Shown here in pieces: positions 1 to 64,000 of a stretch of DNA of 64,000 bases. The notes under the pieces were generated by a model. It was not told the origin of the DNA. It searched no databases and was given only the letters and a program-made list of their open reading frames with translations. How positions within the stretch are numbered: position 1 is the stretch's first letter; each line of letters opens with the position of its first letter. The stretch is from Deltaproteobacteria bacterium (GTDB lineage Bacteria; Myxococcota_A; Polyangia; JAAYKL01): the NCBI GenBank assembly GCA_030595125.1, contig JAUVDV010000024.1, positions 1 to 64,000 on the forward strand, written 5' to 3'. The position numbers and the translations under genes are program-made.

Positions 1-45
1 GATGCGAACCATCAATTCTGTGCGATCCAGTTCCTGTTTGCTCAT
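1..45 (-). CDS. Transposase N-terminus, cut by window edge
   Basis: An open frame on the minus strand starts with ATG at 45 and runs off the left edge, encoding 15 residues (MSKQELDRTELMVRI). The opening is like that of ISNCY-type transposases, which begin with a short charged helix before a helix-turn-helix. The repeats just upstream (88-123) fit an IS end. Too little is visible to establish whether the gene is intact. A host gene start is the alternative. Confidence 0.4.
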   Translation of the reverse strand, partial: MSKQELDRTELMVRI

Positions 46-135
46 TGTCAGTAATGCCTTCTTCATGCCAGCCAGTGGAACACCCTGAACCCGACATTTC
101 TACTTGGCACAAACCCGACATTTGCATTTTGGAGC
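1..135. mobile_element. Edge of an insertion sequence (probable ISNCY/IS1202-like end)
   Basis: The stretch after the transposase start holds two direct copies of aacccgacattt (88-99 and 112-123), 24 bp apart. Closely spaced direct repeats next to a transposase start resemble the ends I associate with ISNCY/IS1202-type elements. Only the end lies in the window, so the family, the exact boundary and any target duplication cannot be fixed. Family placement is from memory of such ends. Confidence 0.45.
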
Positions 136-212
136 TACACAGCTTTGTCGCCTAAGATCCATTATGTCAAGAATGACACAGCATTATGCGGCTTATGCGC
201 TGGGGGTTCCCA

Positions 213-1148
213 ATGGTACGTAAAGCCGCGATCGGAGTAGTTATCATCGCCGTTCTATGTGGTTGCTCAAATAACATGCAACCCGAGCCACAGGTCGAAG
301 AGGCTGCTGCTTTGCCACAGCAGGAATCATCAGCGATGCCCGAGGATTTGCCCAATCCCACTTGTCTCGAACTCACCGAAAAGATGAAGGTCGGCGAGTA
401 CCTGTTCCGCGTTTACTATGATCCTCACGAAGAGGAACGTGTACTTTTCGTTCATCGAGACGGAAAGCTCGTTCACCGGAAGTCAGAGCACATAATCGGC
501 CTTCACCCATGCAGATCATTCGAATGCGATCCAGAAAATCAGAAATGGTTCGTTCACGGCAATGACTTTACGGGGGACGGCGAACCTAATGTCGTAGTCG
601 GCATGGCAAACGGAGGCAATTGCGCCGGTTGCGAATACCAAAACATTTACTCAGTGGGTACAGATTTTCGCGAGCTTGATATCGGCATTTCGTCCGGTGG
701 AGAAACAGAAGATCTAGACTCCGACGGTTTTCCCGAAATACTCGATTTCGATCATAGTTTCGAAGATTGGCCTGTCCATGGTGCTGGCGTGAGTAAACCC
801 ATTATCTTCAAGTATCAGGGGAAGCAGTTCCTCCCTGCGCTGGGTATGATGAAAGAGCCTCCACTTTCCAATCAGGAACTTCTTGAGATGGCCAAGGACA
901 ATGGGTGCACTGACCTGTTCGACAACGTGATATCCCTAATCTACTCGGGCAGAGCGAAGCAGGCCTGGAAGTACTTTGCGCTGGCTTACCCCAAGCGCAC
1001 GAAGTGCACCTTTGATCGAATGGAAAAACAACCCACTCGCCAGGAAGCCTTCGAGATGATCATCAGGGAACTCGAACAAAGTTCAATGTGGCTCAAACAT
1101 ATCCACAAGCTCTATCCCCAAGGTTTGAATCCTCCTGAAAATCCGTAA
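213..1148 (+). CDS. Putative lipoprotein with Asp-rich FG-GAP/VCBS-like motifs
   Basis: About 311 residues from ATG 213, chosen over in-frame ATGs at 186 and 195 because a G-run (202-206) sits 6 nt upstream and the protein then begins with a compact lipoprotein signal ending LCGC. Predicted to be lipid-anchored at the envelope. After a Glu/Gln/Pro-rich linker it has two Asp-loop motifs, DFTGDGEPNVVVG and DLDSDGFPEILDFD, like the calcium-binding loops of FG-GAP/VCBS repeats. A cluster GGNCAGCEY and other cysteines could form disulfides. The C-terminal third is helical and charged. No enzymatic motif is visible; specific function unknown. Confidence 0.7.
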   Translation: MVRKAAIGVVIIAVLCGCSNNMQPEPQVEEAAALPQQESSAMPEDLPNPTCLELTEKMKVGEYLFRVYYDPHEEERVLFVHRDGKLVHRKSEHIIGLHPCRSFECDPENQKWFVHGNDFTGDGEPNVVVGMANGGNCAGCEYQNIYSVGTDFRELDIGISSGGETEDLDSDGFPEILDFDHSFEDWPVHGAGVSKPIIFKYQGKQFLPALGMMKEPPLSNQELLEMAKDNGCTDLFDNVISLIYSGRAKQAWKYFALAYPKRTKCTFDRMEKQPTRQEAFEMIIRELEQSSMWLKHIHKLYPQGLNPPENP

Positions 1149-1236
1149 CCCGGGTCGGGGGTGTCGCAGAATTTTGGACCGACCAAACAACTCACAATAT
1201 TCCCGCTCCAGCGTATCGTGCTAATATCGACGCACC

Positions 1237-1316
1237 GTGAAAACCATTCCCCAAATCATCATGGCCGGGTTTGCCGTTGTTGTCGTTGGATGCGGTGGCT
1301 CGACTGGAGAAAAATG
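1237..1316 (+). pseudogene. Lipoprotein gene 5' remnant interrupted by an inverted-repeat element
   Basis: From a GTG at 1237 (or ATG at 1261) the frame encodes a lipoprotein signal ending VVVGCGG, then runs straight into the left terminal repeat of the 1317-1522 element and ends inside it at 1500. Sequence after the element (1523-1609) does not resume a recognisable frame. I read this as the start of a lipoprotein gene destroyed by insertion. Upstream, 1149-1236 shows no gene. The alternative is a chance signal-like frame. Confidence 0.4.
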
Positions 1317-1522
1317 GGGGACGGACTTCAGAAGTTGCGTAACACCTCGGCGGGCGATGGTTGTGTTGTCCTTCGGTGTCCAGAAAAAAATTGCGGTCGT
1401 GAAACCGAGAGATCACGTGGTACAGGCCACCTGTCGCATGAACTCTTGCGAAGCGTGGCCTGAGCGGAGCCTGTTTTTGCTTCGCCTCACGGTCTTTTAG
1501 GAAACTTCTGAAGTCCGTCCCC
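1317..1522. mobile_element. 206-bp MITE-like element with perfect 20-bp terminal inverted repeats
   Basis: The left arm ggggacggacttcagaagtt (1317-1336) is the exact reverse complement of the right arm (1503-1522). Between them, one frame encodes RDHVVQATCRMNSCEAWPE, which resembles the opening of REP-associated IS200-like (Y1) transposases, where a His-Val-Val/Gln-Thr stretch is common. The element cannot encode a full transposase, so it would be a non-autonomous or internally deleted copy. No target duplication is visible, which suits the Y1 mechanism. No second copy was seen in the window. Confidence 0.6.
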
Positions 1523-1609
1523 GAAATACCAAGAATGGCATATCATTGTGCGGTCGATGTGCTACCTTTTTGGAAGAATTGTATGCGTCAAGCCAACGGA
1601 GATAGCCAA

Positions 1610-3035
1610 ATGGGTCAGACGTGCTGGGGCCTGGGTTTGACCATGTTTTTTTTACTCCCTATTTCGGGGTGTGGAATCAGTAATGGCTCCGAGGCGTCAA
1701 GCGATGGGGGGGGATACCGGGGAAGTCGATGACGATGATTTCGACGATGGCGGGGAGATCGATCCTGTCGAACCGCCGCCGTGTGACTACTTCAGTAGCT
1801 CGCAGGGAGGTGGGATAGAGGCGGACGGTTCGGAATTGCATCCGTGGGCCTCACTCGAGATGCTGGCTGCCCAGGGGCAAATACCAGTCTCGGGTACGCT
1901 GTGCTTGATGAACGGGCACCACGGTCAACCCCAGATTCACTCCTTGGTCTCGGCCCCTTCGTTGACCATTCGTGCGGTCAATCAGCACGAGGCCGTGGTC
2001 AGTGCGCTGAACTTCACTTCCGTGTCCAATCTGACCCTGTCCGGTATCAAGGTGGATGGGTCGAGCATCATCGACTCCCAGGCTGACGAACGACAGAGTT
2101 TCCTGGTGACCGGTGACATCGATACGTCTGCCGTGACTCTGGACGATGTGCTGGTTCAGTCGGCCCAGAGCTGCGAGCTGTGGGACCAGGAAGACTGGGT
2201 CTATCTGGTTCGTAGCGGCATCGACTTTCGGGGAACCGATATCGTCATCCGGGACACGGAGATCCGAAACACCTACCACGCGCTGCTGGTTCGGGGCGAT
2301 CGGGCCTGGGTGGAGAGGACGCTCATCGATAACTTCGGGGGCGACGGCATACGCGGCCTGGGAAGTGACTCCACCTACGCCTGGAACACCGTCCGAGATG
2401 CATACATCGACGAGTATGACATCCAACACGATGACGCCTTCCAGGCCTACGAGTTGGAGGGGGATCCGAAGATCTCGAACGTCACTATTCGGAATAACCG
2501 TTTCATCCTGTTCGCCGATCCGCTGACCGCATTTGTTCTCGACAACGACCTGGTCGCCACGTTGATGCAGGGCGTCATCATCACAGATGGCTACGCCGAC
2601 GGGTGGGTGGTGGAGAACAACCTGATCGTGAACGCCCAGGAACACGGCATCAGCCTCTATGGCGGTCGACACTGTAGGGTGCAGAACAACACCGTCGTGG
2701 CCCACCCCGTCTTCGCGCAAAGCTCGGGGCCTTGGATCCGCATCTCGGACCAGACAAAGACCGGTCAAGAAAACTTCGACAACGTGATTCGAAACAACCT
2801 CGCCCAGATGCTGACGCCCTGGGACTACGACGCTAGCTCCCTGATCGAGGCAAATATCGAGATCTCGGCCGCGGAAGACCACTTTGTGGATGCTGCGGGG
2901 CTCGATTTTCATCTGGTGGCAGATAGCGCCGCGGTGGACACGGGAGTAAACGCCGACCTGACCTCTCTGGATATCGATGGGTTGCCACGCGTGGTTGGCG
3001 GCGCGGTCGACATCGGTGCGTTCGAGCAACAGTGA
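1610..3035 (+). CDS. Beta-helix lipoprotein with frameshift in a poly-G tract
   Basis: The lipoprotein signal (ATG 1610, lipobox ISGC, Shine-Dalgarno GGAG at 1597-1600) is in one frame and the roughly 440-residue body in another. They meet at a run of eight G (1706-1713). With seven G the frames join to give SDGGDTGEVDDDDFDDGG and one secreted protein of about 475 residues. The body has an Asp/Glu linker, then a right-handed parallel beta-helix pattern (repeated NLTLSG, NVTIRNN, WVVENNLIVNAQEHGISL, CRVQNNTVVAH), as in Right_handed_beta_helix/DUF1565 proteins, and a C-terminal DLTSLDIDGLPRVVGGAVDIGAFE block typical of choice-of-anchor/secreted beta-helix proteins. As sequenced, the exported form would stop early. 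Phase variation, a real mutation or a sequencing error are all possible. Without the shift, translation could start only at 1671 and lack a signal. Confidence 0.75.
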
Positions 3036-3080
3036 GTTCTATTTCGCCCCAAGACGACCTTTTCCTGATTCAACAAAAAA

Positions 3081-3124
3081 AGGGGTCAAATAAAAAAAGC
3101 CCTATTCCTTGACCCCTATTCCTT
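3081..3124. repeat. Inverted and direct repeat between convergent genes
   Basis: Aggggtca (3081-3088) pairs with tgacccct (3110-3117) across a 21-nt loop, and ccctattcctt occurs twice (3100-3110 and 3114-3124). It lies between the convergent beta-helix and SD-linker lipoprotein genes (3036-3207 has no gene). It may be a transcription end or a degraded mobile-element terminus; there is no clear T-tract to call it a terminator. Confidence 0.4.
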
Positions 3125-3207
3125 TAACGTGTCCCACGTTGCGCTCGTAAATAGATTTACTCGCCACCTCGAAAAAATGGTCCGGTCACTGGTACCGAAG
3201 GGTTCGG

Positions 3208-3882
3208 TCACTCGTACACGGTGAAAGAGAAGTCATCCCATCCGAGGCCGTAGGCGTCGGTGACGTTGAATACTTCGATGCGCGTTATCTCCGGGTACGC
3301 TGAAAGATTTATCAGGATTGGAGTGTAATCGCTTCCCGCGCCTGTAACAGGCACGACAGCGGTTTCAATGCCATTTTGAAAGACGCGCACCTGGGCGACT
3401 TGACCCGTGTCGCCCGCTCCGACTGCGTAAAGAGAAAGTTCAAAGGCGGGTTCCGTGAAATCTACGTAGTAATCCCCCGTGCATTCAGAGGTGGATCCAT
3501 ACGTGCAGATGATGTTCGGCAGCGATGTTGTGTAAGTAGCTGCCAGCGCATTGGTGCGTACCACATTGCCGGCCTCGGACGAAAAGACGGCATATTGATC
3601 ATATTGATTATCGATTGTTACATGGTCTCCAAAGCTATCGAATTCTATGACAACATCGACCGCCGTTCCACTGTCCGTGTCGGTGTCCGTGTCGGAGTCG
3701 GAATCGGTGTCTGTATCAGAATCAGAGTCAGAATCGGAATCAGAGTCAGAATCGGAATCAGAGTCAGAATCGGAGTCGGAATCAGAGTCACTTGACGAGT
3801 TCCCGGTCTCCACTGAGTTCCCTTCACATCCGGCCAGAAACAACAGAATGACAAATAATTTAATAATGCTTTTTGGTTTCAT
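3208..3882 (-). CDS. Lipoprotein with Ser-Asp repeat linker and C-terminal beta-sandwich domain
   Basis: A 224-residue protein. Its signal ends in lipobox LAGC, so it should be diacylglyceryl-modified. Next come roughly 50 residues of alternating Ser/Asp and then Thr/Asp, an extended acidic stalk. The C-terminal 150 residues begin VVIEFDSFGDHVTIDNQY, the opening of a beta-sandwich found in many secreted proteins (FDxxxxGxxITNQY pattern), with two cysteines (IICTYGSTSECTG) likely disulfide-bonded. The product is probably displayed at the surface with the stalk as spacer. It starts 50 bp after the AOR operon on the same strand and could be read through from it. Ligand unknown. Confidence 0.8.
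   Translation of the reverse strand: MKPKSIIKLFVILLFLAGCEGNSVETGNSSSDSDSDSDSDSDSDSDSDSDSDSDSDTDTDSDSDTDTDTDSGTAVDVVIEFDSFGDHVTIDNQYDQYAVFSSEAGNVVRTNALAATYTTSLPNIICTYGSTSECTGDYYVDFTEPAFELSLYAVGAGDTGQVAQVRVFQNGIETAVVPVTGAGSDYTPILINLSAYPEITRIEVFNVTDAYGLGWDDFSFTVYE
3671..3790 (-). repeat. Hexamer/18-mer tandem repeat encoding the Ser-Asp linker
   Basis: Six-base units coding Ser-Asp or Thr-Asp. Within them an 18-mer (gaatcagagtcagaatcg on the plus strand) is repeated perfectly three times in tandem at 3719-3772, with degenerate units on each side. Perfect higher-order copies suggest recent expansion by slippage or unequal recombination; since units are multiples of 3, length changes stay in frame. 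Confidence 0.85.
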
Positions 3883-3932
3883 AATTGTGCCTTGTTACTG
3901 CGTTTTCATTATAGACACAAAATGCGGCGCCT

Positions 3933-5909
3933 TTATTCTTGATGCTTCGCGACGACATCCAGCAACCAGGGCATGTCCATGCCGAGGCTCTTGAGCTTCT
4001 CCACAGTGGGTACGCCGTTGTTGGTCCAGCCCCGGCGTTTGTAGACCGCGTTCACAAGGCTGTCGTACTGTTCCTCTCGGAACTTGCGCAACGCTGCCTT
4101 CTTGTCGGAGGTGCTCATGCCGGCGGGATCCTGGCCGACGACATTTTTTAGCTGTTCGTCGTAACGTTCGGCGCGGGACTCGTACTCCTCGTCGGTGACC
4201 GGGCCCATTGCGCGGTAGGGGCCGTAGTCGTGCTCGCGCGTGCCGAACCCCATGCGCAGGTTGAACACACGCTGGAAGTTGTACACCCGCTCCGACATGG
4301 TGATCATCTTGCCCTCGTCGAGCTTCTTGCCCGTGACCCCCTCGTAGAAGTTGTAGTAACCCTCCAGGTGGCCCGGCACCTTGTGGGGCTCGTCGTACTC
4401 CGCGTTATTGGTCGGCTCCACGTCGTTCCAGGGGAGCTTGCACAGTCCCATCAGGCCGAACCACGTTCGGAAATTGGGGAAGAAGTGCAGCGCTTCGGCC
4501 TTGTCCTCGAATGTGGGGATCTGCTTGTTGACCATATCCATGAAGATGAGCCATGCCTCGTCGTGCTGCGGCCCCTTGGAGGCGAGCGCGAACCCGCCCT
4601 GCTGCGCGAGGGACTCCTTGGTCACGTACTCGGAGTACTCCAGACCCTTGCACTCCATTCCGATATCCTGCAGGAACTCGGCGTCGGCAAAGAACTCCTC
4701 GACGAACTTTTTCTTCATCTTGCGGACACCCTGCCCGACCGTCACGCCGAAGCCCTCGCCGCGAGCCATCTGATGAAGTATTTCCAGGGAGTTGTCCGCC
4801 GCGCCGAAACTGAGCTCCAGCCCGCCGGTCTTGTCCTTGTCGATGACGCCGTTCTCGTAGCATTCCATGACGAACGCCATGCACGTGCCGAAGCTGATGG
4901 TGTCGATGCCGTAGGTGTCGCAATAGAAGTTGATCTCCGCCACGGCGAAGGGATCGAAGATGCCCATGTTGGAACCGCATCCGGCGGCGGTCTCGTACTC
5001 GGGTCCGTCCACCAGGACCTTTTCGCCCTTGTAAGGCCCGGTTTTGAGCTCGAACCCCTCGATGCACTTGGCGCATGACATCATGCAACCCGCCCAGCAT
5101 CCGTCCGGCGTATTCTGGGTGAGCATCTTGAGCCAGATGGGCGAGGCGATCTTGTGGGATTCCTCGTGGCTGCCGAACTTGTAGTTGTGGGTTGGAAGCA
5201 GATCGTAGGTGTCCATGATCTCCACGAGGTGCGCTGTTCCCACCCGGCGCATCTTGCACTGATCGTCGTCGAGGAGAGTCATCTCCTCGCCGAGCTTGGC
5301 CCCGTACTTCTTGACCTGAGCGGAATCCACCGGGTTGTTTGCCTCGTCGTAGACCTTCAGGGCGCCGGTGGGGCAGACGTTGGAGCACATGGCGCAGCCG
5401 ATGCACCGGTTGTACTGCTCGCCGAAAGGCATAGTTACGTGCCTGTCGGAGCCCCGCCCCTCGAAGCCGATGATGTTTTCCCAGGCTACCTCCGAGCAGG
5501 CGCGCGTGCAGCGTGAGCACAGGATGCAGGCGTCCTCGGCCTCGTTTCGATCCGGGTGCTTGTACGAGGGCTCGGTCGCGCCATACTGTTTTGCGTACGT
5601 CTTGAGGATCGATACGTTGGGCCAGCGAGCCAGCATCATGGTCAGCAGATCCTTGCGGAACTCCATGACCTTGTCCGACGTCGTTGAAGCCTCGATCTTC
5701 TCGCGGATGGGGTAGTTGCACGCGGTGACCATTTTGGTCTTGCCGCCCACCTTGATCTCCGTCAGGCACAGGCGGCAGTTGCCGTCCGATGTGAGCGCCT
5801 TGTGGTGACACAGCGTGGGGATGGGGATTTCCGCGCCGCGCGCGGCATCCAAGAGGAATGTCCCCTCTTCGACTTCAATTGTTTTTCCGTCAATCGATAT
5901 TGAAATCAT
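3933..5909 (-). CDS. Ferredoxin-type (NuoG/HydA N-terminal) domain fused to AOR C-terminal domain
   Basis: A 658-residue fusion. Residues 1-95 form a NuoG-like [2Fe-2S] domain (C34, C45, C48, C64). Residues 125-182 hold two [4Fe-4S] motifs (C128-x2-C131-x2-C134-x3-C138 and C169-x2-C172-x2-C175-x3-C179). From about residue 250 it matches the C-terminal domains of tungsten aldehyde:ferredoxin oxidoreductase: C271-x3-C275-x3-C279 plus C490 in GLCKLPW for the AOR cluster, and pterin-contact segments DGPEYETAAGCGSNMG and DTISFGTCMAFVMECYENG. It lacks the AOR N-terminal domain, which is encoded separately at 8276-9064. The His-Cys4 cluster motif of NuoG is missing. It is the last gene of the operon, 10 nt after the NuoF gene, with an AGGAGG site. 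Inferred role: catalytic half of an NAD-linked tungstoenzyme, passing electrons through its own Fe-S chain to NuoF. Substrate unknown. Confidence 0.85.
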   Translation of the reverse strand: MISISIDGKTIEVEEGTFLLDAARGAEIPIPTLCHHKALTSDGNCRLCLTEIKVGGKTKMVTACNYPIREKIEASTTSDKVMEFRKDLLTMMLARWPNVSILKTYAKQYGATEPSYKHPDRNEAEDACILCSRCTRACSEVAWENIIGFEGRGSDRHVTMPFGEQYNRCIGCAMCSNVCPTGALKVYDEANNPVDSAQVKKYGAKLGEEMTLLDDDQCKMRRVGTAHLVEIMDTYDLLPTHNYKFGSHEESHKIASPIWLKMLTQNTPDGCWAGCMMSCAKCIEGFELKTGPYKGEKVLVDGPEYETAAGCGSNMGIFDPFAVAEINFYCDTYGIDTISFGTCMAFVMECYENGVIDKDKTGGLELSFGAADNSLEILHQMARGEGFGVTVGQGVRKMKKKFVEEFFADAEFLQDIGMECKGLEYSEYVTKESLAQQGGFALASKGPQHDEAWLIFMDMVNKQIPTFEDKAEALHFFPNFRTWFGLMGLCKLPWNDVEPTNNAEYDEPHKVPGHLEGYYNFYEGVTGKKLDEGKMITMSERVYNFQRVFNLRMGFGTREHDYGPYRAMGPVTDEEYESRAERYDEQLKNVVGQDPAGMSTSDKKAALRKFREEQYDSLVNAVYKRRGWTNNGVPTVEKLKSLGMDMPWLLDVVAKHQE

Positions 5910-5919
5910 GGGCTTCCTC

Positions 5920-7800
5920 CTACTCTACATTCACGGCGTCGTACTTGCAGACGTCGTTGCAGATACCGCACTTGATGCACTCGTTCTGGTCGATGGTGTG
6001 CTTCGCTTTCTTCTCGCCGCTGATGGCGTTGGTCGGACAGCGCTTTGCACAGACCATGCAGCCGTTGCATTCGTCGTTGATTGTGAACGTGATGAGATCC
6101 TTGCAGACCTTGCCAGGACAGCGCTTCTCGTTGATGTGGGCGTCGTACTCCTCGCGGAAATAGCGCAACGTTGAGAGCACCGGGTTGCAGGCGGTGGCGC
6201 CGAGCTGACACAGCGAGCCGGCCTCCATGACCCGTGAGATCCGCTCGAGGTCGTCGATGTCCCCCTTTACACCTTCGCCTCTGGTGATGCGGTCGAGGAT
6301 CCCGTAGAGGGTGACCGTGCCCTCGCGGCAGGGGTTGCACTTGCCGCAGGATTCGGTCTTCAGGAACTCCATGAAGTACTTGGCCACATCCACCATGCAG
6401 GTGTGATCGTCCATGACGATCATGCCGCCCGAGCCCATCATGGAGCCCGCTTTCGTCAGGGTGTCGAAGTCGACGGGCTCGTCGAGCAGGGATGCCGGGA
6501 GGCAGCCGCCGGAGGGCCCACCCGTCTGTACGGCCTTGAACTCGCGGTCGTCCGGGATCCCGCCGCCCACGTCGAAGATGATCTCTCGCATGGTGATGCC
6601 CATGGGCACCTCCACCAGGCCGGTGTTGTTGATGTTGCCAACCAGGGAGAACACCTTTGTGCCCGAGGAGCCGCCCCAGGGATCCTTTGATACGTCGCCG
6701 GTGCCGATGGCCGCAAACCACTTGCCGCCCTTTTCGACGATGACGGGGATGTTGGCCCAGGTCTCGACGTTGTTGAGCACTGTCGGACGATCCTTGTAGC
6801 CCGACTCGACGTTGTGGATGTACTTGGGGCTCGGCTCGCCGGCTCTTCCCTCCATGGAGGCCATGAGCGCCGTGGACTCGCCGCACACGAATGCGCCTGC
6901 GCCCCGGTGGACGATAATGTCGAAGGAGAAGTCGGAGCCCATGATCCCGTCGCCGAGAAGCCCGCGGTCCCTTGCTTGCGAAATGGCCTTTTCGAGGCGG
7001 GTCACCGCGAGCGGGTACTCCTTGCGGATGTAGATGAAGCCCTCTTTCGCGCCGATGGCGTAGGCGCCCAGGCACATCCCCTCCAGCACCGTGTGGGGAT
7101 CGGTCTCGATGATCGAGCGGTCCATGAACGCGCCGGGATCGCCCTCGTCCGCGTTGCAAACCACCACCGGCTCTTTGCCGGTCTTGTCGACTGCGGCAAT
7201 GCAGGAAGCCCATTTGACTCCCGCCGGAAAGCCGCCGCCGCCACGTCCGCGAAGAGCGGAGGTCTTCACCTCGGCCAGCACGCCCTTGGAGCTCCCCTTT
7301 TCGAGGGCCTCCTTGAGCGCCGCGTAGCCGTCCCGGGCGAAGTACGAGTCGATGTTCTCGGGATCGACGAGCCCCTTGTTGCGCAGGGCGATGAGCTTTT
7401 GTTTGGAGAAGAAGGGGATGTCGTCCATCTTGTGGATGGGCTCGTTGGACGAGAGCTCCCGGTGCATCAGGTCTTCGACGGGCTTTCCGCCGATCAGGTG
7501 CTCCTCGACAATGCGGGTCATATCCGTCTTCTTGAGCCGCTGGTAGAACACCCCTTGCGGCTGAACCACCAGGATGGGCCCCTGTCCGCAGAAGCCGTTG
7601 CAGCCCGTTCCCACCACAAGGAAGTCCTTGTCGAGATCGTGCTTTGAAACCTCCTCCTTGAGGGTGTCCAGCAAGGAGAAAGCCTTTGCGGAGACGCACC
7701 CGGTGCCCGTGCAGACCATGAGCATCGCCTTGTATCCGGCCAGTCTTTTCTTCTCCGCCGCAGCGGCGGACCCCAGATTTGTGAAATTGATCTGTGTCAT
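5920..7800 (-). CDS. NuoF/HydB-like NADH-binding flavoprotein subunit
   Basis: A 626-residue subunit with the HydB layout. It has a thioredoxin-like [2Fe-2S] domain (C30, C35, C67, C71); the FMN/NADH domain with ALRGRGGGGFPAGVKW (183-197); the NuoF [4Fe-4S] motif ESCGKCNPCREG (C485, C488, C491) with partner C531; and a C-terminal two-cluster ferredoxin (C578/581/584/588 and C608/611/614/618). This is the domain set of the NADH-oxidising subunits of electron-bifurcating HydABC hydrogenases and relatives, longer than NuoF of complex I. It overlaps the NuoE-like gene by ATGA, implying coupled translation. Here the partner is AOR rather than a hydrogenase. It should exchange electrons between NAD(H) and the AOR Fe-S chain, possibly also with free ferredoxin. 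Confidence 0.92.
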   Translation of the reverse strand: MTQINFTNLGSAAAAEKKRLAGYKAMLMVCTGTGCVSAKAFSLLDTLKEEVSKHDLDKDFLVVGTGCNGFCGQGPILVVQPQGVFYQRLKKTDMTRIVEEHLIGGKPVEDLMHRELSSNEPIHKMDDIPFFSKQKLIALRNKGLVDPENIDSYFARDGYAALKEALEKGSSKGVLAEVKTSALRGRGGGGFPAGVKWASCIAAVDKTGKEPVVVCNADEGDPGAFMDRSIIETDPHTVLEGMCLGAYAIGAKEGFIYIRKEYPLAVTRLEKAISQARDRGLLGDGIMGSDFSFDIIVHRGAGAFVCGESTALMASMEGRAGEPSPKYIHNVESGYKDRPTVLNNVETWANIPVIVEKGGKWFAAIGTGDVSKDPWGGSSGTKVFSLVGNINNTGLVEVPMGITMREIIFDVGGGIPDDREFKAVQTGGPSGGCLPASLLDEPVDFDTLTKAGSMMGSGGMIVMDDHTCMVDVAKYFMEFLKTESCGKCNPCREGTVTLYGILDRITRGEGVKGDIDDLERISRVMEAGSLCQLGATACNPVLSTLRYFREEYDAHINEKRCPGKVCKDLITFTINDECNGCMVCAKRCPTNAISGEKKAKHTIDQNECIKCGICNDVCKYDAVNVE

Positions 7801-8264
7801 CTGGCGCCCTCCTTCATGTGCCGGGAAATCAGCTTGGCGCTCGCGTCCGGCATGAGATCGCCGTGGTACTCATCGTCGATGACGACCACCGGGGCAACGC
7901 CGCATGCGCCCACGCAGCGAACCGCCTCGAGGGTGTACTGTTTGTCGGCGGTGGTTTGCCCCTCCCCGATTCCCAGCTCGCGGGACATGGCGTCGAGCAC
8001 ACGAGACGCGCCCTTCACGTGACAGGCCGTGCCCATGCACACCTGGACCTCGTGCACGCCGCGAGGCTCGAGGCTGAACGCCTTGTAGAACGTTGCGATG
8101 TGACTCACCCGCGCCAGGGGAACGCCAAGCTCATCAGCCAGGTGGCGCATCAGGTCCACGGGCAGGTAGCGCCATTCCTCTTGAACGTCCTGCAAGATCT
8201 CGATGAGGAAATCAGGGTTACCGTTGTATTTTTTTAGAATCGCGTCGATTTTTGCGACATCCAT
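7797..8264 (-). CDS. NuoE/HydC-like [2Fe-2S] subunit
   Basis: A 155-residue protein of usual NuoE length when started at ATG 8264. That start has AGGAGG at 8272-8277, overlapping the stop of the AOR N-domain gene; a longer in-frame start at 8438 lies inside that gene and is rejected. The thioredoxin-fold [2Fe-2S] cysteines are C76, C81, C117 and C121 (QVCMGTACHVKGA, VRCVGACGVAPV). The N-terminal helical part (ILQDVQEEWRYLPVDLM) is typical of the family. It forms the flavoprotein module with the following NuoF-like subunit, overlapping it by 4 bp. Confidence 0.93.
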   Translation of the reverse strand: MDVAKIDAILKKYNGNPDFLIEILQDVQEEWRYLPVDLMRHLADELGVPLARVSHIATFYKAFSLEPRGVHEVQVCMGTACHVKGASRVLDAMSRELGIGEGQTTADKQYTLEAVRCVGACGVAPVVVIDDEYHGDLMPDASAKLISRHMKEGAR

Positions 8265-8275
8265 TTTTGCGCCTC

Positions 8276-9064
8276 CTAGGAGTTTACCGTGACCCGCCAC
8301 TTGGGACGCCAGGTTGAAGTGTGTGCGACGATCGCCTTGATCTTTTTGTTGCGAAAGACGCTGCCGATGCCGCCGCGCCCGGCCTGCTTGAGTCGCACGC
8401 CGCCTCGCCGCCAGTCGAACCAGGAGAAGTTGAGGCACCCGATCAGGGCGTGATTCGCTCCCTTGCCCGCAGAGACAACTGACACGTTGTCCCTGTCGTC
8501 CCGGCTGTCCGAGTACATGGCTGTGAGCTGTTCCGCCAGGACGTGGCTGTCCACCGCTTCATCGGGCGCCTTTTCAATGCGGATTTCGCCTTTGGCGCCG
8601 TCGATGATCAGAATGCGCTCCTCCGGTGCCTTTCCTACCACCACCAGCGCGTCGAACCCGCAGAACTTCAGGAACGGGCCGAAATAGCCGCCGACGTTGC
8701 TGTCGATGGGAGCGCCTGTGGTAGGGGATATGGAAGTGACGAGGGACTTTCCCGATCCGGAAAACGAGGTGGTGCCCCCTAAGGGGCCCGACGCGATGCA
8801 TATGGCGTTTTCGGGGCTGTCCCACTTGGTGTCGCCGTTCACCTCGTCCCACATCAACCTGAGATCGAATCCCTTGCCGCCGATGAACAGGTCGACCATC
8901 TCCTCGGTCACGTCGCGCACCTGGATGTCACCGGCGCCGATGTCCACCCTCAGGTATTTCATCGTATACCCCTTGTCGATGGCGCCGGGCGTGTGCTTAA
9001 GGGTTGCGATGACCTCATGTTTCGATTTCATGGAGGCCACATCGAAGTCGGCAGGTAGGTTCAT
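8276..9064 (-). CDS. Stand-alone AOR N-terminal domain (AFOR_N)
   Basis: A 262-residue protein. After a 34-residue extension it reads MKYLRVDIGAGDIQVRD, the usual opening of tungsten AOR enzymes, then VDLFIGGKGFDLRLMWDEV, GPLGGTTSFSGSGKSLV, and near the end the pterin-binding AGRGGIGSVFRNKKIKAIV (residues 228-246), where an ordinary AOR would continue into its cluster domains. Here the gene ends 16 residues later. The missing C-terminal part is fused to a ferredoxin domain three genes downstream (3933-5909). Start 9064 has GGAGG just upstream. It is the first gene of the operon; the two AOR pieces must presumably assemble around one bis-pterin tungsten (or molybdenum) cofactor. Confidence 0.88.
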   Translation of the reverse strand: MNLPADFDVASMKSKHEVIATLKHTPGAIDKGYTMKYLRVDIGAGDIQVRDVTEEMVDLFIGGKGFDLRLMWDEVNGDTKWDSPENAICIASGPLGGTTSFSGSGKSLVTSISPTTGAPIDSNVGGYFGPFLKFCGFDALVVVGKAPEERILIIDGAKGEIRIEKAPDEAVDSHVLAEQLTAMYSDSRDDRDNVSVVSAGKGANHALIGCLNFSWFDWRRGGVRLKQAGRGGIGSVFRNKKIKAIVAHTSTWRPKWRVTVNS

Positions 9065-9313
9065 GATTATCCTCCGTTCTCATCGAGTTCCCTAATGGAA
9101 CTCCACCACTGAATACACCGGACAAAACACGTGTAGAAACGGTTTGTCAAGCGCAGTCGTTCACGTTCTATTTTGCGGTATTGTATAGCCGGATCCTTTG
9201 CTATGATGGCGTTATCGTAATTTCGATGAAATTGTGATGTTTAATGGACATCCAAATTGCCATGCTCGGTGCACTTCATGGTTTGAGGTCCGGCCAAAGC
9301 GGAGGAATGGAAC

Positions 9314-10420
9314 ATGAAAAAGAATATCTGGATACTATTGATCACCTTGCTGGCGACGGGAATCGTCGGGGCGACGATCGGGTGTAGCGAAAGCAAACAA
9401 AAAGACGATGTGTTGGATGCGTCCACTGATACCGATACGGACACCGATGCGGATACGGATACGGATTCCGATACCGATTCGGATACCGACACTGACACCG
9501 ATACCGATACCGATACGGACACCGACACCGATACCGATACGGACACGGATCCTCCCCTGCTCACCGATCTCGACTGCACCAATCCCATCGCCGGAGCCGG
9601 TGACGCGTGCGAGATAGGAGTGAATGACTGTGACACCGAGCACCAGTGTGCTGAAAACTGGTGGGACATGTACACGCCGAGCGACAATATAACCGGCCAT
9701 TTCTGCTACGTCGGGTGCGCGGACACTCCCTTTGTTTCGCCGGATGCAGGGGTGGATGCGGGAACATGCTCCGATCCCGCCGGGTGTTTCTGCGAGGGCA
9801 GCGCAAGCGAATGCGTCGATTTCAATCCCACCGGGACAATCAAGGCGTGCATGCCTCTGGGTCAATTCAAGGCTAACTGGGAGGTGAACGTTGTGCCTGC
9901 CGGAGACGCCGTCGTTTCCGACGATTACCACGTCTTTCCCATCGGAGAGAGCTGGAACTGTCAGACCCTCGGCTTCACTTCGGGTTGGGGGCAACAGGTA
10001 TTGTCGGAGATCACCCTGGCCGACGGCGGCACGACAACACCCGATGCGGGTCCGGACGCGGGGCCGTGGGATGAAACCGGGTATGTACTGATACAATCCA
10101 AGGTCGACATCGGCGGCTTTTTCCCAAAGGCATACCGCGTGCTGATTGCTGTTCCGTACGCCAATTTCACGGCCGGAACCACCCTGGATCTGGGGTCGGA
10201 TTCCGGGGCATTTGTCGCCAAGCTTTACCGCTTCGAGTTGGCGCCTATTACCTTTGAAGTCGATGCCGCCGAGCTCAGGGCTTACGCCGTGGGTGGAACC
10301 ATCACTATCGACACAATCGAAGATCCATGCGGAGGGGCCGGCTGCCCGGTCTCCACGGGCACCATGGACATCCATTTCCACATGGCGAGCGCCACCCTCG
10401 ATCCCGCTGATTTCATCTAA
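9314..10420 (+). CDS. Lipoprotein with Asp-Thr repeat linker
   Basis: A 368-residue secreted protein with a strong Shine-Dalgarno (ggagga at 9301-9306). The signal ends in TIGC, giving a likely lipidated Cys at about residue 24. An alternating Asp-Thr/Asp-Ser stretch (about residues 38-78) leads to a Cys-rich segment (DCTNPIAGAGDACEIGVNDC, HFCYVGC, GCFCEGSASEC) likely held by disulfides, and then a beta-rich C-terminal half. Two short DAG-rich inserts (SPDAGVDAGTC, TPDAGPDAGPW) mark loops. I recognise no enzyme family. Part of the same linker style as 3208, 21164 and 35705; probably cell-surface displayed. Confidence 0.78.
   Translation: MKKNIWILLITLLATGIVGATIGCSESKQKDDVLDASTDTDTDTDADTDTDSDTDSDTDTDTDTDTDTDTDTDTDTDTDPPLLTDLDCTNPIAGAGDACEIGVNDCDTEHQCAENWWDMYTPSDNITGHFCYVGCADTPFVSPDAGVDAGTCSDPAGCFCEGSASECVDFNPTGTIKACMPLGQFKANWEVNVVPAGDAVVSDDYHVFPIGESWNCQTLGFTSGWGQQVLSEITLADGGTTTPDAGPDAGPWDETGYVLIQSKVDIGGFFPKAYRVLIAVPYANFTAGTTLDLGSDSGAFVAKLYRFELAPITFEVDAAELRAYAVGGTITIDTIEDPCGGAGCPVSTGTMDIHFHMASATLDPADFI
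9424..9552 (+). repeat. Hexamer tandem repeat encoding Asp-Thr linker
   Basis: Degenerate six-base units (gay acs) code for Asp-Thr with a few Asp-Ser and Asp-Ala. Third-base variation is high, so the array is older than the perfect 18-mer array in the 3208-3882 gene. Confidence 0.85.
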
Positions 10421-10463
10421 GAACGTAACGGGATAGTCTCCAAAATTTACCGGTAGTGTGCGT

Positions 10464-10514
10464 TTTGCGCCCGGTGCCGATGAGCGGTTTGCGCCCGGTT
10501 GTGCGGTTCACGCC
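10464..10514. repeat. Short 24-bp-period direct repeat
   Basis: The 12-mer tttgcgcccggt occurs at 10464-10475 and 10488-10499, with a degraded third copy (gcggttcacgcc, 10503-10514). It lies in the gap between the lipoprotein and the OmpA gene. It could be a regulator binding array or an IS-end relic; nothing distinguishes these. Confidence 0.4.
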
Positions 10515-10575
10515 CTGACGAACCCCGATTGGCCGCGCATTTCTCGCTGGCATGGGGGTTGCTTATACACTGGGT

Positions 10576-12129
10576 ATGTCGTTTTTCTTTGAGCATGTAA
10601 GGGTCCCGGCCCGGCTTCTCGTCTTGACAATTGCTCTTGTCATTTCGACCGCCGCGAGGGCTGAAACGGGAGATTCTTTCAACGCTCACGTGGAGGTCGG
10701 ACCGGCCTTTGCTCTGGGGGGATGGCAGGCGCAGGAGTTGGGGGTCGGCATGTCGGCGGCGGGTCGTCTGGAGCTGGTTCTGGCGAGTTGGGTTGGTATC
10801 GAGGCGGGCGTGGCCTACATGCGTTTTTTCGAGGGCAATCACCCGGAGGGATACCGTCAGATCGATGGCGCTTCGATGTTCATGGCAGGCATCGGCGCGC
10901 GATTCCGGCTGGTGAATGACGAGGACGGATATCTTCGCCCCTGGGGCGCGAAGCCGGATCACACGGGAAATGTCTGGGGAAACCTGTGGATGGATCTCCA
11001 CGGCAACTACGTTCGGACCGGCGACCAAAACCGCTTTGGTGCGGACGTGGGCCTGGGTTACGAATTTTCCCTCTTCAACAACCTGCAGGTGGGACCTTTC
11101 GTTCGCGGGACGTACATCTACCAGCCGGATGGGACCAACGAGAGGGCGTCGCAGGATGCATGGCTTCTGGTGGTGGGACTGAGCGGATCACTATCGCTCC
11201 GAGACGACTCGGTGGTGATGCCCGACTCGGACGGCGACACCTACTACGATCCGCATGACGGCTGCCCAAAGAAACCGGAGGACTTCGATGGATTCGAGGA
11301 CGATGACGGTTGTCCGGATGATGACAATGACGATGACGGTGTGATCGATACGGTCGATGAATGCCCGCTGGTTCCCGAGGATCGCGACGGATTCGAGGAT
11401 GATGACGGCTGCCCGGAAAAGGATAACGACGGCGACGGAATCCCGGACGAGAAGGACGAGTGTCCGGACGAGCCGGAGGACGCGGACGGGTTCGAGGATG
11501 AGGACGGTTGCCCGGATACGGATAACGACGGCGACGGGATCCCGGACGCCAGGGACGAGTGCCCGAACGAGCCGGAAACAGCCAATGGGTTCGAGGACGA
11601 GGACGGCTGCCCGGAAAAGGACAGCGACGGTGACGGAATCGTGGACGCGAAAGACGAGTGTCCGGACGAGCCGGAAACAGTCAATGGGCTGGAGGACGAG
11701 GACGGTTGTCCGGACGAGGCGCTCGTGGAGGTGAAGGACCGCGAGATTCTCGGCGGCGAGCGGATATTCTTCGACTTCGGCATGGCGCGGGTAAAGAGCA
11801 GATCGCTGGCATTTCTCGAGCAGCTCGGCCGGCTGCTCGAAGTGCACCCGGAGTTCGTCAGCATCTCCATTGAGGGACACACGGACAACGTTGGAGATGC
11901 ATCATTCAACCGCAAGCTTTCGAAGAAGCGTTCGGAACGCGTGAAGAAGTGCCTTGTCGATTTCGGGATCGATCCGCAACGGTTGATTGTTACGGGCCAC
12001 GGCGAGAAGACCCCGTGGCAGGCGGGTCGGAACGCCAGATCGCGGGCCCAAAATCGGCGGGTGGAGTTCTACATTCTGAAAATCGACGAGGAGAACCCCG
12101 TGGAGAAACACGAGGAGGAAGAATTATGA
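10576..12129 (+). CDS. OmpA-family outer membrane protein with thrombospondin type 3 repeats
   Basis: About 517 residues from ATG 10576; another in-frame ATG lies at 10552, but a -10-like ttatac at 10563-10568 would place the transcript start near 10576. A Sec signal ends STAARA. Residues 30-205 look like an outer membrane beta-barrel. Residues 217-385 hold five Ca-binding thrombospondin type 3 repeats (DNDGDGIPDEKDECPDEPE pattern). Residues 390-500 form an OmpA C-terminal peptidoglycan-binding domain (ISIEGHTDNVG, NRKLSKKRSERVKKCLVDFG, RSRAQNRRVEF). It should tether the outer membrane to the wall. Its stop overlaps the next start (ATGA), so the Cys-rich lipoprotein is translationally coupled to it. 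Confidence 0.9.
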   Translation: MSFFFEHVRVPARLLVLTIALVISTAARAETGDSFNAHVEVGPAFALGGWQAQELGVGMSAAGRLELVLASWVGIEAGVAYMRFFEGNHPEGYRQIDGASMFMAGIGARFRLVNDEDGYLRPWGAKPDHTGNVWGNLWMDLHGNYVRTGDQNRFGADVGLGYEFSLFNNLQVGPFVRGTYIYQPDGTNERASQDAWLLVVGLSGSLSLRDDSVVMPDSDGDTYYDPHDGCPKKPEDFDGFEDDDGCPDDDNDDDGVIDTVDECPLVPEDRDGFEDDDGCPEKDNDGDGIPDEKDECPDEPEDADGFEDEDGCPDTDNDGDGIPDARDECPNEPETANGFEDEDGCPEKDSDGDGIVDAKDECPDEPETVNGLEDEDGCPDEALVEVKDREILGGERIFFDFGMARVKSRSLAFLEQLGRLLEVHPEFVSISIEGHTDNVGDASFNRKLSKKRSERVKKCLVDFGIDPQRLIVTGHGEKTPWQAGRNARSRAQNRRVEFYILKIDEENPVEKHEEEEL

Positions 12130-13754
12130 ACGGCAAATATGTGGTCGAAGTGTCGGCGTTGCTGTTGTTGGTGATCATCTCGCTATCGGCGCCGTCGTGT
12201 ACGGGCGGGCTCGTTGGAGCGCCGTGCGATGACGGGTACAGCGCGTGTATAAACGGCTGCTTTGATTTCATGGAGGATTCGGGCAACTGCGGGGATTGCG
12301 GTGTGGTCTGTGCATCGGGGGAGACATGCCAGGACGGGGTTTGCCGGTACTGCCCGCCGGGAACCGAGGAATGCGGCGGCGAGTGCGTGGATCTCACCAG
12401 CAGCATTGAGCATTGCGGCCAGTGCTTTGGGGAGTGCGAGTTGTACCAGATTTGCGAAAGCGGCCAGTGCTCCGGTTGCCCTTCCGGGACCGAGCTATGT
12501 GGCGGCGAGTGTGTGGATACGAGTACGAACGACGTACACTGCGGCCAGTGTGACAACCAGTGTGATGAGGGCTCGAGCTGCCAGGACGGCGCCTGCGTTA
12601 CGTATTGCGATCCTCCGTTGGTCCAATGTGGAGACGAGTGTGTGAGCACGCAATCCAACACGCACCATTGCGGCGAATGCGACAACGAGTGTGATATCGA
12701 CGAGCTGTGCGTGGCCGGAAAATGCGAGATCGATTGTGGAGGAGGCCTCGTCGAGTGCGGCGGCGAGTGTGTCGACTTGTTGACGGACAACGAGAACTGC
12801 GGCGGTTGTGATATCGAATGCGGAGACACGGAGATCTGCGAGGCCGGTTCGTGCATTGCGGACTGCGGGATCCTCGATTGGTGCGATACGGCCTGCGTCG
12901 ACCTTGCCTCCGACAACGATCACTGCGGGTCGTGTAACAGCCCGTGCTCGACCGGTTGGTTCTGCGTTGCCGGGACGTGCAGTCTCGATTGTCCCAGCCC
13001 GTTCGTCGCGTGCGGTTCCGTTTGCGTGGATCTCGAAACCAGCCCGTTCAACTGCGGCTGGTGTGGCAACGCGTGCGCCACGGGGATCTGCATCGACGGC
13101 GCATGCAAGGCGCAGAGCGCAGGTCACCTTGTCGCCATCGGCCACGATCTGACCGTAGATCACGTCATCTTGCGCAGGCTTGTGGGAAACGCCGTCTTCA
13201 TGGCGCACAACAACCCGGTGGAAGTGCTCGCCTATGTCGAGTATGCGGATACCTCGCCGGGGGGACAGATGGACGCTGTGGATTCGGCGCTCAACCTGGA
13301 GGCTGCTGCGACCGGTCAGAGCTGGAACAAGACCGTCGCTGCGGATGCCCAGAACGTGGTTGACGACATTCTGATGTACGACGTTCTCCTCGTGTACAGA
13401 CAGGGCATCGCGACCGATATCGAGCTGGATGCGACAGGCGTGCAGTGGTTCTCTCCTCTGAGGAATTTTCTCTCCGTCGGCGGGATCATCGTCTTCACAG
13501 ACGGGCCGGGCTCCAACCTGGGCACATGGCAGATCTTCAATTCCGCCGATCTGTTCGACTGCGCGGCCATCACCGACGTCACCGGTTCCACCGCCGACGT
13601 GGTCGAACCCGGGGACGCCGTCGCCCAGGGCCTGAGCACCTCCTACCTCTCCGCGACGAACAGCGTCTTCTTTTCAACCTCCGAATCCCTCGTCGTCACG
13701 GAAGACAGCGCCACCGGCAATCCCCTCGTGATCCACAAGGTGTTTATTCCGTAG
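12126..13754 (+). CDS. Cys-rich repeat lipoprotein with C-terminal alpha/beta domain
   Basis: A 542-residue protein starting at ATG 12126, inside the stop of the OmpA gene, with GAGGAGG upstream; a longer open frame from 11949 is not the start. The signal ends SAPSC, an atypical lipobox. Residues 25-325 are about eight repeats of 35-40 residues with the plan C-GG/D-ECVDL-N-HCG-C-C-G-C, a disulfide-rich pattern seen in many myxobacterial surface proteins. The C-terminal 210 residues (GHLVAIGHDLTVDHVILRRL, YDVLLVYRQGI, GGIIVFTDGPG) look like a Rossmann/GATase-like fold. Their catalytic residues are not evident. Possible adhesin or sensor linked functionally to its OmpA partner. Confidence 0.82.
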   Translation: MNGKYVVEVSALLLLVIISLSAPSCTGGLVGAPCDDGYSACINGCFDFMEDSGNCGDCGVVCASGETCQDGVCRYCPPGTEECGGECVDLTSSIEHCGQCFGECELYQICESGQCSGCPSGTELCGGECVDTSTNDVHCGQCDNQCDEGSSCQDGACVTYCDPPLVQCGDECVSTQSNTHHCGECDNECDIDELCVAGKCEIDCGGGLVECGGECVDLLTDNENCGGCDIECGDTEICEAGSCIADCGILDWCDTACVDLASDNDHCGSCNSPCSTGWFCVAGTCSLDCPSPFVACGSVCVDLETSPFNCGWCGNACATGICIDGACKAQSAGHLVAIGHDLTVDHVILRRLVGNAVFMAHNNPVEVLAYVEYADTSPGGQMDAVDSALNLEAAATGQSWNKTVAADAQNVVDDILMYDVLLVYRQGIATDIELDATGVQWFSPLRNFLSVGGIIVFTDGPGSNLGTWQIFNSADLFDCAAITDVTGSTADVVEPGDAVAQGLSTSYLSATNSVFFSTSESLVVTEDSATGNPLVIHKVFIP

Positions 13755-13802
13755 AGGTCATTTTTTCGGAATGTGGATGGGGCTCGTGCGGGGGATGATT
13801 CA

Positions 13803-14411
13803 CTAAGACAGATTATCCAGCACCAAAGAAAGATCGATATCAAGCTCTTGTTCAACGGCAGTCACAAAGCTCAGGTGCTCGGGATGCTCTGCGAACCAGT
13901 CCCGCCTACGTTGGTTGTCGAATGTGGTCAACTTGAAGAGATCCCGCAGTCTGCGAACGTGGTTTTCCCTTTCCTCGACCAAACCTCTGTCATTGAATCC
14001 CAGGAAGTCGATAAGCGCTGCGGCCTCATCATCGGTTGCGTCCGTCTCTTCGTAGACGAATTCCCCAGTCACGTAGCGTATCCGGTTCACAGGCTGATTT
14101 TCGTCCTGAAAGAACAGGGAAATGAAGAACTTCGCGCCTGTGTGCCTGTTTTCTTTACCGAGCTTGCGCAGGTTGGCATCGCGAAGGACCGCGTAGTAAT
14201 TGAAGTAGTTGTCCCCTTTGTCTTTTTTCGTTCTGTCAAAATGTTCGACTTCCGTAGAGTCGATCTTGCTGACGTATTTTTCGGTGTATGCGCAGAAGCC
14301 CTTCTGTTCCTCAAGGAGCATCTTACGCAGCCGTCGGTTATCGCGACCTGTCGTATAAACGACCTTCCCGGCAAGGATTGCCGAGCTTTTTTTCTTGGTG
14401 AGAAACTTCAT
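13803..14411 (-). CDS. HNH-type nuclease, PtuB-like partner of the Septu-type ATPase
   Basis: A 202-residue protein with an HNH-like core: EEQKGFCAYTEKYVSKI (C40), EVEHFDR (H57), then NYFNYYAVLRDANLRK (N71). The first metal-site pair reads CAYT rather than Cys-x2-Cys, so the zinc site may be altered. Its ATG lies inside the stop of the ATPase gene (ATGA overlap). A small HNH protein immediately after an SMC/ABC-like ATPase is the arrangement of the Septu (PtuAB) anti-phage system. Expected role: DNA or nucleic acid cleavage gated by the ATPase. No reverse transcriptase is nearby, so this is not a retron-type version. Confidence 0.75.
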   Translation of the reverse strand: MKFLTKKKSSAILAGKVVYTTGRDNRRLRKMLLEEQKGFCAYTEKYVSKIDSTEVEHFDRTKKDKGDNYFNYYAVLRDANLRKLGKENRHTGAKFFISLFFQDENQPVNRIRYVTGEFVYEETDATDDEAAALIDFLGFNDRGLVEERENHVRRLRDLFKLTTFDNQRRRDWFAEHPEHLSFVTAVEQELDIDLSLVLDNLS

Positions 14412-15793
14412 CGATCGTTATTTGGGGAGAAGTTGTAGCTATCTCCGATTTCGACCGCGCGAGCGAGCAGATCGGCTTTTTCGTTTTCATCATCCGATTG
14501 TCGAATTAGCTTTCTCAAATTCAGATATTCCTGCCACTTCTTTTCGCCTTCTTTCCCCATGAGCCGGGTTAGCTCGAAGTCTTTTTTTAGAACGTCGTTG
14601 GGATCATCGCCAATCGGGGCGCGCCCCTTCTTGGCCGTTACATGACCACCCTCGTCCCATTCGAGGATGATCCGTTCGTGGGGCTGGAACTGTGCCGCGA
14701 TGAGTGGGCTGTGCGTTGCAAAGAACATCTGCGTGTTGGTGGTCCCGTCTTCGTTCCTCGCGATCCTGTCATAGGTATCCATCAGATCGAACAGAAAATC
14801 CGGGAACAGACTGTTCTCCGGCTCGTCGACGAGCAAGAACCCGCGCTCGATTTGTCTGCCGAAATACAGGAGGAAGATGTGTCCGAGCCTGAAGATGAAA
14901 TCCCTGGTCCCGGTGCTGAGCTGACTATAGGCAATCTTTTCCTTCGTGGACTTGAGGCGGATATATGCCTTTAGGTTGTCGTTGAGCTGGATCGGGTTGC
15001 TCGCCCCTTCCTCATCGAACTCCAGTCCCGCGCGGTCGAGAATCTCGTTCCAGAGCACCGCCAACTCGTGGAGCACCTTCGGGTGAGTCCGGTCGAACTC
15101 CTCGATAAGCTCGCTCTTTGTTCTCGAAAGGTTCTCTTTACTATTCTCGAACTCGTCCCGGTCATTATCCCGCTTCTTGACGAGGTACACGAGCACTCGC
15201 CAACACTCCGCGATAGTCTGGTTTGAAACTGTGTGATGAAAGGGGAATGTCTGGAACAGACCAAGAGCTTTGTCCAGGGTCGTGATGGGGACATCGCCAA
15301 TACCAATGGCCGTGTTCTGTGGCACCTCTGAGGGCGAATAAATGACGACATCCGAGCTATCGTCCTTGAATATCAGATTGTTCTTCAGTTCAGCGAGACG
15401 CTCCGGTTTGAGTAAGTACCCCCTGTACTTGGTTGAGTTGATTTTCGATCCGACGGTGGTGGGGTCTTCGGCAAGATCGTCGATCCAGCCTTCCTCTCTT
15501 TCGATGCGGGAGTCTAGAAAGTGAACAATTGCGCCATTACTCTCCGCCACCAGATAGACGAACTGATCGGAGCTTTTCAACTTGACGGCAAAGAACCGAC
15601 CCCATGCGGGTAAACTTCCGGGCACAACTGAGAGCAGTTGATAGATGTTTCTCAAGACGGTCGACTTGCCGGTCCCATTTCTGCCGATCAGACATATCCG
15701 GTCCGCCGGCTCGCCGGTCGCCGGATCCGTGAAGTCCAGATCGGTTTTTTCAAACTGCCGATATCCTCGAATGATCAACTTGCAGATCTTCAT
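14408..15793 (-). CDS. AAA/ABC-type ATPase, PtuA-like
   Basis: A 461-residue ATPase of the RecF/SMC-like (AAA_15/AAA_21) type: Walker A GRNGTGKST (37-45), signature LSTGTRD (292-298), Walker B FLLVDEP (319-325) followed by ENSLFP, and switch histidine in ATHSPL (H361). The middle (residues 180-285) is a charged helical insertion. There is no TOPRIM nuclease domain, separating it from OLD/Gabija A. With the HNH gene overlapping its end, the pair matches Septu PtuA-PtuB. No strong Shine-Dalgarno precedes ATG 15793. Base composition looks more AT-rich than the flanking genes, as often seen for acquired defence genes. Confidence 0.78.
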   Translation of the reverse strand: MKICKLIIRGYRQFEKTDLDFTDPATGEPADRICLIGRNGTGKSTVLRNIYQLLSVVPGSLPAWGRFFAVKLKSSDQFVYLVAESNGAIVHFLDSRIEREEGWIDDLAEDPTTVGSKINSTKYRGYLLKPERLAELKNNLIFKDDSSDVVIYSPSEVPQNTAIGIGDVPITTLDKALGLFQTFPFHHTVSNQTIAECWRVLVYLVKKRDNDRDEFENSKENLSRTKSELIEEFDRTHPKVLHELAVLWNEILDRAGLEFDEEGASNPIQLNDNLKAYIRLKSTKEKIAYSQLSTGTRDFIFRLGHIFLLYFGRQIERGFLLVDEPENSLFPDFLFDLMDTYDRIARNEDGTTNTQMFFATHSPLIAAQFQPHERIILEWDEGGHVTAKKGRAPIGDDPNDVLKKDFELTRLMGKEGEKKWQEYLNLRKLIRQSDDENEKADLLARAVEIGDSYNFSPNNDR

Positions 15794-15911
15794 AATTTCA
15801 TCTCACTATCTTGACGAGCTTTTCGCACATATTAGCATTTTGTTCACCGGATCAATAGAAACATGGGGTTAGCCTGCTTAACCTGCTTAATGCGCCAAAG
15901 AAAACCCTATG

Positions 15912-16142
15912 TCACTCGGGCCGGTGGATATCTCTCCATTCCAACGCGCCGTTTTCGCGCAGAGATTCCAGGTCGGGGAGGTCGTCGGTTCGGCACTCTA
16001 TCGACATTCCGCAGTCGGAGCTCAACTCTCTGGGAGTGGGAATGAGGTCGCACCATATTCCATGCCGCACGATTATCTTCTCCGCCTTGATCACGTCGTG
16101 AATGGAATCGAAGGCCAGGACAACATGCTTGCCGCTGCTCAT
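15912..16142 (-). CDS. DUF3343 family small protein
   Basis: A 76-residue protein: KHVVLAFDSIHDVIKAEKII, then GIWCDLIPTPRELSSDCGMSIEC, the signature of DUF3343 proteins (FxST-xA-AE, PxPRxxSSxCG, with conserved cysteines). It begins at ATG 16142, overlapping the stop of the aminotransferase gene by 4 bp. The family co-occurs with YedF and a class V aminotransferase in selenium-using bacteria and is proposed to handle sulfur or selenium. The exact role is unknown. Confidence 0.85.
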   Translation of the reverse strand: MSSGKHVVLAFDSIHDVIKAEKIIVRHGIWCDLIPTPRELSSDCGMSIECRTDDLPDLESLRENGALEWRDIHRPE

Positions 16143-17275
16143 GATCGGGCAATTTCGTCGACGGCCGCCACGGCTTGCTCCATCTCGTCCGTCGTGTTCA
16201 ATGCGCCGGCCGAAAAACGCACCGTGCCGTCCGGGAAAGTTCCGATGGTTCGGTGTGCGTCCGGAGCGCAATGCAGACCCACCCGCACCATGATGTCATG
16301 ACGTTTGTCCAGCAACCCGCCGACCTGCGACGGGCTCTTGCCTTCAACATTCAGCGAGACCGTGGGCAACCGCGCCTCTGTGGAACTCGGGCCGTAGAGT
16401 ACGACGCCCTCGATGCGGCGGAGTCTCTCCAAAAACACATCAAGTAGATTCATCTCGTGATTGTGGATTGTTTCCACTCCCCGTTCGAGAATGAAACGCA
16501 CGCCGGCGCCCAGACCGGCTATTCCGCAGGTGTTGAGGGTGCCGCTTTCGTATTTGTCGGGCCGGAAATCCGGCTGCTGGTCCGACTCGGAGCGCGAGCC
16601 GGTGCCCCCGCGCACAAGCGGCGGAAGGTCCAGCTCGGGGCGAACGTATAGCCCGCCGGTCCCCGCAGGGCCCAGCAGAGATTTGTGGCCGGAGAACGCC
16701 AGCAGGTCTATGCCGTCACGCTCTATCGAAATGGGATAGCTGCCCGCAGTCTGGGCCGCGTCCACGAGCAACGGCACCTTTCCGATGGCTTCCTTTATTT
16801 GCGCGATGGGCTGGATGCAGCCCACCACGTTGGAGCCGTGGTTGATCGCGACCAGTCGAGTCTTCGGTTCGAGCGCCTCTCGGATCGCGGCCGGATCCAC
16901 CCGGCCTTCCCGGTCTGCCGCAACAACGGTGATCCGAACCCCGCGCTCCCTGGCGAGATGTCGGAGCGGGCGCATGACAGAGTTGTGCTCCATGGAAGTG
17001 GTGACCACGTGATCTCGCGGGCCGAGCATTCCATGAAGAGCGATATTCAGGCCGGCGGTGGCGTTGGAGGTGAAGACGATCTGTCTCGAATCCGATACCC
17101 CAAACAATTCGGCAAGGCCCTGCCTGGTGTCGAAAACAATCCGAGCGGCCTGCGCGGAGAGGCGGTGACCGGACCGGCCGGGGTTGGCTCCCACGTGGAC
17201 CATGAAATGTCGTACGGCCTCGACTACGGCTGGAGGTTTGGGATGGGACGTGGCTGCGTTGTCAAGATAGATCAT
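16139..17275 (-). CDS. Class V aminotransferase, cysteine desulfurase / selenocysteine lyase-like
   Basis: A 378-residue PLP enzyme starting MIYLDNAATSHPKPPAV at ATG 17275; a longer frame to 17500 overlaps yedF and is rejected. The PLP lysine is in LLAFSGHKSLLGPAGTGG, the substrate-arginine region is RVGLHCAPDAHRTIG with the likely catalytic Cys, and PDGTVRFS lies near the end. This matches the am_tr_V_EF2568 group of cysteine desulfurase-like proteins found beside YedF and DUF3343 rather than NifS or SufS. Likely reaction: removing S or Se from cysteine or selenocysteine and delivering it to YedF. It sits 5 nt after yedF and overlaps the DUF3343 gene. Confidence 0.88.
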   Translation of the reverse strand: MIYLDNAATSHPKPPAVVEAVRHFMVHVGANPGRSGHRLSAQAARIVFDTRQGLAELFGVSDSRQIVFTSNATAGLNIALHGMLGPRDHVVTTSMEHNSVMRPLRHLARERGVRITVVAADREGRVDPAAIREALEPKTRLVAINHGSNVVGCIQPIAQIKEAIGKVPLLVDAAQTAGSYPISIERDGIDLLAFSGHKSLLGPAGTGGLYVRPELDLPPLVRGGTGSRSESDQQPDFRPDKYESGTLNTCGIAGLGAGVRFILERGVETIHNHEMNLLDVFLERLRRIEGVVLYGPSSTEARLPTVSLNVEGKSPSQVGGLLDKRHDIMVRVGLHCAPDAHRTIGTFPDGTVRFSAGALNTTDEMEQAVAAVDEIARS

Positions 17276-17280
17276 GTCGC

Positions 17281-17907
17281 TCAGGGACGGACCAGGCGGT
17301 CCGCCGTCGCCAGGGCGGTTGCGATCTCGTACATGTTCGATTCGTATCCCACCTCGAGTTTGCCCTTGAGATTGTAGTAGTCCAGGCAGGTTCCGCAGGA
17401 GAGAATTTGTGCGCCCGAGTTTTCGATATCCTTGATGTCGGCTACCAGATCCGAGCCTTCCGTGGTGAGCTTCACTCCGCTGTTGGCGAAGATAATGCAC
17501 TCCGGCAGCGGGTCGAGTTGTTTGAGAGTTTTTATAAAGGCGCGCATCAGGATACTTCCCAGCTCCTTTGCGCCTTCCCCGAAAAAGTTCGATGCAATGA
17601 ATACGACAACACGTGGAGGCGCGGGGGCGATCTCACAAGTTGGACAGGATTCATCGCTATCGGGCTCACTCGCTTCTTTGACTTCGTCCTTGACGATGAC
17701 CACGGTAAAGTTTCCTTCGTCGTCCTCTTTGATATCCACCGCCCAGCCCATACTCACAGCCATCCTCTTCACGTTCTGCGCCGACCCCGGGTTGTCCACC
17801 ACCACGGAGAGTTTCTCGGTATCGGGGAGGAAGAGCGCCTTGCGCGTCTCGACCACCGGTTGCGGGCACGGCCGGCCGCGCATGTCTATTTTCATTTCCT
17901 CAGTCAT
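17281..17907 (-). CDS. yedF: Selenium metabolism protein YedF
   Basis: A 208-residue, two-domain protein. Residues 1-80 are a TusA/SirA-like domain with RGRPCPQPVVETRKAL, in which the CPxP cysteine carries persulfide or perselenide. Residues 98-208 are DsrE-like, with VVVFIASNFFGEGAKELG and ILSCGTCLDYYNL. The short CPTC in the linker adds another thiol pair. This architecture is diagnostic of YedF, linked to selenium use. A clear AAGGAG site precedes ATG 17907. It heads the yedF-aminotransferase-DUF3343 unit. Confidence 0.92.
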   Translation of the reverse strand: MTEEMKIDMRGRPCPQPVVETRKALFLPDTEKLSVVVDNPGSAQNVKRMAVSMGWAVDIKEDDEGNFTVVIVKDEVKEASEPDSDESCPTCEIAPAPPRVVVFIASNFFGEGAKELGSILMRAFIKTLKQLDPLPECIIFANSGVKLTTEGSDLVADIKDIENSGAQILSCGTCLDYYNLKGKLEVGYESNMYEIATALATADRLVRP

Positions 17908-18021
17908 TCAGTTACTCCTTGAGATAAGAATGATGAATATCGCGGGAATAGCCGATATGTCTAACTGTAAATTCCGATAGTAAGCGACGTCTTGTTCGGA
18001 AAATCCGATGGGCCGTCCGGA

Positions 18022-18957
18022 TCAAATTGCGGTGGGTTCGGCGACTACGAAATCAGTGAAGGCCCGGCACAGGGGCGAGAGGGTCCGCCGCTTGTCGCGG
18101 ATCAGGAAAAACTCTCTGGGGAGCGAAAGCCCCTTCACCGGAACAATGGCCAGGCTGCCCGCCTCGACTTCTGCCTCGACCGCCCGAAGCGACATGATCG
18201 ACACTCCCAGGTTGTGCTTGATCCCTTCCTTGACCGCAGCGGGACTTCCGAGCTGCGCCACGACGGTGAAGGAGTCCAGGCCGACCGAATACAATTCAAA
18301 AAGGCGATGATCGAGCATGCTCCGTGTTCCCGAGCCGGTCTCTCTCAAGATGAAAGGTTCTTTGCGAAGATCCTCGATCGATATTGATTTTTTTTTGCGC
18401 CAGCGGTGTGAAGAGGAAACGACCAGAACCATTTTGTCTTTCCAGATTTCGTCGTGGACCAGGCCTTTTGCCTTTACCCTTGATCCCACGAAGCCCAGCT
18501 CGAATGCCCCCTCCGACACCCCGTGCGATATCTCGTCCGATCCCCCGATGCCGAGCCGGACCGTTACCTCCGGATAGTTTGTAGCGAAGCGTTTGATAAC
18601 ACCGGGGAGGATGCACTCTCCGGGGATTGTGCTTCCTCCGATCAGTATTTCGCCGCGAGAGATTCCCATGATCTCTTCGATCTCCAGGCAAGTGCGCCGC
18701 TTCATCTCCAGTTGCTTGATCGCGCGCCGGTAGAGCAGCTTGCCCACCTTGTTTGGCACGACCGTCCGGCCGATTCGATCCAGGAGCTTCGTTCCGACCA
18801 TGTGTTCGAGTGTGGCCACGCGCTCGGAGACCGATGCCTGGGCCAGATGGACGGCCTTTGCCGCCTGGGAGAAGCTCCCGAGTTCCACCACCTTGCAGAA
18901 CACCTCGAGCTGCCTCAGGTCAAAATCTATCACGCCTTTTTTTCCGGATGTTCTCAT
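18022..18957 (-). CDS. LysR family regulator, selenium-metabolism associated
   Basis: A 311-residue regulator with an N-terminal winged helix (DLRQLEVFCKVVELGSFSQAAKAVHLAQASVSERVATLE) and a LysR substrate-binding domain (GEILIGGSTIPGECILPGVI, LGFVGSRV, PFILRETGSGTR). Start ATG 18957 overlaps the nifS stop by ATGA. The binding-domain wording matches the CysB/CysL-like subgroup found next to YedF and selenium genes. It lies between nifU-nifS and yedF and probably controls one or both units, most simply in response to a sulfur or selenium metabolite. Confidence 0.85.
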   Translation of the reverse strand: MRTSGKKGVIDFDLRQLEVFCKVVELGSFSQAAKAVHLAQASVSERVATLEHMVGTKLLDRIGRTVVPNKVGKLLYRRAIKQLEMKRRTCLEIEEIMGISRGEILIGGSTIPGECILPGVIKRFATNYPEVTVRLGIGGSDEISHGVSEGAFELGFVGSRVKAKGLVHDEIWKDKMVLVVSSSHRWRKKKSISIEDLRKEPFILRETGSGTRSMLDHRLFELYSVGLDSFTVVAQLGSPAAVKEGIKHNLGVSIMSLRAVEAEVEAGSLAIVPVKGLSLPREFFLIRDKRRTLSPLCRAFTDFVVAEPTAI

Positions 18958-20111
18958 CAGTCCTTGAACAGGGAGATTTCCCGCAGCCGTTCGATGATCG
19001 GTGGCAAGGCCTCGATAACGAAATCCACTTCCTCGTCGTTGTTCATGCGGCAAAGAGAGAACCTCAGGGAGCCGTGGGCGAAGTGGAAGGGCACACCCAT
19101 GGCGCGCAACACGTGGGACGGCTCCAGGGTGCCCGAGGTGCAGGCGGATCCGGACGAGGCGCAGATTCCTTTCCTGTCGAGCATGAGAAGCAGAGCCTCA
19201 CCCTCAACGTTCTTGAAGCTGATATTGGTGGTTCCCGGGAGACGCTGGTCCACGTCGCCGTTGAGCCGGGTGTCCGGCATGGCGAGGAGACTCTTTTCGA
19301 GTCGGTCGCGAAGGGCGCGCACCCGGGTTCTCTCCTCGTCAATGTGGGCCTGTGACAATTCGGCGGCACAGCCCAGCGCCACGATCCCCGGGACATTTTC
19401 GGTGCCGCCCCGGCGGCCGCGCTCCTGATGACCACCGAGCAGGAATGGGCGGAACCTGCATCCGCGCCTGACGTAGAGTGCGCCGATACCTTTGGGCGCG
19501 TGGATCTTGTGTCCGGATATTGACAGGAGATCGATGTTTCCACTGCTCAGATCCAGGGGTAGCTTGCCCATGATCTGAACTGCATCGGTGTGAAACAGGG
19601 CTCCGTGCTCGTGGGCGATGCGCCCGGCCTTTTCGACCGGGAAGATCACGCCGGTCTCGTTGTTGGCGGCCATCATGCTGACCAGGGCGACGTTCTCGTC
19701 CATCTCCTCCTCGAGCTGGTTGAGGGATAAGTTGCCGTTGCCGTCGACGGGAAGATAAGTCACATCGTAGCCCTCACGCTCCAGATGCCTGGCCAGGGTG
19801 AGCACTGCCGGATGCTCCACCCGCGTGGTGATGAGCCTGCGGCGGCTTTTTCTGGATCTCAACGCGGAGCGGATGGCGGTGTTGTCAGACTCGGTGCCGC
19901 AACTTGTGAAGACGATTTCAGTCGGGTGCGTGGCGCCGAGGCTGGAGGCCACCTGTTCGCGGGCCTTCTCGATGGCATTGGCCACGTTGCCGCCGAACTC
20001 GTGCATGCTCGACGGATTGCCGTAGTGTTCTACGAGAAAGGGCATCATCGCCTCTACCACCAGTGGATCTACGGCGGTCGTGGCGTTGTTGTCCAGGTAG
20101 ATTGTTCGCAT
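18957..20111 (-). CDS. nifS: Cysteine desulfurase NifS
   Basis: A 384-residue PLP enzyme: MRTIYLDNNATTAVDPLV at the start, EHPAVL and SISGHKIHAPKGIGALYVRRG (PLP lysine), and the catalytic loop SSGSACTSGTLEPSHV with the persulfide Cys at about residue 325. It converts cysteine to alanine and supplies sulfane sulfur, presumably to the NifU scaffold encoded just upstream. Start ATG 20111 overlaps the nifU stop (TAATG), so the two are translationally coupled. No nitrogenase gene is in the window; this pair likely serves as a general Fe-S assembly system in an anaerobe. Confidence 0.94.
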   Translation of the reverse strand: MRTIYLDNNATTAVDPLVVEAMMPFLVEHYGNPSSMHEFGGNVANAIEKAREQVASSLGATHPTEIVFTSCGTESDNTAIRSALRSRKSRRRLITTRVEHPAVLTLARHLEREGYDVTYLPVDGNGNLSLNQLEEEMDENVALVSMMAANNETGVIFPVEKAGRIAHEHGALFHTDAVQIMGKLPLDLSSGNIDLLSISGHKIHAPKGIGALYVRRGCRFRPFLLGGHQERGRRGGTENVPGIVALGCAAELSQAHIDEERTRVRALRDRLEKSLLAMPDTRLNGDVDQRLPGTTNISFKNVEGEALLLMLDRKGICASSGSACTSGTLEPSHVLRAMGVPFHFAHGSLRFSLCRMNNDEEVDFVIEALPPIIERLREISLFKD

Positions 20112-20977
20112 TACGCTCCCTCCTCCACCACATCCAGAGAGATCGCCGGGTCGACGATTTCCCTGAGCTTGTCCTCGATCCAGCTGGTGGTCAGTCCGGC
20201 GGCGCGACAACCGGAGCACTGACCGACCATCCTGATCGACACGGCAAGTCCGTCGATATCCACCAGCTCGAGATCGCCGTTGTCCTTCTGCAGAATCGGC
20301 CGCACTTCGTTGTCAAGAATCTCCTGGATCAATGCGATTCGCTGGAGGTTGGTGAGCTTGGGGGACTTGGGTTTCTTCTTTTCCTGAGTTTGCTCGGGTC
20401 TGGCGTCGCTGAACTCCTCGAGGATGGTCTCGATCTCGTCGATACACGAGCCGCAGCCTCCTCCCGCCTTGGTGTAATTTGTCACGTCCTCGACCGTGCG
20501 CAGATTGTTCTCCGCCACGACCTTGCGGATCTTCCCTTCGGTGATGCCGAAGCAATTGCAAACGATCCGTCCTTCGTCCTCCTCCTCCTCCGGTCCGGCC
20601 TTCTCCCCTCGGTAATCTGCAATGGCCGCCTCGAGGGCCTCACGACCCATCACGGAGCAGTGCATTTTTTCCGGAGGCAGGCCGCCGAGGGCAGCCGCGA
20701 TCTCCTGGTTGGTGATCTTGAGCGCCTCTTCGAGGGTCTTGCCCTTGATCATGCCGGTCAGGATGGATGAGGACGCGATGGCGCTGCCGCAGCCGAAGGT
20801 CTGAAATCTGGAGTCCTCGATGGTATCGTTTTCTTTATCTACCTTGATTGTGAGCTTGAGCGCGTCACCGCAGGCGATGGAGCCGACCTTGCCGGTGCCG
20901 TCCGCGTTGTCCAGCACCCCCACGTTATTTGGTTGAAAGAAATGTTGTTTGACCAGATCCGTATAATTCCAGGCCAT
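20111..20977 (-). CDS. nifU: Fe-S cluster scaffold NifU (three-domain)
   Basis: A 288-residue protein with the full NifU plan: an IscU-like N-terminal scaffold (SIACGDALKLTIKV, FQTFGCGSAIASSS, KMHCSVMGREALEAAI, supplying three Cys), a central BFD-like [2Fe-2S] domain (IVCNCFGITEGKIR, GGGCGSCIDE), an acidic/lysine linker, and a C-terminal NifU domain with GQCSGCRAAGLTTSWIE (Cys-x2-Cys). It receives sulfur from NifS and builds clusters. AAGGAG precedes ATG 20977. It is the first gene of the nifU-nifS-LysR run, and the AOR operon would be a heavy local client. Confidence 0.95.
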   Translation of the reverse strand: MAWNYTDLVKQHFFQPNNVGVLDNADGTGKVGSIACGDALKLTIKVDKENDTIEDSRFQTFGCGSAIASSSILTGMIKGKTLEEALKITNQEIAAALGGLPPEKMHCSVMGREALEAAIADYRGEKAGPEEEEDEGRIVCNCFGITEGKIRKVVAENNLRTVEDVTNYTKAGGGCGSCIDEIETILEEFSDARPEQTQEKKKPKSPKLTNLQRIALIQEILDNEVRPILQKDNGDLELVDIDGLAVSIRMVGQCSGCRAAGLTTSWIEDKLREIVDPAISLDVVEEGA

Positions 20978-21163
20978 CTCGAACTCCTTTTTCAGGCGAA
21001 CAAACCAAGTCTACGATGGGTATAACCATTATTGAGCGGGTACGCCACAGGAACAAATGAAAAGTGGAAAGAAAAGTAAAGTTTCCGTGTGATGGGTTGG
21101 GTGTTTGTGCGGCACACACGTTTCGGGTACATATTATGTTGCGAATCTTTTGGGGAGGTTGAG

Positions 21164-21946
21164 ATGAGCACGTTAAGATTTATTTTGGCGATGTTCGTAG
21201 CGATATTTTTATTCGCTTCTTGCAACGGGGGCGGTTCGAGCGCAAGCGACGCCTCTACCAACGGCGGCGACACCGACACTGATACCGATACAGACACGGA
21301 TACGGATACTGATACTGACGCCGATACGGACACGGACATCGATACGGGCACAGACACTGATTGTCCCTTTGGCGAGTACAGCGGCGATTTTGAGATACTC
21401 GAACAATCGGATGTAGCAACCCTCGCGGGATACACCTCTATATCGGGGCAGCTTGTAGTCCATGGCCCTTCGTGCATCGATTTGAGCGAATTGAATTGCC
21501 TCACATCGGTGGGCGGGTCCTTGGAGATCTCTTTCAACTCAGTCACCAACCTGGACGGATTGAACAACCTCACCTCTGTAGGTGAGAACTTGTCTATTAT
21601 GATGTGCGACGTCCTTACCGACCTGGACGGATTTAGCAACCTCACCTCGATTGGCGGGACCTTATACGTCGAGGATAACGACGCCCTGACAAACCTCGAC
21701 GGCCTGAGCGCTCTCATCTCGGTGGGTGAGCACTTGGCATTTATCTGGAACGGCGCCCTGACGAGCCTTGGCGGCCTGAGCGCCCTCATCTGGGTGAATG
21801 ACGGTTTTTGGATGTACGGTAACGAAATTCTTCCCGACTGCGAGGCGTGCGATCTTCTGGATCAGCTCACTAGAGGGCCTTCTTCGATAAATGTTCACAA
21901 CAACTTCATCGACTCTTGCACGCCCGTTCCGATAAACTGTCCTTAG
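21164..21946 (+). CDS. Lipoprotein with Asp-Thr linker and receptor-L-like leucine-rich repeats
   Basis: A 260-residue protein from ATG 21164 (GGGGAGG just upstream; the frame is open from 21089 but without a ribosome site). The signal ends FASC, a lipobox. An Asp-Thr stretch (about residues 36-66) precedes repeats of the form LTSVGGSLEIS-N-LTNLDGL-NLTSVGENL, about 23 residues each, with the ladder pattern of Receptor L / leucine-rich beta-helix domains. It closes with Cys pairs (DCEACDLL and SCTPVPINC). It should act as a surface binding domain on an acidic stalk. Ligand unknown. Confidence 0.82.
   Translation: MSTLRFILAMFVAIFLFASCNGGGSSASDASTNGGDTDTDTDTDTDTDTDTDADTDTDIDTGTDTDCPFGEYSGDFEILEQSDVATLAGYTSISGQLVVHGPSCIDLSELNCLTSVGGSLEISFNSVTNLDGLNNLTSVGENLSIMMCDVLTDLDGFSNLTSIGGTLYVEDNDALTNLDGLSALISVGEHLAFIWNGALTSLGGLSALIWVNDGFWMYGNEILPDCEACDLLDQLTRGPSSINVHNNFIDSCTPVPINCP
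21268..21362 (+). repeat. Hexamer repeat encoding Asp-Thr linker
   Basis: Degenerate gay-acn units giving mostly Asp-Thr with Asp-Ala, Asp-Ile and Gly-Thr interruptions; the shortest array of its kind in the window. Confidence 0.8.
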
Positions 21947-21949
21947 GGG

Positions 21950-22300
21950 CTAGTCTTTCTTTTTGGTGATGCTCTTGGCGACGGCCTTGTAGTGGTCCCA
22001 CAGGCGCGGAAGTCCCCACTTGTCGAAGCGCGCCTTGAGGCCGGTGTCCTTTTCCCGTTTGAGCATCTTGAGAAGATCCTCGGTGAGCTTTGCTCGGGTG
22101 GAGAAGCGCTCCTTGATCTCGTTGGCCACATCGTAGAGCCTCAGGAGCTTGCGGTTGGCCACGTGGGCGATGCCCTTTTCCGGGTTGAGGCGCTCCGCGA
22201 AAAGCTCGCCCTTGTCGAACAATGCCTTCAGCTCCTTGACCAGCTTGTCCTTCGAGCCGAAGCGTTCCTTGATTTCCTGCAGGGGTGTTAATTTTGCCAT
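21950..22300 (-). CDS. Conserved hypothetical basic helical protein
   Basis: A 116-residue protein from ATG 22300, chosen because taaggagatc lies directly upstream; the longer frame to 22384 lacks a site. It is Lys/Glu/Leu-rich and predicted all-helical (LTPLQEIKERFGSKDKLVKEL, EIKERFSTRAKLTEDLLKML), with two internally similar KERF-S-KLV-L segments suggesting a duplicated helical unit. No signal or cysteine. Cytoplasmic; function unknown. It converges with the 21164 lipoprotein. Confidence 0.7.
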   Translation of the reverse strand: MAKLTPLQEIKERFGSKDKLVKELKALFDKGELFAERLNPEKGIAHVANRKLLRLYDVANEIKERFSTRAKLTEDLLKMLKREKDTGLKARFDKWGLPRLWDHYKAVAKSITKKKD

Positions 22301-22537
22301 TTTGATCTCCTTACTTCCGAGCCCGACGTTGAGCGCGGCGCCGCAAGGGCAAAATTCGATAGCATGGACAAATGGGTTGTGCAAGACAATCTACCCCCCT
22401 GTTATTAATCATAGGGAAAGCTCCTACGCGAATCCGGACAATTGATGTATGATTATCATTTCGGGTGGTTGAGTCAGGTGACGTGGTCTGATATCCTGTG
22501 CCGGTTATTGGGGATGCGTAAGGAGTGCGGATAAGCG

Positions 22538-24616
22538 ATGAGCAAGACAAAGAGATGCCCTGCCTGCCAGAAGGAGCTGCCCATCCTTGCGGCGCGTTGC
22601 AAGTATTGCGGATTCAAGCTCTCCAACAAGCCGATAGAGGTGCAAGCAGATAAGGCGAAGGACAATGGCAAGGCGCCCATGGTGCGGATGAGCAGCGTGC
22701 CGCCGCCCCCACCACCGGCAAGAAAACCCATTCCGGTTCCTGCCCGCAGCGCCAAGAAAACTATGATGATAGGTGAGGCGGACCTGCCCCCGAGCCCTGC
22801 CCGCAGCGCCAAGAAGACGATGATGATGGGTGCGACCGACCTGCCTCCCAGACCGGCAGGGATAAGAAAACCGACGGCGCCCATGACGATCGATCGGAAT
22901 ACCATGCCGCCGCCGCCCATCTCGCGACCGTCGGTGCCCGACGCCGAGCTCAATCTGGACATCGAAGATCTGACACCCGAAGTTGATATTACCAGCGCCT
23001 GGATCCCGGATACTGATGAAATGGGTGACCAGTCGATGCTGCTCGAGCTGGATCCCGAAGATTCATCGGTCATGGAAATCGATGATTCCTGGGAGGGATC
23101 GGCGACCGATGCCGGCGATGTCGGCGATGTCGATGTGAAAGATGATGGGGAAGACGAGGAAGACGAGACAGGCAACTTCCTGTTAAAATACGTTTTTTCG
23201 GATACTACGCTCGACAATCTGGAAGAAAAAAAATGGCCCGCGATCCTGGTCAAGGTCATGGGCAAGATAAAATACGTCTACCTGATCGGCGCGGGCGCCG
23301 CGCTGTTCTCGCTCTTTTTGCTGATTATAATATTGGCTGTTTCAGGTGGAGACGATCCGGAGATCCCGGATCTGCCGCAGGTGGGAGGATCCTCGGGTGA
23401 GCCAAAAACGGCTGTGCCTGAAGGTGGGAAAGTCGAGCCCAAAGCCGGGAAGACCGGGCCGGAGGCAAAGAGTCCCAAACCGGAGCCGGTCGCGGATACC
23501 GCGGTTGGAAAACCGTCCGGAACAGTTCCGGATCCGGGCGGGACATGTCGTCCGCTGGATCAGTATCCGGAGATCGCATGGCGTGACAAGCTGTTCGCGG
23601 TTGCCGATAAACTGGGAGTAAACAGCGTCTGCACGATCTTCGGCAGTTCCCCGTCCGCAGTGGCGGCGGCGTTCGGAGATCTCCCGGTGGTGGGCCCCGG
23701 CGGGCTGGACGAAGTGCGGGGCGGTGGCCTCCTCGAAGTATTCCCCACCGGCAAGGCGAACCGGCGCGGCCCGTCCGTGGAGTTCGCGTTCGTCGGGGAT
23801 CGCCTGTTCGAGGTGAGGTTGAAGTACCGCGACACCGAGGGAAAAGACGTCGGCGAGAAGATGCTGTCGGAGGTGTTCGGGGACGATGTTGACAGCGGCA
23901 AGGATTTTCTGGGGCGCAAGTTCGTGCGCTTCATGGACGGCGACGTGGTGATCGAGCTTGTCGAGGAGAAGTGGTACGGTCGAACGCTCAAGACCATCGT
24001 TCTGGCGAGCGTGCAAATTCGCGAGTTCCTCGAGCCGGAGAGAGAGAAGATCAAGGGTGTCATCAAGTCCATGGAGGCGGGGAACACCCTGTTCGGCAAG
24101 TGGAAGTTCGACGATGCCCTCACCTCGTATCGAAAAGCCTCCGATGAGATGCCCGAGTACGGGGCCGCGCACGTCAAGCAGGCGCTCATGCTCACCCGTC
24201 TCGAAAAATTCGAAGAGGTCGAGAAGGCTGCGAAGAAGGCCCTGGAGGTGAGCTCCGAGAATCGCGTGCGGGCCGAGGCGCTGGGGTTGCTGGGCGTCAC
24301 CGCGCTCTTCAACGGATCGACGGACAACGCCCTCGAGTACTTCAACCAGGCCGCCTCAACCGATTCGGCCAACGAGTTCTTCCAGATGTCGGCGAAGGAG
24401 CTCGAAACGGGTAGCTACTCCACAGAACGGGTCGCCCGCACGGCGGCCCGAATGGAGTGCCTCAAGAAGAAGGGCTACAAATCCACCCCCAAGGGTCTTC
24501 TGGCTCGCGGAAATTTCCCGAACATGAAAACCTATTTCAAGAAACTCAAGGCGGCCAAGAGAAAACCCAAGTTCAAAAAGCTCAAGAAGGATGCCTCCCG
24601 GGGCGAATGCCGATAG
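22538..24616 (+). CDS. Zinc-ribbon, single-pass membrane protein with C-terminal TPR domain
   Basis: A 692-residue protein. N-terminal zinc ribbon C7-x2-C10 ... C21-x2-C24. Then a Pro-rich cytoplasmic region with a 19-residue duplication carrying AKKTMMIG and AKKTMMMG (DNA copies 57 bp apart from 22741), and a very acidic segment. One transmembrane helix lies at about residues 247-268 (IGAGAALFSLFLLIIILAV). Outside follow a Pro/Glu linker, a roughly 150-residue domain (AVADKLGVNSVCTIFG) and TPR-like helices (about 510-620, YGAAHVKQALMLTRLEKFEEV). Such ribbon-membrane-TPR proteins are common in Myxococcota without assigned function. The Thr motifs could be kinase targets; that is inference. 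Confidence 0.72.
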   Translation: MSKTKRCPACQKELPILAARCKYCGFKLSNKPIEVQADKAKDNGKAPMVRMSSVPPPPPPARKPIPVPARSAKKTMMIGEADLPPSPARSAKKTMMMGATDLPPRPAGIRKPTAPMTIDRNTMPPPPISRPSVPDAELNLDIEDLTPEVDITSAWIPDTDEMGDQSMLLELDPEDSSVMEIDDSWEGSATDAGDVGDVDVKDDGEDEEDETGNFLLKYVFSDTTLDNLEEKKWPAILVKVMGKIKYVYLIGAGAALFSLFLLIIILAVSGGDDPEIPDLPQVGGSSGEPKTAVPEGGKVEPKAGKTGPEAKSPKPEPVADTAVGKPSGTVPDPGGTCRPLDQYPEIAWRDKLFAVADKLGVNSVCTIFGSSPSAVAAAFGDLPVVGPGGLDEVRGGGLLEVFPTGKANRRGPSVEFAFVGDRLFEVRLKYRDTEGKDVGEKMLSEVFGDDVDSGKDFLGRKFVRFMDGDVVIELVEEKWYGRTLKTIVLASVQIREFLEPEREKIKGVIKSMEAGNTLFGKWKFDDALTSYRKASDEMPEYGAAHVKQALMLTRLEKFEEVEKAAKKALEVSSENRVRAEALGLLGVTALFNGSTDNALEYFNQAASTDSANEFFQMSAKELETGSYSTERVARTAARMECLKKKGYKSTPKGLLARGNFPNMKTYFKKLKAAKRKPKFKKLKKDASRGECR

Positions 24617-24638
24617 CGTATCCCACGACAGCTCTTCT

Positions 24639-24666
24639 TTGACCCGACATGGACATCTGGTAAGTT
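24639..24666 (+). promoter_or_regulatory. Promoter placing the rhomboid start codon at the transcript end
   Basis: Ttgacc (24639-24644), a 16-bp spacer, then extended -10 tggtaagtt (24658-24666). The ATG at 24674 begins 7 nt after the -10, and no Shine-Dalgarno precedes it, so a leaderless mRNA is likely. Confidence 0.5.
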
Positions 24667-24673
24667 CTCGCCC

Positions 24674-25399
24674 ATGAGAAGTCGCATGTCATTTGCCGCG
24701 TGGCCTCTGACGCCAGCAGTGAAACGGTTTCTGATCGTCAACGGCGCGGTGTGGCTCGTGCTCGTCATCTCCGTCAACTGGATGGACGCTCTTGCACTGC
24801 ACGATCACCTGGCGCTTACCCCTGAGCGTGTCTACCCTGGCCTGGAGCTGTGGCAGCTGTTCACATACATGTGGCTCCACTCCACCGGCGATTTCTCACA
24901 CATCCTGTTCAACAGTTTGTTTCTCTGGATGTTCGGGGGAGCGCTGGAACAAGCGTGGGGCACGAGGGCATTCACCAGGTTCTACCTGACCTGCGGGATC
25001 GGTGCCGGGCTCGTTGTCTTCGTGATCGGTTCCCTGTTTCATCCGGATATTGCCACGGTCGGCGCTTCGGGAGCCATCTACGGTTTGGTGGTGGCCTGGG
25101 CGATCGTTTTCCCCGACCGGGTCATCTACTTTTTCGGTCTCTTCCCCATCAAGGGAAAGTACTTTGCGCTCTTTCCCATAGGGTACGCGCTGATCGATTT
25201 TTTGATGCGGGGCAGCGGCGTGAGCCATTCCGCACACCTGGGGGGAGTGGTCATCGGCGCGCTACTCGTCACGGGTTACTGGCGTCCTTCGCGCCTGTAC
25301 AACCGAGTGCGCTACATGTGGCTCAAGAGAAAGCTCAAGGTGGTGGAGGGCGGTAAGAATAGCAGGAAATCGCCGCCGGGCGGCGGCTACTGGCACTGA
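24674..25399 (+). CDS. Rhomboid family intramembrane serine protease
   Basis: A 241-residue membrane protein with about six hydrophobic helices. Rhomboid motifs: FTYMWLHSTGDFSHILFNSLFLW in the helix 2 region (split here as HSTGDFSHILFN), GGALEQAWG, the nucleophile in TVGASGAIYG (about residue 132) and the partner His in VSHSAHLGG (about residue 187). It cleaves single-pass proteins within the membrane. The basic C-terminal tail is cytoplasmic. It is followed 36 bp later by lgt. No ribosome site before ATG 24674; see the promoter entry. Confidence 0.92.
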   Translation: MRSRMSFAAWPLTPAVKRFLIVNGAVWLVLVISVNWMDALALHDHLALTPERVYPGLELWQLFTYMWLHSTGDFSHILFNSLFLWMFGGALEQAWGTRAFTRFYLTCGIGAGLVVFVIGSLFHPDIATVGASGAIYGLVVAWAIVFPDRVIYFFGLFPIKGKYFALFPIGYALIDFLMRGSGVSHSAHLGGVVIGALLVTGYWRPSRLYNRVRYMWLKRKLKVVEGGKNSRKSPPGGGYWH

Positions 25400-25435
25400 T
25401 TTTCGCGGCAGCTACCGGGATAGGCTCAAGGCCCA

Positions 25436-26236
25436 ATGTATCCAATTCTCTTCAAAATCGGATCTGTCGACATCGAAACCTACGGCGTGATCACTGTCTT
25501 CGGATATTGGGTGATGGTTACGTTTCTCGTGCGCGAGGCCCGTCGCCTCGGGCTGGATCCGGTCGGAGTCAAGTGGAACATCGCCTGGGCGACCATAGGC
25601 TCGCTCGTCGGCGGGCGACTGCTCTACGTAATCGTCAATTTTCAGTATATTGCGGACGATCCCGTCAGGGCCATCCGGTTCTGGGAAGGGGGCCTCGTGT
25701 CCACCGGCAGCCTCATGGGCATGCACGCAGCGGCTGCCATGTACGCGGCGCGCGGTCGCATGCCCTTTTGGACGGTGCTCGATCTGGCGGCTCTCGCCGG
25801 GGCGATCGCCCTGGCGATCGGGCGTTGGGGGTGTTTCTTCGCCGGATGTGATTACGGAAAGCCCGCCGGGGATCTACCATGGGGAGTGGTTTTTCGGGAT
25901 GCGACCAGCCTGGTTCCGGCCGCGATGAGAGGCGCGGCGCTTCACCCCGCTCAGTTGTATTCTTCCCTCGCCAACGTTGTGGTCTTCGTCGTCGGGTACA
26001 TTGCCTATCGAAAGCTGTTCGAGCGACGTCCTGGAACGGTCTTCGGCGTCGTGGCTGTGTTGTACTCGGTTTTTCGGTTTGTCATCGAATTCTGGCGCGG
26101 CGACGTGGACCGGGGATTTTTTTTCGCTGGCAGGTTTTCCACCAGCCAGGTGGCGGTGATCGTCTGGGCTGTCCTGGGGCTGGCCGCGATAGTCTTCGCG
26201 ATGCGGCCCGAGAAATCCAGCCGAGGCAAATCGTAA
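25436..26236 (+). CDS. lgt: Prolipoprotein diacylglyceryl transferase (divergent)
   Basis: A 266-residue polytopic inner-membrane enzyme that moves diacylglycerol from phosphatidylglycerol to the lipobox Cys. It has the Lgt landmarks EGGLVSTGSLMG (84-95), GRWGCFFAGCDYG (129-141, including the conserved Arg at 130), HPAQLY (170-175), FRFVIEFWRG (213-222) and STSQ. The normally conserved His of the GG-x2-HGG loop is Thr90, and the usual Asn/Glu of GRxGNxxNGE are replaced by Cys/Cys-Asp, a variant also seen in Lgt paralogues. The many lipoproteins nearby are natural substrates. It may be the main Lgt or a paralogue. Confidence 0.85.
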   Translation: MYPILFKIGSVDIETYGVITVFGYWVMVTFLVREARRLGLDPVGVKWNIAWATIGSLVGGRLLYVIVNFQYIADDPVRAIRFWEGGLVSTGSLMGMHAAAAMYAARGRMPFWTVLDLAALAGAIALAIGRWGCFFAGCDYGKPAGDLPWGVVFRDATSLVPAAMRGAALHPAQLYSSLANVVVFVVGYIAYRKLFERRPGTVFGVVAVLYSVFRFVIEFWRGDVDRGFFFAGRFSTSQVAVIVWAVLGLAAIVFAMRPEKSSRGKS

Positions 26237-26345
26237 CCCGTCAGGATATCGTAACAGCATTTTTTTCTTTCAAAGAAGTGATTTCGACATCATCATGATT
26301 TTTCTATATGGTATTGAAGACATTCTTCAAATCGAGGAGGAAACC

Positions 26346-27008
26346 GTGAGTAAAAAAATCCTTTTTGGGTTGGTCTTTTTCGGAGTGATGATGATCGCCC
26401 TGGCGGGTTGCGACAACAAGCTTGACATGCCGCTGCCCCCGGCGATGCAACCGCCTGGTCTGGCTCCTCCCATGGCTCCCCCCGTGGGCGTGCCCCCGGT
26501 CGCCGCCCCGCCTGTGGCTCCCCCATTGGCAGTGCCCCCGGTTGCAGTGGTCGATACCACGCCGCCTCCGCCTGATACGCCGCTCATTCCGATAGGGGAT
26601 GATCCCAGTACGGACAAGCCCAAGACCGGCGGCAAGACGGGCGTGTGCAAGCTTCCGGGGCCGGACACTCCCGGTGACGAATTGGTGGGTAACTACATGT
26701 GCAACCTGGACATCAAGGGTCTTCCGTTCGGTTTCAAACCGCCGGCGTTCGGTTGTCGTATCGCGGCTGCCGGCAACGGTAAATTCAGACTCACTCCCAA
26801 CGGACAGCGGGGTGGTTTCACCATTACGGAGACCAAACTTTCCGGTTTCAAGCTCGACGGGAAGTACGGTTTCTCCGGACAGAAGCTACAGGTAAACACC
26901 TGCATGAGAGCCAAGGGTCCGGGAAAGTACAAGGGAAGCGGTTCCGGGATTCTTAACGACGACAAGAAAAACAGGGTCAAATACACCATGACGGTGACCA
27001 GGCAGTAA
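26346..27008 (+). CDS. Lipoprotein with Pro-rich spacer
   Basis: A 220-residue lipoprotein starting at GTG 26346, which has gaggagga upstream; the earlier in-frame ATG at 26295 would spoil the signal. The signal ends LAGC. A spacer of about 50 residues of PPxAPP-type repeats could span a wall layer. The C-terminal 115 residues form a small beta domain with three Cys ([42 protein letters not shown]) resembling lipocalin-like or META-type sheets, unassigned. It is followed 23 bp later by the PilZ-PEGA gene. Confidence 0.75.
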
Positions 27009-27031
27009 AGTGGAAGCTTGGAGGATATAAA

Positions 27032-28915
27032 ATGAAAAACGGACGTCGCGACGAACGAGTGCCGATGGGGCTCAGGATCAGGTACAAGAGCGCTACCGTA
27101 AGTGAATTTCTCGAGCAACACTCGAGGGATGTCAGCAAGGGTGGTGTTTTCATAAGGACCGACAGACCAATGCCTGCCGGGACGCTCATCAAATTCGACT
27201 TCAGGCTTTCGGACGAGCGCTCTCTCATCCAGGGTGTTGGCCGCGTGGTATGGCGACGCGATGAACCCATAGACGACAATCAGCCGGCCGGGATGGGCAT
27301 CAAGTTCATCAAGCTGGATGAGTCGAGCCGCCAGAACCTCGATCACATTCTCCAGGAGCGGGTAGTCGGCGAAGAGACCGGCCCAGGGGATGCGCCAACT
27401 GTGGAAACCATGGACAGGCAGCCCTCGGAGGCGCCGGAGCCTATTACACCGGTGCGCCCGCAGGCCGTTCCGCAAGGAGCAAAGGGGACCATCATCGGTA
27501 TGGGCATGGGGCCCACTGCAGGATCGACGCCTCCACCCGCGGCCGATACACCGAAGGAGTCGGAAGAAACCGATTCATCCAAGGATGATGAGGATGACGA
27601 TCGGCCCACTGCGGTCGACGAGCCGGTTGCCGAGGCGCCGGAGGATAAAGTCGAGGAGAAGCCCGAAGAGAAAACTGACGAGAAGTCCGAAGAGAAGCCC
27701 GAAGAAAAAGCCGCCGGCACCGATTTTCTCGCGGATATTTCTTCCGCAATTGATGATGCCCTCGAGGGCGATGAAGCGGAAGACGAGAAGGAAGCCGAAA
27801 AGGACGACGAGAAGTCTGTCGCCGAGTCGAAAGAGGATAAACCCGCCGAGAAAGGCGAGGTGGAAGATAAACCGACTGTCGAGGTCAAGTCCGACGCCGC
27901 GCCCAAAGAAAATGATGAGGACATCACTGCGATTCAGCAGCCGGTCAGAGTTGGCGCCGATTCCAGGGAACCCGGCGGTACGCCTGTCGGGCTGATCATC
28001 TTCCTGCTCCTGCTCGCAGTCGGGGCAATCTACTATTTCGGTTTCCACAAGGATGGCACAGAGATCGTGGACGACTCGGCCAAGACGGAGCCAGTGGATA
28101 CCGATGTCGCGAAGGAAGAAGTGAAGGTCGCAGACGAGGAGCCCAAGGTCGCGGACGAGGTGGAAGACAAGGAGCCCGTTGCCGAAGAAGTGAAGGCAGC
28201 AACCGCCAAGATCAAAATCGTTTCGAGGCCTGTCGGGGCAATGATCTTCATCGATGGCGTGCGCAGGGACGGCGTGACTCCGATGGATGTCGAGGATCTC
28301 ATCGGTGGCAAAGAGGTGGAGGTCGAGACGCGCCTGTTCGGGTATCTGCCGGAGTCGCAGAAGGTAATGCCCGGTGAGGATAAAGCGGTCGATGTAACCC
28401 TCAATATGAAGAAGGCCAAAATCGAGATCGAACTGAAAAGCGAGCCGAAGGGCGCGTCGGTTTCCTCGGAAGACAATTGGCTGGCAAAGACGCCCCGAAC
28501 GATTTCCAGACGAGGGCTCGGACCGGAGTTCGCCTACGAATTCAAAAAGCCGGGATACGAGGATCGTACGGGCAAAGTGACGGAGAACAACTGGACCTTC
28601 AAGGATGGAACCTACTCCCTGGTCATCGATGTGATGCTGACGGAGATCAAGAAACCGGAACCGAAGCCTGATCCCAAGCCGAAGGCGGATCCCAAGCCGA
28701 AGCCTGATCCGAAGCCGAAGGCGGATCCGAAGCCGAAGCCTGATCCCAAGCCGAAGGCGGATCCGAAGCCGAAGCCTGATCCCAAGCCTAAAGCGGATCC
28801 CAAGCCGAAGCCTGATCCGAAGCCGAAGGCGGATCCCAAGCCGGAACCGAAACCGGAACCCAAGCCGGAACCGAAACCGGAGCCCAAACCAGTTGTGGAT
28901 GACAATCCGTACTAA
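27032..28915 (+). CDS. PilZ domain protein with transmembrane helix and PEGA domain
   Basis: A 627-residue protein with ggagg before ATG 27032. Residues 1-110 are a PilZ domain of the type expanded in myxobacteria ([40 protein letters not shown]); the c-di-GMP motif RxxxR is present as RRDER. Residues 115-310 are a long Glu/Lys/Asp-rich cytoplasmic linker. One membrane helix (about 316-337) leads to an external PEGA region (about 390-525: [18 protein letters not shown] and [17 protein letters not shown], the family's repeated beta units). The tail (about 543-622) is a Lys-Pro repeat. It could transmit c-di-GMP state across the membrane to a wall- or polysaccharide-binding tail; that is inference. 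Confidence 0.85.
28659..28898 (+). repeat. 36-bp tandem repeat encoding Pro-Lys-Pro tail
   Basis: Units coding [12 protein letters not shown] repeat about five times, then degrade into PEPK units. Codon differences are few (ccg/ccc), implying recent expansion. All lengths are multiples of 3. Confidence 0.85.
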
Positions 28916-28938
28916 TTCTACACTCCTTCGGATGACCA

Positions 28939-31900
28939 GTGTCTGACCTGATAAGATCACCTGTTGTTCCCGAGTTGGGGACGGGGATTTCGCTCGATGA
29001 GATATCCTCCAGGGCGTCGGCGGATGCTCGTGTTGATCTCACAGGAGTGAAGGGAGGGGCGCTCGCGGCAATCCTCGCGCGGTTATCAAAGGCGAATGGT
29101 GGTCGCCATGTTGTGGTCACGGAGGATTTCACTCGGGCCCGCGATCTATCCCGCGACCTGTCTTGTCACCTGAAAACCGACGCCGGCGACGAGATTCTGC
29201 TGTTTCCTCAATATGATGTTGGGCCGTACGACGAACTCGTTTCCGACCGCCGCTCCACCATGAATCGCGCGGGCACGCTCTTCAAAATGGTCATGGACCA
29301 GCGCTGGCGGTTTCTTGTGATTTCGGCCGATGCCCTGATTCGTCGGGTGGTTCCCAGGGGGCGCTTCGAGGATGCCTGCGCTCCTGTGGCCACCGGAGAC
29401 ACGATTCGCAGGGATTCGCTGATAGATGTGCTCGAAATCGGGGGCTACAACCGGGCGCCGCTGGTGGAAGAGCCGGGTACATACGCGGTTCGCGGAGGCC
29501 TCCTCGATGTCTTTCCTCCCTACCTCGCCATGCCGGTGAGAATAGATCTTTTCGGGGAGGAAGTTACGAGCATCAGGTGGTTCGATCCCGAGACCCAGAG
29601 CAGCGAAAACCTCGTGGAGGAGATCTGGATTCACCCGGCTCGAACGTCCTTGTTGCCGGTGGACAAGGACGAAAGAGCAATGGTGTCCCGGAGGATTCGC
29701 CAGATCTGCGACGAGGTAAATCTCCCAACCGCGAAGACCGATCAGATAATTGAGGATTGTCTCGACGGGAGGCTCTTTGTGGGATCGGAGGGGTTTTCGC
29801 CGGCGATGCAGGAACAGCAAGGCAGCCTCCTCGAGTACCTCCCCGGGGATTTCACGGTATGCCTCGACAACCCGCCGGGGATCGACATCACCTGGAATAA
29901 ATTTTTATCGGCTTTCTCGGCGGATCTGGATCGGCGCCTGGGTAGGGGCGAGCCGTCTTTCGGGCTGGACCGACATCTCGTTTCCGTAGAGGAGATGAAA
30001 AGGGTTATCGCAGAAGCCTCACGAAAGATAGTGTCACATCCCATTGTGGTCTCTGGTCGGCACGATGGTCTCGGTGGCGGGGCGAAGGAGCCGCTGGATC
30101 TGGCGTCCGTCTCTACTGGTGACATCGGGGAACGGTTGAGGCATCTGACGCAGGCAGGAGCGAAAGTGGACCTTATGGGTCCGCTCGCGAGCTACCTGGG
30201 CTCTCTTACGGAAGAGGGTTATCGGGTGATCGTGACCGCTCATACCACCGGACAGGCCGAGCGACTCGCGGCGATGTTGCAGGGCCGGGGGCTTGAGGTG
30301 ACTCTTGAAGACGGCGCAGAGTCGATCAAGAGACCGGGCGTCGTCGTTTCCGTGAACGATATGGCTCGGGGTTGTCTCCTTCCGGGAGACGGAATCTGCT
30401 GGATCGCCGAGGAGGAAATATTCGGACGACGTTCCAGGCGGAGGAGTGGCTCTCGTCGATCCGGGGCCGTTCTGGAAGATCTCAGGGCGCTCGAGCCGGG
30501 TGATCTGGTCGTGCACAAGGAGCACGGAATCGGGCGCTACGACGGGCTTCAGAGGCAGCGAGTGAGAGACACCGATGTCGATTTCTTGCTGATCGTGTAC
30601 CGGGACGGGGACAAGCTCTACCTCCCCGTATACAGGCTTGATCAGGTTCAGAAGCACAGGGCTGCGGGCGGGGGGTCGGCTCGTCTGGATCGACTCGGGG
30701 GCCAGACGTTTTTCAAGGCCAAGACCAAGGTGCGCAAGCAGGCGATGGAGATGGCCGCACGTCTCCTGGATCTATACGCTCGCAGAGAAGTAGCGGACAG
30801 GCCTTCCGTGTCTGCGGTCGATGATATCTACCGGGAGTTCGAGGCGTCGTTCCCGTTTGAGGAGACGCCTGATCAGGAGCGCGCCATCGACGAGGTGATG
30901 AGCGATCTCGGCGGTACCAAACCCATGGATCGGCTCATCTGCGGTGACGTTGGTTTCGGAAAGACGGAGGTGGCCTTGAGGGCTGCGTTCAGGGTGGTTA
31001 TGTCGGGTCGCCAGGTGGCCGTGCTCGTTCCCACCACCGTGCTGGCCCAGCAACATTACCAGAGTTTCGTTGCGAGGCTCGACCGGTATCCGGTGCGGGT
31101 CGAGATGGCCAGCCGTTTTCGCACGGATTCACAGAACGCAGATACCGTCCTGGGGTTGAAGGAGGGCGTGGTGGATGTGGTCATCGGCACCCATCGACTT
31201 CTTTCCAAAGACGTGCATTTCAAGCGGCTCGGATTGCTCGTGATAGATGAGGAACATCGTTTCGGGGTATCCCATAAAGAGAGAATCCGAACCCTGAGGG
31301 CATCGGTGGACACCCTGGTCATGACGGCAACGCCGATCCCGCGGACCCTGCACATGGCGCTTTCCGGGATGAGGGACCTCTCGCTCATGGGTACGGCGCC
31401 GGTCGATCGAAGGCCGATCAAAACAGTGGTTTGTCACGACGATCCCGGATTGCTCAAGAAGGCCGTGGAGCGCGAACTGGCGCGCGACGGCCAGGTGTTC
31501 TTCGTACACAATCGGGTCAGGGACATCTTGAAGGTGGCAGAATATGTGCAAAGGTTGATGCCGGATGCGCGTGTCGCGGTGGGCCACGGTCAGATGAAGG
31601 AAGAGAGCCTGGAGCGGGTCATGCTCGATTTCGTGGCGGGCCGGTACGATATTCTGGTCTGCACGTCCATCATCGAGTCCGGCCTGGACATCCCGCGGGC
31701 CAACACGATCATTATCGACAGGGCCGATACCTTCGGGCTCGCCCAGCTCTACCAGATCAGGGGCCGGGTCGGGCGTAGCCATGTGCAGGCGTACGCGTAC
31801 CTGATCGTGCCTCCCCTGCGCGTTCTGAGCGACGGCGCGAGAGAAAGGGTAGAGGCCCTGACACGGTATACCGACCTGGGTTCGGGCTTCTCGCTCGCGA

Positions 31901-32487
31901 CCCTGGATCTGGAGATTCGCGGCGCCGGAAACCTCCTGGGCGCGGAGCAGACCGGGGATGTGAACATGGTGGGCTTCGAGATGTTCTGCGACATGCTCAG
32001 GGAGGCCACCGATCTACTTGACGGAAAGGAGCCGAGTGTGGAGGTGGAGCCCGAGGTGACCCTCGATGAGCCGGGGTTCCTGCCCGAGGATTACATTCCG
32101 GATGTGGGCCTGAGGCTCCAGCTCTACAAGCGGTTGGCCGCTGCGGATGATGAGGCTCAGGTGGAGGAGTACGCCGCCGAAATGGTCGATCGCTTCGGCG
32201 CGTTACCGCCGGCTGTCGGAGCGCTGATAAAGGGTATGACCGCGAAGGCCATGTGCCGGTCTCTCGGAATAGTGGGCCTGGAAACCTCTCGCCACCGTCT
32301 GACGGTGCACCTTGGCCGGGATTCCCGGGTGGATCCGGATCGGGTGCTCGAACTCATCAAAACCGGCGACGGCGCGTTGAAGTTGACGTCGGATCTCAAA
32401 GTTCTGGTACGGCTCGACGGCGACCGCGAGGACGGAACACAGGCCGCCATTAGGTTCTTGCGAAGCCTCAGTTCATGTGAGATATAG
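28939..32487 (+). CDS. mfd: Transcription-repair coupling factor Mfd
   Basis: A 1182-residue translocase, close to the E. coli length of 1148, from GTG 28939. The N-terminal UvrB-like region binds UvrA. The RNA-polymerase-interacting domain has LEPGDLVVHKEHGIGRYDG (about residue 513). The RecG-like motor shows CGDVGFGKTEVALRA (Walker A), VIDEEHRFGV (DEEH box), TATPIPRTLHM, and SGLDIPRANTIIIDRAD with QIRGRVGRS. The C-terminal D7 domain follows. It removes stalled RNA polymerase and recruits excision repair. It is followed directly by the parvulin genes. Confidence 0.97.
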   Translation: MSDLIRSPVVPELGTGISLDEISSRASADARVDLTGVKGGALAAILARLSKANGGRHVVVTEDFTRARDLSRDLSCHLKTDAGDEILLFPQYDVGPYDELVSDRRSTMNRAGTLFKMVMDQRWRFLVISADALIRRVVPRGRFEDACAPVATGDTIRRDSLIDVLEIGGYNRAPLVEEPGTYAVRGGLLDVFPPYLAMPVRIDLFGEEVTSIRWFDPETQSSENLVEEIWIHPARTSLLPVDKDERAMVSRRIRQICDEVNLPTAKTDQIIEDCLDGRLFVGSEGFSPAMQEQQGSLLEYLPGDFTVCLDNPPGIDITWNKFLSAFSADLDRRLGRGEPSFGLDRHLVSVEEMKRVIAEASRKIVSHPIVVSGRHDGLGGGAKEPLDLASVSTGDIGERLRHLTQAGAKVDLMGPLASYLGSLTEEGYRVIVTAHTTGQAERLAAMLQGRGLEVTLEDGAESIKRPGVVVSVNDMARGCLLPGDGICWIAEEEIFGRRSRRRSGSRRSGAVLEDLRALEPGDLVVHKEHGIGRYDGLQRQRVRDTDVDFLLIVYRDGDKLYLPVYRLDQVQKHRAAGGGSARLDRLGGQTFFKAKTKVRKQAMEMAARLLDLYARREVADRPSVSAVDDIYREFEASFPFEETPDQERAIDEVMSDLGGTKPMDRLICGDVGFGKTEVALRAAFRVVMSGRQVAVLVPTTVLAQQHYQSFVARLDRYPVRVEMASRFRTDSQNADTVLGLKEGVVDVVIGTHRLLSKDVHFKRLGLLVIDEEHRFGVSHKERIRTLRASVDTLVMTATPIPRTLHMALSGMRDLSLMGTAPVDRRPIKTVVCHDDPGLLKKAVERELARDGQVFFVHNRVRDILKVAEYVQRLMPDARVAVGHGQMKEESLERVMLDFVAGRYDILVCTSIIESGLDIPRANTIIIDRADTFGLAQLYQIRGRVGRSHVQAYAYLIVPPLRVLSDGARERVEALTRYTDLGSGFSLATLDLEIRGAGNLLGAEQTGDVNMVGFEMFCDMLREATDLLDGKEPSVEVEPEVTLDEPGFLPEDYIPDVGLRLQLYKRLAAADDEAQVEEYAAEMVDRFGALPPAVGALIKGMTAKAMCRSLGIVGLETSRHRLTVHLGRDSRVDPDRVLELIKTGDGALKLTSDLKVLVRLDGDREDGTQAAIRFLRSLSSCEI

Positions 32488-32534
32488 AACCGGTTGATAT
32501 TGTAGAAGAAACTTGCAGGTCAAGGAGCGCTTTC

Positions 32535-33620
32535 ATGAAGTTTGCAATGTGGACCGGTTGGCTGCCTCTGGTCGCACTTCTGACGGTTTGCGCGTGCGGA
32601 AGTCAGCTGGGCGAGGAAAAGAAACAAGAAGATTCCAAGGAGGAACTCCTGGAGTCGGAGAAACTTCCGCAGGGGCTTTCTCCGGAACAGGCCGCAAAGG
32701 TCGTGGCCACGGTAGGCGATCGGACCATCACAGTGGGGGACGTTACGGAGCAAATTAACCGACTCTCACCCTACATCCGTCGCCGCTGGGCAACCCCGGA
32801 GAAACGCAAGGAGTTCTTGCAAAAACTCATTCGCGTGGAGCTTCTTTCCCAGGAGGCGGAACGACAGGGACTGGCTGATGATCCCGAGGTTCAACGAACG
32901 GTCAAACAGGTGATGATACGCCTGATGGTGAAAAACGATCTCGAGAAGGAAATGCTGCCCACCTCCATAGAGGAGAAGGTTCTTCGAGGAGAATACGAAA
33001 AGGAGCACGACAAGTACCATCGCCCGGCTCAGATTCGCGCCAGCCACATTGTGGTCAAGGACGAGGGGACGGCTGCCAGGCTTATCGGCGAGTTCAGGGC
33101 AATAAAAAAGGATCGAAAGTTGTTTCGGGAGAAGGCCAAGAAATTATCCATCGACGAGGCAACCAAGGGCCGCGGTGGCGATCTGGGATATTTCTCACGG
33201 CCGGCGGAAAGACGCGAAGACGAGCCCGAGGTAGACAAGGAGTTGGCCGAGGCTGCATGGACACTCGAGAAGGTCGGCGATCTCCTCGACAAACCTTTTC
33301 GGACGAACGCCGGCTGGCACGTCATAAAGCTCACCAACAAGAAGCCCGAAATGAATCGTTCCTTCGACAGCGTTAAAAGACTCATCGAAAACAGGCTGCT
33401 GCGTCAGGCGCGGCGCGAAGGTATGGACAAATTTGTTGAAGATCTTCGCTCCAAGGCCAAGATCCAGGTTTTCGAGGAGAATCTTGCAAAAATGGAAGTA
33501 GATGGTTTCGATCCCACTGGTGTTCACCATCACGGCGCGACCGCCCGTCCCGCTGGGGTGGTCGAGGCAACCGCAGCCGCTCCCAAGAAACCCGGCGGCG
33601 CCTCGGAAAAAGCAGAGTAA
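32535..33620 (+). CDS. Parvulin-type peptidyl-prolyl isomerase, lipoprotein
   Basis: A 361-residue protein with a signal ending VCAC, a plausible lipobox, so probably PrsA-like and lipid-anchored. Residues 50-150 are a SurA/PpiD-like chaperone region (VVATVGDRTITVGDVTEQI). The rotamase domain is at about 165-275 (ASHIVVKDEGTAARLIGEF, GRGGDLGYFSR, FRTNAGWHVIKL). A Pro/Ala tail includes HHHG. It helps fold exported proteins. The SurA-like gene begins 9 bp later and the two likely form one unit. Confidence 0.9.
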   Translation: MKFAMWTGWLPLVALLTVCACGSQLGEEKKQEDSKEELLESEKLPQGLSPEQAAKVVATVGDRTITVGDVTEQINRLSPYIRRRWATPEKRKEFLQKLIRVELLSQEAERQGLADDPEVQRTVKQVMIRLMVKNDLEKEMLPTSIEEKVLRGEYEKEHDKYHRPAQIRASHIVVKDEGTAARLIGEFRAIKKDRKLFREKAKKLSIDEATKGRGGDLGYFSRPAERREDEPEVDKELAEAAWTLEKVGDLLDKPFRTNAGWHVIKLTNKKPEMNRSFDSVKRLIENRLLRQARREGMDKFVEDLRSKAKIQVFEENLAKMEVDGFDPTGVHHHGATARPAGVVEATAAAPKKPGGASEKAE

Positions 33621-33629
33621 AAGGAAGTC

Positions 33630-34640
33630 GTGGCCGATCTCGGAACAGAGCGTTCATATCGTTTCGTGGGGATATTGGCGATTCTCTTTGGGATGATCCT
33701 GACCACTGCGGTTTCGGCCGGCGCAAAGGTGATCGATCAGATCGCGGCCGTTGTCGGCACTGAGATAGTTTTACTCAGCGAGGTGCACGAGCGCGCGATT
33801 CCCGCCTTCGATGAACTCGAAAAAGCGGCAAGCCAGGGCGGCGCCATGATGATGGTGGAGCGACGAAAACAGCAGATCGTCAAAGAGAGCTTGCAGGCGA
33901 TTATCGACGAAACACTAGTACGTCAGCAGGCCAGGGACATGAAGATAACCGTGACCACTGAAGAAGTGGAAATGGCTATTAACAACATGGCCAAGGAGAA
34001 CGGCATCGATCTGGAAACGTTCGAGAGAGCGCTCAAGGCCAGGGGCAAGGACATGGTCACCTACCGCTCCGAGATGCGCCGGAATCTGCTCGGCCTCAAG
34101 GTGCTCAACCTGAGGGTGAGGGGGCGGGTCAAGATCTCCGAGAACGAAGCTCGGCAGTACTACAACAACCAGGTGCGCGATGTTCGGGTGACAGGAACCT
34201 TCGAGGGCGCCCACATTCTGATTCGCGTTTCTGCGCAAGCCCGCGCCGTCGAGGTTGCAAAGTCCAGGAAGAAGGCCGAGGAGTTACGGGCGCGCCTCGA
34301 TGAGGGGGAGGACTTTGCGGGAATCGCCAGGGAGTTGTCACAGGACGAGTCCACGGCCCAGAACGGCGGAAGTCTCGGCGTCAGGAATCCCGGCGAGATC
34401 CCCCCTGTACTCGATCGGGTTTTTCTGGATCTCGAGCCCGGTGAGATAGCCGGCCCGGTCAGGACCTCGGCCGGTTTCCACCTCCTGCGTCTGAACAAGC
34501 GTGAGAATTTGGGTGTACAGCCCTTCGCCGAAGTCAGGCATCGGATTGTAAATCAGCTCTCTCAGGAGGAGATGGTTCGCCAGCAGAAGATCTGGCTAAA
34601 GGAGCTGCGGCTCCGCACGTTCATAGACGTTCGCCTGTAG
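33630..34640 (+). CDS. surA: SurA-like periplasmic chaperone / peptidyl-prolyl isomerase
   Basis: A 336-residue protein from GTG 33630 with aaggaag upstream. The signal ends AVSAGA. A SurA N-terminal chaperone region (VIDQIAAVVGTEIVLLSEVHERAI, IIDETLVRQQARDMKI) is followed by one parvulin domain (about 190-300: FEGAHILIRVSAQAR, TAQNGGSLGVRNPGEI, RTSAGFHLLRL) and a C-terminal helix. E. coli SurA has two parvulin domains; a single one is common outside gamma-proteobacteria. It escorts outer-membrane proteins such as the barrels encoded at 10576 and 49233. Confidence 0.9.
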   Translation: MADLGTERSYRFVGILAILFGMILTTAVSAGAKVIDQIAAVVGTEIVLLSEVHERAIPAFDELEKAASQGGAMMMVERRKQQIVKESLQAIIDETLVRQQARDMKITVTTEEVEMAINNMAKENGIDLETFERALKARGKDMVTYRSEMRRNLLGLKVLNLRVRGRVKISENEARQYYNNQVRDVRVTGTFEGAHILIRVSAQARAVEVAKSRKKAEELRARLDEGEDFAGIARELSQDESTAQNGGSLGVRNPGEIPPVLDRVFLDLEPGEIAGPVRTSAGFHLLRLNKRENLGVQPFAEVRHRIVNQLSQEEMVRQQKIWLKELRLRTFIDVRL

Positions 34641-34682
34641 GGTTCCGCCCGGAGGCGACGCTTCTTCGAGAGGTCTTTGATA

Positions 34683-35642
34683 GTGAAGGCGTCACAAGTC
34701 ATATCGCTCGTTTTGCTGGGTGCGGCCTGCCTCCTGGGCGCGGGTGTGCTCATTGCGTATATCGAGGGACTGGCCTATCTGAGCAAGACGATGCTGTTCG
34801 TCCTTTGCGCGGCCGTAGTAGCGGTCCTGCTCCTGTTCGGGTTCTTTTTGGGAGTGCTCTATGTCAGAGGCAACCGGAGCGTTCGATCCCTTCAATCAAC
34901 GTTGAAGAAGCTCAAGGAGGCTCTCGGAATCGAGCGGGCCCAACGGAACGAGCTTGCAAAGGAGCGCTACGAGCTGAGCAAGAACATCGTAACGCTCGAG
35001 GGCAAGATCAAGGATCTCTGCTTCGAAGAGTCCCTGCCTCCCGCCCGGAACGTCGAGACGCAGGCAAGTGATGATGATCCGTTCAAGAGAGTCGAACTCG
35101 AGGAACTGGCCGCAACCTGCGAGCTAATGCGTTTTGAACTCACATCGCGAAAGGAGCGAATGGTCGATCTTCAGGCGGAGTTGTCCATCGCTCAGACGGA
35201 AGTAGTGGAAGCACGTCAGGAGGCGAAGGCGATGCGCTCCGCTCCCTCCGTTCCGCCGCCGAAGGCAGAGCCGGATTTTCATGGCGAATCCCTCACGGGA
35301 GTGCTCGACGGGATAGTGTCCCTCGATGGGGTGAGCGTGGCTATGGTGGCAGACGATCAGGGGTTGGTTGTGGACACCGCCGGTGAAATCCTCGAGCCGG
35401 ATACTCTGGCTGCTGTTTCCGGGCTGGTGTCGGACCTGAGCCCACGGGTAACGGAGCTGCTTCCTATAAGTGAAATACACACGGTTGCCCTTGGAGACGT
35501 ACAAGGCAGAGTGATGGAGGTCAGGTACTTCGAGCTTTTCAAAGCCCGCTGCGCCCTGGTGATCATTCGCGATGAGGCCGCATACAATCCCGAGATAGCG
35601 CGGACTGCAGTGGAGGCCATCTCGGCTCGGTTGAACAGCTAA
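34683..35642 (+). CDS. Membrane-anchored coiled-coil protein with roadblock/LC7 domain
   Basis: About 319 residues from GTG 34683 (gagagg 9 nt upstream); TTG 34677 is the alternative. Two membrane helices (about 5-27 and 39-62) anchor it with both ends cytoplasmic. Charged coiled-coil segments (about 68-105 and 135-190) follow. Residues 203-312 are a roadblock/LC7 domain: LTGVLDGIVSLDGVSVAMVADDQGLVV, then TLAAVSGLVSDLSPRV. Roadblock proteins such as MglB regulate small Ras-like GTPases that set polarity and motility; none is visible nearby. A roadblock domain on a transmembrane coiled coil could place a GTPase regulator at the membrane. Confidence 0.82.
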   Translation: MKASQVISLVLLGAACLLGAGVLIAYIEGLAYLSKTMLFVLCAAVVAVLLLFGFFLGVLYVRGNRSVRSLQSTLKKLKEALGIERAQRNELAKERYELSKNIVTLEGKIKDLCFEESLPPARNVETQASDDDPFKRVELEELAATCELMRFELTSRKERMVDLQAELSIAQTEVVEARQEAKAMRSAPSVPPPKAEPDFHGESLTGVLDGIVSLDGVSVAMVADDQGLVVDTAGEILEPDTLAAVSGLVSDLSPRVTELLPISEIHTVALGDVQGRVMEVRYFELFKARCALVIIRDEAAYNPEIARTAVEAISARLNS

Positions 35643-35704
35643 CCTGCACTATTCTCCTTTCCCTGTGTTACGATGGCTTCACGGTAACAAAAAGGGGAAG
35701 AATT

Positions 35705-37786
35705 ATGATCAAATCACCATGGCTTGTTGTTTTGTGTGCGGTGTTGCAATTCGCGTGTGCAGAGAGCATCGTCAAGACGAGCGACGCCGGCGCCGACGCG
35801 AGTACCGACACGGATGCGGATACCGATACGGACACGGATGCCGATACGGATACCGACACCGACACCGACACCGATACCGATACCGATACTGATACCTCGA
35901 CGGACGAAACCGTCTGCGACGATATCGACGACGATACGGACGGCGAAACCGACGAGGGATGCGACGACGATGCGGACGGATACTGCGATGACCAGATGGG
36001 GTACAACGGTAGCCCGGCCATATGTCCCGAAGGGCCGTTCGATTGCGATGACTATGACCCGGAAATCTACCCCGGTTCGACGATTCACAAGGAGGGCGTG
36101 GACTACGATTGCGATGCCAAGCTCGAGTTCATGGCTGACATCAACATCGTCGTGGACGATGCCTACCCGCGCCTCTGCTGGAACAACGTTGACATAGCCA
36201 CCGGGATCACCAGCTGGTCTGACCGTCACGCCGAGAACTACCAGGTGGTGATGGAGTCGGGAGACAACGTCCTGGGAATAATGGGGGAGGATACCATGAG
36301 TGTGGTGTCGGCCGCTCAGGTGTTCATGCGGGTCGCGGGAAGGGAGATACGAACCGACGGCATCACTGAATCGGACCCGGATTTCACCGAATGGCGTTAT
36401 TTCCCGACCTCCGGAACGGACCCCCACCTGGACTGGTGTGATAAGGCGTACGATGACAGCGCCTGGGGCCCGGCGATAACTGCGGCGGAGTACGAGGACT
36501 ACGTGTGGCTTCTGGGAACGATCGAGATGCGTCATTTCTATACGAATTGGATCTGGGACGGTAACCCCTCCGGGTTGCAGAACTCGTGGTTCCGGCGCAA
36601 CTTCATTTTGCCGAGCACCACGCCTCCCAAGGATCCGCCGAACAGCCCGTCTCGTTGCGCTCTCGTCGCTACGCCCCAGATTCTGAACACGGATCCACAG
36701 AGGGAGGCCTACTCTCCGGATCTGACAGCCACCGGAACTGAGATAGGGATTTCCTGGGAGGAATACGTGGCCGGAGCCTGGGGCACTGCGGAGCTGGAGA
36801 TCTTCTTCCAGCGCTCTGCCCTCGACGGGACGCTTCTGGGAGCACCCGAACGAATCACAACCGCCCCCTGGTGGTCCGAATATCCGTCACTGACATGGAC
36901 CGGCTCCGAGTACGCGTTGGCCTGGACCGACTCGAGAGGATCTCGGAACTACGACGAGATCTATTTCGCTCGCGTCGATTCCGCCGGGGCGATGGTCGCC
37001 GGTTCGGAGGTAGAGGTAATCAACCACTCGACGAACTGGCAGAAGGCGCCGTCGCTCGTGCCCGTCTCCAGTGGTGGGTTTGCCATGGCCTGGTACGGAA
37101 CCTACGACGGCAACCGGGAGATCTACTTCACCCATCTGGATTCTTCGGGAGCACATCTCCCTTCCGCTGAGGTGCGGGTAACCAACTCGCTGGGCACGTC
37201 CCGGCATCCCAGCCTGGCTTATACCGGATCGGCATACGGCGTGGCCTTCGAGGACACGAGGGACGCGAATCGGGAGATATACTTCCAGCGCATCGATTCG
37301 AGCGGATCTCTGGTCGGGTCGGCCGTCAGGGTGACCAACGCCGCAGGCGAGTCAGCAGAGCCGGCGCTCATCTGGAACGGCACTCGGTTCGGCCTGGCCT
37401 GGCGAGACGAGCGGAACGAGAACGCCGAGATTTACTTCATGCTCATAGAGGCGGACGGATCCATGGGAAGTGAAATCCGCGTGACCTGGGACGGCGCCGT
37501 ATCCTCCCAGCCATCCCTTGCATACAACGGCACCGAGTTCGTCATCGTGTTCAGGGACGACCGGTCCGGCAGTAACAATATCTTTGCGGCCCGACTCGAC
37601 TCCAACGGATACAAGCTGGGCGGCGGAGACGACCAGATTACCACTTCGACGGTGGCCTCATGGGAGCCCGATATCGTGTTTTTAAGCGGCGACGAATACG
37701 CGCTGGCCTGGGAAGAGGGCGGGCTAAACTCGGCGTCCGACGACATCTTCACCGCCGCCTTCCACATCCTCGACTGCGGTCCCTGA
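35705..37786 (+). CDS. Large surface protein: Asp-Thr linker, MopE-like metal motif, repeat propeller
   Basis: A 693-residue protein with aggggaag before ATG 35705. The N-terminal signal (LVVLCAVLQFACAES) may be a weak lipobox or ordinary signal. The Asp-Thr linker (about 30-66) runs into DDIDDDTDGETDEGCDDDADG and PFDCDDYDPEIYPGS, the MopE-type putative metal-binding motif common in myxobacterial surface proteins. Residues 145-310 are unassigned, Trp-rich. The C-terminal half carries at least six units of the form PSLTWTGSEYALAWTDSR-EIYFARVDSAG, a beta-propeller pattern. Likely a surface adhesin or binding protein with calcium-stiffened stalk. Confidence 0.8.
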   Translation: MIKSPWLVVLCAVLQFACAESIVKTSDAGADASTDTDADTDTDTDADTDTDTDTDTDTDTDTDTSTDETVCDDIDDDTDGETDEGCDDDADGYCDDQMGYNGSPAICPEGPFDCDDYDPEIYPGSTIHKEGVDYDCDAKLEFMADINIVVDDAYPRLCWNNVDIATGITSWSDRHAENYQVVMESGDNVLGIMGEDTMSVVSAAQVFMRVAGREIRTDGITESDPDFTEWRYFPTSGTDPHLDWCDKAYDDSAWGPAITAAEYEDYVWLLGTIEMRHFYTNWIWDGNPSGLQNSWFRRNFILPSTTPPKDPPNSPSRCALVATPQILNTDPQREAYSPDLTATGTEIGISWEEYVAGAWGTAELEIFFQRSALDGTLLGAPERITTAPWWSEYPSLTWTGSEYALAWTDSRGSRNYDEIYFARVDSAGAMVAGSEVEVINHSTNWQKAPSLVPVSSGGFAMAWYGTYDGNREIYFTHLDSSGAHLPSAEVRVTNSLGTSRHPSLAYTGSAYGVAFEDTRDANREIYFQRIDSSGSLVGSAVRVTNAAGESAEPALIWNGTRFGLAWRDERNENAEIYFMLIEADGSMGSEIRVTWDGAVSSQPSLAYNGTEFVIVFRDDRSGSNNIFAARLDSNGYKLGGGDDQITTSTVASWEPDIVFLSGDEYALAWEEGGLNSASDDIFTAAFHILDCGP
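35805..35901 (+). repeat. Hexamer repeat encoding Asp-Thr linker
   Basis: Degenerate gay-acn units, mainly Asp-Thr with Asp-Ala, inside the large surface protein gene. Confidence 0.8.
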
Positions 37787-37805
37787 TCTCGTCGTTTTCA
37801 CAATC

Positions 37806-37840
37806 TTTACAAGCTAGCAATTTGGAAGTATAATTTCCAA
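37806..37840 (+). promoter_or_regulatory. Consensus promoter with palindrome over the -10, leaderless layout
   Basis: Tttaca (37806-37811), exactly 17 bp, then a perfect tataat (37829-37834). The ATG at 37842 lies 7 nt beyond, so transcription should start at or within 1-2 nt of it. Ttggaa (37822-37827) and ttccaa (37835-37840) form an inverted repeat bracketing the -10, a natural operator for a repressor. Confidence 0.7.
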
Positions 37841-37841
37841 T

Positions 37842-38996
37842 ATGCAAGGTTATATTGCCAGAACACTCGAACGCGAAGTCATCGGCAAACTGTCCCACAA
37901 CCCGGTGACGGCAATCTTGGGCCCCCGCCAGTGTGGAAAATCAACGCTGGCGAAAAAGGTGATCGAGCATTTCGATAACGCAGTTTATCTTGATCTCGAA
38001 CGCGCTTCCGACCGGGCCAAGCTGAGGGACCCCGAGGCGTTCTTTGCACTCAACAATAACCGCCTCATGTGCCTCGACGAGATCCAGCGTATGCCAAAGA
38101 TCTTCGAAGCTATCCGACCCGCAGTGGACGAGGACGGCGCTCCGAGGCAGTTCCTGATCCTCGGCTCCGCTTCGCGAGATCTCATTGCGCAAAGCTCGGA
38201 AACACTGGCGGGCAGGATTTCCTACCTGGAGTTGACCCCCTTCACAAACGAAGAAATCCCTGACATTTTTCCAGGCGCGACGAGACGACTCCTGTTGCGC
38301 GGTGGGTTCCCCCGCAGTTTCCTTGCTCAGAGCGACCAGGCGAGCTTCGAGTGGCGCATGGACTTCGTCCGCACGTTCATCGAACGCGACCTGCCGTTTC
38401 TCTCCTCGACTGCGCGCAATCAGCGAATGGAACGTCTCTGGAGGATGTGCGCTCACTACCACGGGCAGCTCCTCAATAGCTCGTCGTTGTCTGGCTCCCT
38501 CGGCGTCAGCAACCATACTGTACGATCGCATCTCGAGCTTCTTGAGCAAACCTTCGTCTTGCGGTTGCTGTTACCATTTCAAGGCAATATGAAAAAGCGT
38601 CTGGTAAAGTCCCCGAAGTTGTATATCCGCGACGTCGGCATTCTGAATGCGCTGCTGGACATCCGAGACCACAACTCCCTGCTCGGCCATCCACAATACG
38701 GCGCGGCGTGGGAGGGTCTGGTGATAGAGCAGATCGCCGCGAGAGTTCCAGACGCGATATTGAGTTTTTATAGAACCGGAGCCGGCGCCGAAGCCGATCT
38801 GGTCGTGGAACGCGCGGGGCGTAGAGTGGTGTTGGAGTGCAAGGTGTCCACTGCTCCCACCGTGTCGCGCGGATTCTGGAATGTTGTCGAAGACCTGTCT
38901 CCGGATGAGGTTCTCATCGTGGCGCCGGTGGATTCAAGCTACCCCTTCAAGGGTGCTACCGTTGTGCCTCTTGGGGAGTGTCTTGAGAGATTGTAG
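37842..38996 (+). CDS. AAA_14 / DUF4143 family ATPase
   Basis: A 384-residue protein with Walker A AILGPRQCGKSTL (about 24-36), Walker B NRLMCLDEIQRMP, sensor QFLILGSASRDL, and the C-terminal DUF4143 region (DFVRTFIERDLPFL, winged helix HYHGQLLNSSSLSGSLGVSNHTVRSHLELLE split here by length) ending in a nuclease-like EADLVVERAGRRVVLECKVS block. This family is widespread, often mobile, and its role is unresolved; the C-terminal D-ECK pattern resembles a restriction-endonuclease fold but activity is unproven. It stands alone with its own strong promoter. Confidence 0.85.
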   Translation: MQGYIARTLEREVIGKLSHNPVTAILGPRQCGKSTLAKKVIEHFDNAVYLDLERASDRAKLRDPEAFFALNNNRLMCLDEIQRMPKIFEAIRPAVDEDGAPRQFLILGSASRDLIAQSSETLAGRISYLELTPFTNEEIPDIFPGATRRLLLRGGFPRSFLAQSDQASFEWRMDFVRTFIERDLPFLSSTARNQRMERLWRMCAHYHGQLLNSSSLSGSLGVSNHTVRSHLELLEQTFVLRLLLPFQGNMKKRLVKSPKLYIRDVGILNALLDIRDHNSLLGHPQYGAAWEGLVIEQIAARVPDAILSFYRTGAGAEADLVVERAGRRVVLECKVSTAPTVSRGFWNVVEDLSPDEVLIVAPVDSSYPFKGATVVPLGECLERL

Positions 38997-39011
38997 GGGT
39001 CTGGTGGGAGT

Positions 39012-39848
39012 CTATTTTTCCGGATCCTTGCGGGAGATTACTTCGGCCTTGCCGCCCTGGATGATCACGACACGTGGATTGGGTTGCGGGTTCGGTCGTG
39101 GTTGCGGTTGCGGTCGTGGGCGGTGTGGTTCCGGTTCGCGTGCGAACGGGCCTCGGTTGGCGAAGGGTTCGGCCTTTTTCTGGGCCGCCCACATGGCTGC
39201 CATTCGCACCTCCTGGCCGGCGGAGAAGAAGATGAACAGGGCGATGAGCCCCAGGATCCAGGATTTCAAGTAGAAGACCCCAGCCAATCCGCCGATCACG
39301 GCGATGGTCTTTCCAATCCTGGCAGCCAGTATTGTGGCGGAGAGGTAATCTCGCTTGATCGCCAGGGTTCCGCGCAGGATGCGACCACCGTCCATGGGGA
39401 GGGCCGGGACCAGGTTGAACAGGCCCAGCATCAGGTTGAGGGTAAACAGATCCCAGGCCACGTCGGGTACAACGGGAACGACAACGAAGGCCACGGTGAA
39501 CATGAAGGCGACTGAAGCGATAGCCAGAGAAACGACAGGCCCGGCCAGGGCGATGAGTATTTCCCGCACGGGCGAACGAGGCATATTGACCATCCTCGCC
39601 ATGCCGCCCAGGGGTGTGAGGATGATGTCCTTGGTGTGAACGCCGAACTTGCGCGCGGTCAGGGCGTGCCCCAACTCGTGAAGCAGCACCGAACCAAACA
39701 GGAGCACCACCAGCCCCATGGACGTCACGATGCCCCACGACCCGGAGTCGGGGACCAACTTGAACGCGAAAAACGGGATTATCACCATGCTTATATGCAG
39801 GCGTATGGGAATGTTGAATGCCGTGAATATTTTCCAGGACAGGTTCAT
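39012..39848 (-). CDS. Site-2 protease family metallopeptidase (M50)
   Basis: A 278-residue polytopic protein with the zinc motif VLLHELGHALTARKFG (HExxH at about residue 57) and the second metal motif NLVPALPMDGGRI, typical of site-2 proteases of the SpoIVFB group. Helices follow, then a cytoplasmic tail of alternating Pro with Arg/Gln/Asn (about 235-265). It cleaves membrane-bound regulators inside the bilayer. No CBS domain is present and no target is adjacent. Start ATG 39848 is the first residue of the usual MNLSWKI-type opening. Confidence 0.9.
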   Translation of the reverse strand: MNLSWKIFTAFNIPIRLHISMVIIPFFAFKLVPDSGSWGIVTSMGLVVLLFGSVLLHELGHALTARKFGVHTKDIILTPLGGMARMVNMPRSPVREILIALAGPVVSLAIASVAFMFTVAFVVVPVVPDVAWDLFTLNLMLGLFNLVPALPMDGGRILRGTLAIKRDYLSATILAARIGKTIAVIGGLAGVFYLKSWILGLIALFIFFSAGQEVRMAAMWAAQKKAEPFANRGPFAREPEPHRPRPQPQPRPNPQPNPRVVIIQGGKAEVISRKDPEK

Positions 39849-39933
39849 CGATTCTTCATTTCCTTCGATCTAGATCTAGATGTATACACGTATCTCATAC
39901 GGTCAACAGATGGTTAATATTTCGAGGTGATTA

Positions 39934-40725
39934 TTGTTTAGCTATGTAGATACGGAGATACGCAAGAAACTCGAGCGCGATAATCAACTGGTCAACCTGG
40001 ATCGGAACGCGACACCCGTGGATATAAATGAGCAGGGCGGGGCGTGCGTTTCCCTGCTCGGGCCGATCCCGATTCCCAGGTTGATCGACGGCGTGGAGGT
40101 GGACTTCCTGTGGTATCCGTTCGTGAGGCATGTGGAGTTGCACAGCGTCCTCGATGCGGCCAACGCGGTTTCCGGGGGTGGCGAGGAGGCCTTCCGATCC
40201 CTCCTGCAGGAGAACATGTGCGTCAGCTCGCTTCTGGCAACCCCGGATTTCCACAAGATCGAACGCCCGCTGGTGAGAATTCACTCGTGCTGCATGACCG
40301 GCGACGTGTTCGGATCGTTGCGCTGCGAGTGCGGCCCGCAGCTGGAAGAGGCATTTCGCATGGTCGCCGCGCAGGGCGGCGCCGTGGTTTATATGTCCGG
40401 ACACGAGGGCAGGGGGATAGGTCTGTGGGCCAAAGCCGTAACATACCTTTTGCAAGACGCCGGTCAGGACACCTACCAGGCAAATACATCCCTCGGGCTA
40501 CCCGAGGATTCCCGCGATTTTACCGACGCTGCCGTGGTTCTGCGTTATCTGCTGAACGGCAAACCCATCCGCTTGCTTTCGAACAACCCCCTGAAGAGAG
40601 AACATCTGGAGATCGGCGGTCAGAAGGTGGCCGAGTCCATCCCTCACGTTATCGGGCTGAACGATCACAACCTCCGATACCTGCGATCGAAGCGAAAAAA
40701 AGGGCACACATTGCCCGAGATGTAA
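39934..40725 (+). CDS. ribA: GTP cyclohydrolase II family protein with N-terminal extension
   Basis: A 263-residue protein from TTG 39934, chosen for the gaggtga just upstream. Residues 113-250 match GTP cyclohydrolase II: VRIHSCCMTGDVFGSLRCECGPQL with zinc ligands C120, C131 and C133, SGHEGRGIGL, DFTDAAVVLRYLL and the GTP-binding PIRLLSNNPLKREHLEIGG. The enzyme opens GTP to start riboflavin synthesis. The first 110 residues are not the RibB domain I know and are unassigned; the usual enzyme is about 200 residues. No other rib gene is nearby. A non-riboflavin GCHII paralogue is possible. Confidence 0.85.
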   Translation: MFSYVDTEIRKKLERDNQLVNLDRNATPVDINEQGGACVSLLGPIPIPRLIDGVEVDFLWYPFVRHVELHSVLDAANAVSGGGEEAFRSLLQENMCVSSLLATPDFHKIERPLVRIHSCCMTGDVFGSLRCECGPQLEEAFRMVAAQGGAVVYMSGHEGRGIGLWAKAVTYLLQDAGQDTYQANTSLGLPEDSRDFTDAAVVLRYLLNGKPIRLLSNNPLKREHLEIGGQKVAESIPHVIGLNDHNLRYLRSKRKKGHTLPEM

Positions 40726-40773
40726 TTATTGGGGTCTTTAAGAACAACACGAGAAGAAGCATGGGGTGAAATT

Positions 40774-41607
40774 ATGGAAACCAGAAGTCTGATCAAGGTG
40801 TTCTTCCTTGTCATAATCGCGTTGAGTTCGATCGGCTGTTTCGGTGTCCGGCAGCTGGATGTCCAGGAGGGGTACGAGGGGTTCAAGAACCTCCACCCGG
40901 ATATGGCCGCAGTCGAGCAGACCGGCGGCACAGAGGCCATCGCACTCGATCTCATCGTTCCGGAGACCGCAGGGTGTGTGCCCTTGATGCTGCACGATGG
41001 TGAGGAAAAGGAACAAAAGGGCCACTTCAGATGCACGGTCTTTGCAGTGACAACCGGTGAAGAGAAGGACGGTTTAAAACGGAAATACAAGTCGATGAGC
41101 AAGGACGAGGGCGACCCCCAGAAGATGGGTTTTTCCATGGTGCAGTACGGCGCCACGCTCCAGACGGTCCTCGAAAAGCAGCTCGGCAGCCACTTCGGCG
41201 AGGTGAGTATCAATCGGATGGATGCCCTGTCGGGGAGCTCGGCAATCGTGAACCAGGAGAGCACCTTCTATTACAAGTTCTGGCGGTCCGATGAAAAGAC
41301 CATGGTTCTGACCCTCACCGCCACGCCTGCGGGCGGCGGGTTGCCGGTCTCGGTTTCGCAGGAAGTGACCAGCGAGATGGGCAACGGGCACCTGGCCTGG
41401 ATGATCCCGCTGGGAGTGCTCACGTTTCCAATCGGTTACGCCATCGGGGTGGGGGTGTTCTCCAATATGGAAACAGACCTCATCGAGCGGGTCATCGGAG
41501 AGGCGATGGACAAGGCGGCCGGGGCCCTTGCCGCCAAGCTGGCCGGGCAAGTCGCCGTGAACAGCGACAACCGTTATCGAGTGCACCTCTCGGTTTCCTA
41601 TCTTTGA
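40774..41607 (+). CDS. Putative lipoprotein of unknown function
   Basis: A 277-residue protein from ATG 40774 (ggggtga upstream). The signal ends SSIGC, a good lipobox. The body has a beta-rich N-terminal half, a hydrophobic segment at about residues 207-228 (LAWMIPLGVLTFPIGYAIGVGVF) that could enter the membrane, and an Ala-rich helix near the end. I recognise no family. It precedes the propeller lipoprotein by 34 bp. Confidence 0.68.
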   Translation: METRSLIKVFFLVIIALSSIGCFGVRQLDVQEGYEGFKNLHPDMAAVEQTGGTEAIALDLIVPETAGCVPLMLHDGEEKEQKGHFRCTVFAVTTGEEKDGLKRKYKSMSKDEGDPQKMGFSMVQYGATLQTVLEKQLGSHFGEVSINRMDALSGSSAIVNQESTFYYKFWRSDEKTMVLTLTATPAGGGLPVSVSQEVTSEMGNGHLAWMIPLGVLTFPIGYAIGVGVFSNMETDLIERVIGEAMDKAAGALAAKLAGQVAVNSDNRYRVHLSVSYL

Positions 41608-41634
41608 TCCTCTCGTAAAATTTTGTGCTACCCT
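41604..41634 (+). promoter_or_regulatory. Weak promoter with leaderless layout
   Basis: Extended -10 tgctaccct (41626-41634) and a possible -35 ttgatc (41604-41609, 19-bp spacing). ATG 41642 is 7 nt beyond the -10 and lacks a Shine-Dalgarno. Confidence 0.35.
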
Positions 41635-41641
41635 GCCGTCC

Positions 41642-42853
41642 ATGTTCTCGATGCGAATTTCTGTGACCATGTCTCTGGCGGTCTGCATGGCGACATTGGG
41701 CGCCTGTGGTCCTCGGGGACAGGGGAGCAAGTCCGCGGAGCCGAAGGGCGGGGCGGCGGACGGCGGGGTAGGGGCGGATATGGACCCCTCGTCCGATGAC
41801 GACGTGCCGAATGTCCCCTTCGCAATGTTCGGTGGAGGCCCGAGACACCTGAACCGGGCGCAAGTCGAGGGCCCGGCTGCGGAGCCGGAGTCGACCGCCA
41901 GATTTATTACAGGCGCGCGCGTTTTCTCCTCGCCGGTAGTGGGACCAGACGGTTCTGTGTACGTGGGATCTTCGGATGGAACATTCAATGCCCTGAGGAG
42001 GAACGGGAGTCTGCGCTGGAGCTACGTTTGTGGAAAGCCGATCTTCTCGACCGCCGCAGTCAGTTTGAGCGGAACCGTGTACGTGGGTTGCGATGACAGG
42101 ACTCTCATAGCATTCACGACCGACGGAACCGTCCGGTGGACCTACAGCATGAAACAGGATGTGGACTCGTCCCCGGTGATCGGGAAGAACGGCGTTGTCT
42201 ACGTGGGTGGTGACGGCCTGCACGCCGTGTCGTCGAACGGCACGAGGCTTTTCAAGGCGCATCTGAACGGCCACGTCAACGCGTCACCTGCTGTCCGTCC
42301 CGATGGCGTCGTTGTGGTGGGCAGTCACGATCGAAGGGTTTACGCGATGGAGCCGAACGGCACCACCTTGTGGGCGTTCGGCACCGGAGGCAGGGTAGAA
42401 GGGTCAGTTGCCGCCCTCGATGACAACAACGTGGTGTTCGGATCGAAAGACGGGTTCATGTATCGACTCGCGCCCAAGGGGGGATTGCGATGGAAATTTG
42501 ATGCCGGCGGAGCTCTGCTCGGAGGCGTGGCTGTTTCAACGGATGAAAAGACAGTGTACGTGGCTTCCATGTCGGGATCTGTGTTCGCCGTGGACGCCGT
42601 CAAGGGCGTGGAGTTGTGGAAGTCGCCCACGGGCGGCGCCGTACGCGGCACTCCGGTACTCGGGACCGGGGGCAGGCTGTACGTGGGGTCGAGGGATCAC
42701 CACCTGTACGCCATGGATGCCAAGACCGGCGAGGTTGTCTGGCGCAAGGACATGGGCGCCCAGATCGATTCGTCGCCGGCGCTTGCTTCGGGCAAGAAGA
42801 TGGTGGTCGGGACCGATGACGGGACAGTTCATTTTCTATCGGAGAAGCAATGA
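41642..42853 (+). CDS. PQQ-like beta-propeller lipoprotein
   Basis: A 403-residue protein. The signal ends TLGAC (lipobox). After a Gly/Asp-rich linker come seven to eight blades with the pattern SSPVVGPDGSVYVGSSDGTFNAL-W, the PQQ-repeat propeller of BamB and alcohol dehydrogenases. Without dehydrogenase residues or a PQQ-binding Asp pattern, a BamB-like scaffolding or binding role is likelier. Its stop overlaps the dGTPase start by ATGA, so the two are co-transcribed although functionally unrelated. Confidence 0.85.
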   Translation: MFSMRISVTMSLAVCMATLGACGPRGQGSKSAEPKGGAADGGVGADMDPSSDDDVPNVPFAMFGGGPRHLNRAQVEGPAAEPESTARFITGARVFSSPVVGPDGSVYVGSSDGTFNALRRNGSLRWSYVCGKPIFSTAAVSLSGTVYVGCDDRTLIAFTTDGTVRWTYSMKQDVDSSPVIGKNGVVYVGGDGLHAVSSNGTRLFKAHLNGHVNASPAVRPDGVVVVGSHDRRVYAMEPNGTTLWAFGTGGRVEGSVAALDDNNVVFGSKDGFMYRLAPKGGLRWKFDAGGALLGGVAVSTDEKTVYVASMSGSVFAVDAVKGVELWKSPTGGAVRGTPVLGTGGRLYVGSRDHHLYAMDAKTGEVVWRKDMGAQIDSSPALASGKKMVVGTDDGTVHFLSEKQ

Positions 42854-43902
42854 AGCCCGATATCAGGTTGAAGGCGCAGGAGCGTGAGTCGGCCATGCTC
42901 TGCTTGCACGCTGCGAAATCCGCAGACCATCATGAAAGAGAGCGACCGGAGCAGCCGTGTCCGATCCGCACGGCCTTTCAGCGCGACTGTCACCGCATCG
43001 TCCACTGCAAGGCATTTCGGCGGCTGCGGGGAAAAACCCAGGTGTTTCTGTGGCCCCAGGGCGATCACTACAGGACACGGCTAACCCACTGCATGGAGGT
43101 CAGCCAGATCGCTCGTACGCTGGCCAGGGCGCTCGATCTCAACGAAGACCTCACAGAGGCCATCGCGCTGGGGCACGATCTGGGTCACACTCCTTTCGGC
43201 CACGCGGGGGAGGCCACGATGCAGCGACTGGTGCCTGGCGGGTTCAGGCACGAACGACAGAGCCTCAGGGTGGTGGAGAAGCTGGAAAATAACGGCCTGG
43301 GGCTCAACCTGACGGCGGTTGTTCGCGACGGCATCCTGCGGCATTCCAAGGGCGCCGGGCCCATACTCAATGTTTCGGACGACGAGCTGCCCGGGACGCT
43401 GGAGGGCCGACTGGTTCGCCTGGCGGATCTCGTCGCCTACGTGAATCACGACCTGGACGACGCGCTGAGAGCCAGGGTTCTGACGCCCGCAGATGTCCCC
43501 ACCGATCTTCTGAAGGTGCTCGGGGATACGCATTCGAGCAGGTTGACCACCATGGTTTTCGATATCATCGAGAACTCGGACATGGGGAGCGACACGCCCG
43601 GGATCTCCATGAGCGAGGTGGCGGCGGATGCCCTCGATGCCTTGAGAGCATTCTTGTACAAGCGGGTTTACTACTACAAGGACGTCCACGAGGAGTTCCA
43701 CAAGGCCGAAAGAATGATCGAACACCTGTGGGAGTACTTCCTTGAAGACATAGATCGTTTCTACGAAATCCACTGGCCGAGCGCCCTTAGAGACGGAACC
43801 CCCGCCGAAGACGTCCGGGATTTCCTGGCCGGTATGACCGACGCGTTTGCCGTCAGCCTGCACGACGAGGTCTTCACCCCACGACGGTGGTATGTGCTTT
43901 AG
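42850..43902 (+). CDS. dgt: Deoxyguanosinetriphosphate triphosphohydrolase-like HD protein
   Basis: A 350-residue HD-domain phosphohydrolase. Motifs: [24 protein letters not shown] (split here; [11 protein letters not shown] is the diagnostic part), [19 protein letters not shown] with H80, [15 protein letters not shown] with H109-D110, and [17 protein letters not shown] with the late metal Asp. This is the short bacterial dNTP triphosphohydrolase form that cleaves dNTPs to nucleoside and triphosphate and tunes dNTP pools. Its 3' end overlaps the convergent folD by 29 bp. Confidence 0.9.
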
Positions 43903-44743
43903 CCCTGGCGAAGGCGGCGGTGAGGGTGTTCTCGAGAAGATAGGCGATGGTCATGGGGCCGACGCCCCCCGGCACGGGCGTGATCCACGCCGCCCGCTGC
44001 GCCGCCTCCTCGAACTCCACATCTCCCACGAGCGTTCCATCGTCGAGGCGGTTGATGCCCACGTCGATGACCACTGCGCCTTTCTTGATCCATTTTCCCT
44101 TGATCATTTCCGGGCGTCCCACGGCGGCTATGAGCACGTCGGCCTCGGAGATCACCCCGGCGAGATCCATCGTGCGGGAGTGACATATGGTTACAGTGGC
44201 GTGCTCGCCCAGCAGCAGGTGCGCGACAGGCTTGCCGACAATTGTGGATCGTCCTACCACCACTGCGTTTTTCCCTGCGAGGGATACTCCGGTTTCCGCG
44301 ATCATCCGCATACATCCCAGAGGGGTGCAGGGGACGAGCCCGGCCTGGCCCGCCACCAGTCTGCCGAGATTGACGGGGTGAAAACCGTCCGCATCTTTTC
44401 GCGGATCGATGGCCTCGATGATGGTGTTCTCATCGATCTGTTCGGGGAGCGGCAGCTGGACAAGAATGCCGTCCACCTGTTCGTCGCCGTTGAGGCGGGC
44501 GATGAGTTCGAGCAGATCTTCCTGTGTTGTCGACTCGGGCAAGAGATGCTGGACGGAATCGACCCGCGCCCTCTTGCAAGCGCGCTTCTTGTTGCGCACG
44601 TAAATCTGGCTGGCGGGATCCTCGCCTGCGAGCACCACGTGCAGGGCGGGTTTTCGTCCGAACTCGTCGAGAAATCTCTGCGCCTTCACCTTGACCTCTC
44701 CCCTGACGACGGCGGCGAGGTCCTTTCCGTTTATGGTGCTCAT
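43874..44743 (-). CDS. folD: Bifunctional methylenetetrahydrofolate dehydrogenase/cyclohydrolase FolD
   Basis: A 289-residue enzyme from ATG 44743, with gggag 8 nt upstream; the frame is open 15 bases further to a TTG that overlaps that site. Catalytic Tyr/Lys in [15 protein letters not shown], signature [30 protein letters not shown], the NAD(P) site [18 protein letters not shown] and the C-terminal [19 protein letters not shown]. It interconverts methylene-, methenyl- and formyl-tetrahydrofolate. Length matches E. coli FolD (288). The sole copy in the window, divergent from the FHA-GGDEF gene. Confidence 0.96.
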
Positions 44744-44859
44744 GCCTTTTTCTCCCAATCGGATTCCACGATGTTGTCACATTCGTATTGCCAATGTGCC
44801 CAAAAAATGCTTTTTCAGAAATCAGGTCTTTTTTGTCAATATTAACCGGGAGCTTGTGA

Positions 44860-45750
44860 GTGAACAGCGTTCTTCCCGATGTTACCATCGTCAGCGACCT
44901 CGGCAACGTTGGCGTCAAGGAGAACGATCCCGGTACCGCGTTCATAGTCACCATCTACGGCGAGCATCTCGGCAAGCGGTTCGAGATCACGCATGTTCCA
45001 CTGGTCATCGGACGTTCGTCGGACTGCGCCGTTCATGTTCTGGACGACAGCGCCTCGCGCCAGCATTGCAAGATCATGACGAGCGAGAAGAGCATCATGG
45101 TGATGGATCTCAAGTCTACAAACGGCACCTACGTGAACGGTACCACGGTGGCGGTGCGCCATCTCAAGAACGGAGACATCATCCAGGTGGGGCGCAGCAT
45201 CTTCAAGTTCCTCGTCGGCGACGACATCGAGAGCGCCTATCACGAGGAGATTTATCGGCTCAAGACGGTGGATGGGTTAACAGGCGCGTTCAACAAGAGA
45301 ACCTTCGACGAGGAGATACAAAGAGAACTCCATCGCTTCTACAGGTACAACAGGCCTCTTTCACTGATAATGTTCGATCTGGACCGTTTCAAGGACGTGA
45401 ACGATACCTTTGGTCACCTTGCCGGGGACCGGGTACTCAGTGAGATCGGAGCGCTGATAAATGAAGTGTGTCGCAAGGAGGACACCTTCTGCAGGTATGG
45501 GGGTGAAGAATTCGCCATTCTCATGCCCGAGTTCGATCTCAAGCAATGTATTTCCTTCGCCGAAGAGATCAGGGTGAAAGTGGAGGCCCGCCGCTTCGAG
45601 TTCGATGGCGCGGTGATCCCCATTACCATCTCCGGTGGGGTTGCCGAAGCCAACTCCAAGTTCGAGAGCCCGTCCGATTTCATTGCTGTCGCGGACAAAC
45701 ATCTCTACGAGGCGAAGCACTCCGGGCGCAACAAGATCATGCCCGAATAA
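44860..45750 (+). CDS. FHA domain-containing diguanylate cyclase
   Basis: A 296-residue protein from GTG 44860 (gggag upstream). Residues 30-115 form an FHA phosphothreonine-binding domain (PLVIGRSSDCAVHVLDDSASRQH, STNGTYVNG). Residues 130-290 are a GGDEF domain: TVDGLTGAFNKRTF, MFDLDRFKDVNDTFGHLAGD, active site RYGGEEFAIL, with an inhibitory site RxxD (RKED) five residues before it. It should make c-di-GMP under product feedback and be steered by a phosphorylated partner through FHA. It contains no transmembrane segment. The PilZ protein at 27032 is a possible reader. Confidence 0.93.
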   Translation: MNSVLPDVTIVSDLGNVGVKENDPGTAFIVTIYGEHLGKRFEITHVPLVIGRSSDCAVHVLDDSASRQHCKIMTSEKSIMVMDLKSTNGTYVNGTTVAVRHLKNGDIIQVGRSIFKFLVGDDIESAYHEEIYRLKTVDGLTGAFNKRTFDEEIQRELHRFYRYNRPLSLIMFDLDRFKDVNDTFGHLAGDRVLSEIGALINEVCRKEDTFCRYGGEEFAILMPEFDLKQCISFAEEIRVKVEARRFEFDGAVIPITISGGVAEANSKFESPSDFIAVADKHLYEAKHSGRNKIMPE

Positions 45751-45927
45751 TTAATCTGACTTGATGCACTCCGCCGGACAAGCGTCCACGCAAGCATCGC
45801 ACTCGGTGCACTCGCTCTCGTTGATGACGGCGACATCGTCTTTCATGCTGATGCACTCTGCCGGACAGGCATCCACACACTCTTCACACCCCGTGCATTC
45901 TTCCTTGTCGATTTTTGGAATAGTCAT
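45751..45927 (-). CDS. Two-[4Fe-4S] ferredoxin
   Basis: A 58-residue ferredoxin from ATG 45927 (ggagga upstream; the open frame extends further without a site). Two perfect motifs, CTGCEECVDACPAECI and CTECDACVDACPAECI, in an internally duplicated small protein of clostridial type. It carries low-potential electrons. It could serve the split AOR or radical SAM proteins of this genome; the radical SAM gene diverges 150 bp away, and that link is only positional. Confidence 0.95.
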   Translation of the reverse strand: MTIPKIDKEECTGCEECVDACPAECISMKDDVAVINESECTECDACVDACPAECIKSD

Positions 45928-46036
45928 TTGTTCCTCCGATGATGAATGGGTGCGCGATCGTTTTTGAGATCGCTGTTCACCGCGTCTTTTCGCAATTTGC
46001 CTACCACGACATAATGTCACAATCAATTATTTGTTT

Positions 46037-46066
46037 TTGCTGAGAAAACCCAATCAGTCATATACT
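46037..46066 (+). promoter_or_regulatory. Promoter close to radical SAM start
   Basis: Ttgctg (46037-46042), 18 bp, tatact (46061-46066). ATG 46077 is 10 nt further and the space has no Shine-Dalgarno, giving a leaderless or near-leaderless transcript. Confidence 0.45.
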
Positions 46067-46076
46067 TCACGACGAC

Positions 46077-47528
46077 ATGGGAAAAGGACGACGAAAAGTA
46101 AACGCCGACTCAAACGCGCTGGCCGGCGAGGTGGGGACCATACGCCGCACGGCCCCAACCAGGATCGCCCTGGGTTACCCGGCTAGCTACAAAGTCGCTG
46201 CGTCATCCCTTGGATACCAGGTTGTTTACCGCATCTGGAACGAGGCTCCGGCGGTCGTTTGTGAGCGGTTCTTCCCCGACTCGACAGGTCGTGGCAGGAA
46301 CGCGCTCGTTACCCTGGAGAGCGGGTTTCCCGTTCAATCGGCCCACGCGATAGCTTTCTCTGTCGCCAGCGAGATGGATATCCACGGGGTAGTGGCGTTG
46401 CTGGAGTTGTGCGGGCTTTCACCCCTCAGGGCTCACCGGGGGGCAAACGTTGCTCCGGTCATCATTGGTGGCCCGTTGACCATCCTGGATCCAAGGCTCG
46501 TCTCCCCGCTGGCCGACGTGGTGGTGGTAGGCGAGGGCGAGGAAGCTCTCCCCGTGATCCGTGACGCGCTGGCCGATGCTCCGGACAAGGAAACTTTCCT
46601 CGCGAGCCTGGACGGTGCGGCTTCCGGATTATGGATTCCGTCGCTCAATCATGAACCTCCAATTGCGGCCCACGCGCCGGTGGATCTCATTCCGGCCTTC
46701 GCCGCCACCTGGTCGAAACACGCCGAGTTGAAGGACCTGTTTCTCATCGAGGCCGCTCGTGGATGTAAGAGGGCCTGCTCATTCTGTGTCATGTCCAGAC
46801 GCATGGACCAGGCGGGCCCCTTTCGAGCGGCTCCTGTCGAGCGCGTTTTGCAACACATCCCGGCAAATGCCCCTGGAGTCGGTCTGGTCGGTGCGGCGGT
46901 CACCGATCACCCGGACATCGAGCAGATGGTGGACCTCATCGTCAGGAGAGGTCATCGGGTCTCCCTCTCCAGCATTCGTGCCGATCAGCTCACTGAACAG
47001 CTCACGCGAAGTCTCGTGGCCGGCGGCCTGAAATCCCTCACCCTTGCGGCGGACGGCTCGTCGGAGGATCTCCGCCGATCGGTCAAAAAGGGAATCACGA
47101 AGGATCACCTTTTCGCGGCGGTCACCATCGCGGCGGCTCACGGTATCAGGCGTATCAAGGTCTATTCCATGGTCGGGCTTCCCGGTGAGCAGGACGCGGA
47201 CATGGAGGAGCTTGCCGGACTGCTGAAGGATCTATCCGCGCATCTGAGCCTGTCCATCGCCGTTCAGGCCTTCGTGCCAAAACCGGGAACCCCGCTGGCG
47301 AACGTCCCCATGGCGGACCTCCCGGAAATCCGACACAGACTTCAAATGCTTCGTCGCCTGTTGGCGGGCAAGGTGCGCATGATCCCGACTTCACCCCGAT
47401 GGTCGTGGATCGACTGGAAGATCGCGCACATGGGCGAGAGGGCCGCGCACGCCGCGATAGAAGCTCGCTCTCACGGGGGAACCTTCGCCGCCTGGAAGAG
47501 GGCCATCGAAAATCAGGGAGAAAAATAA
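46077..47528 (+). CDS. B12-binding-like radical SAM protein
   Basis: A 483-residue protein. The N-terminal half resembles the Rossmann B12-binding region of such enzymes (ALGYPASYKVAASSLGYQVVY, VIIGGPLTIL, DVVVVGEGEEALP). The radical SAM motif is ARGCKRACSFCVMSRR (Cys-x3-Cys-x2-Cys, about 230-237), followed by KSLTLAADGSSEDLRRSVKKGI and VYSMVGLPGEQD. The order matches the large group of B12-radical SAM proteins related to TIGR03960 and MiaB-like folds, whose substrates vary. No substrate clue in the context. It is followed one base later by the PLP enzyme. Confidence 0.85.
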   Translation: MGKGRRKVNADSNALAGEVGTIRRTAPTRIALGYPASYKVAASSLGYQVVYRIWNEAPAVVCERFFPDSTGRGRNALVTLESGFPVQSAHAIAFSVASEMDIHGVVALLELCGLSPLRAHRGANVAPVIIGGPLTILDPRLVSPLADVVVVGEGEEALPVIRDALADAPDKETFLASLDGAASGLWIPSLNHEPPIAAHAPVDLIPAFAATWSKHAELKDLFLIEAARGCKRACSFCVMSRRMDQAGPFRAAPVERVLQHIPANAPGVGLVGAAVTDHPDIEQMVDLIVRRGHRVSLSSIRADQLTEQLTRSLVAGGLKSLTLAADGSSEDLRRSVKKGITKDHLFAAVTIAAAHGIRRIKVYSMVGLPGEQDADMEELAGLLKDLSAHLSLSIAVQAFVPKPGTPLANVPMADLPEIRHRLQMLRRLLAGKVRMIPTSPRWSWIDWKIAHMGERAAHAAIEARSHGGTFAAWKRAIENQGEK

Positions 47529-47529
47529 C

Positions 47530-48498
47530 GTGACATCATTGAACACGCCGGCAGACCGGCTCCCCGATCTCCAGGGTCTTCTCGCCGCAAGAAAGCGGAT
47601 CTCTCGATGGGCGCACGTGACGCCCGTTGCGACCTGCGAGGGGATTGATCGAATGTCGGGAGCCAGACTCTTCTTCAAATGCGAGAACCTCCAGAAGGTG
47701 GGCGCCTTCAAGTTTCGAGGGGCGTCGAATGTGGTTCTCTCACTTGGCGACGATGAGGCGTCACGCGGGGTGGCGACCCATTCGTCAGGGAATCACGCCG
47801 GAGCCCTCGCTCTCGCGGCCAGACTACGGGGCATTGAGGCCCACGTGGTGATGCCCTCCAACTCGTCTAAGCCCAAAATGGCGGCGGTGCGCGGGTACGG
47901 GGCGAAGATAATCGAGTGCGAGCCGACGCTGGATTCCCGCGAGGAAACACTGGACAGTGTTGTGGAGCAAACCGGCGCGATCTTCGTTCATCCATATGAC
48001 AACTACGGTATCATCGCGGGACAGGCCACCGCGGCCATGGAGTTGCTCGACCAGGTATCGGATCTGGACGCAATCATCACCCCGGTGGGTGGAGGGGGGC
48101 TCCTGGCCGGCACCGCTCTGGCGGTAAATCACATTCTTCCCGAAACGAGAGTAATCGCCGGGGAGCCTCAGGGCGCCGACGATGCCTATCGATCATTGCG
48201 TGAGGGACGCATTTTTCCGTCCGTTGATCCGCAGACCATAGCCGACGGATTGCTGACATCCCTGGGAGAGCGCAACTTTTCTATCATCCAGGAAAATGTG
48301 GAGCGCATCATCACCGTCGGTGAATCGGAAATCGTCCACGCCATGCGCGTTGTATGGGAGCGCATGAAGATAATTATCGAACCGTCCTCGGCGGTTGCCC
48401 TCGCGGTCGTTCTTGAAAACCCGGAGCTTTTTTCGGAGCAAAGGGTGGGGATAATAATCTCCGGGGGTAACGTGGATCTGGACCGGCTGCCATGGTGA
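47530..48498 (+). CDS. Threonine dehydratase / serine racemase-like PLP enzyme
   Basis: A 322-residue fold-type II PLP enzyme from GTG 47530, preceded by gggag and 1 nt after the radical SAM gene. PLP lysine in KVGAFKFRGASN, SSGNHAGALALAA, phosphate loop PVGGGGLLAGT, and EPSSAVALA near the end. It lacks the ACT regulatory domain of biosynthetic IlvA, so it fits catabolic threonine/serine dehydratase, serine racemase or hydroxyaspartate dehydratase. Sequence alone does not settle which. Confidence 0.87.
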   Translation: MTSLNTPADRLPDLQGLLAARKRISRWAHVTPVATCEGIDRMSGARLFFKCENLQKVGAFKFRGASNVVLSLGDDEASRGVATHSSGNHAGALALAARLRGIEAHVVMPSNSSKPKMAAVRGYGAKIIECEPTLDSREETLDSVVEQTGAIFVHPYDNYGIIAGQATAAMELLDQVSDLDAIITPVGGGGLLAGTALAVNHILPETRVIAGEPQGADDAYRSLREGRIFPSVDPQTIADGLLTSLGERNFSIIQENVERIITVGESEIVHAMRVVWERMKIIIEPSSAVALAVVLENPELFSEQRVGIIISGGNVDLDRLPW

Positions 48499-48523
48499 AT
48501 GGGCACAGCGCGTTGCGCTGACC

Positions 48524-49219
48524 CTACAACCGAAAATCAAGGAATCGCCGTACAATGTCCCTGGCCAGCAGATCGTCCCTGGGGGTTTGAGCGAGCGCGT
48601 CGCGAAGGAGGTTTTCTTTATCAGGCACCTTCTCGATGAATCCCTCGAGCAGGAGCATTCCATCCCTGGGTGTTATCTCCGGGTGGGACTGGATCCCCCA
48701 AACGGGCTTCTCCCCGTATCTCATCACCTGCACGGCGCACTGCTCGCTCTTCGCGATGATCTTCCAGGGAGCCGGCGGATCGATCACCTCGTCAAAGTGG
48801 GATACGAAAACACCAAACGGATTTTTCAAACCGTGAAAGAGAGAATCGTCATCGAAAACATCAACTGACACCCATCCGAGCTCCGGCGTTGGCGTGCGCC
48901 TGACATGCTGCGGTCCCGACAGGGTTTTTGCGAGCATCTGATGACCGAAGCAACTTCCGAGCATCGGCACTCCCCGCTCGATCGCGCTTCGTACAGCCTG
49001 AGCCTCCACGTGGTGCCAGGCCTCGGGCTCCATGATCGATGCCTCCGATCCGGTCAGAATGACGTGGGTGTAGTCGCCCGGATCCGGGACCTCCTGTCCC
49101 GACGGGAGGTGTACCGAGTCGAATGGCGTGCCGTCGATCAGCGCACGCCAGTGATCTGTGGGGTGGTACAGGTCCGGGTAGATCGAACCGTCGAGGATGA
49201 GCACTCTGGCTTCACTCAA
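48524..49219 (-). CDS. GMP synthase-like class I glutamine amidotransferase
   Basis: A 231-residue protein from TTG 49219, selected because aggag sits 7 nt upstream; the frame is open to 49333 but that part overlaps the neighbouring gene. Class I GATase triad: nucleophile in PMLGSCFGHQMLAKTL, and His/Glu in WGIQSHPEITP. No synthase domain is attached, so it belongs to the stand-alone GuaA-like group, often hydrolases or deglycating enzymes rather than true GMP synthetase subunits. Substrate unknown. It starts 13 bp after the barrel gene. Confidence 0.85.
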   Translation of the reverse strand: MSEARVLILDGSIYPDLYHPTDHWRALIDGTPFDSVHLPSGQEVPDPGDYTHVILTGSEASIMEPEAWHHVEAQAVRSAIERGVPMLGSCFGHQMLAKTLSGPQHVRRTPTPELGWVSVDVFDDDSLFHGLKNPFGVFVSHFDEVIDPPAPWKIIAKSEQCAVQVMRYGEKPVWGIQSHPEITPRDGMLLLEGFIEKVPDKENLLRDALAQTPRDDLLARDIVRRFLDFRL

Positions 49220-49232
49220 TGTTCCACTCCTG

Positions 49233-50324
49233 TCAGCATCCGTCCTGAGAGAAATCTCCCCCCGCCGCGTCGGGACATTTGTCCTCGTCGTCCGGGACGC
49301 CGTCCTTGTCGTTGTCGTAGTCCGGGCATCCATCCCCGTCTTCGAAGCCGTCCATGTCCTCTACCAGGAGGGGGCACTCGTCCGCTGCGCCGGTTACCCC
49401 GTCTCCGTCCTCGTCGGGGAGCGCGGGGAGCCAGGTCAGTCTGATGCCCAGGGAGAAATCAGGGGCGGCTTCGCCAACCGGTCCGAACCCGGCGAACATG
49501 CCGAGTCGGTGAAGGCGATCAATCGGAAAGTCGACGCCGCCGCCAAGCCACACGGGGCGGTGCTCGCGCGTCGGCCAGGGTCCTTCATTGGTAAGAATGC
49601 CCACCGCTCCTTCGAATTCCAGGGACCAGACCACGTCGTTCTCCTGGGGAACGCGAAGGGCAAGACGCCAGACGATGTCGTCGTCCTGCTCGAACACCCG
49701 GTCTCCGATGACCGCCACGTGTTCCGGTCTGAGCCTGTACACCAGATTGAAAGAGAGACGCATGCCGAATACCTGGAAGGCGAACGCCGCGAACGGCTCG
49801 GCTGAAAATGCACCTTCACCCATGAGCTTCTCGTGATCTCCGGTGGGCACCAACCCTGTGAATCCCAGGAGAACTCCCAACCCACCTTCACTTGCGCTTC
49901 GAATGCTCCACAACAGGGCCACCTTCAGATCGCCGATGCCGAAACCGTCTTTTGACATCCCCTCCAGCGCGCGCGTACCCGGCTCTACCCCTGTTTTTTC
50001 TTTGGATCCGACCGTCCAGCCCACGGGAAAACCGACCGCAAGCTCCAGATTCGCCGGAAAACCCAGCCCAAACACCAGGTCGGCCCGGGCCTGGGATGCG
50101 CGATCGGCCAGGCCGACGTCGTACTGCCAGCGCAACCCTGTGCTCGCGTGCCATGCCCACAAAGGAGCGGTGGTAGTGCCCTCTATGATATGGCCCCCGT
50201 CCGGGACCAACGGCGGCTCACCGAATCGCGGCACCGTCCAGCGGGGATCCTGGGCAACCGCGAAACCGCAAGGCAGGGTAAGAATAGCAAACAAACAGAG
50301 TGCAAGAAGCCGATCGTATTTCAT
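49233..50324 (-). CDS. Outer membrane barrel protein with short thrombospondin type 3 tail
   Basis: A 363-residue protein. The signal ends GFAVA. The body has alternating hydrophobic strands (about 30-300: LVFGLGFPANLELAVGFPVGW, LKVALLWSIRS, SFNLVYRLRPEHVAVIGDRVF in order) typical of a transporter-like barrel. The end carries only two thrombospondin type 3 units (DEDGDGVTGAADECP and DNDKDGVPDDEDKCPD) and stops at SQDGC. The OmpA wall-binding domain that usually follows is absent. Either a shortened family member or a form that binds through the calcium tail. Confidence 0.78.
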   Translation of the reverse strand: MKYDRLLALCLFAILTLPCGFAVAQDPRWTVPRFGEPPLVPDGGHIIEGTTTAPLWAWHASTGLRWQYDVGLADRASQARADLVFGLGFPANLELAVGFPVGWTVGSKEKTGVEPGTRALEGMSKDGFGIGDLKVALLWSIRSASEGGLGVLLGFTGLVPTGDHEKLMGEGAFSAEPFAAFAFQVFGMRLSFNLVYRLRPEHVAVIGDRVFEQDDDIVWRLALRVPQENDVVWSLEFEGAVGILTNEGPWPTREHRPVWLGGGVDFPIDRLHRLGMFAGFGPVGEAAPDFSLGIRLTWLPALPDEDGDGVTGAADECPLLVEDMDGFEDGDGCPDYDNDKDGVPDDEDKCPDAAGGDFSQDGC

Positions 50325-50402
50325 GTGGGGTATACTATCATTTATTGTGCCGAGATAATTAATATCGCATCACAAATCAGCGGCACGGTTCGCCCGGTCA
50401 CA

Positions 50403-50819
50403 TCAGCCCTTCCTCGGTTTGTGCAGTTCCAGATCAAGGTGCTTTGCGTAATTTGTGAAGTCCTTGTCTGTGGTAAAAATTGCGGCTGAATGCCGCATCG
50501 CCACTGCGCATATCAGGAAATCGATATGAGAGCCCTGCACCCCTTTCTTGCGGCATACGTTGAAGACTCGCGCAGCTTCTTCGTAATCAGCTTCAATAAT
50601 TGGCAGGTCATCAAATGCCTCAAGGTGCTGCTTTACAACCTCGAACTTCGCCGGATCGGGAATACCTGAAAGCACCTCCTGGCGAACCGGGCCGATCAGA
50701 ACTGCGCGCAGTTCCCTGATAAGCTCGGAGAGTTCGTCGATCAGAATTTGTTCTTTTGCCTTGGGACGTTGCCGACGAAGCGCCAGGGACCAGACAGTTG
50801 TATCAACGAGTACCCTCAC
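50403..50819 (-). CDS. vapC: VapC-type PIN domain toxin
   Basis: A 138-residue PIN ribonuclease. The acidic metal residues are in RVLVDTTVWSLAL, the conserved Glu in VRQEVLSGI, GSHIDFLICAVA, and ATIFTTDKDF-like AAIFTTDKDF. It would cleave RNA, as VapC toxins do with initiator tRNA or 23S rRNA. It overlaps the antitoxin gene by ATGA. The length is usual for the family. Confidence 0.9.
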   Translation of the reverse strand: MRVLVDTTVWSLALRRQRPKAKEQILIDELSELIRELRAVLIGPVRQEVLSGIPDPAKFEVVKQHLEAFDDLPIIEADYEEAARVFNVCRKKGVQGSHIDFLICAVAMRHSAAIFTTDKDFTNYAKHLDLELHKPRKG

Positions 50820-51016
50820 TTTCTGGTCCGCCCCTTCTTGTGGTCATAATTCCGGTCGAATTCGACAGTCCCAAAGAGCTCGAGGATCTCCGTCTGCTTG
50901 CGACGTTGAATGAACTCACGCAATGCCTCATTGACCGTGGCCTTCTTTGTCTTGAGTTCCCCGGCCTTCAACGCATCGGCGAGTAGCTTCTCGTCAATAG
51001 CTAGATTGGTCGCCAT
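50816..51016 (-). CDS. vapB: VapB-type antitoxin (DUF2191-like)
   Basis: A 66-residue basic protein with the DUF2191/VapB opening MATNLAIDEKLLADALKAG, then KKATVNEALREFIQRRKQTE, a ribbon-helix-helix, and a tail that should bind VapC (FGTVEFDRNYDHKKG). ggaggaac precedes ATG 51016. It likely represses the pair by binding the palindrome at 51044-51063. Confidence 0.9.
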   Translation of the reverse strand: MATNLAIDEKLLADALKAGELKTKKATVNEALREFIQRRKQTEILELFGTVEFDRNYDHKKGRTRK

Positions 51017-51043
51017 ATAACTGTTCCTCCGTTACACAAACCT

Positions 51044-51063
51044 TTACACATTGCTATGTGTAA
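51044..51063. promoter_or_regulatory. Palindromic operator upstream of vapBC
   Basis: Ttacacat-tgct-atgtgtaa is a perfect 8-bp inverted repeat. A further half-site ttacaca lies at 51032-51038, 12 bp from the equivalent position. Position just upstream of vapB suits VapB/VapC autorepression. A minus-strand ttgact (51068-51063) adjoins it as a possible -35. Confidence 0.65.
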
Positions 51064-51064
51064 G

Positions 51065-51532
51065 TCAAGGGCTTTGTGTTATCAGCAGCGCTCTTATTTT
51101 CTCCAACTTCTCCTTCGCGGCGTCGATTTGTTCCTTAAGATGTTTCACTTCGATCCGCAGACTATCCAGCGTCTTGTTGCGGCCTGGCTCCGAGCCGGGG
51201 TCCTGTGTCGGCGCGGTATTGAAGGAAACAACCCGAAGGACCGGGGTCGCTGTTCTGGGCTTGATGATCTTCAGCGAGATCTTGTTGGTCGGGCTTATCT
51301 GGCTTGCCGCCACCCGGATGATGGAGCCCTGGAACTTGGGCGCCCGGACGCGCACGAGGGACTTCTGAGGCGCGGTCAGTTTCATCGATATTGCCACGTC
51401 GTCGGCGCTCCTCACGAGCCTGGCCTGGGTGTTGTTCAGCACCATCTTTATGGTCACCGATTCGGTGGCGTGGGTTGTCACGACAAACGAAATCGCCGTC
51501 AGGAGCAAACACGAGAAGAGTATTTTAGTCAT
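51065..51532 (-). CDS. Hypothetical exported protein with C-terminal coiled coil
   Basis: A 155-residue protein with a Sec signal (MTKILFSCLLLTAISFVVTTHA). The middle (about 25-95) is beta-rich with APKFQGSIIRVAASQIS; the end is a charged helix (about 120-150: LRIEVKHLKEQIDAAKEKLE) suited to oligomerisation. No Cys in the mature part, no known family. It lies upstream of vapBC on the same strand, ending against the operator. Confidence 0.6.
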   Translation of the reverse strand: MTKILFSCLLLTAISFVVTTHATESVTIKMVLNNTQARLVRSADDVAISMKLTAPQKSLVRVRAPKFQGSIIRVAASQISPTNKISLKIIKPRTATPVLRVVSFNTAPTQDPGSEPGRNKTLDSLRIEVKHLKEQIDAAKEKLEKIRALLITQSP

Positions 51533-51621
51533 CGTCTTTCATATCCGTTCGGGGAATGATCTTACTACACGCATGCGGCACACGCTCCCAATATCGTACA
51601 GGCCAAATAATGTCAGAGCGA

Positions 51622-51650
51622 TTGTCTGGTACCTAATTCGGTGCTATATT
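51622..51650 (+). promoter_or_regulatory. Promoter of the Phd/ParE pair
   Basis: Ttgtct (51622-51627), 17 bp, and tgctatatt with -10 tatatt (51645-51650). The direct repeat attcgg at 51636-51641 and 51648-51653 lies one turn apart over the -10, a plausible antitoxin site. Confidence 0.55.
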
Positions 51651-51669
51651 CGGGTCGATGGAGGAGTTC

Positions 51670-51948
51670 ATGGAATACATCGACAACATCGAGCCGGTCA
51701 CCGTGCTCAAGACCCGATCCGCCGATCTCATCAGGCGAGCCCGCGAGACCGGCAAGCCGATTGTCATCACCCAGAACGGGAAGCCGACTGCAGTGATTGT
51801 GGACGTGGAGTCATTCGAGAGGCAGAGGGAGACCATGCTGTTGCTCAAGGCGTTGGTCCAGGGCGATACCGACCATCGCGAGGGCAGATCACTTTCCCAC
51901 ACACGGGCCAGGGCACGGCTGCAGAAACACCTCGATCGATCAGAATAG
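51670..51948 (+). CDS. Phd/YefM family antitoxin
   Basis: About 92 residues from ATG 51670, which has ggaggag 5 nt upstream; the ATG at 51658 would sit at the transcript start and is less likely. Phd/YefM motifs: TVLKTRSADLIRRARETGKPIVITQNGKPTAV in two parts (LIRRARETGKPIVITQNG the diagnostic one) and VDVESFERQRE. The tail is long and basic. It binds DNA and neutralises the ParE-type toxin 6 bp downstream. Confidence 0.92.
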   Translation: MEYIDNIEPVTVLKTRSADLIRRARETGKPIVITQNGKPTAVIVDVESFERQRETMLLLKALVQGDTDHREGRSLSHTRARARLQKHLDRSE

Positions 51949-51954
51949 CAAGCC

Positions 51955-52287
51955 ATGGGTAAAAAATACCGTATTCGCTGGGCGCAAGCAGCATTGCAAG
52001 ACGTGGAGTCGATTCTGGACTACATCGTCGCCCACGACGGACATATTGCTGCCACCAGGGTATTAGATCTGATTGTCAACCGGGCGGAGCAGCTCGTCGA
52101 GAATCCGCAACGCGGGCGCGTGGTGCCCGAGATCCGCGAGATCGGCATCGTTGACTTTCGCGAGATGATCGAGCGCCCCTTCAGAATCTGCTATCGCGTT
52201 TATTCCCGGGAGGTGGTGATCGTTTCGGTGCTCGACGGTCGCCGCGATCTGGAGCGTATCCTCATCGACCGCGCGATGCAGCGTTAG
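51955..52287 (+). CDS. ParE/RelE superfamily toxin
   Basis: A 110-residue protein: KKYRIRWAQAALQDVESILDYI, RAEQLVENPQRGRVVPEIREIG, FREMIERPFRICYRVYSREVVIVSVLDGRRDL. These are the ParE/RelE features: basic strand, N-PxxGR turn, and YRVxxxxVxIxxVxxGRR core. ParE-like members poison gyrase and RelE-like members cleave mRNA; the sequence does not say which. Its end overlaps the convergent DUF4105 gene by 26 bp. Confidence 0.92.
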   Translation: MGKKYRIRWAQAALQDVESILDYIVAHDGHIAATRVLDLIVNRAEQLVENPQRGRVVPEIREIGIVDFREMIERPFRICYRVYSREVVIVSVLDGRRDLERILIDRAMQR

Positions 52288-53527
52288 TGTTTGTTGAAGT
52301 TCGCGACAGGGCGACGATGGACAGGATGTTCACCAGGGCGCTGAAGGCCATGAATCTCCAGTTGTCCTGCACGAACGGACCGAGTTTAAGCGCCATGTCG
52401 AGAGCGATGACCCCGGTCGCCGCGAGCAGGTAGATCCTGGTGAGCTTTACGGCGCGCTCGCCCAGAGAGCCTCTCCATAGCAGTACCGCGCCGACTATTA
52501 ACAACCAGATATGAGTGAAAGGCATCACTAGGAGGTTTTCGTTGGCGTGGACGTCCGTGTGATCGGTGAGCACCCACGCGAGAATCAGCACAATTGAGCC
52601 CGCCGTGCAGAGTAAACCCCACGTGAAAACCCCCAACCCGAGCAGCCGCCTCGAAACCCTCCATGACGGGCGGACAATCGGCACAATAAACCCGACCGCG
52701 AACAACCCCACAGCCAGAAGAACGACAACCAACTCCCAGAACGCCCAGCTCACGCCCACGGCAGCGCCTTCCCTTTCGAAGACAACCTTCACATCGGCCA
52801 CCAGGGGACTCCTGTGTGGACCGATGAGCACGGAGTCCAGATCCTCCACGAGCGCTTGCGGAAAGGTCTGTTCGTCGCGCCGGGTGATATCTCGATCAAT
52901 CGAACCGGAGCCCAGAAAATGCATGAGTGTGCGCCCCACGGGCATTCCGTTCATCCACCCGGCGGTCCACTGCCGGTACGTGCGACCGGTCGGTTCCGTA
53001 TCGCGACCGCGTGCGACCGCCCCGTCCAGCACGTCGTCGAGTAGATCCCTCACCCGGGTGCAGCAGTTGTCGTCCGAGTGGTGGTAATCGTAGTATCGAT
53101 TCTCGGGGCGACGATCGTGCGAGAGATGTTTCGCTATTTGCGCGGCGAGCGCTTGCGGCATTTCCAGCCGGCGAACTTCGATGGTTCTGTCCGCGTCGGC
53201 AAACGCTGTAACCGCCAGACGGTAGTCCATGACGCCCAGGTGAAACCTCACATTACCCGAGGCGTAAGCGGTTTCCATGTTCGAGTCATCAAACTCGTAC
53301 ATGCCGTAATTATAAACAGTGCGCCGCTTGCGCTCGTAGTCGTCCACAATCAGGGCGATGTGTCCCGCTCTCGTGACGAACTCTTCGCTCGGACCGATGC
53401 TCATGACGCTGATGACGTAGCGTTTCCCATCCGGCGCGGTGTCCTGCGCATTGGCGGTTGTCGGGATCGCCGTGGCGATGAGCATGGCGAAGATCGCCGG
53501 GTAGAAAATCGACGGGGGAATCCTCAA
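52262..53527 (-). CDS. DUF4105 (Lnb N-terminal-like) polytopic membrane protein
   Basis: A 421-residue protein with a signal ending TANA. Residues 30-200 are a DUF4105 domain, now linked to the Lnb class of lipoprotein N-acyltransferases, with the two expected nucleophile-associated residues His56 ([10 protein letters not shown]) and Cys in [12 protein letters not shown] (C155/C156). Five transmembrane helices fill the C-terminal half (about 255-415). In Lnb, this periplasmic Cys-His domain transfers an acyl chain to the lipoprotein N-terminus. No lnt gene is in the window. It overlaps lon by 4 bp (ATGA), which places it in a proteostasis operon. The function is inference from the domain. Confidence 0.78.
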
Positions 53528-55986
53528 GATACGGGCACGGTAGGGGCACTCACGGGCTCGGGCTCAACGCCGGCCTTCACGAGGTGACCTTCCTGGTAGA
53601 TCATGGTCGCGGCGGAGTCGCTGAACTTACTTGTGATATCCTTGTTGACGAGCGCCTCGTTGATGACCTGATCCATGTGTTCCACCAGCACGAGTCGCAT
53701 GCTCTTGAGTACACGGGACGGGATATCGTGAATGTCCTTCCGGTTTTCCATGGGCATGATGACCGTCTTGATGCGGCCTCGATGGGCGGCGAGGATTTTT
53801 TCTTTGAATCCGCCGATGGGCAGCACGCGCCCGCGCAAGGTGATCTCCCCAGTCATGGCCACATCGGATCGCACCGGCACCTTTGTGAGAGCGGACACGA
53901 GACACGTAGCGGCCGTTATTCCCGCTGACGGGCCATCCTTGGGCACTGCGCCTTCCGGGTAGTGGATATGGATGTCCAGGTTTTTGTGAAAGCCATCTTC
54001 GAGCCCCAGCTCCTTTGCCCGGGAGCGCACGTAGGTCAGGGCGGCCTGGGACGCCTCTTGCATTACTTCGCCGATTCTTCCGGTGAGGATCAGCTTGCCC
54101 TTGCCGGTCACCACCGACACTTCCGCGGGCAGGAGATCTCCCCCCGTGGAAGTGACCGCGAGGCCGTTGACCAGCCCGATTCGATCATCGTCTTCCTTCT
54201 TGCCCACGGTGAATTTGGGAACACCGAGGTACCTGGGAACATCCCTGGCGCCGATGTGGATCTTCTCGTCCTTGCCTTCCTTGAGTACTTTCCTTGCGAC
54301 CTTGCGGCAAACAGACGATATCTCGCGTTCCAGGTTTCGAACACCCGCTTCCCTGGTGTAGTGGTTGATGATGGTTCTCACCGCCCCCTCGGTTACCTCG
54401 AGGTCCACATCTCCAAGGCCGCAGGTTTCCTGCTGGCGGGGTACCAGATAGCGCATGGCGATGTTAAGCTTCTCGAACTCGGTGTAGCTCGAGAGATCGA
54501 TGATCTCCATTCGATCCTGAAGGGGAAGTGGGATACCGGAGAGCACGTTCGCGGTGGTGATGAACATGACGTCGGTGAGGTCGTAATCCATGTCGAGGTA
54601 GTGGTCGTTGAACATGAAGTTCTGCTCGGGGTCGAGGACTTCGAGCAGCGCTGATGCCGGATCGCCCCTGAAGTCAGAACTCATCTTGTCGACTTCATCA
54701 AGCAGGAACACGGGGTTGCCCGTGCCCACCTTTTTGAGGCTCTGGATGATCTTGCCCGGCAGGGCGCCGATGTAAGTTCGACGATGCCCTCGAATCTCTG
54801 CCTCGTCTCGAACCCCGCCGAGGCTGAGCCTGATGAACTTGCGTCCGGTTGCGCGCGCCACCGACTTGGCAAGGGATGTTTTCCCGGTTCCCGGCGGCCC
54901 GACGAAACACAGGATCGGCCCCTTGAGCTTCTTGACCAGCGCCTGAACCGCCAGGTATTCGAGTATTCTTTCTTTGATCTTCTTGAGCCCGTAGTGGTCC
55001 TCTTCGAGAATCTGCTCCGCCTGATCAATATCGTAGTTCTCTTCGGTGTTTTCGCCCCACGGCAAGCCCCCGATCCAGTCCACGTAATTGCGAACGACCG
55101 TGGCCTCGGCGCTCATGGGGGACATCATCTGGAGCTTCTTGAGTTCCTTTTTGGCCTTCTCCAGCGCCTCCTTGGAGATCCCCTTCTTCTTTTTGATCTT
55201 CTGCTCGATCTCCTGGATCTCCGAACGGAATTCGTCCTTCTCTCCGAGCTCGCGCTGGATGGCCTGCATCTGCTCGTTGAGGTAGTACTCCTTTTGCGTC
55301 TTCTCCATTTGCTTCTTGACCCGCGTACGAATTCGACGCTCCACTTGGAGGATCTCGATCTCGTTTCGCATCAGCTCATAGAGGCGCTCGAGCCTGCTCT
55401 TGGCGTCCTCGGTTTCGAGGATTTCCTGACGCTCCTCCATCTTGATCGAGGAGAGGTGAACAACGATGGTATCCGCGAGCCGGGAGGGGTCGTCGATCCC
55501 CTGGACGGTCATCAACATCTCCGGGGGGATCTGCTTGTTTAGTTTGATGTATGTCTCGAAGGTTCCCTGAACCTCCCTAATCAGTGCCTCGATCTCCACG
55601 GTTTCTTCGGCGCTCGTCCCGATTATCTCGTAATCAACTTGGAGGAACTCTTTGTGGGGAACGTAGTTTACGATCTTCGCCCGACGCTTGCCCTCTACAA
55701 GAACCTTGACCGTCCCGTCGGGGAGGCGCAGGAGTTGGATTATGGTTCCGAGGGTGCCCACGTTGTAAATGTCGCCCGCGGAAGGTGTGTTGGTCTTGGC
55801 GTTCTTCTGGGCAACGAGGAGGACAAACTTGTCCTTTTTCATCGCCTCGTCGAGGGCGGCGATGGACTTGTCGCGCCCCACAAACAACGGCACCACCATG
55901 TGCGGAAACACAATGATATCTCGCAATGGGAGAAGCGGCGCGCTCAACTTGTTACCGGACTCGATTTTTTCGTCAATGGTATCCAT
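53524..55986 (-). CDS. lon: ATP-dependent protease Lon
   Basis: An 820-residue protease, usual Lon length. N-terminal LAN domain ([20 protein letters not shown]), coiled middle, AAA module with [27 protein letters not shown] and [20 protein letters not shown], and the protease domain with the Ser in [16 protein letters not shown] and the Lys in [16 protein letters not shown]. It degrades misfolded and regulatory proteins, including antitoxins such as those encoded nearby. It lies downstream of clpX by 59 bp, with the DUF4105 gene overlapping its end. Confidence 0.97.
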
Positions 55987-56045
55987 GGCTTACTCTTGCA
56001 CCCCGTAATGCGAAACTCTTCAGCGAAGTTCTCGCTTGAATGATA

Positions 56046-57302
56046 TCAGGCAGGCTCTGCTTTGTCCTTTTCAAAAACAACCAGCGGCCTCTCTCCTTTG
56101 GAAACACACTCTTCCCCCACGACGACCTCCCTGGGGTTGTCCATGGAGGGAAGCTCGAACATCAGGTCGAGCATGGTCGCCTCGATCACCGAGCGAAGAC
56201 CTCGGGCGCCGATGGAACGTTCTTTGGCGACAACGGCGACAGCTCTCAGCGCCTCGGTTGTAAAGGTGAGCTTGACGCCGTCGAGATCGAACAACAGCGC
56301 AAACTGCTTCACGAGGGCGTTCTTGGGTCGCGTGAGAATCTCCACCAGCGCATCCTCGTCGAGTTCATCGAGGGTCGCGATAACCGGAAGACGCCCGACA
56401 AACTCGGGGATGAGCCCGTATTTGAGAAGGTCTTCCGGCTGCAGTTCCTTGAGGAGCTCACCGATCTTCTTTTCGTCCCGGCTCGAGATCTGCGCGCCGA
56501 ATCCGAGGGTCTTGTTTCCGATGCGGTTCTCCACGATCTTTTCCAGCCCGTGAAATGCGCCGCCGCAGATGAACAGGATATCGGTGGTATCTACTTGAAG
56601 GAAGTCCTGTTGGGGATGTTTTCGCCCTCCCTTGGGGGGGACGTTGGCGATGGTGCCCTCGATGAGCTTTAACAGTGCCTGCTGAACTCCCTCGCCGGAA
56701 ACGTCGCGGGTAATGGATGGGTTGTCGCTCTTGCGAGAGAGCTTGTCCACCTCGTCGATGTATATGATTCCGCGTTTGGCGCGATCGATATCGTGATCTG
56801 CGTTCTGAAGTAACGAGACAATGATATTTTCCACGTCCTCGCCCACGTAGCCGGCCTCGGTCAGTGCGGTGGCGTCAGCTATGGCGAAGGGGACGTTGAG
56901 GATCCTGGCCAGGGTCTTTGCCAGCTCGGTCTTGCCGCAACCCGTAGGTCCGAGCAGGAGGATGTTGGATTTCTGCAGCTCCACATCGCTGGGATTGGTG
57001 CCCGAGTCGATGCGCTTGTAGTGATTGTAGACCGCCACCGAGAGAACCCGCTTGGCGTGATCCTGCCCGACCACGTGTTCGTTAAGGGACTCGTAGATCT
57101 CCATCGGCTTGGGCAGCGCGTCCGAACCGGGTCGACTGTCCGTTGTGTCTAGTTCCTCGGCGATGATGTCATTGCACAGGCTGATGCACTCATCGCAGAT
57201 ATACACAGTTGGTCCGGCGATGAGCTTGCGCACCTCTTTTTGGCTCTTGCCGCAAAAAGAGCAGCTCAGCGTAGGTCGGTCATTTTTTCTTCCCCGGGTC
57301 AA
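56046..57302 (-). CDS. clpX: ATP-dependent Clp protease ATP-binding subunit ClpX
   Basis: A 418-residue AAA+ unfoldase. N-terminal zinc-binding domain ([26 protein letters not shown]), Walker [19 protein letters not shown], Walker [16 protein letters not shown], the pore loop [15 protein letters not shown] and the ClpP-binding region around IGFGAQ-type (here LGFGAQIS). Start TTG 57302 with gaggtga upstream. It forms hexamers that feed substrates to ClpP, whose gene is 76 bp upstream. Confidence 0.97.
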
Positions 57303-57378
57303 CGTTCACCTCGTGTAACAAACCCCCTGCTCATAGACTATATTACCGTCCGACGAGCTGGCAAGGGCAAGGCACCAT

Positions 57379-58020
57379 TCAGCTCTTCGCGCTCTTGTGG
57401 TTCTTCGACTTCATTACCTCGTCGATTATTCCGTATTTTACGGCCTCGTCTGCCGTCATTATGTAATCACGATCCGTATCGCTCTTAACTTTTTTCATGG
57501 CCTGGCCGGTGTGTTCGACCAGGATCTCGTTAAGCTTCTGCCGAAGACGAAGAATCTCCTTGGCGTGAATTTCGATGTCTGACGCCTGCCCGGTCACTCC
57601 GCCGAGGGGCTGGTGGATCATCACGCGGCTATTGGGAAGGGCCGATCTTCGCCCGGGCTCACCCGCCGCCAGAAGCACCGCCGCCATGGACGCCGCCTGG
57701 CCGAGGCAGATGGTCACCACGGGACACCGGATATGTTGTATGGTGTCGTAGATCGCCAGCCCGGCGTTCACCCCCCCCCCGGGGGAGTTGATGTAAATCA
57801 TGATATCACGATCTGGATCGTCCGATTCCAGGTACAGCAGCTGTGCCACGATGATGTTGGCCACCTCATCGTTGATCTGTGTGCCCAGGAAAATGATCCG
57901 ATCATTGAGGAGCCTGGAAAAAATATCCCAGCTTCTCTCTCCCCGGTGAGTCTGTTCCACCACCTGAGGATAGGGCATGAATCCGACCGGACCTGTCACC
58001 GTCTCGTCACCATCGCGCAT
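57379..58020 (-). CDS. clpP: ATP-dependent Clp protease proteolytic subunit ClpP
   Basis: A 213-residue protease from ATG 58020, with agaggaaag upstream; the frame is open to 58107 but overlaps tig. Catalytic residues: Ser in [14 protein letters not shown], His in MIHQPLGG, Asp further on. The oxyanion region reads [11 protein letters not shown], where GGSV is usual. That segment is coded by a run of ten G on the coding strand (57771-57780). The start and length fit E. coli ClpP. It partners ClpX immediately downstream. Confidence 0.96.
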
Positions 58021-58030
58021 ATCTTTCCTC

Positions 58031-59323
58031 TTATTCTTTTGCGTCGCCCTTATCTTCAACGACTTGTTCCGCATCGACGATCTTAACCTTTGGAGCCACG
58101 AAATCAAAAACCTTGCGCTCGAGCAGGTTGGTCATGACCTCGCCCATGCGCTGATTGTCTGCCAGTTCAGCCTTCAGTTTGGGCACCGGGATTCCCATCT
58201 GTTCGGACATCTGCTTGAGTTCGGCCTCCACGTCCTTTTCCTCGACAGCCAGATCGTGTTGGCGCGCGACCTCACGCAGGAGAAAATGCTGATGGACCAT
58301 GTTTCTGGCCGCCTCCCCGGTACCTTCGTCAATCTTTGCGGCGGACTCGTCGTCCGCATCATCCCCTGCCTTCCCCAGCATTCCCGCGAACTGCGCCTTC
58401 ATCATCTGGGTCTGTTTGTCCACTATTGTGGGTGGCAGCACCATCTCGTTCTTCTCACGAAGCGCATCGAATAGATCGTGACGAAGCCTGTCCGCCTCGT
58501 TTTTCTCGAGGGATTCCCTGGCGCGCTTCTCGATGTCCTCTTCGAGTTTGGCGAGGGTGTCGAAATCACCCAGATCCTTGGCGAACTCGTCGTCGATGTC
58601 CGGTAATTTCCTCAGGCGCACGGAAACGAGGCGGCACAGAAAGCGTACTGGATCTTCACCCTCGGGGGTATCGCCGAACTCTATCTCTTTTTCTTCGTCC
58701 ACGTTCATCCCCGGCACTGCCGCGAGGATCTCGGAGGGAACAGCGCCTTCTGCCAGAACCAGCTCCTGGGGCGGCATGCCCGCGTCCTTCCAGTCGTCAT
58801 CCACCCATCGCTTCATCTCCAGCGTGACCAGATCGCCCTCCTGCGCCGGCCTCGGCTCTTCGAGCTCCGTTGCGGTGGCGAGTGCCGAGCGAAGGCGCTC
58901 GAGCTCCTTATCGATCGTATCCCTCGATACGGTCACCGGGAGGCGCCGGATCTCTATTCCGTCGAAATTGATCTCTTCGAGGTGTGGGCTGGTTTCGACC
59001 TTGACCGTGTAGGAGAAGGGCTGCCCCTCGGTCAGCTCACCGGCGTCGACCTCGGGTTCGGAAATGGGCTCCACACCGTGCTCCTCGAGTGCCTCGATGA
59101 AGAACTTGGAAACGATTTCGGATAGAAGCTCCGAGAGCATCGCCGGACCGAACATCCTCTTGAGCACGGCGCGGGGAACCTTGCCCCTTCTGAAACCTCG
59201 CACCTTCGCCTCCCGAGACAGCCGCGAGTACGCCTTGTTGACATGTTTGTCGATTTCCTGCGCGGGAACTTCGATGGCGAACTCCACGACGGCAGGATTG
59301 ATTCTTTTCATTGTTGACGGCAA
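58031..59323 (-). CDS. tig: Trigger factor
   Basis: About 430 residues from TTG 59323, chosen because aggagg is 6 nt upstream; ATG 59311 is the alternative. N-terminal ribosome-binding domain with the signature [13 protein letters not shown] (the equivalent of the GFRxGKVP motif), central FKBP-type domain ([19 protein letters not shown], about 150-230), and a long helical C-terminal domain. It folds nascent chains and is the usual first gene of tig-clpP-clpX-lon. Spacing to clpP is 10 bp. Confidence 0.95.
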
Positions 59324-59474
59324 CGGTAGCCTCCTCGAACCTTCTTGGGACCGCACGGATCTATCCACTCGCTTCTCTCCGATGTCAAGCGCTCCAATGA
59401 CAAGAGAAGAGTTTTGTCTTCTTTTTTTTTGATAGTCGAAAATCAGGTTGTCGGAATAGGGGTCGTACCCGGCG

Positions 59475-59927
59475 TTAATCTATGGCCTTGCTCAGGAGCC
59501 CGTCCAGGTTTCGAAGAGAGTCGACGAAGCTATCCTTCTCAGAGGATGCGAGTTTGTTGAAGAGTGCCTGATAACCCTCCCGCACGCGTTTGCGACGACG
59601 CCTCATCAACTGTCTTCCCTGGTCGGTCAGCTCGACCATCACCACGCGACCGTCGTATGGCCCCCTGACCTTGTTGACGAGCGCCGCCTTCGTCAGCCTT
59701 GCCACCATTTCGGAGGTGGTGCTCTGGGCGGATCCCACGAGGCGACCGAGATTTCCAACGGAGATCGGACCGTGGTTGTTGATTACGGAAATGACTTTGT
59801 ACTGGCCGTAGGAGATGTCCTCCTGAACCTTGCTTCCACTCAAGAGGTCGAGCTTTCGCATCAACTCCTGTGCCAACTCTTCAATCTGCTCTATCGGTTC
59901 GAGCTTCATTTCAGTTTCAGAATTCAT
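59475..59927 (-). CDS. MarR family transcriptional regulator
   Basis: A 150-residue winged-helix regulator: QYKVISVINNHGPISVGNLGRLVGSAQSTTSEMVARLTKAALVNKVRG in parts (ISVGNLGRLVGSAQSTTSEM is the recognition helix) and the wing YDGRVVMVELTDQGRQLMRRRR. MarR proteins sense small molecules and usually repress neighbouring genes. The 230 bp upstream (59928-60157) is AT-rich with no gene and probably holds its promoter and operator. No target adjoins on this strand. Confidence 0.9.
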   Translation of the reverse strand: MNSETEMKLEPIEQIEELAQELMRKLDLLSGSKVQEDISYGQYKVISVINNHGPISVGNLGRLVGSAQSTTSEMVARLTKAALVNKVRGPYDGRVVMVELTDQGRQLMRRRRKRVREGYQALFNKLASSEKDSFVDSLRNLDGLLSKAID

Positions 59928-60157
59928 GATTTTCCCTTCAATTTCGGATCTGCCCCAAAAGCGATTTGTTCAAGGTCCTTTTGATTCTTATTCCCAGTAA
60001 TTGCCTTTAACCACTAGCTTGTTTCGCTAATACCCCAAATACATCAGTATCACAACTGTTTTTTCATTACGCTAACACTGTAAACCCTGGTTCACATTTG
60101 CAAACCCCCGTTTCAAGGAATACGCGATTTTACCGGCAGGCTGGCGAATTATGCAGG

Positions 60158-60637
60158 TTAGTCGGAATCCAGGAAATTCCTCAGTGGGACACGATGAACA
60201 GTGTGGACGATATTTTTTTCTATCTCCAGAAGTTGGCCCATCACGAACGGTCTCCTGGTCAACTGCGCATGCGGAATTACGAGATTTTCCGTCTTTATCA
60301 CCAGGTCGCCGAAAAGAAGGATGTCGAGATCTATCTCCCGGGGCCCCCACTTCTTAACCCTTTCCACTCTGCCCAATTTTTTCTCGATGCGCTTCAATTC
60401 TGCGAGGAGAGCATGTGGTTCAAGGGTAGTGGTTATGCACGCCACGGCGTTCAGAAAAATGGGTTGGTCCGGTACGCCCCAGGGCTCCGTCTCAACGAAG
60501 TCCGTGTGCTTTTCGAGAGTGATTCGCGGATGTTCGTCCAGGAGTTTCAGGGCTGCCCGCATGCGGCCGTGACGATCGCCCAGGTTGCTTCCCAATCCGA
60601 TAAAAACACGGTGCGAGCTGATATCTTCGTCGCTCAT
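60158..60637 (-). CDS. folK: 2-amino-4-hydroxy-6-hydroxymethyldihydropteridine pyrophosphokinase
   Basis: A 159-residue HPPK of normal length: VFIGLGSNLGDRHGRM at the N-terminus, TEPWGVPDQPIFLNAVACI, and KWGPREIDLDILLFGD with the metal Asp pair, plus IPHAQLTRRPFVMGQLLEI. It pyrophosphorylates the pterin alcohol in folate synthesis, feeding the one-carbon pool used by FolD. ATG 60637 overlaps the stop of the TPR gene by 4 bp; it is the last gene of the ffh-CBM9-TPR-folK run. Confidence 0.96.
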   Translation of the reverse strand: MSDEDISSHRVFIGLGSNLGDRHGRMRAALKLLDEHPRITLEKHTDFVETEPWGVPDQPIFLNAVACITTTLEPHALLAELKRIEKKLGRVERVKKWGPREIDLDILLFGDLVIKTENLVIPHAQLTRRPFVMGQLLEIEKNIVHTVHRVPLRNFLDSD

Positions 60638-61653
60638 TTGAAGACGTAAATGAACCCGATGCGTCCGCCCACGGTTGCGCTGAGACCGGGGATATCGTCC
60701 CAGATCTCACCGTCCTTCTTCTTTGGAACGAATACCGGCCCGACACCGCCCACGGCTCGAACAGAGATGCTCCAGCTCCCGGCGATGTGGATCCCCAGGC
60801 CTATGCCGGCCTGACCCTGGAGCCATATGGCCGTCTCGTGGCGTTCCCTGAACAGGAAGACGGGCACTGCGGCTATTCTGGCCATAAAGCTGAACCGCTC
60901 CGCCATGGGCCAGGATCCCAGAAGCCCGACGCTGATGGAAAACAAGCCGGTGGGGTATCCCGGATCGCGGGGCTCCTCGCCGACGAAACCACCGAATCCC
61001 AGACCGCCGATCACATACAGCCAATCGGCAAGGGGGAAATGCATGGCCACGTCCAGTGGAATGAACTTTCGCTCCCAATTTCCCGTCAGCGGAGCCTCAA
61101 AGCCCACGTCGCCCGCCAGGCACAGCCCGGGCGGAACACCCCGCACAACCGGGTCCTCGTCCCCGGATTCCACGGCGACATCGTCATCGTCTTTTTTTTC
61201 GGGCTCATCGTCGGACTTCATGGCATCGATGCGGCTCCGCACCTGGTCGGCGTCTTCCACATCGGGGCTCAATCGCAGATACATTTCGTAATGACTTATC
61301 GCCCGCGGTTTGTTGCCCAACTCCTCGTAGCACCGACCGGTGTTGTAGAGGAGTTCCGGGGCGTGAGTAATGTCGTAGGCCATCTCGAAGTGATCGATCG
61401 CCGCCTGATATTCGCCTTCTTTGTATCTCTTGCCGCCGGCGACGAAGTGATGCTTCGCCTCCTCTTTCTGCTCCTGCGTCAACACCTCCGCGTCATCTTG
61501 TTCGGAGGGTTCCTCGACCTCGTCCTGCGACTCCTCGACCTCGGCCTGTGGTTCCTCGACCTCGTCCTGTGCCAGAAAAGCCGATCCGATGGCCGGGATA
61601 ACAGTGATTATCGCGATCGCGCCAAGGGCCGATAAGGGAATCGCCGTTCTCAC
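60634..61653 (-). CDS. Periplasmic TPR protein with C-terminal barrel-like domain
   Basis: A 339-residue protein from GTG 61653 (GTGA overlap with the upstream stop). The signal is followed by a Glu/Val-rich stretch of EVEEPQAEVEESQDEVEEP type. Two TPRs (about 70-140: AKHHFVAGGKRYKEGEYQAAIDHFEMAY, LLYNTGRCYEELGNKPRAISHYE in parts) follow, then an acidic linker and about 170 residues of alternating strands (LYVIGGLGFGGFVGEEP, LFSISVGLLGSWPM, ending FIYVF), like an outer-membrane beta barrel ending in an aromatic residue. A TPR-barrel pair of unknown role, common in Myxococcota. Confidence 0.75.
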   Translation of the reverse strand: MRTAIPLSALGAIAIITVIPAIGSAFLAQDEVEEPQAEVEESQDEVEEPSEQDDAEVLTQEQKEEAKHHFVAGGKRYKEGEYQAAIDHFEMAYDITHAPELLYNTGRCYEELGNKPRAISHYEMYLRLSPDVEDADQVRSRIDAMKSDDEPEKKDDDDVAVESGDEDPVVRGVPPGLCLAGDVGFEAPLTGNWERKFIPLDVAMHFPLADWLYVIGGLGFGGFVGEEPRDPGYPTGLFSISVGLLGSWPMAERFSFMARIAAVPVFLFRERHETAIWLQGQAGIGLGIHIAGSWSISVRAVGGVGPVFVPKKKDGEIWDDIPGLSATVGGRIGFIYVFK

Positions 61654-62924
61654 TTGGTACCCGCGTCCGATTGCGGGCCCGCATCCCTTTTCTGCCCCTT
61701 CTTCCCGATTGCTTCAGGGGGACCGAAGACAACCGATCCGAAACGGTCGAGCGCATGAAAATCTCCGCGCAGGGGAGGCGACCAGGCGGTGTAAACGGGC
61801 TTGTCCGCCGTCACGTTGACCATGAAGAAGTTGATCTTCCACTCGTCACCTCTTTTTGGCGGCACACCGCCTCCCTTGTCGAGGTTTGCCAACGGTATGG
61901 CGATCTCCGCCGTCCATCCCGTATCTCCGCCGGATTGATCGTTGAGGGTCCCCTCAATCTTGGTTTTGACGACCACGCCGCTAGACCAATCGTTCGTGTT
62001 TTTCCTGTACCTCGGCAGGTATGAATCGAACACCACGCCCGCCGGGTTGATCTGAATCTCGTAGTAGTGCTTCTTGTCACCACCGGGATCGAGGAAGATC
62101 TCGAACGCATCCTCGTGCCACAACTCGTCGTCGTGCTCCGTGTACTTGCTCTGGAGGTATTCGTCTTTTGCGCGCATTGCCACGTAGAGATTGCCGTCGT
62201 CCCACATGAGCCTGGTCGCGGTGTTGAATTTGGTCTGTGCACCGGTGAGTGTGTGTGAGAAATCATCGAGGACGAGCGCGTCCTTCCACGCATCCTCCGT
62301 CTCGAACTCTCCGTCGATCTTGGGCGCGTTGGGAGCCCTGGGAATGATCACTTTTACCGACTCCTCGCCGGGCGAAACCACCTCAATGGTCGGTCCCTTG
62401 ATCCGGCCCTCCTTGTCGGAAGGCCCGCTGACGATCTTCATGCGCTCGTTCTTTTTCCACAGGCCGACCATGAGACTGACGGTGGGAGATCCCCACTTGG
62501 TCGGAACCTTGATAGTCTGCCGGTCCTTGATGATCAGTCCCGGGCGCCAGTACTCGGGTTGAAAATGACGGCGGATCGGCCCGACCTTGTCTTTGTTGAT
62601 GCGGGATTTTTCGTCTGCGTCAACCATGTGGGTGAAGAGTTGCCAGCCCGCGCCCGGTGACTTTTTACACTCCCAATACCAGGTTACCTCGAGCTCCTCG
62701 CCCAGGGTGGCCTTCTGGGGTTTCACGTCATAGCCCAGCAGCAGAACCTTTCCGTCGAGATCCGCATTTACCCGATGTCGAATCTTGGCCGGCGCCTTTT
62801 CGAGGATCAACCTGGAAACCTGATCGCTCTCATTTGTGGTTACGTAGCCGGTCTGCTCCATGCAGCCCAGGAGCGAAATCGCGAAAACTGCCGAACATAA
62901 CAATGAAATAATATTTGTACTCAT
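61650..62924 (-). CDS. Lipoprotein with CBM9-like domain
   Basis: A 424-residue lipoprotein from ATG 62924 (ggaggt upstream; in-frame ATG 62948 is less fitting). Signal ends SLLGC. Residues 50-190 are a beta-rich domain with VTWYWECKKSPGAGWQLFTHM. Residues 205-400 match carbohydrate-binding family 9: PNAPKIDGEFETEDAWKDA, ATRLMWDDGNLYVAMRAKDE, AFEIFLDPGGDKKHYYEIQI, GWTAEIAIPLANL. It should bind sugars or cell-surface glycans at the envelope, without catalytic residues. It lies 24 bp after ffh. Confidence 0.85.
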   Translation of the reverse strand: MSTNIISLLCSAVFAISLLGCMEQTGYVTTNESDQVSRLILEKAPAKIRHRVNADLDGKVLLLGYDVKPQKATLGEELEVTWYWECKKSPGAGWQLFTHMVDADEKSRINKDKVGPIRRHFQPEYWRPGLIIKDRQTIKVPTKWGSPTVSLMVGLWKKNERMKIVSGPSDKEGRIKGPTIEVVSPGEESVKVIIPRAPNAPKIDGEFETEDAWKDALVLDDFSHTLTGAQTKFNTATRLMWDDGNLYVAMRAKDEYLQSKYTEHDDELWHEDAFEIFLDPGGDKKHYYEIQINPAGVVFDSYLPRYRKNTNDWSSGVVVKTKIEGTLNDQSGGDTGWTAEIAIPLANLDKGGGVPPKRGDEWKINFFMVNVTADKPVYTAWSPPLRGDFHALDRFGSVVFGPPEAIGKKGQKRDAGPQSDAGTK

Positions 62925-62948
62925 CGGAACCTCCTTGACAAAAGGCAC

Positions 62949-64000
62949 TCAACGCCTGCTTTTCTTGCGCGACTTCTTCGACTGCTTGCGCTTGGCCTTC
63001 GCCTTGGCCTTGCTGCTCGCCGACGGGGCCTTCCGCCGCGCTCCGGATCCATCCGCAACCGCCGCCTGGAGCATGTCCTGGCCGAGATTACCCATCATCC
63101 CCGGCATTCCCGGCATCCCCGGCATCCCGCCGCCCCCCATGGCGCCCTTCATTTGTTTTGCCATGGCCAGCTGTTTCATTCCGGGAATCTTGCCCATCAG
63201 GCCGGCCTGTTTGCCGATGGAGCCCATCATTTCTCTGACCTGTTTGAACCTGTCAATCAGGTCTTTCACATCCTTTAGCTCGCGACCGGATCCCCTCGAA
63301 ACCCGCTCCAGTCGTCCGGTTTGTTTCTCGAACAGGGAAACGTCGATCCGTTCCTTGTTGGTCATCGATTGGATTATTGATTCAATCTTGACGATCTCCC
63401 TGTCGTCCACATTCATGCCTTCCGGCATTCCGTCGGCGAAGAACGGTAGCTTGTCGAACAGATCCCCCAGGGATCCCATTTTTTTTATCGCCTGCATCTG
63501 GTCGAGGAAATCAGTCATGGTGAACTTGCCGCGAAGCATGCGCTTGGCGTCCAGTTCCGCTTTCTCCGTGTCCATCACCTCCTCGAAGTCCTTGACCAGG
63601 CCGACCACATCTCCCATGCCCAGAATCCTGGAGGCGAGTCCTTCGGGCCGGAACTCCTCGATCTTGTCGAGACCCTCCCCTATCCCCAGGAACTTGATGG
63701 GCGCTCCTGTGGTTTCCTTTATGGACAACGCCGCGCCGCCGCGAGCGTCGCCGTCGAGCTTGGTGAGGATCACCCCCGACAGGCTCAGGCGTTCGTTGAA
63801 TTCGGAAGCGGTCTTGACCGCGTCCTGACCGATCATCGCGTCAGCCACCAAAAAGATGTTCTTGGGTTTGACCGTCTTCTTGATGTCGAACAGCTCCTGC
63901 ATCAGCTCGTCATCGACGGTCTGGCGACCCGCTGTATCGAACAGCACCATATCCCGTTTGGTGCTGCGGGCATGCTTCATCGCCGCCTCGCAGATCTTGA
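62949..64000 (-). CDS. ffh: Signal recognition particle protein Ffh, 5' end outside the window
   Basis: The window holds about 350 codons; the reading frame continues through 64000. GTPase motifs visible: LFDTAGRQTVDDELM (G3), LTKLDGDARGGAALS (G4), FLGIGEGLDKIEEF (G5). The M domain follows: RMLRGKFTMTDFLDQMQAI, then GSGRELKDVKDLIDRFKQVREMM for 4.5S RNA binding. It has a Gly-Met tail (GGGGMPGMPGMPGMM) and an unusual Lys/Ser/Arg-rich end. It targets membrane proteins to the translocon. Missing: the N-terminal NG helices and the P-loop. Confidence 0.97.
   Translation of the reverse strand, partial: KICEAAMKHARSTKRDMVLFDTAGRQTVDDELMQELFDIKKTVKPKNIFLVADAMIGQDAVKTASEFNERLSLSGVILTKLDGDARGGAALSIKETTGAPIKFLGIGEGLDKIEEFRPEGLASRILGMGDVVGLVKDFEEVMDTEKAELDAKRMLRGKFTMTDFLDQMQAIKKMGSLGDLFDKLPFFADGMPEGMNVDDREIVKIESIIQSMTNKERIDVSLFEKQTGRLERVSRGSGRELKDVKDLIDRFKQVREMMGSIGKQAGLMGKIPGMKQLAMAKQMKGAMGGGGMPGMPGMPGMMGNLGQDMLQAAVADGSGARRKAPSASSKAKAKAKRKQSKKSRKKSRR

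Follow-up and report, generated by a model that had tools for sequence, protein, structure and literature searches.

A divergent type I Septu pair with a zinc-less HNH protein

The 64,000-nt stretch of DNA analysed here (hereafter, the window) carries two genes, ptuA and ptuB, that are an ordinary two-gene member of Septu type I and belong to a divergent branch with a zinc-less PtuB. We consider it probable that the pair constitutes a type I Septu anti-phage system, with a zinc-less HNH effector that is predicted to be active.

Identification of the ptuA and ptuB genes

An earlier note, made from the sequence alone, had proposed an ABC-type ATPase followed by an overlapping HNH protein. The open frames begin and end exactly where it had placed them, and both are on the minus strand, which it had left unstated. 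In the transcript ptuA comes first and ptuB second:

15793..14408, minus strand: ptuA, ABC-type/AAA_15 ATPase, 461 aa (open frame; PADLOC, Pfam)
14411..13803, minus strand: ptuB, HNH nuclease, 202 aa (open frame; PADLOC)
14408-14411, minus strand: ptuA stop overlapping the ptuB start, 4 nt (open frames; relatives)

The comparison with PADLOC models bears out the proposed PtuA/PtuB identity decisively, as both profiles are matched nearly end to end: PtuA matches PDLC00274 (PtuA) at 2.6e-99 (residues 1-455 on positions 1-438 of a 438-position profile), and PtuB matches PDLC00347 (PtuB) at 4.6e-43 (residues 3-194 on positions 4-189 of 195). The Pfam scan of PtuA returned AAA_15 (1.7e-32), while that of PtuB found no HNH or other domain. 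With NCBIfam, PtuB scored 25.2 bits for TIGR02646 (cut-off 52.15) and 32.5 bits for NF041761 (cut-off 150). As these scores are far under the cut-offs and no Pfam HNH domain is found, PtuB must be regarded as divergent.

PADLOC AriA models also match PtuA (9.2e-31) and, taken together with the AAA_15 match, this would suit a sister ATPase-nuclease system other than Septu, such as PARIS AriA, OLD or a Gabija-like system. Such an assignment is highly improbable: the PtuA protein scores 331 bits with the PtuA model but 106 bits with the AriA model (PADLOC), and the gene beside it encodes an HNH PtuB, with neither AriB nor GajB models among the 25 of 28 PADLOC matches listed. What is found is a full-length PtuA ATPase, a full-length PtuB HNH protein, adjacent co-directional genes, and Walker A/B and HNH residues, that is, the features of Septu type I.

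Septu type II (retron I-A) is defined by a reverse transcriptase (PtuC) before ptuA (PMC8565338). No reverse transcriptase lies before ptuA in the window, where the neighbouring genes encode proteins of the Se/S carrier-like and aminotransferase class V kinds, and the 64 kb gave no Rfam match at gathering scores, in a collection that need not cover every retron RNA. The pair is therefore Septu type I by layout, and a retron identity is rejected on the same ground. The PtuAB proteins of retrons Ec78/Eco7 and Ec83 (NF041761, NF041760; PDB 9l7p, 9e8z and others) resemble the window pair in combining an ATPase with an HNH effector, but those PtuB chains carry CAYC (CAYCE) where the window has CAYT, and no reverse transcriptase stands beside the window pair.

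Catalytic residues and zinc cysteines

The residues discussed below are the following:

15662..15685, minus strand: PtuA Walker A GRNGTGKS, residues 37-44 (translation)
14816..14827, minus strand: end of PtuA Walker B, DEPE, residues 323-326 (PtuA alignment)
14283-14294, minus strand: PtuB CAYT, residues 40-43, with the first zinc-cysteine position kept and Thr at the second (alignment)
14241..14243, minus strand: PtuB H57 (in VEH), first catalytic HNH residue (aligned to the family His)
14199..14201, minus strand: PtuB N71, second HNH residue (alignment)
14172..14174, minus strand: PtuB N80, third HNH position, Asn replacing His to give an HNN motif (alignment and GVE2 spacing)

The ABC motif set of PtuA is complete. 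In addition to Walker A, in which G37-K43 is invariant in the alignment of PtuA relatives, it comprises LSTG (residues 292-295), Walker B (LLVDEPE, residues 320-326, with D323-E324 present) and an ATH switch (residues 359-361). In PtuB, the branch alignment shows no variation at H57 or N71. C40 is the sole zinc cysteine left, and T43, L76 and A79, the last beside N80, occupy the other three positions. The HNH domain of Cas9 is likewise not known to have such zinc cysteines.

In the HNH protein of phage GVE2, zinc is held by C76, C79, C114 and C117, and N109 and H118 are called essential (PMC5304195). Judged by spacing, GVE2 C76, C79, C114, C117, N109 and H118 would correspond to PtuB C40, T43, L76, A79, N71 and N80, respectively; on this mapping, the window PtuB keeps the cutting site without the zinc site. 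AlphaFold models built from three-row alignments had pLDDT values of 38.5 and 47.8 for the two proteins, unusable for fold comparison.

The earlier note had pointed to CAYT, in place of the usual Cys-x2-Cys, as a change that may alter metal binding or activity. We aligned 73 rows, namely 72 distinct retrieved proteins (the window included) and part of a solved PtuB, 8ee7. Identical rows were merged (76 to 72). Two loci were left out, L007 for being a remnant and L089 because its frame as read has no HNH, and two were never entered, L026, which is the gene of L013 again, and L004, which is the window itself. All four zinc cysteines are present in 57 of the 73 rows, a proportion that is not a population frequency because the sample consists of best-scoring loci, one search having contributed the best 30 of more than 150 matches. 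Cys-x2-Cys is hence indeed usual among the sampled proteins, and comes together with the other two zinc cysteines. Fourteen rows, including the window and 8ee7, have only the first cysteine; one has the first and third (L078); and one has none in register (L066, which has a long branch and a cysteine displaced by one column). In no row is the second cysteine missing alone. These counts indicate that the zinc cysteines come and go as a set. CAYT as a lone point change is ruled out, as the second, third and fourth cysteines are jointly absent.

The window, six close relatives and 8ee7 all have the first cysteine only, and this residue is retained, always as C-x-Y, in 15 of the 16 rows without the full set; a role other than zinc binding is possible for it. 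In the PtuB tree the window is one of 11 zinc-less rows that form a branch together (SH-aLRT 96), with members from the window's phylum and from Bacteroidota. The zinc site needs 5 changes by parsimony, 2 of them forced by well supported branches, so it has probably changed more than once. The idea that CAYT marks a special system with altered activity is thus not supported: the whole branch and 8ee7 (CCYS) share the state, and H-N-N is kept. Nor do the missing cysteines suggest a broken enzyme, being common to the branch relatives and a solved Septu nuclease. No description of a cysteine-less PtuB was among the papers listed by our literature searches on it; among those listed for zinc with PtuB, one concerns PtuAB (PMC11555353).

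The solved structures 8ee7/8eea (Septu type I) share with the window the two-gene layout of an ATPase and an HNH protein. We take 8ee7 to be the Septu protein from E. coli described by Li et al. 2024. Its PtuB keeps the first cysteine (CCYS versus CAYT) and the H and N, with no other zinc cysteine in register: its CCYSE is followed by NLAASA and GGHAQGK, in the places of NL..SC and HC..K of zinc types. The differences are the weak sequence similarity (profile E 2.1e-4) and a shorter stretch between N71 and N80. The PtuA profile had no match to the chains of that entry at E 0.01.

We also compared the zinc state with PtuA. Of 71 loci, 70 have a Walker-B-like motif close to ptuB and on its strand (L014 gave none); in five loci the motif has a positive offset, an effect of too early a call of the ptuB start. 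Walker B reads DEPE or DEPD in 13 of the 15 zinc-less loci, the window counted, whereas it does so in 0 of the 56 zinc-type loci (Fisher 1.8e-12). The association would suit a distinct Septu subtype, in which a zinc-less PtuB and a DEPE-type PtuA respond to another trigger or act on another target than zinc-type Septu and retron PtuAB do, and the well supported zinc-less branch points the same way. But the exceptions L078 and L079 are zinc-less and carry DEVD/DEIE, and the independent pairs on well supported branches are only 2, so that shared descent can explain the association. We therefore claim no more than shared lineage, and not coevolution; the association lies mostly within one lineage. 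The distinct subtype is accordingly a rather doubtful reading. We give the same tentative standing to its broader form, in which Septu would consist of two coevolved pair types, one of a zinc-site PtuB with a DE[IV][DE] PtuA and the other of a zinc-less PtuB with a DEPE PtuA, the second forming a subtype apart, with an activation or target peculiar to it. Should two pair types exist, the first cysteine, kept in nearly all rows lacking the full set, would have a non-zinc role.

Distribution, selection and genomic surroundings

The gene ptuA is directly upstream of ptuB in six relatives (L002/L049, which are one contig reached by two routes, L003, L050, L051, L052 and L053). The 4-nt overlap recurs in L002, L003, L050 and L051; L052 has an overlap of 1 nt, and where ptuB starts in L053 is uncertain. 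In the three relatives scanned (L003, L050, L052) both proteins match the PADLOC PtuA and PtuB models. Among 377 genomes of the window's phylum, PDLC00347 is found at 1e-3 in 12, five of them below 1e-29; PDLC00274 is found at 1e-20 in the same five among 356 genomes, with ptuB alongside in 5/5. A sample of the phylum of L003 yielded PDLC00347 matches in 31 of 395 genomes, four below 1e-39. Our searches found no relatives in viral contigs, plasmids or phages. In the nearest relative (G006) the pair adjoins a type IIG restriction enzyme (PDLC03604, 1.7e-223).

A second PtuB-like protein, of the zinc type, is encoded in the window's own genome (L028/L054; G000 contig 153, 44338-44742) together with its own ATPase, so that both PtuB kinds occur in one genome. 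It resembles the window pair in being an ATPase with an overlapping HNH protein (1-nt overlap), but differs in its zinc type, CCYC with all four Cys, and in its Walker B, DEID.

With respect to the nearest relative, dN/dS is about 0.13-0.14, a rough value as dS is 1.3-2.2, and neither frame has an internal stop; to judge from these sequences, ptuA and ptuB are under purifying selection. Together with the profile matches and the adjacency in six relatives, this shows that the observation does not arise by chance. A decayed ptuB remnant (residues 91-194) is present in G005 (L056, 7678-8000), where no ptuA was found. Within genus g4, G013 has an intact pair and G005 the ptuB end only, both near a similar gene of 673-674 aa, a contrast in keeping with defence genes, which are typically gained and then decay.

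The pair lies in accessory DNA:

10419..15912, no strand assigned: variable block with an OmpA/TSP3 gene, a STIG1-like lipoprotein gene, ptuB and ptuA (absent at the same place in G002)

In the same-genus genome G002, window positions 10418 and 15913 map to 6805 and 6816 of contig L097; as the flanks are there 10 nt apart, the block of about 5.5 kb is absent from G002, and a search of L097 with the block sequence gave no match. A gain in the window and a loss in G002 fit this pattern equally. G001 is uninformative on the block since its contig ends first. The flanks have GC contents of 0.593 and 0.579, compared with 0.519 for ptuAB. By reading, together with Pfam scans of four neighbours, no other defence gene was recognised directly beside the pair in the window. 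Two imperfect 23-nt repeats (13820, 15892) were not accepted as an insertion scar, since one copy is inside ptuB and their identity is 74%. Promoter and terminator scans returned about as many hits as shuffles predict.

Several other features of the region were recorded. The OmpA-family gene of the block, with thrombospondin type 3 repeats, contains five 99-nt repeats (window 11252-11717), and the adjoining cysteine-rich lipoprotein-like gene (11949-13754), likewise in the block absent from G002, has three STIG1-like stretches (Pfam 1.5e-33). A sulfur/selenium cluster (15907-20977) encodes a Se/S carrier and two cysteine desulfurase-like, one YedF-like and one NifU-like proteins; Pfam scans covered the carrier and the first of the aminotransferase class V proteins, and the other names are by reading. 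Near window 17920-17948, G002 has about 2.1 kb of additional DNA (L097 8817-10972), with a CoA-dehydratase/activator-like pair by reading, which is absent in the window. Two lipoprotein-like genes with long Asp-Thr repeats occur at 9314-9600 and 21089-21400, and the counterpart of the former in G002 is matched by the repeat stretch 21268-21371 as well.

Predicted mode of action and significance

According to PMC13096335, Septu EcB88 of E. coli cleaves tRNA-Tyr, and mutating PtuA K43/D316 or PtuB H75/N91 abolishes defence. EcB88 is likewise a two-gene PtuAB, and its needed Walker A/B residues and HNH His and Asn have counterparts in the window pair, a likeness of described residues and layout. 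As these counterparts are present, PtuB is expected to cut nucleic acid and to be held by the ATPase until infection, and with Mg or Mn the protein should be active, because the metal-dependent H57-N71-N80 site is kept.

The genes ptuA and ptuB are probably translationally coupled. By analogy with the family, an oligomer of the ABC-type ATPase PtuA would hold PtuB in check. On infection PtuB would turn active and cut nucleic acid, which may be host tRNA or phage DNA, as the target differs among known PtuAB; Retron-Eco7 PtuAB leads to tRNA-Tyr depletion. Such cutting would stop phage growth. Alternatively, PtuB could be a degenerate, dead nuclease, the loss of zinc cysteines having removed its activity and left the pair decaying or PtuB a mere binding partner. 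Three of four zinc cysteines are indeed missing and a decayed copy exists in G005, but the invariant catalytic H57 and N71, the low dN/dS with intact frames and a solved PtuB (8ee7) without the same cysteines make this very improbable. We thus retain the reading of an active, zinc-less effector.

The pair adds a divergent Septu branch, which occurs both in Bacteroidota and in the window's phylum; this zinc-less, DEPE-paired branch may cut tRNA, DNA or something else. It shows that PtuB can lack its structural zinc site as a unit and still keep the catalytic residues, and reading the loss of CxxC as the mark of an altered or dead nuclease is therefore unsafe for Septu.
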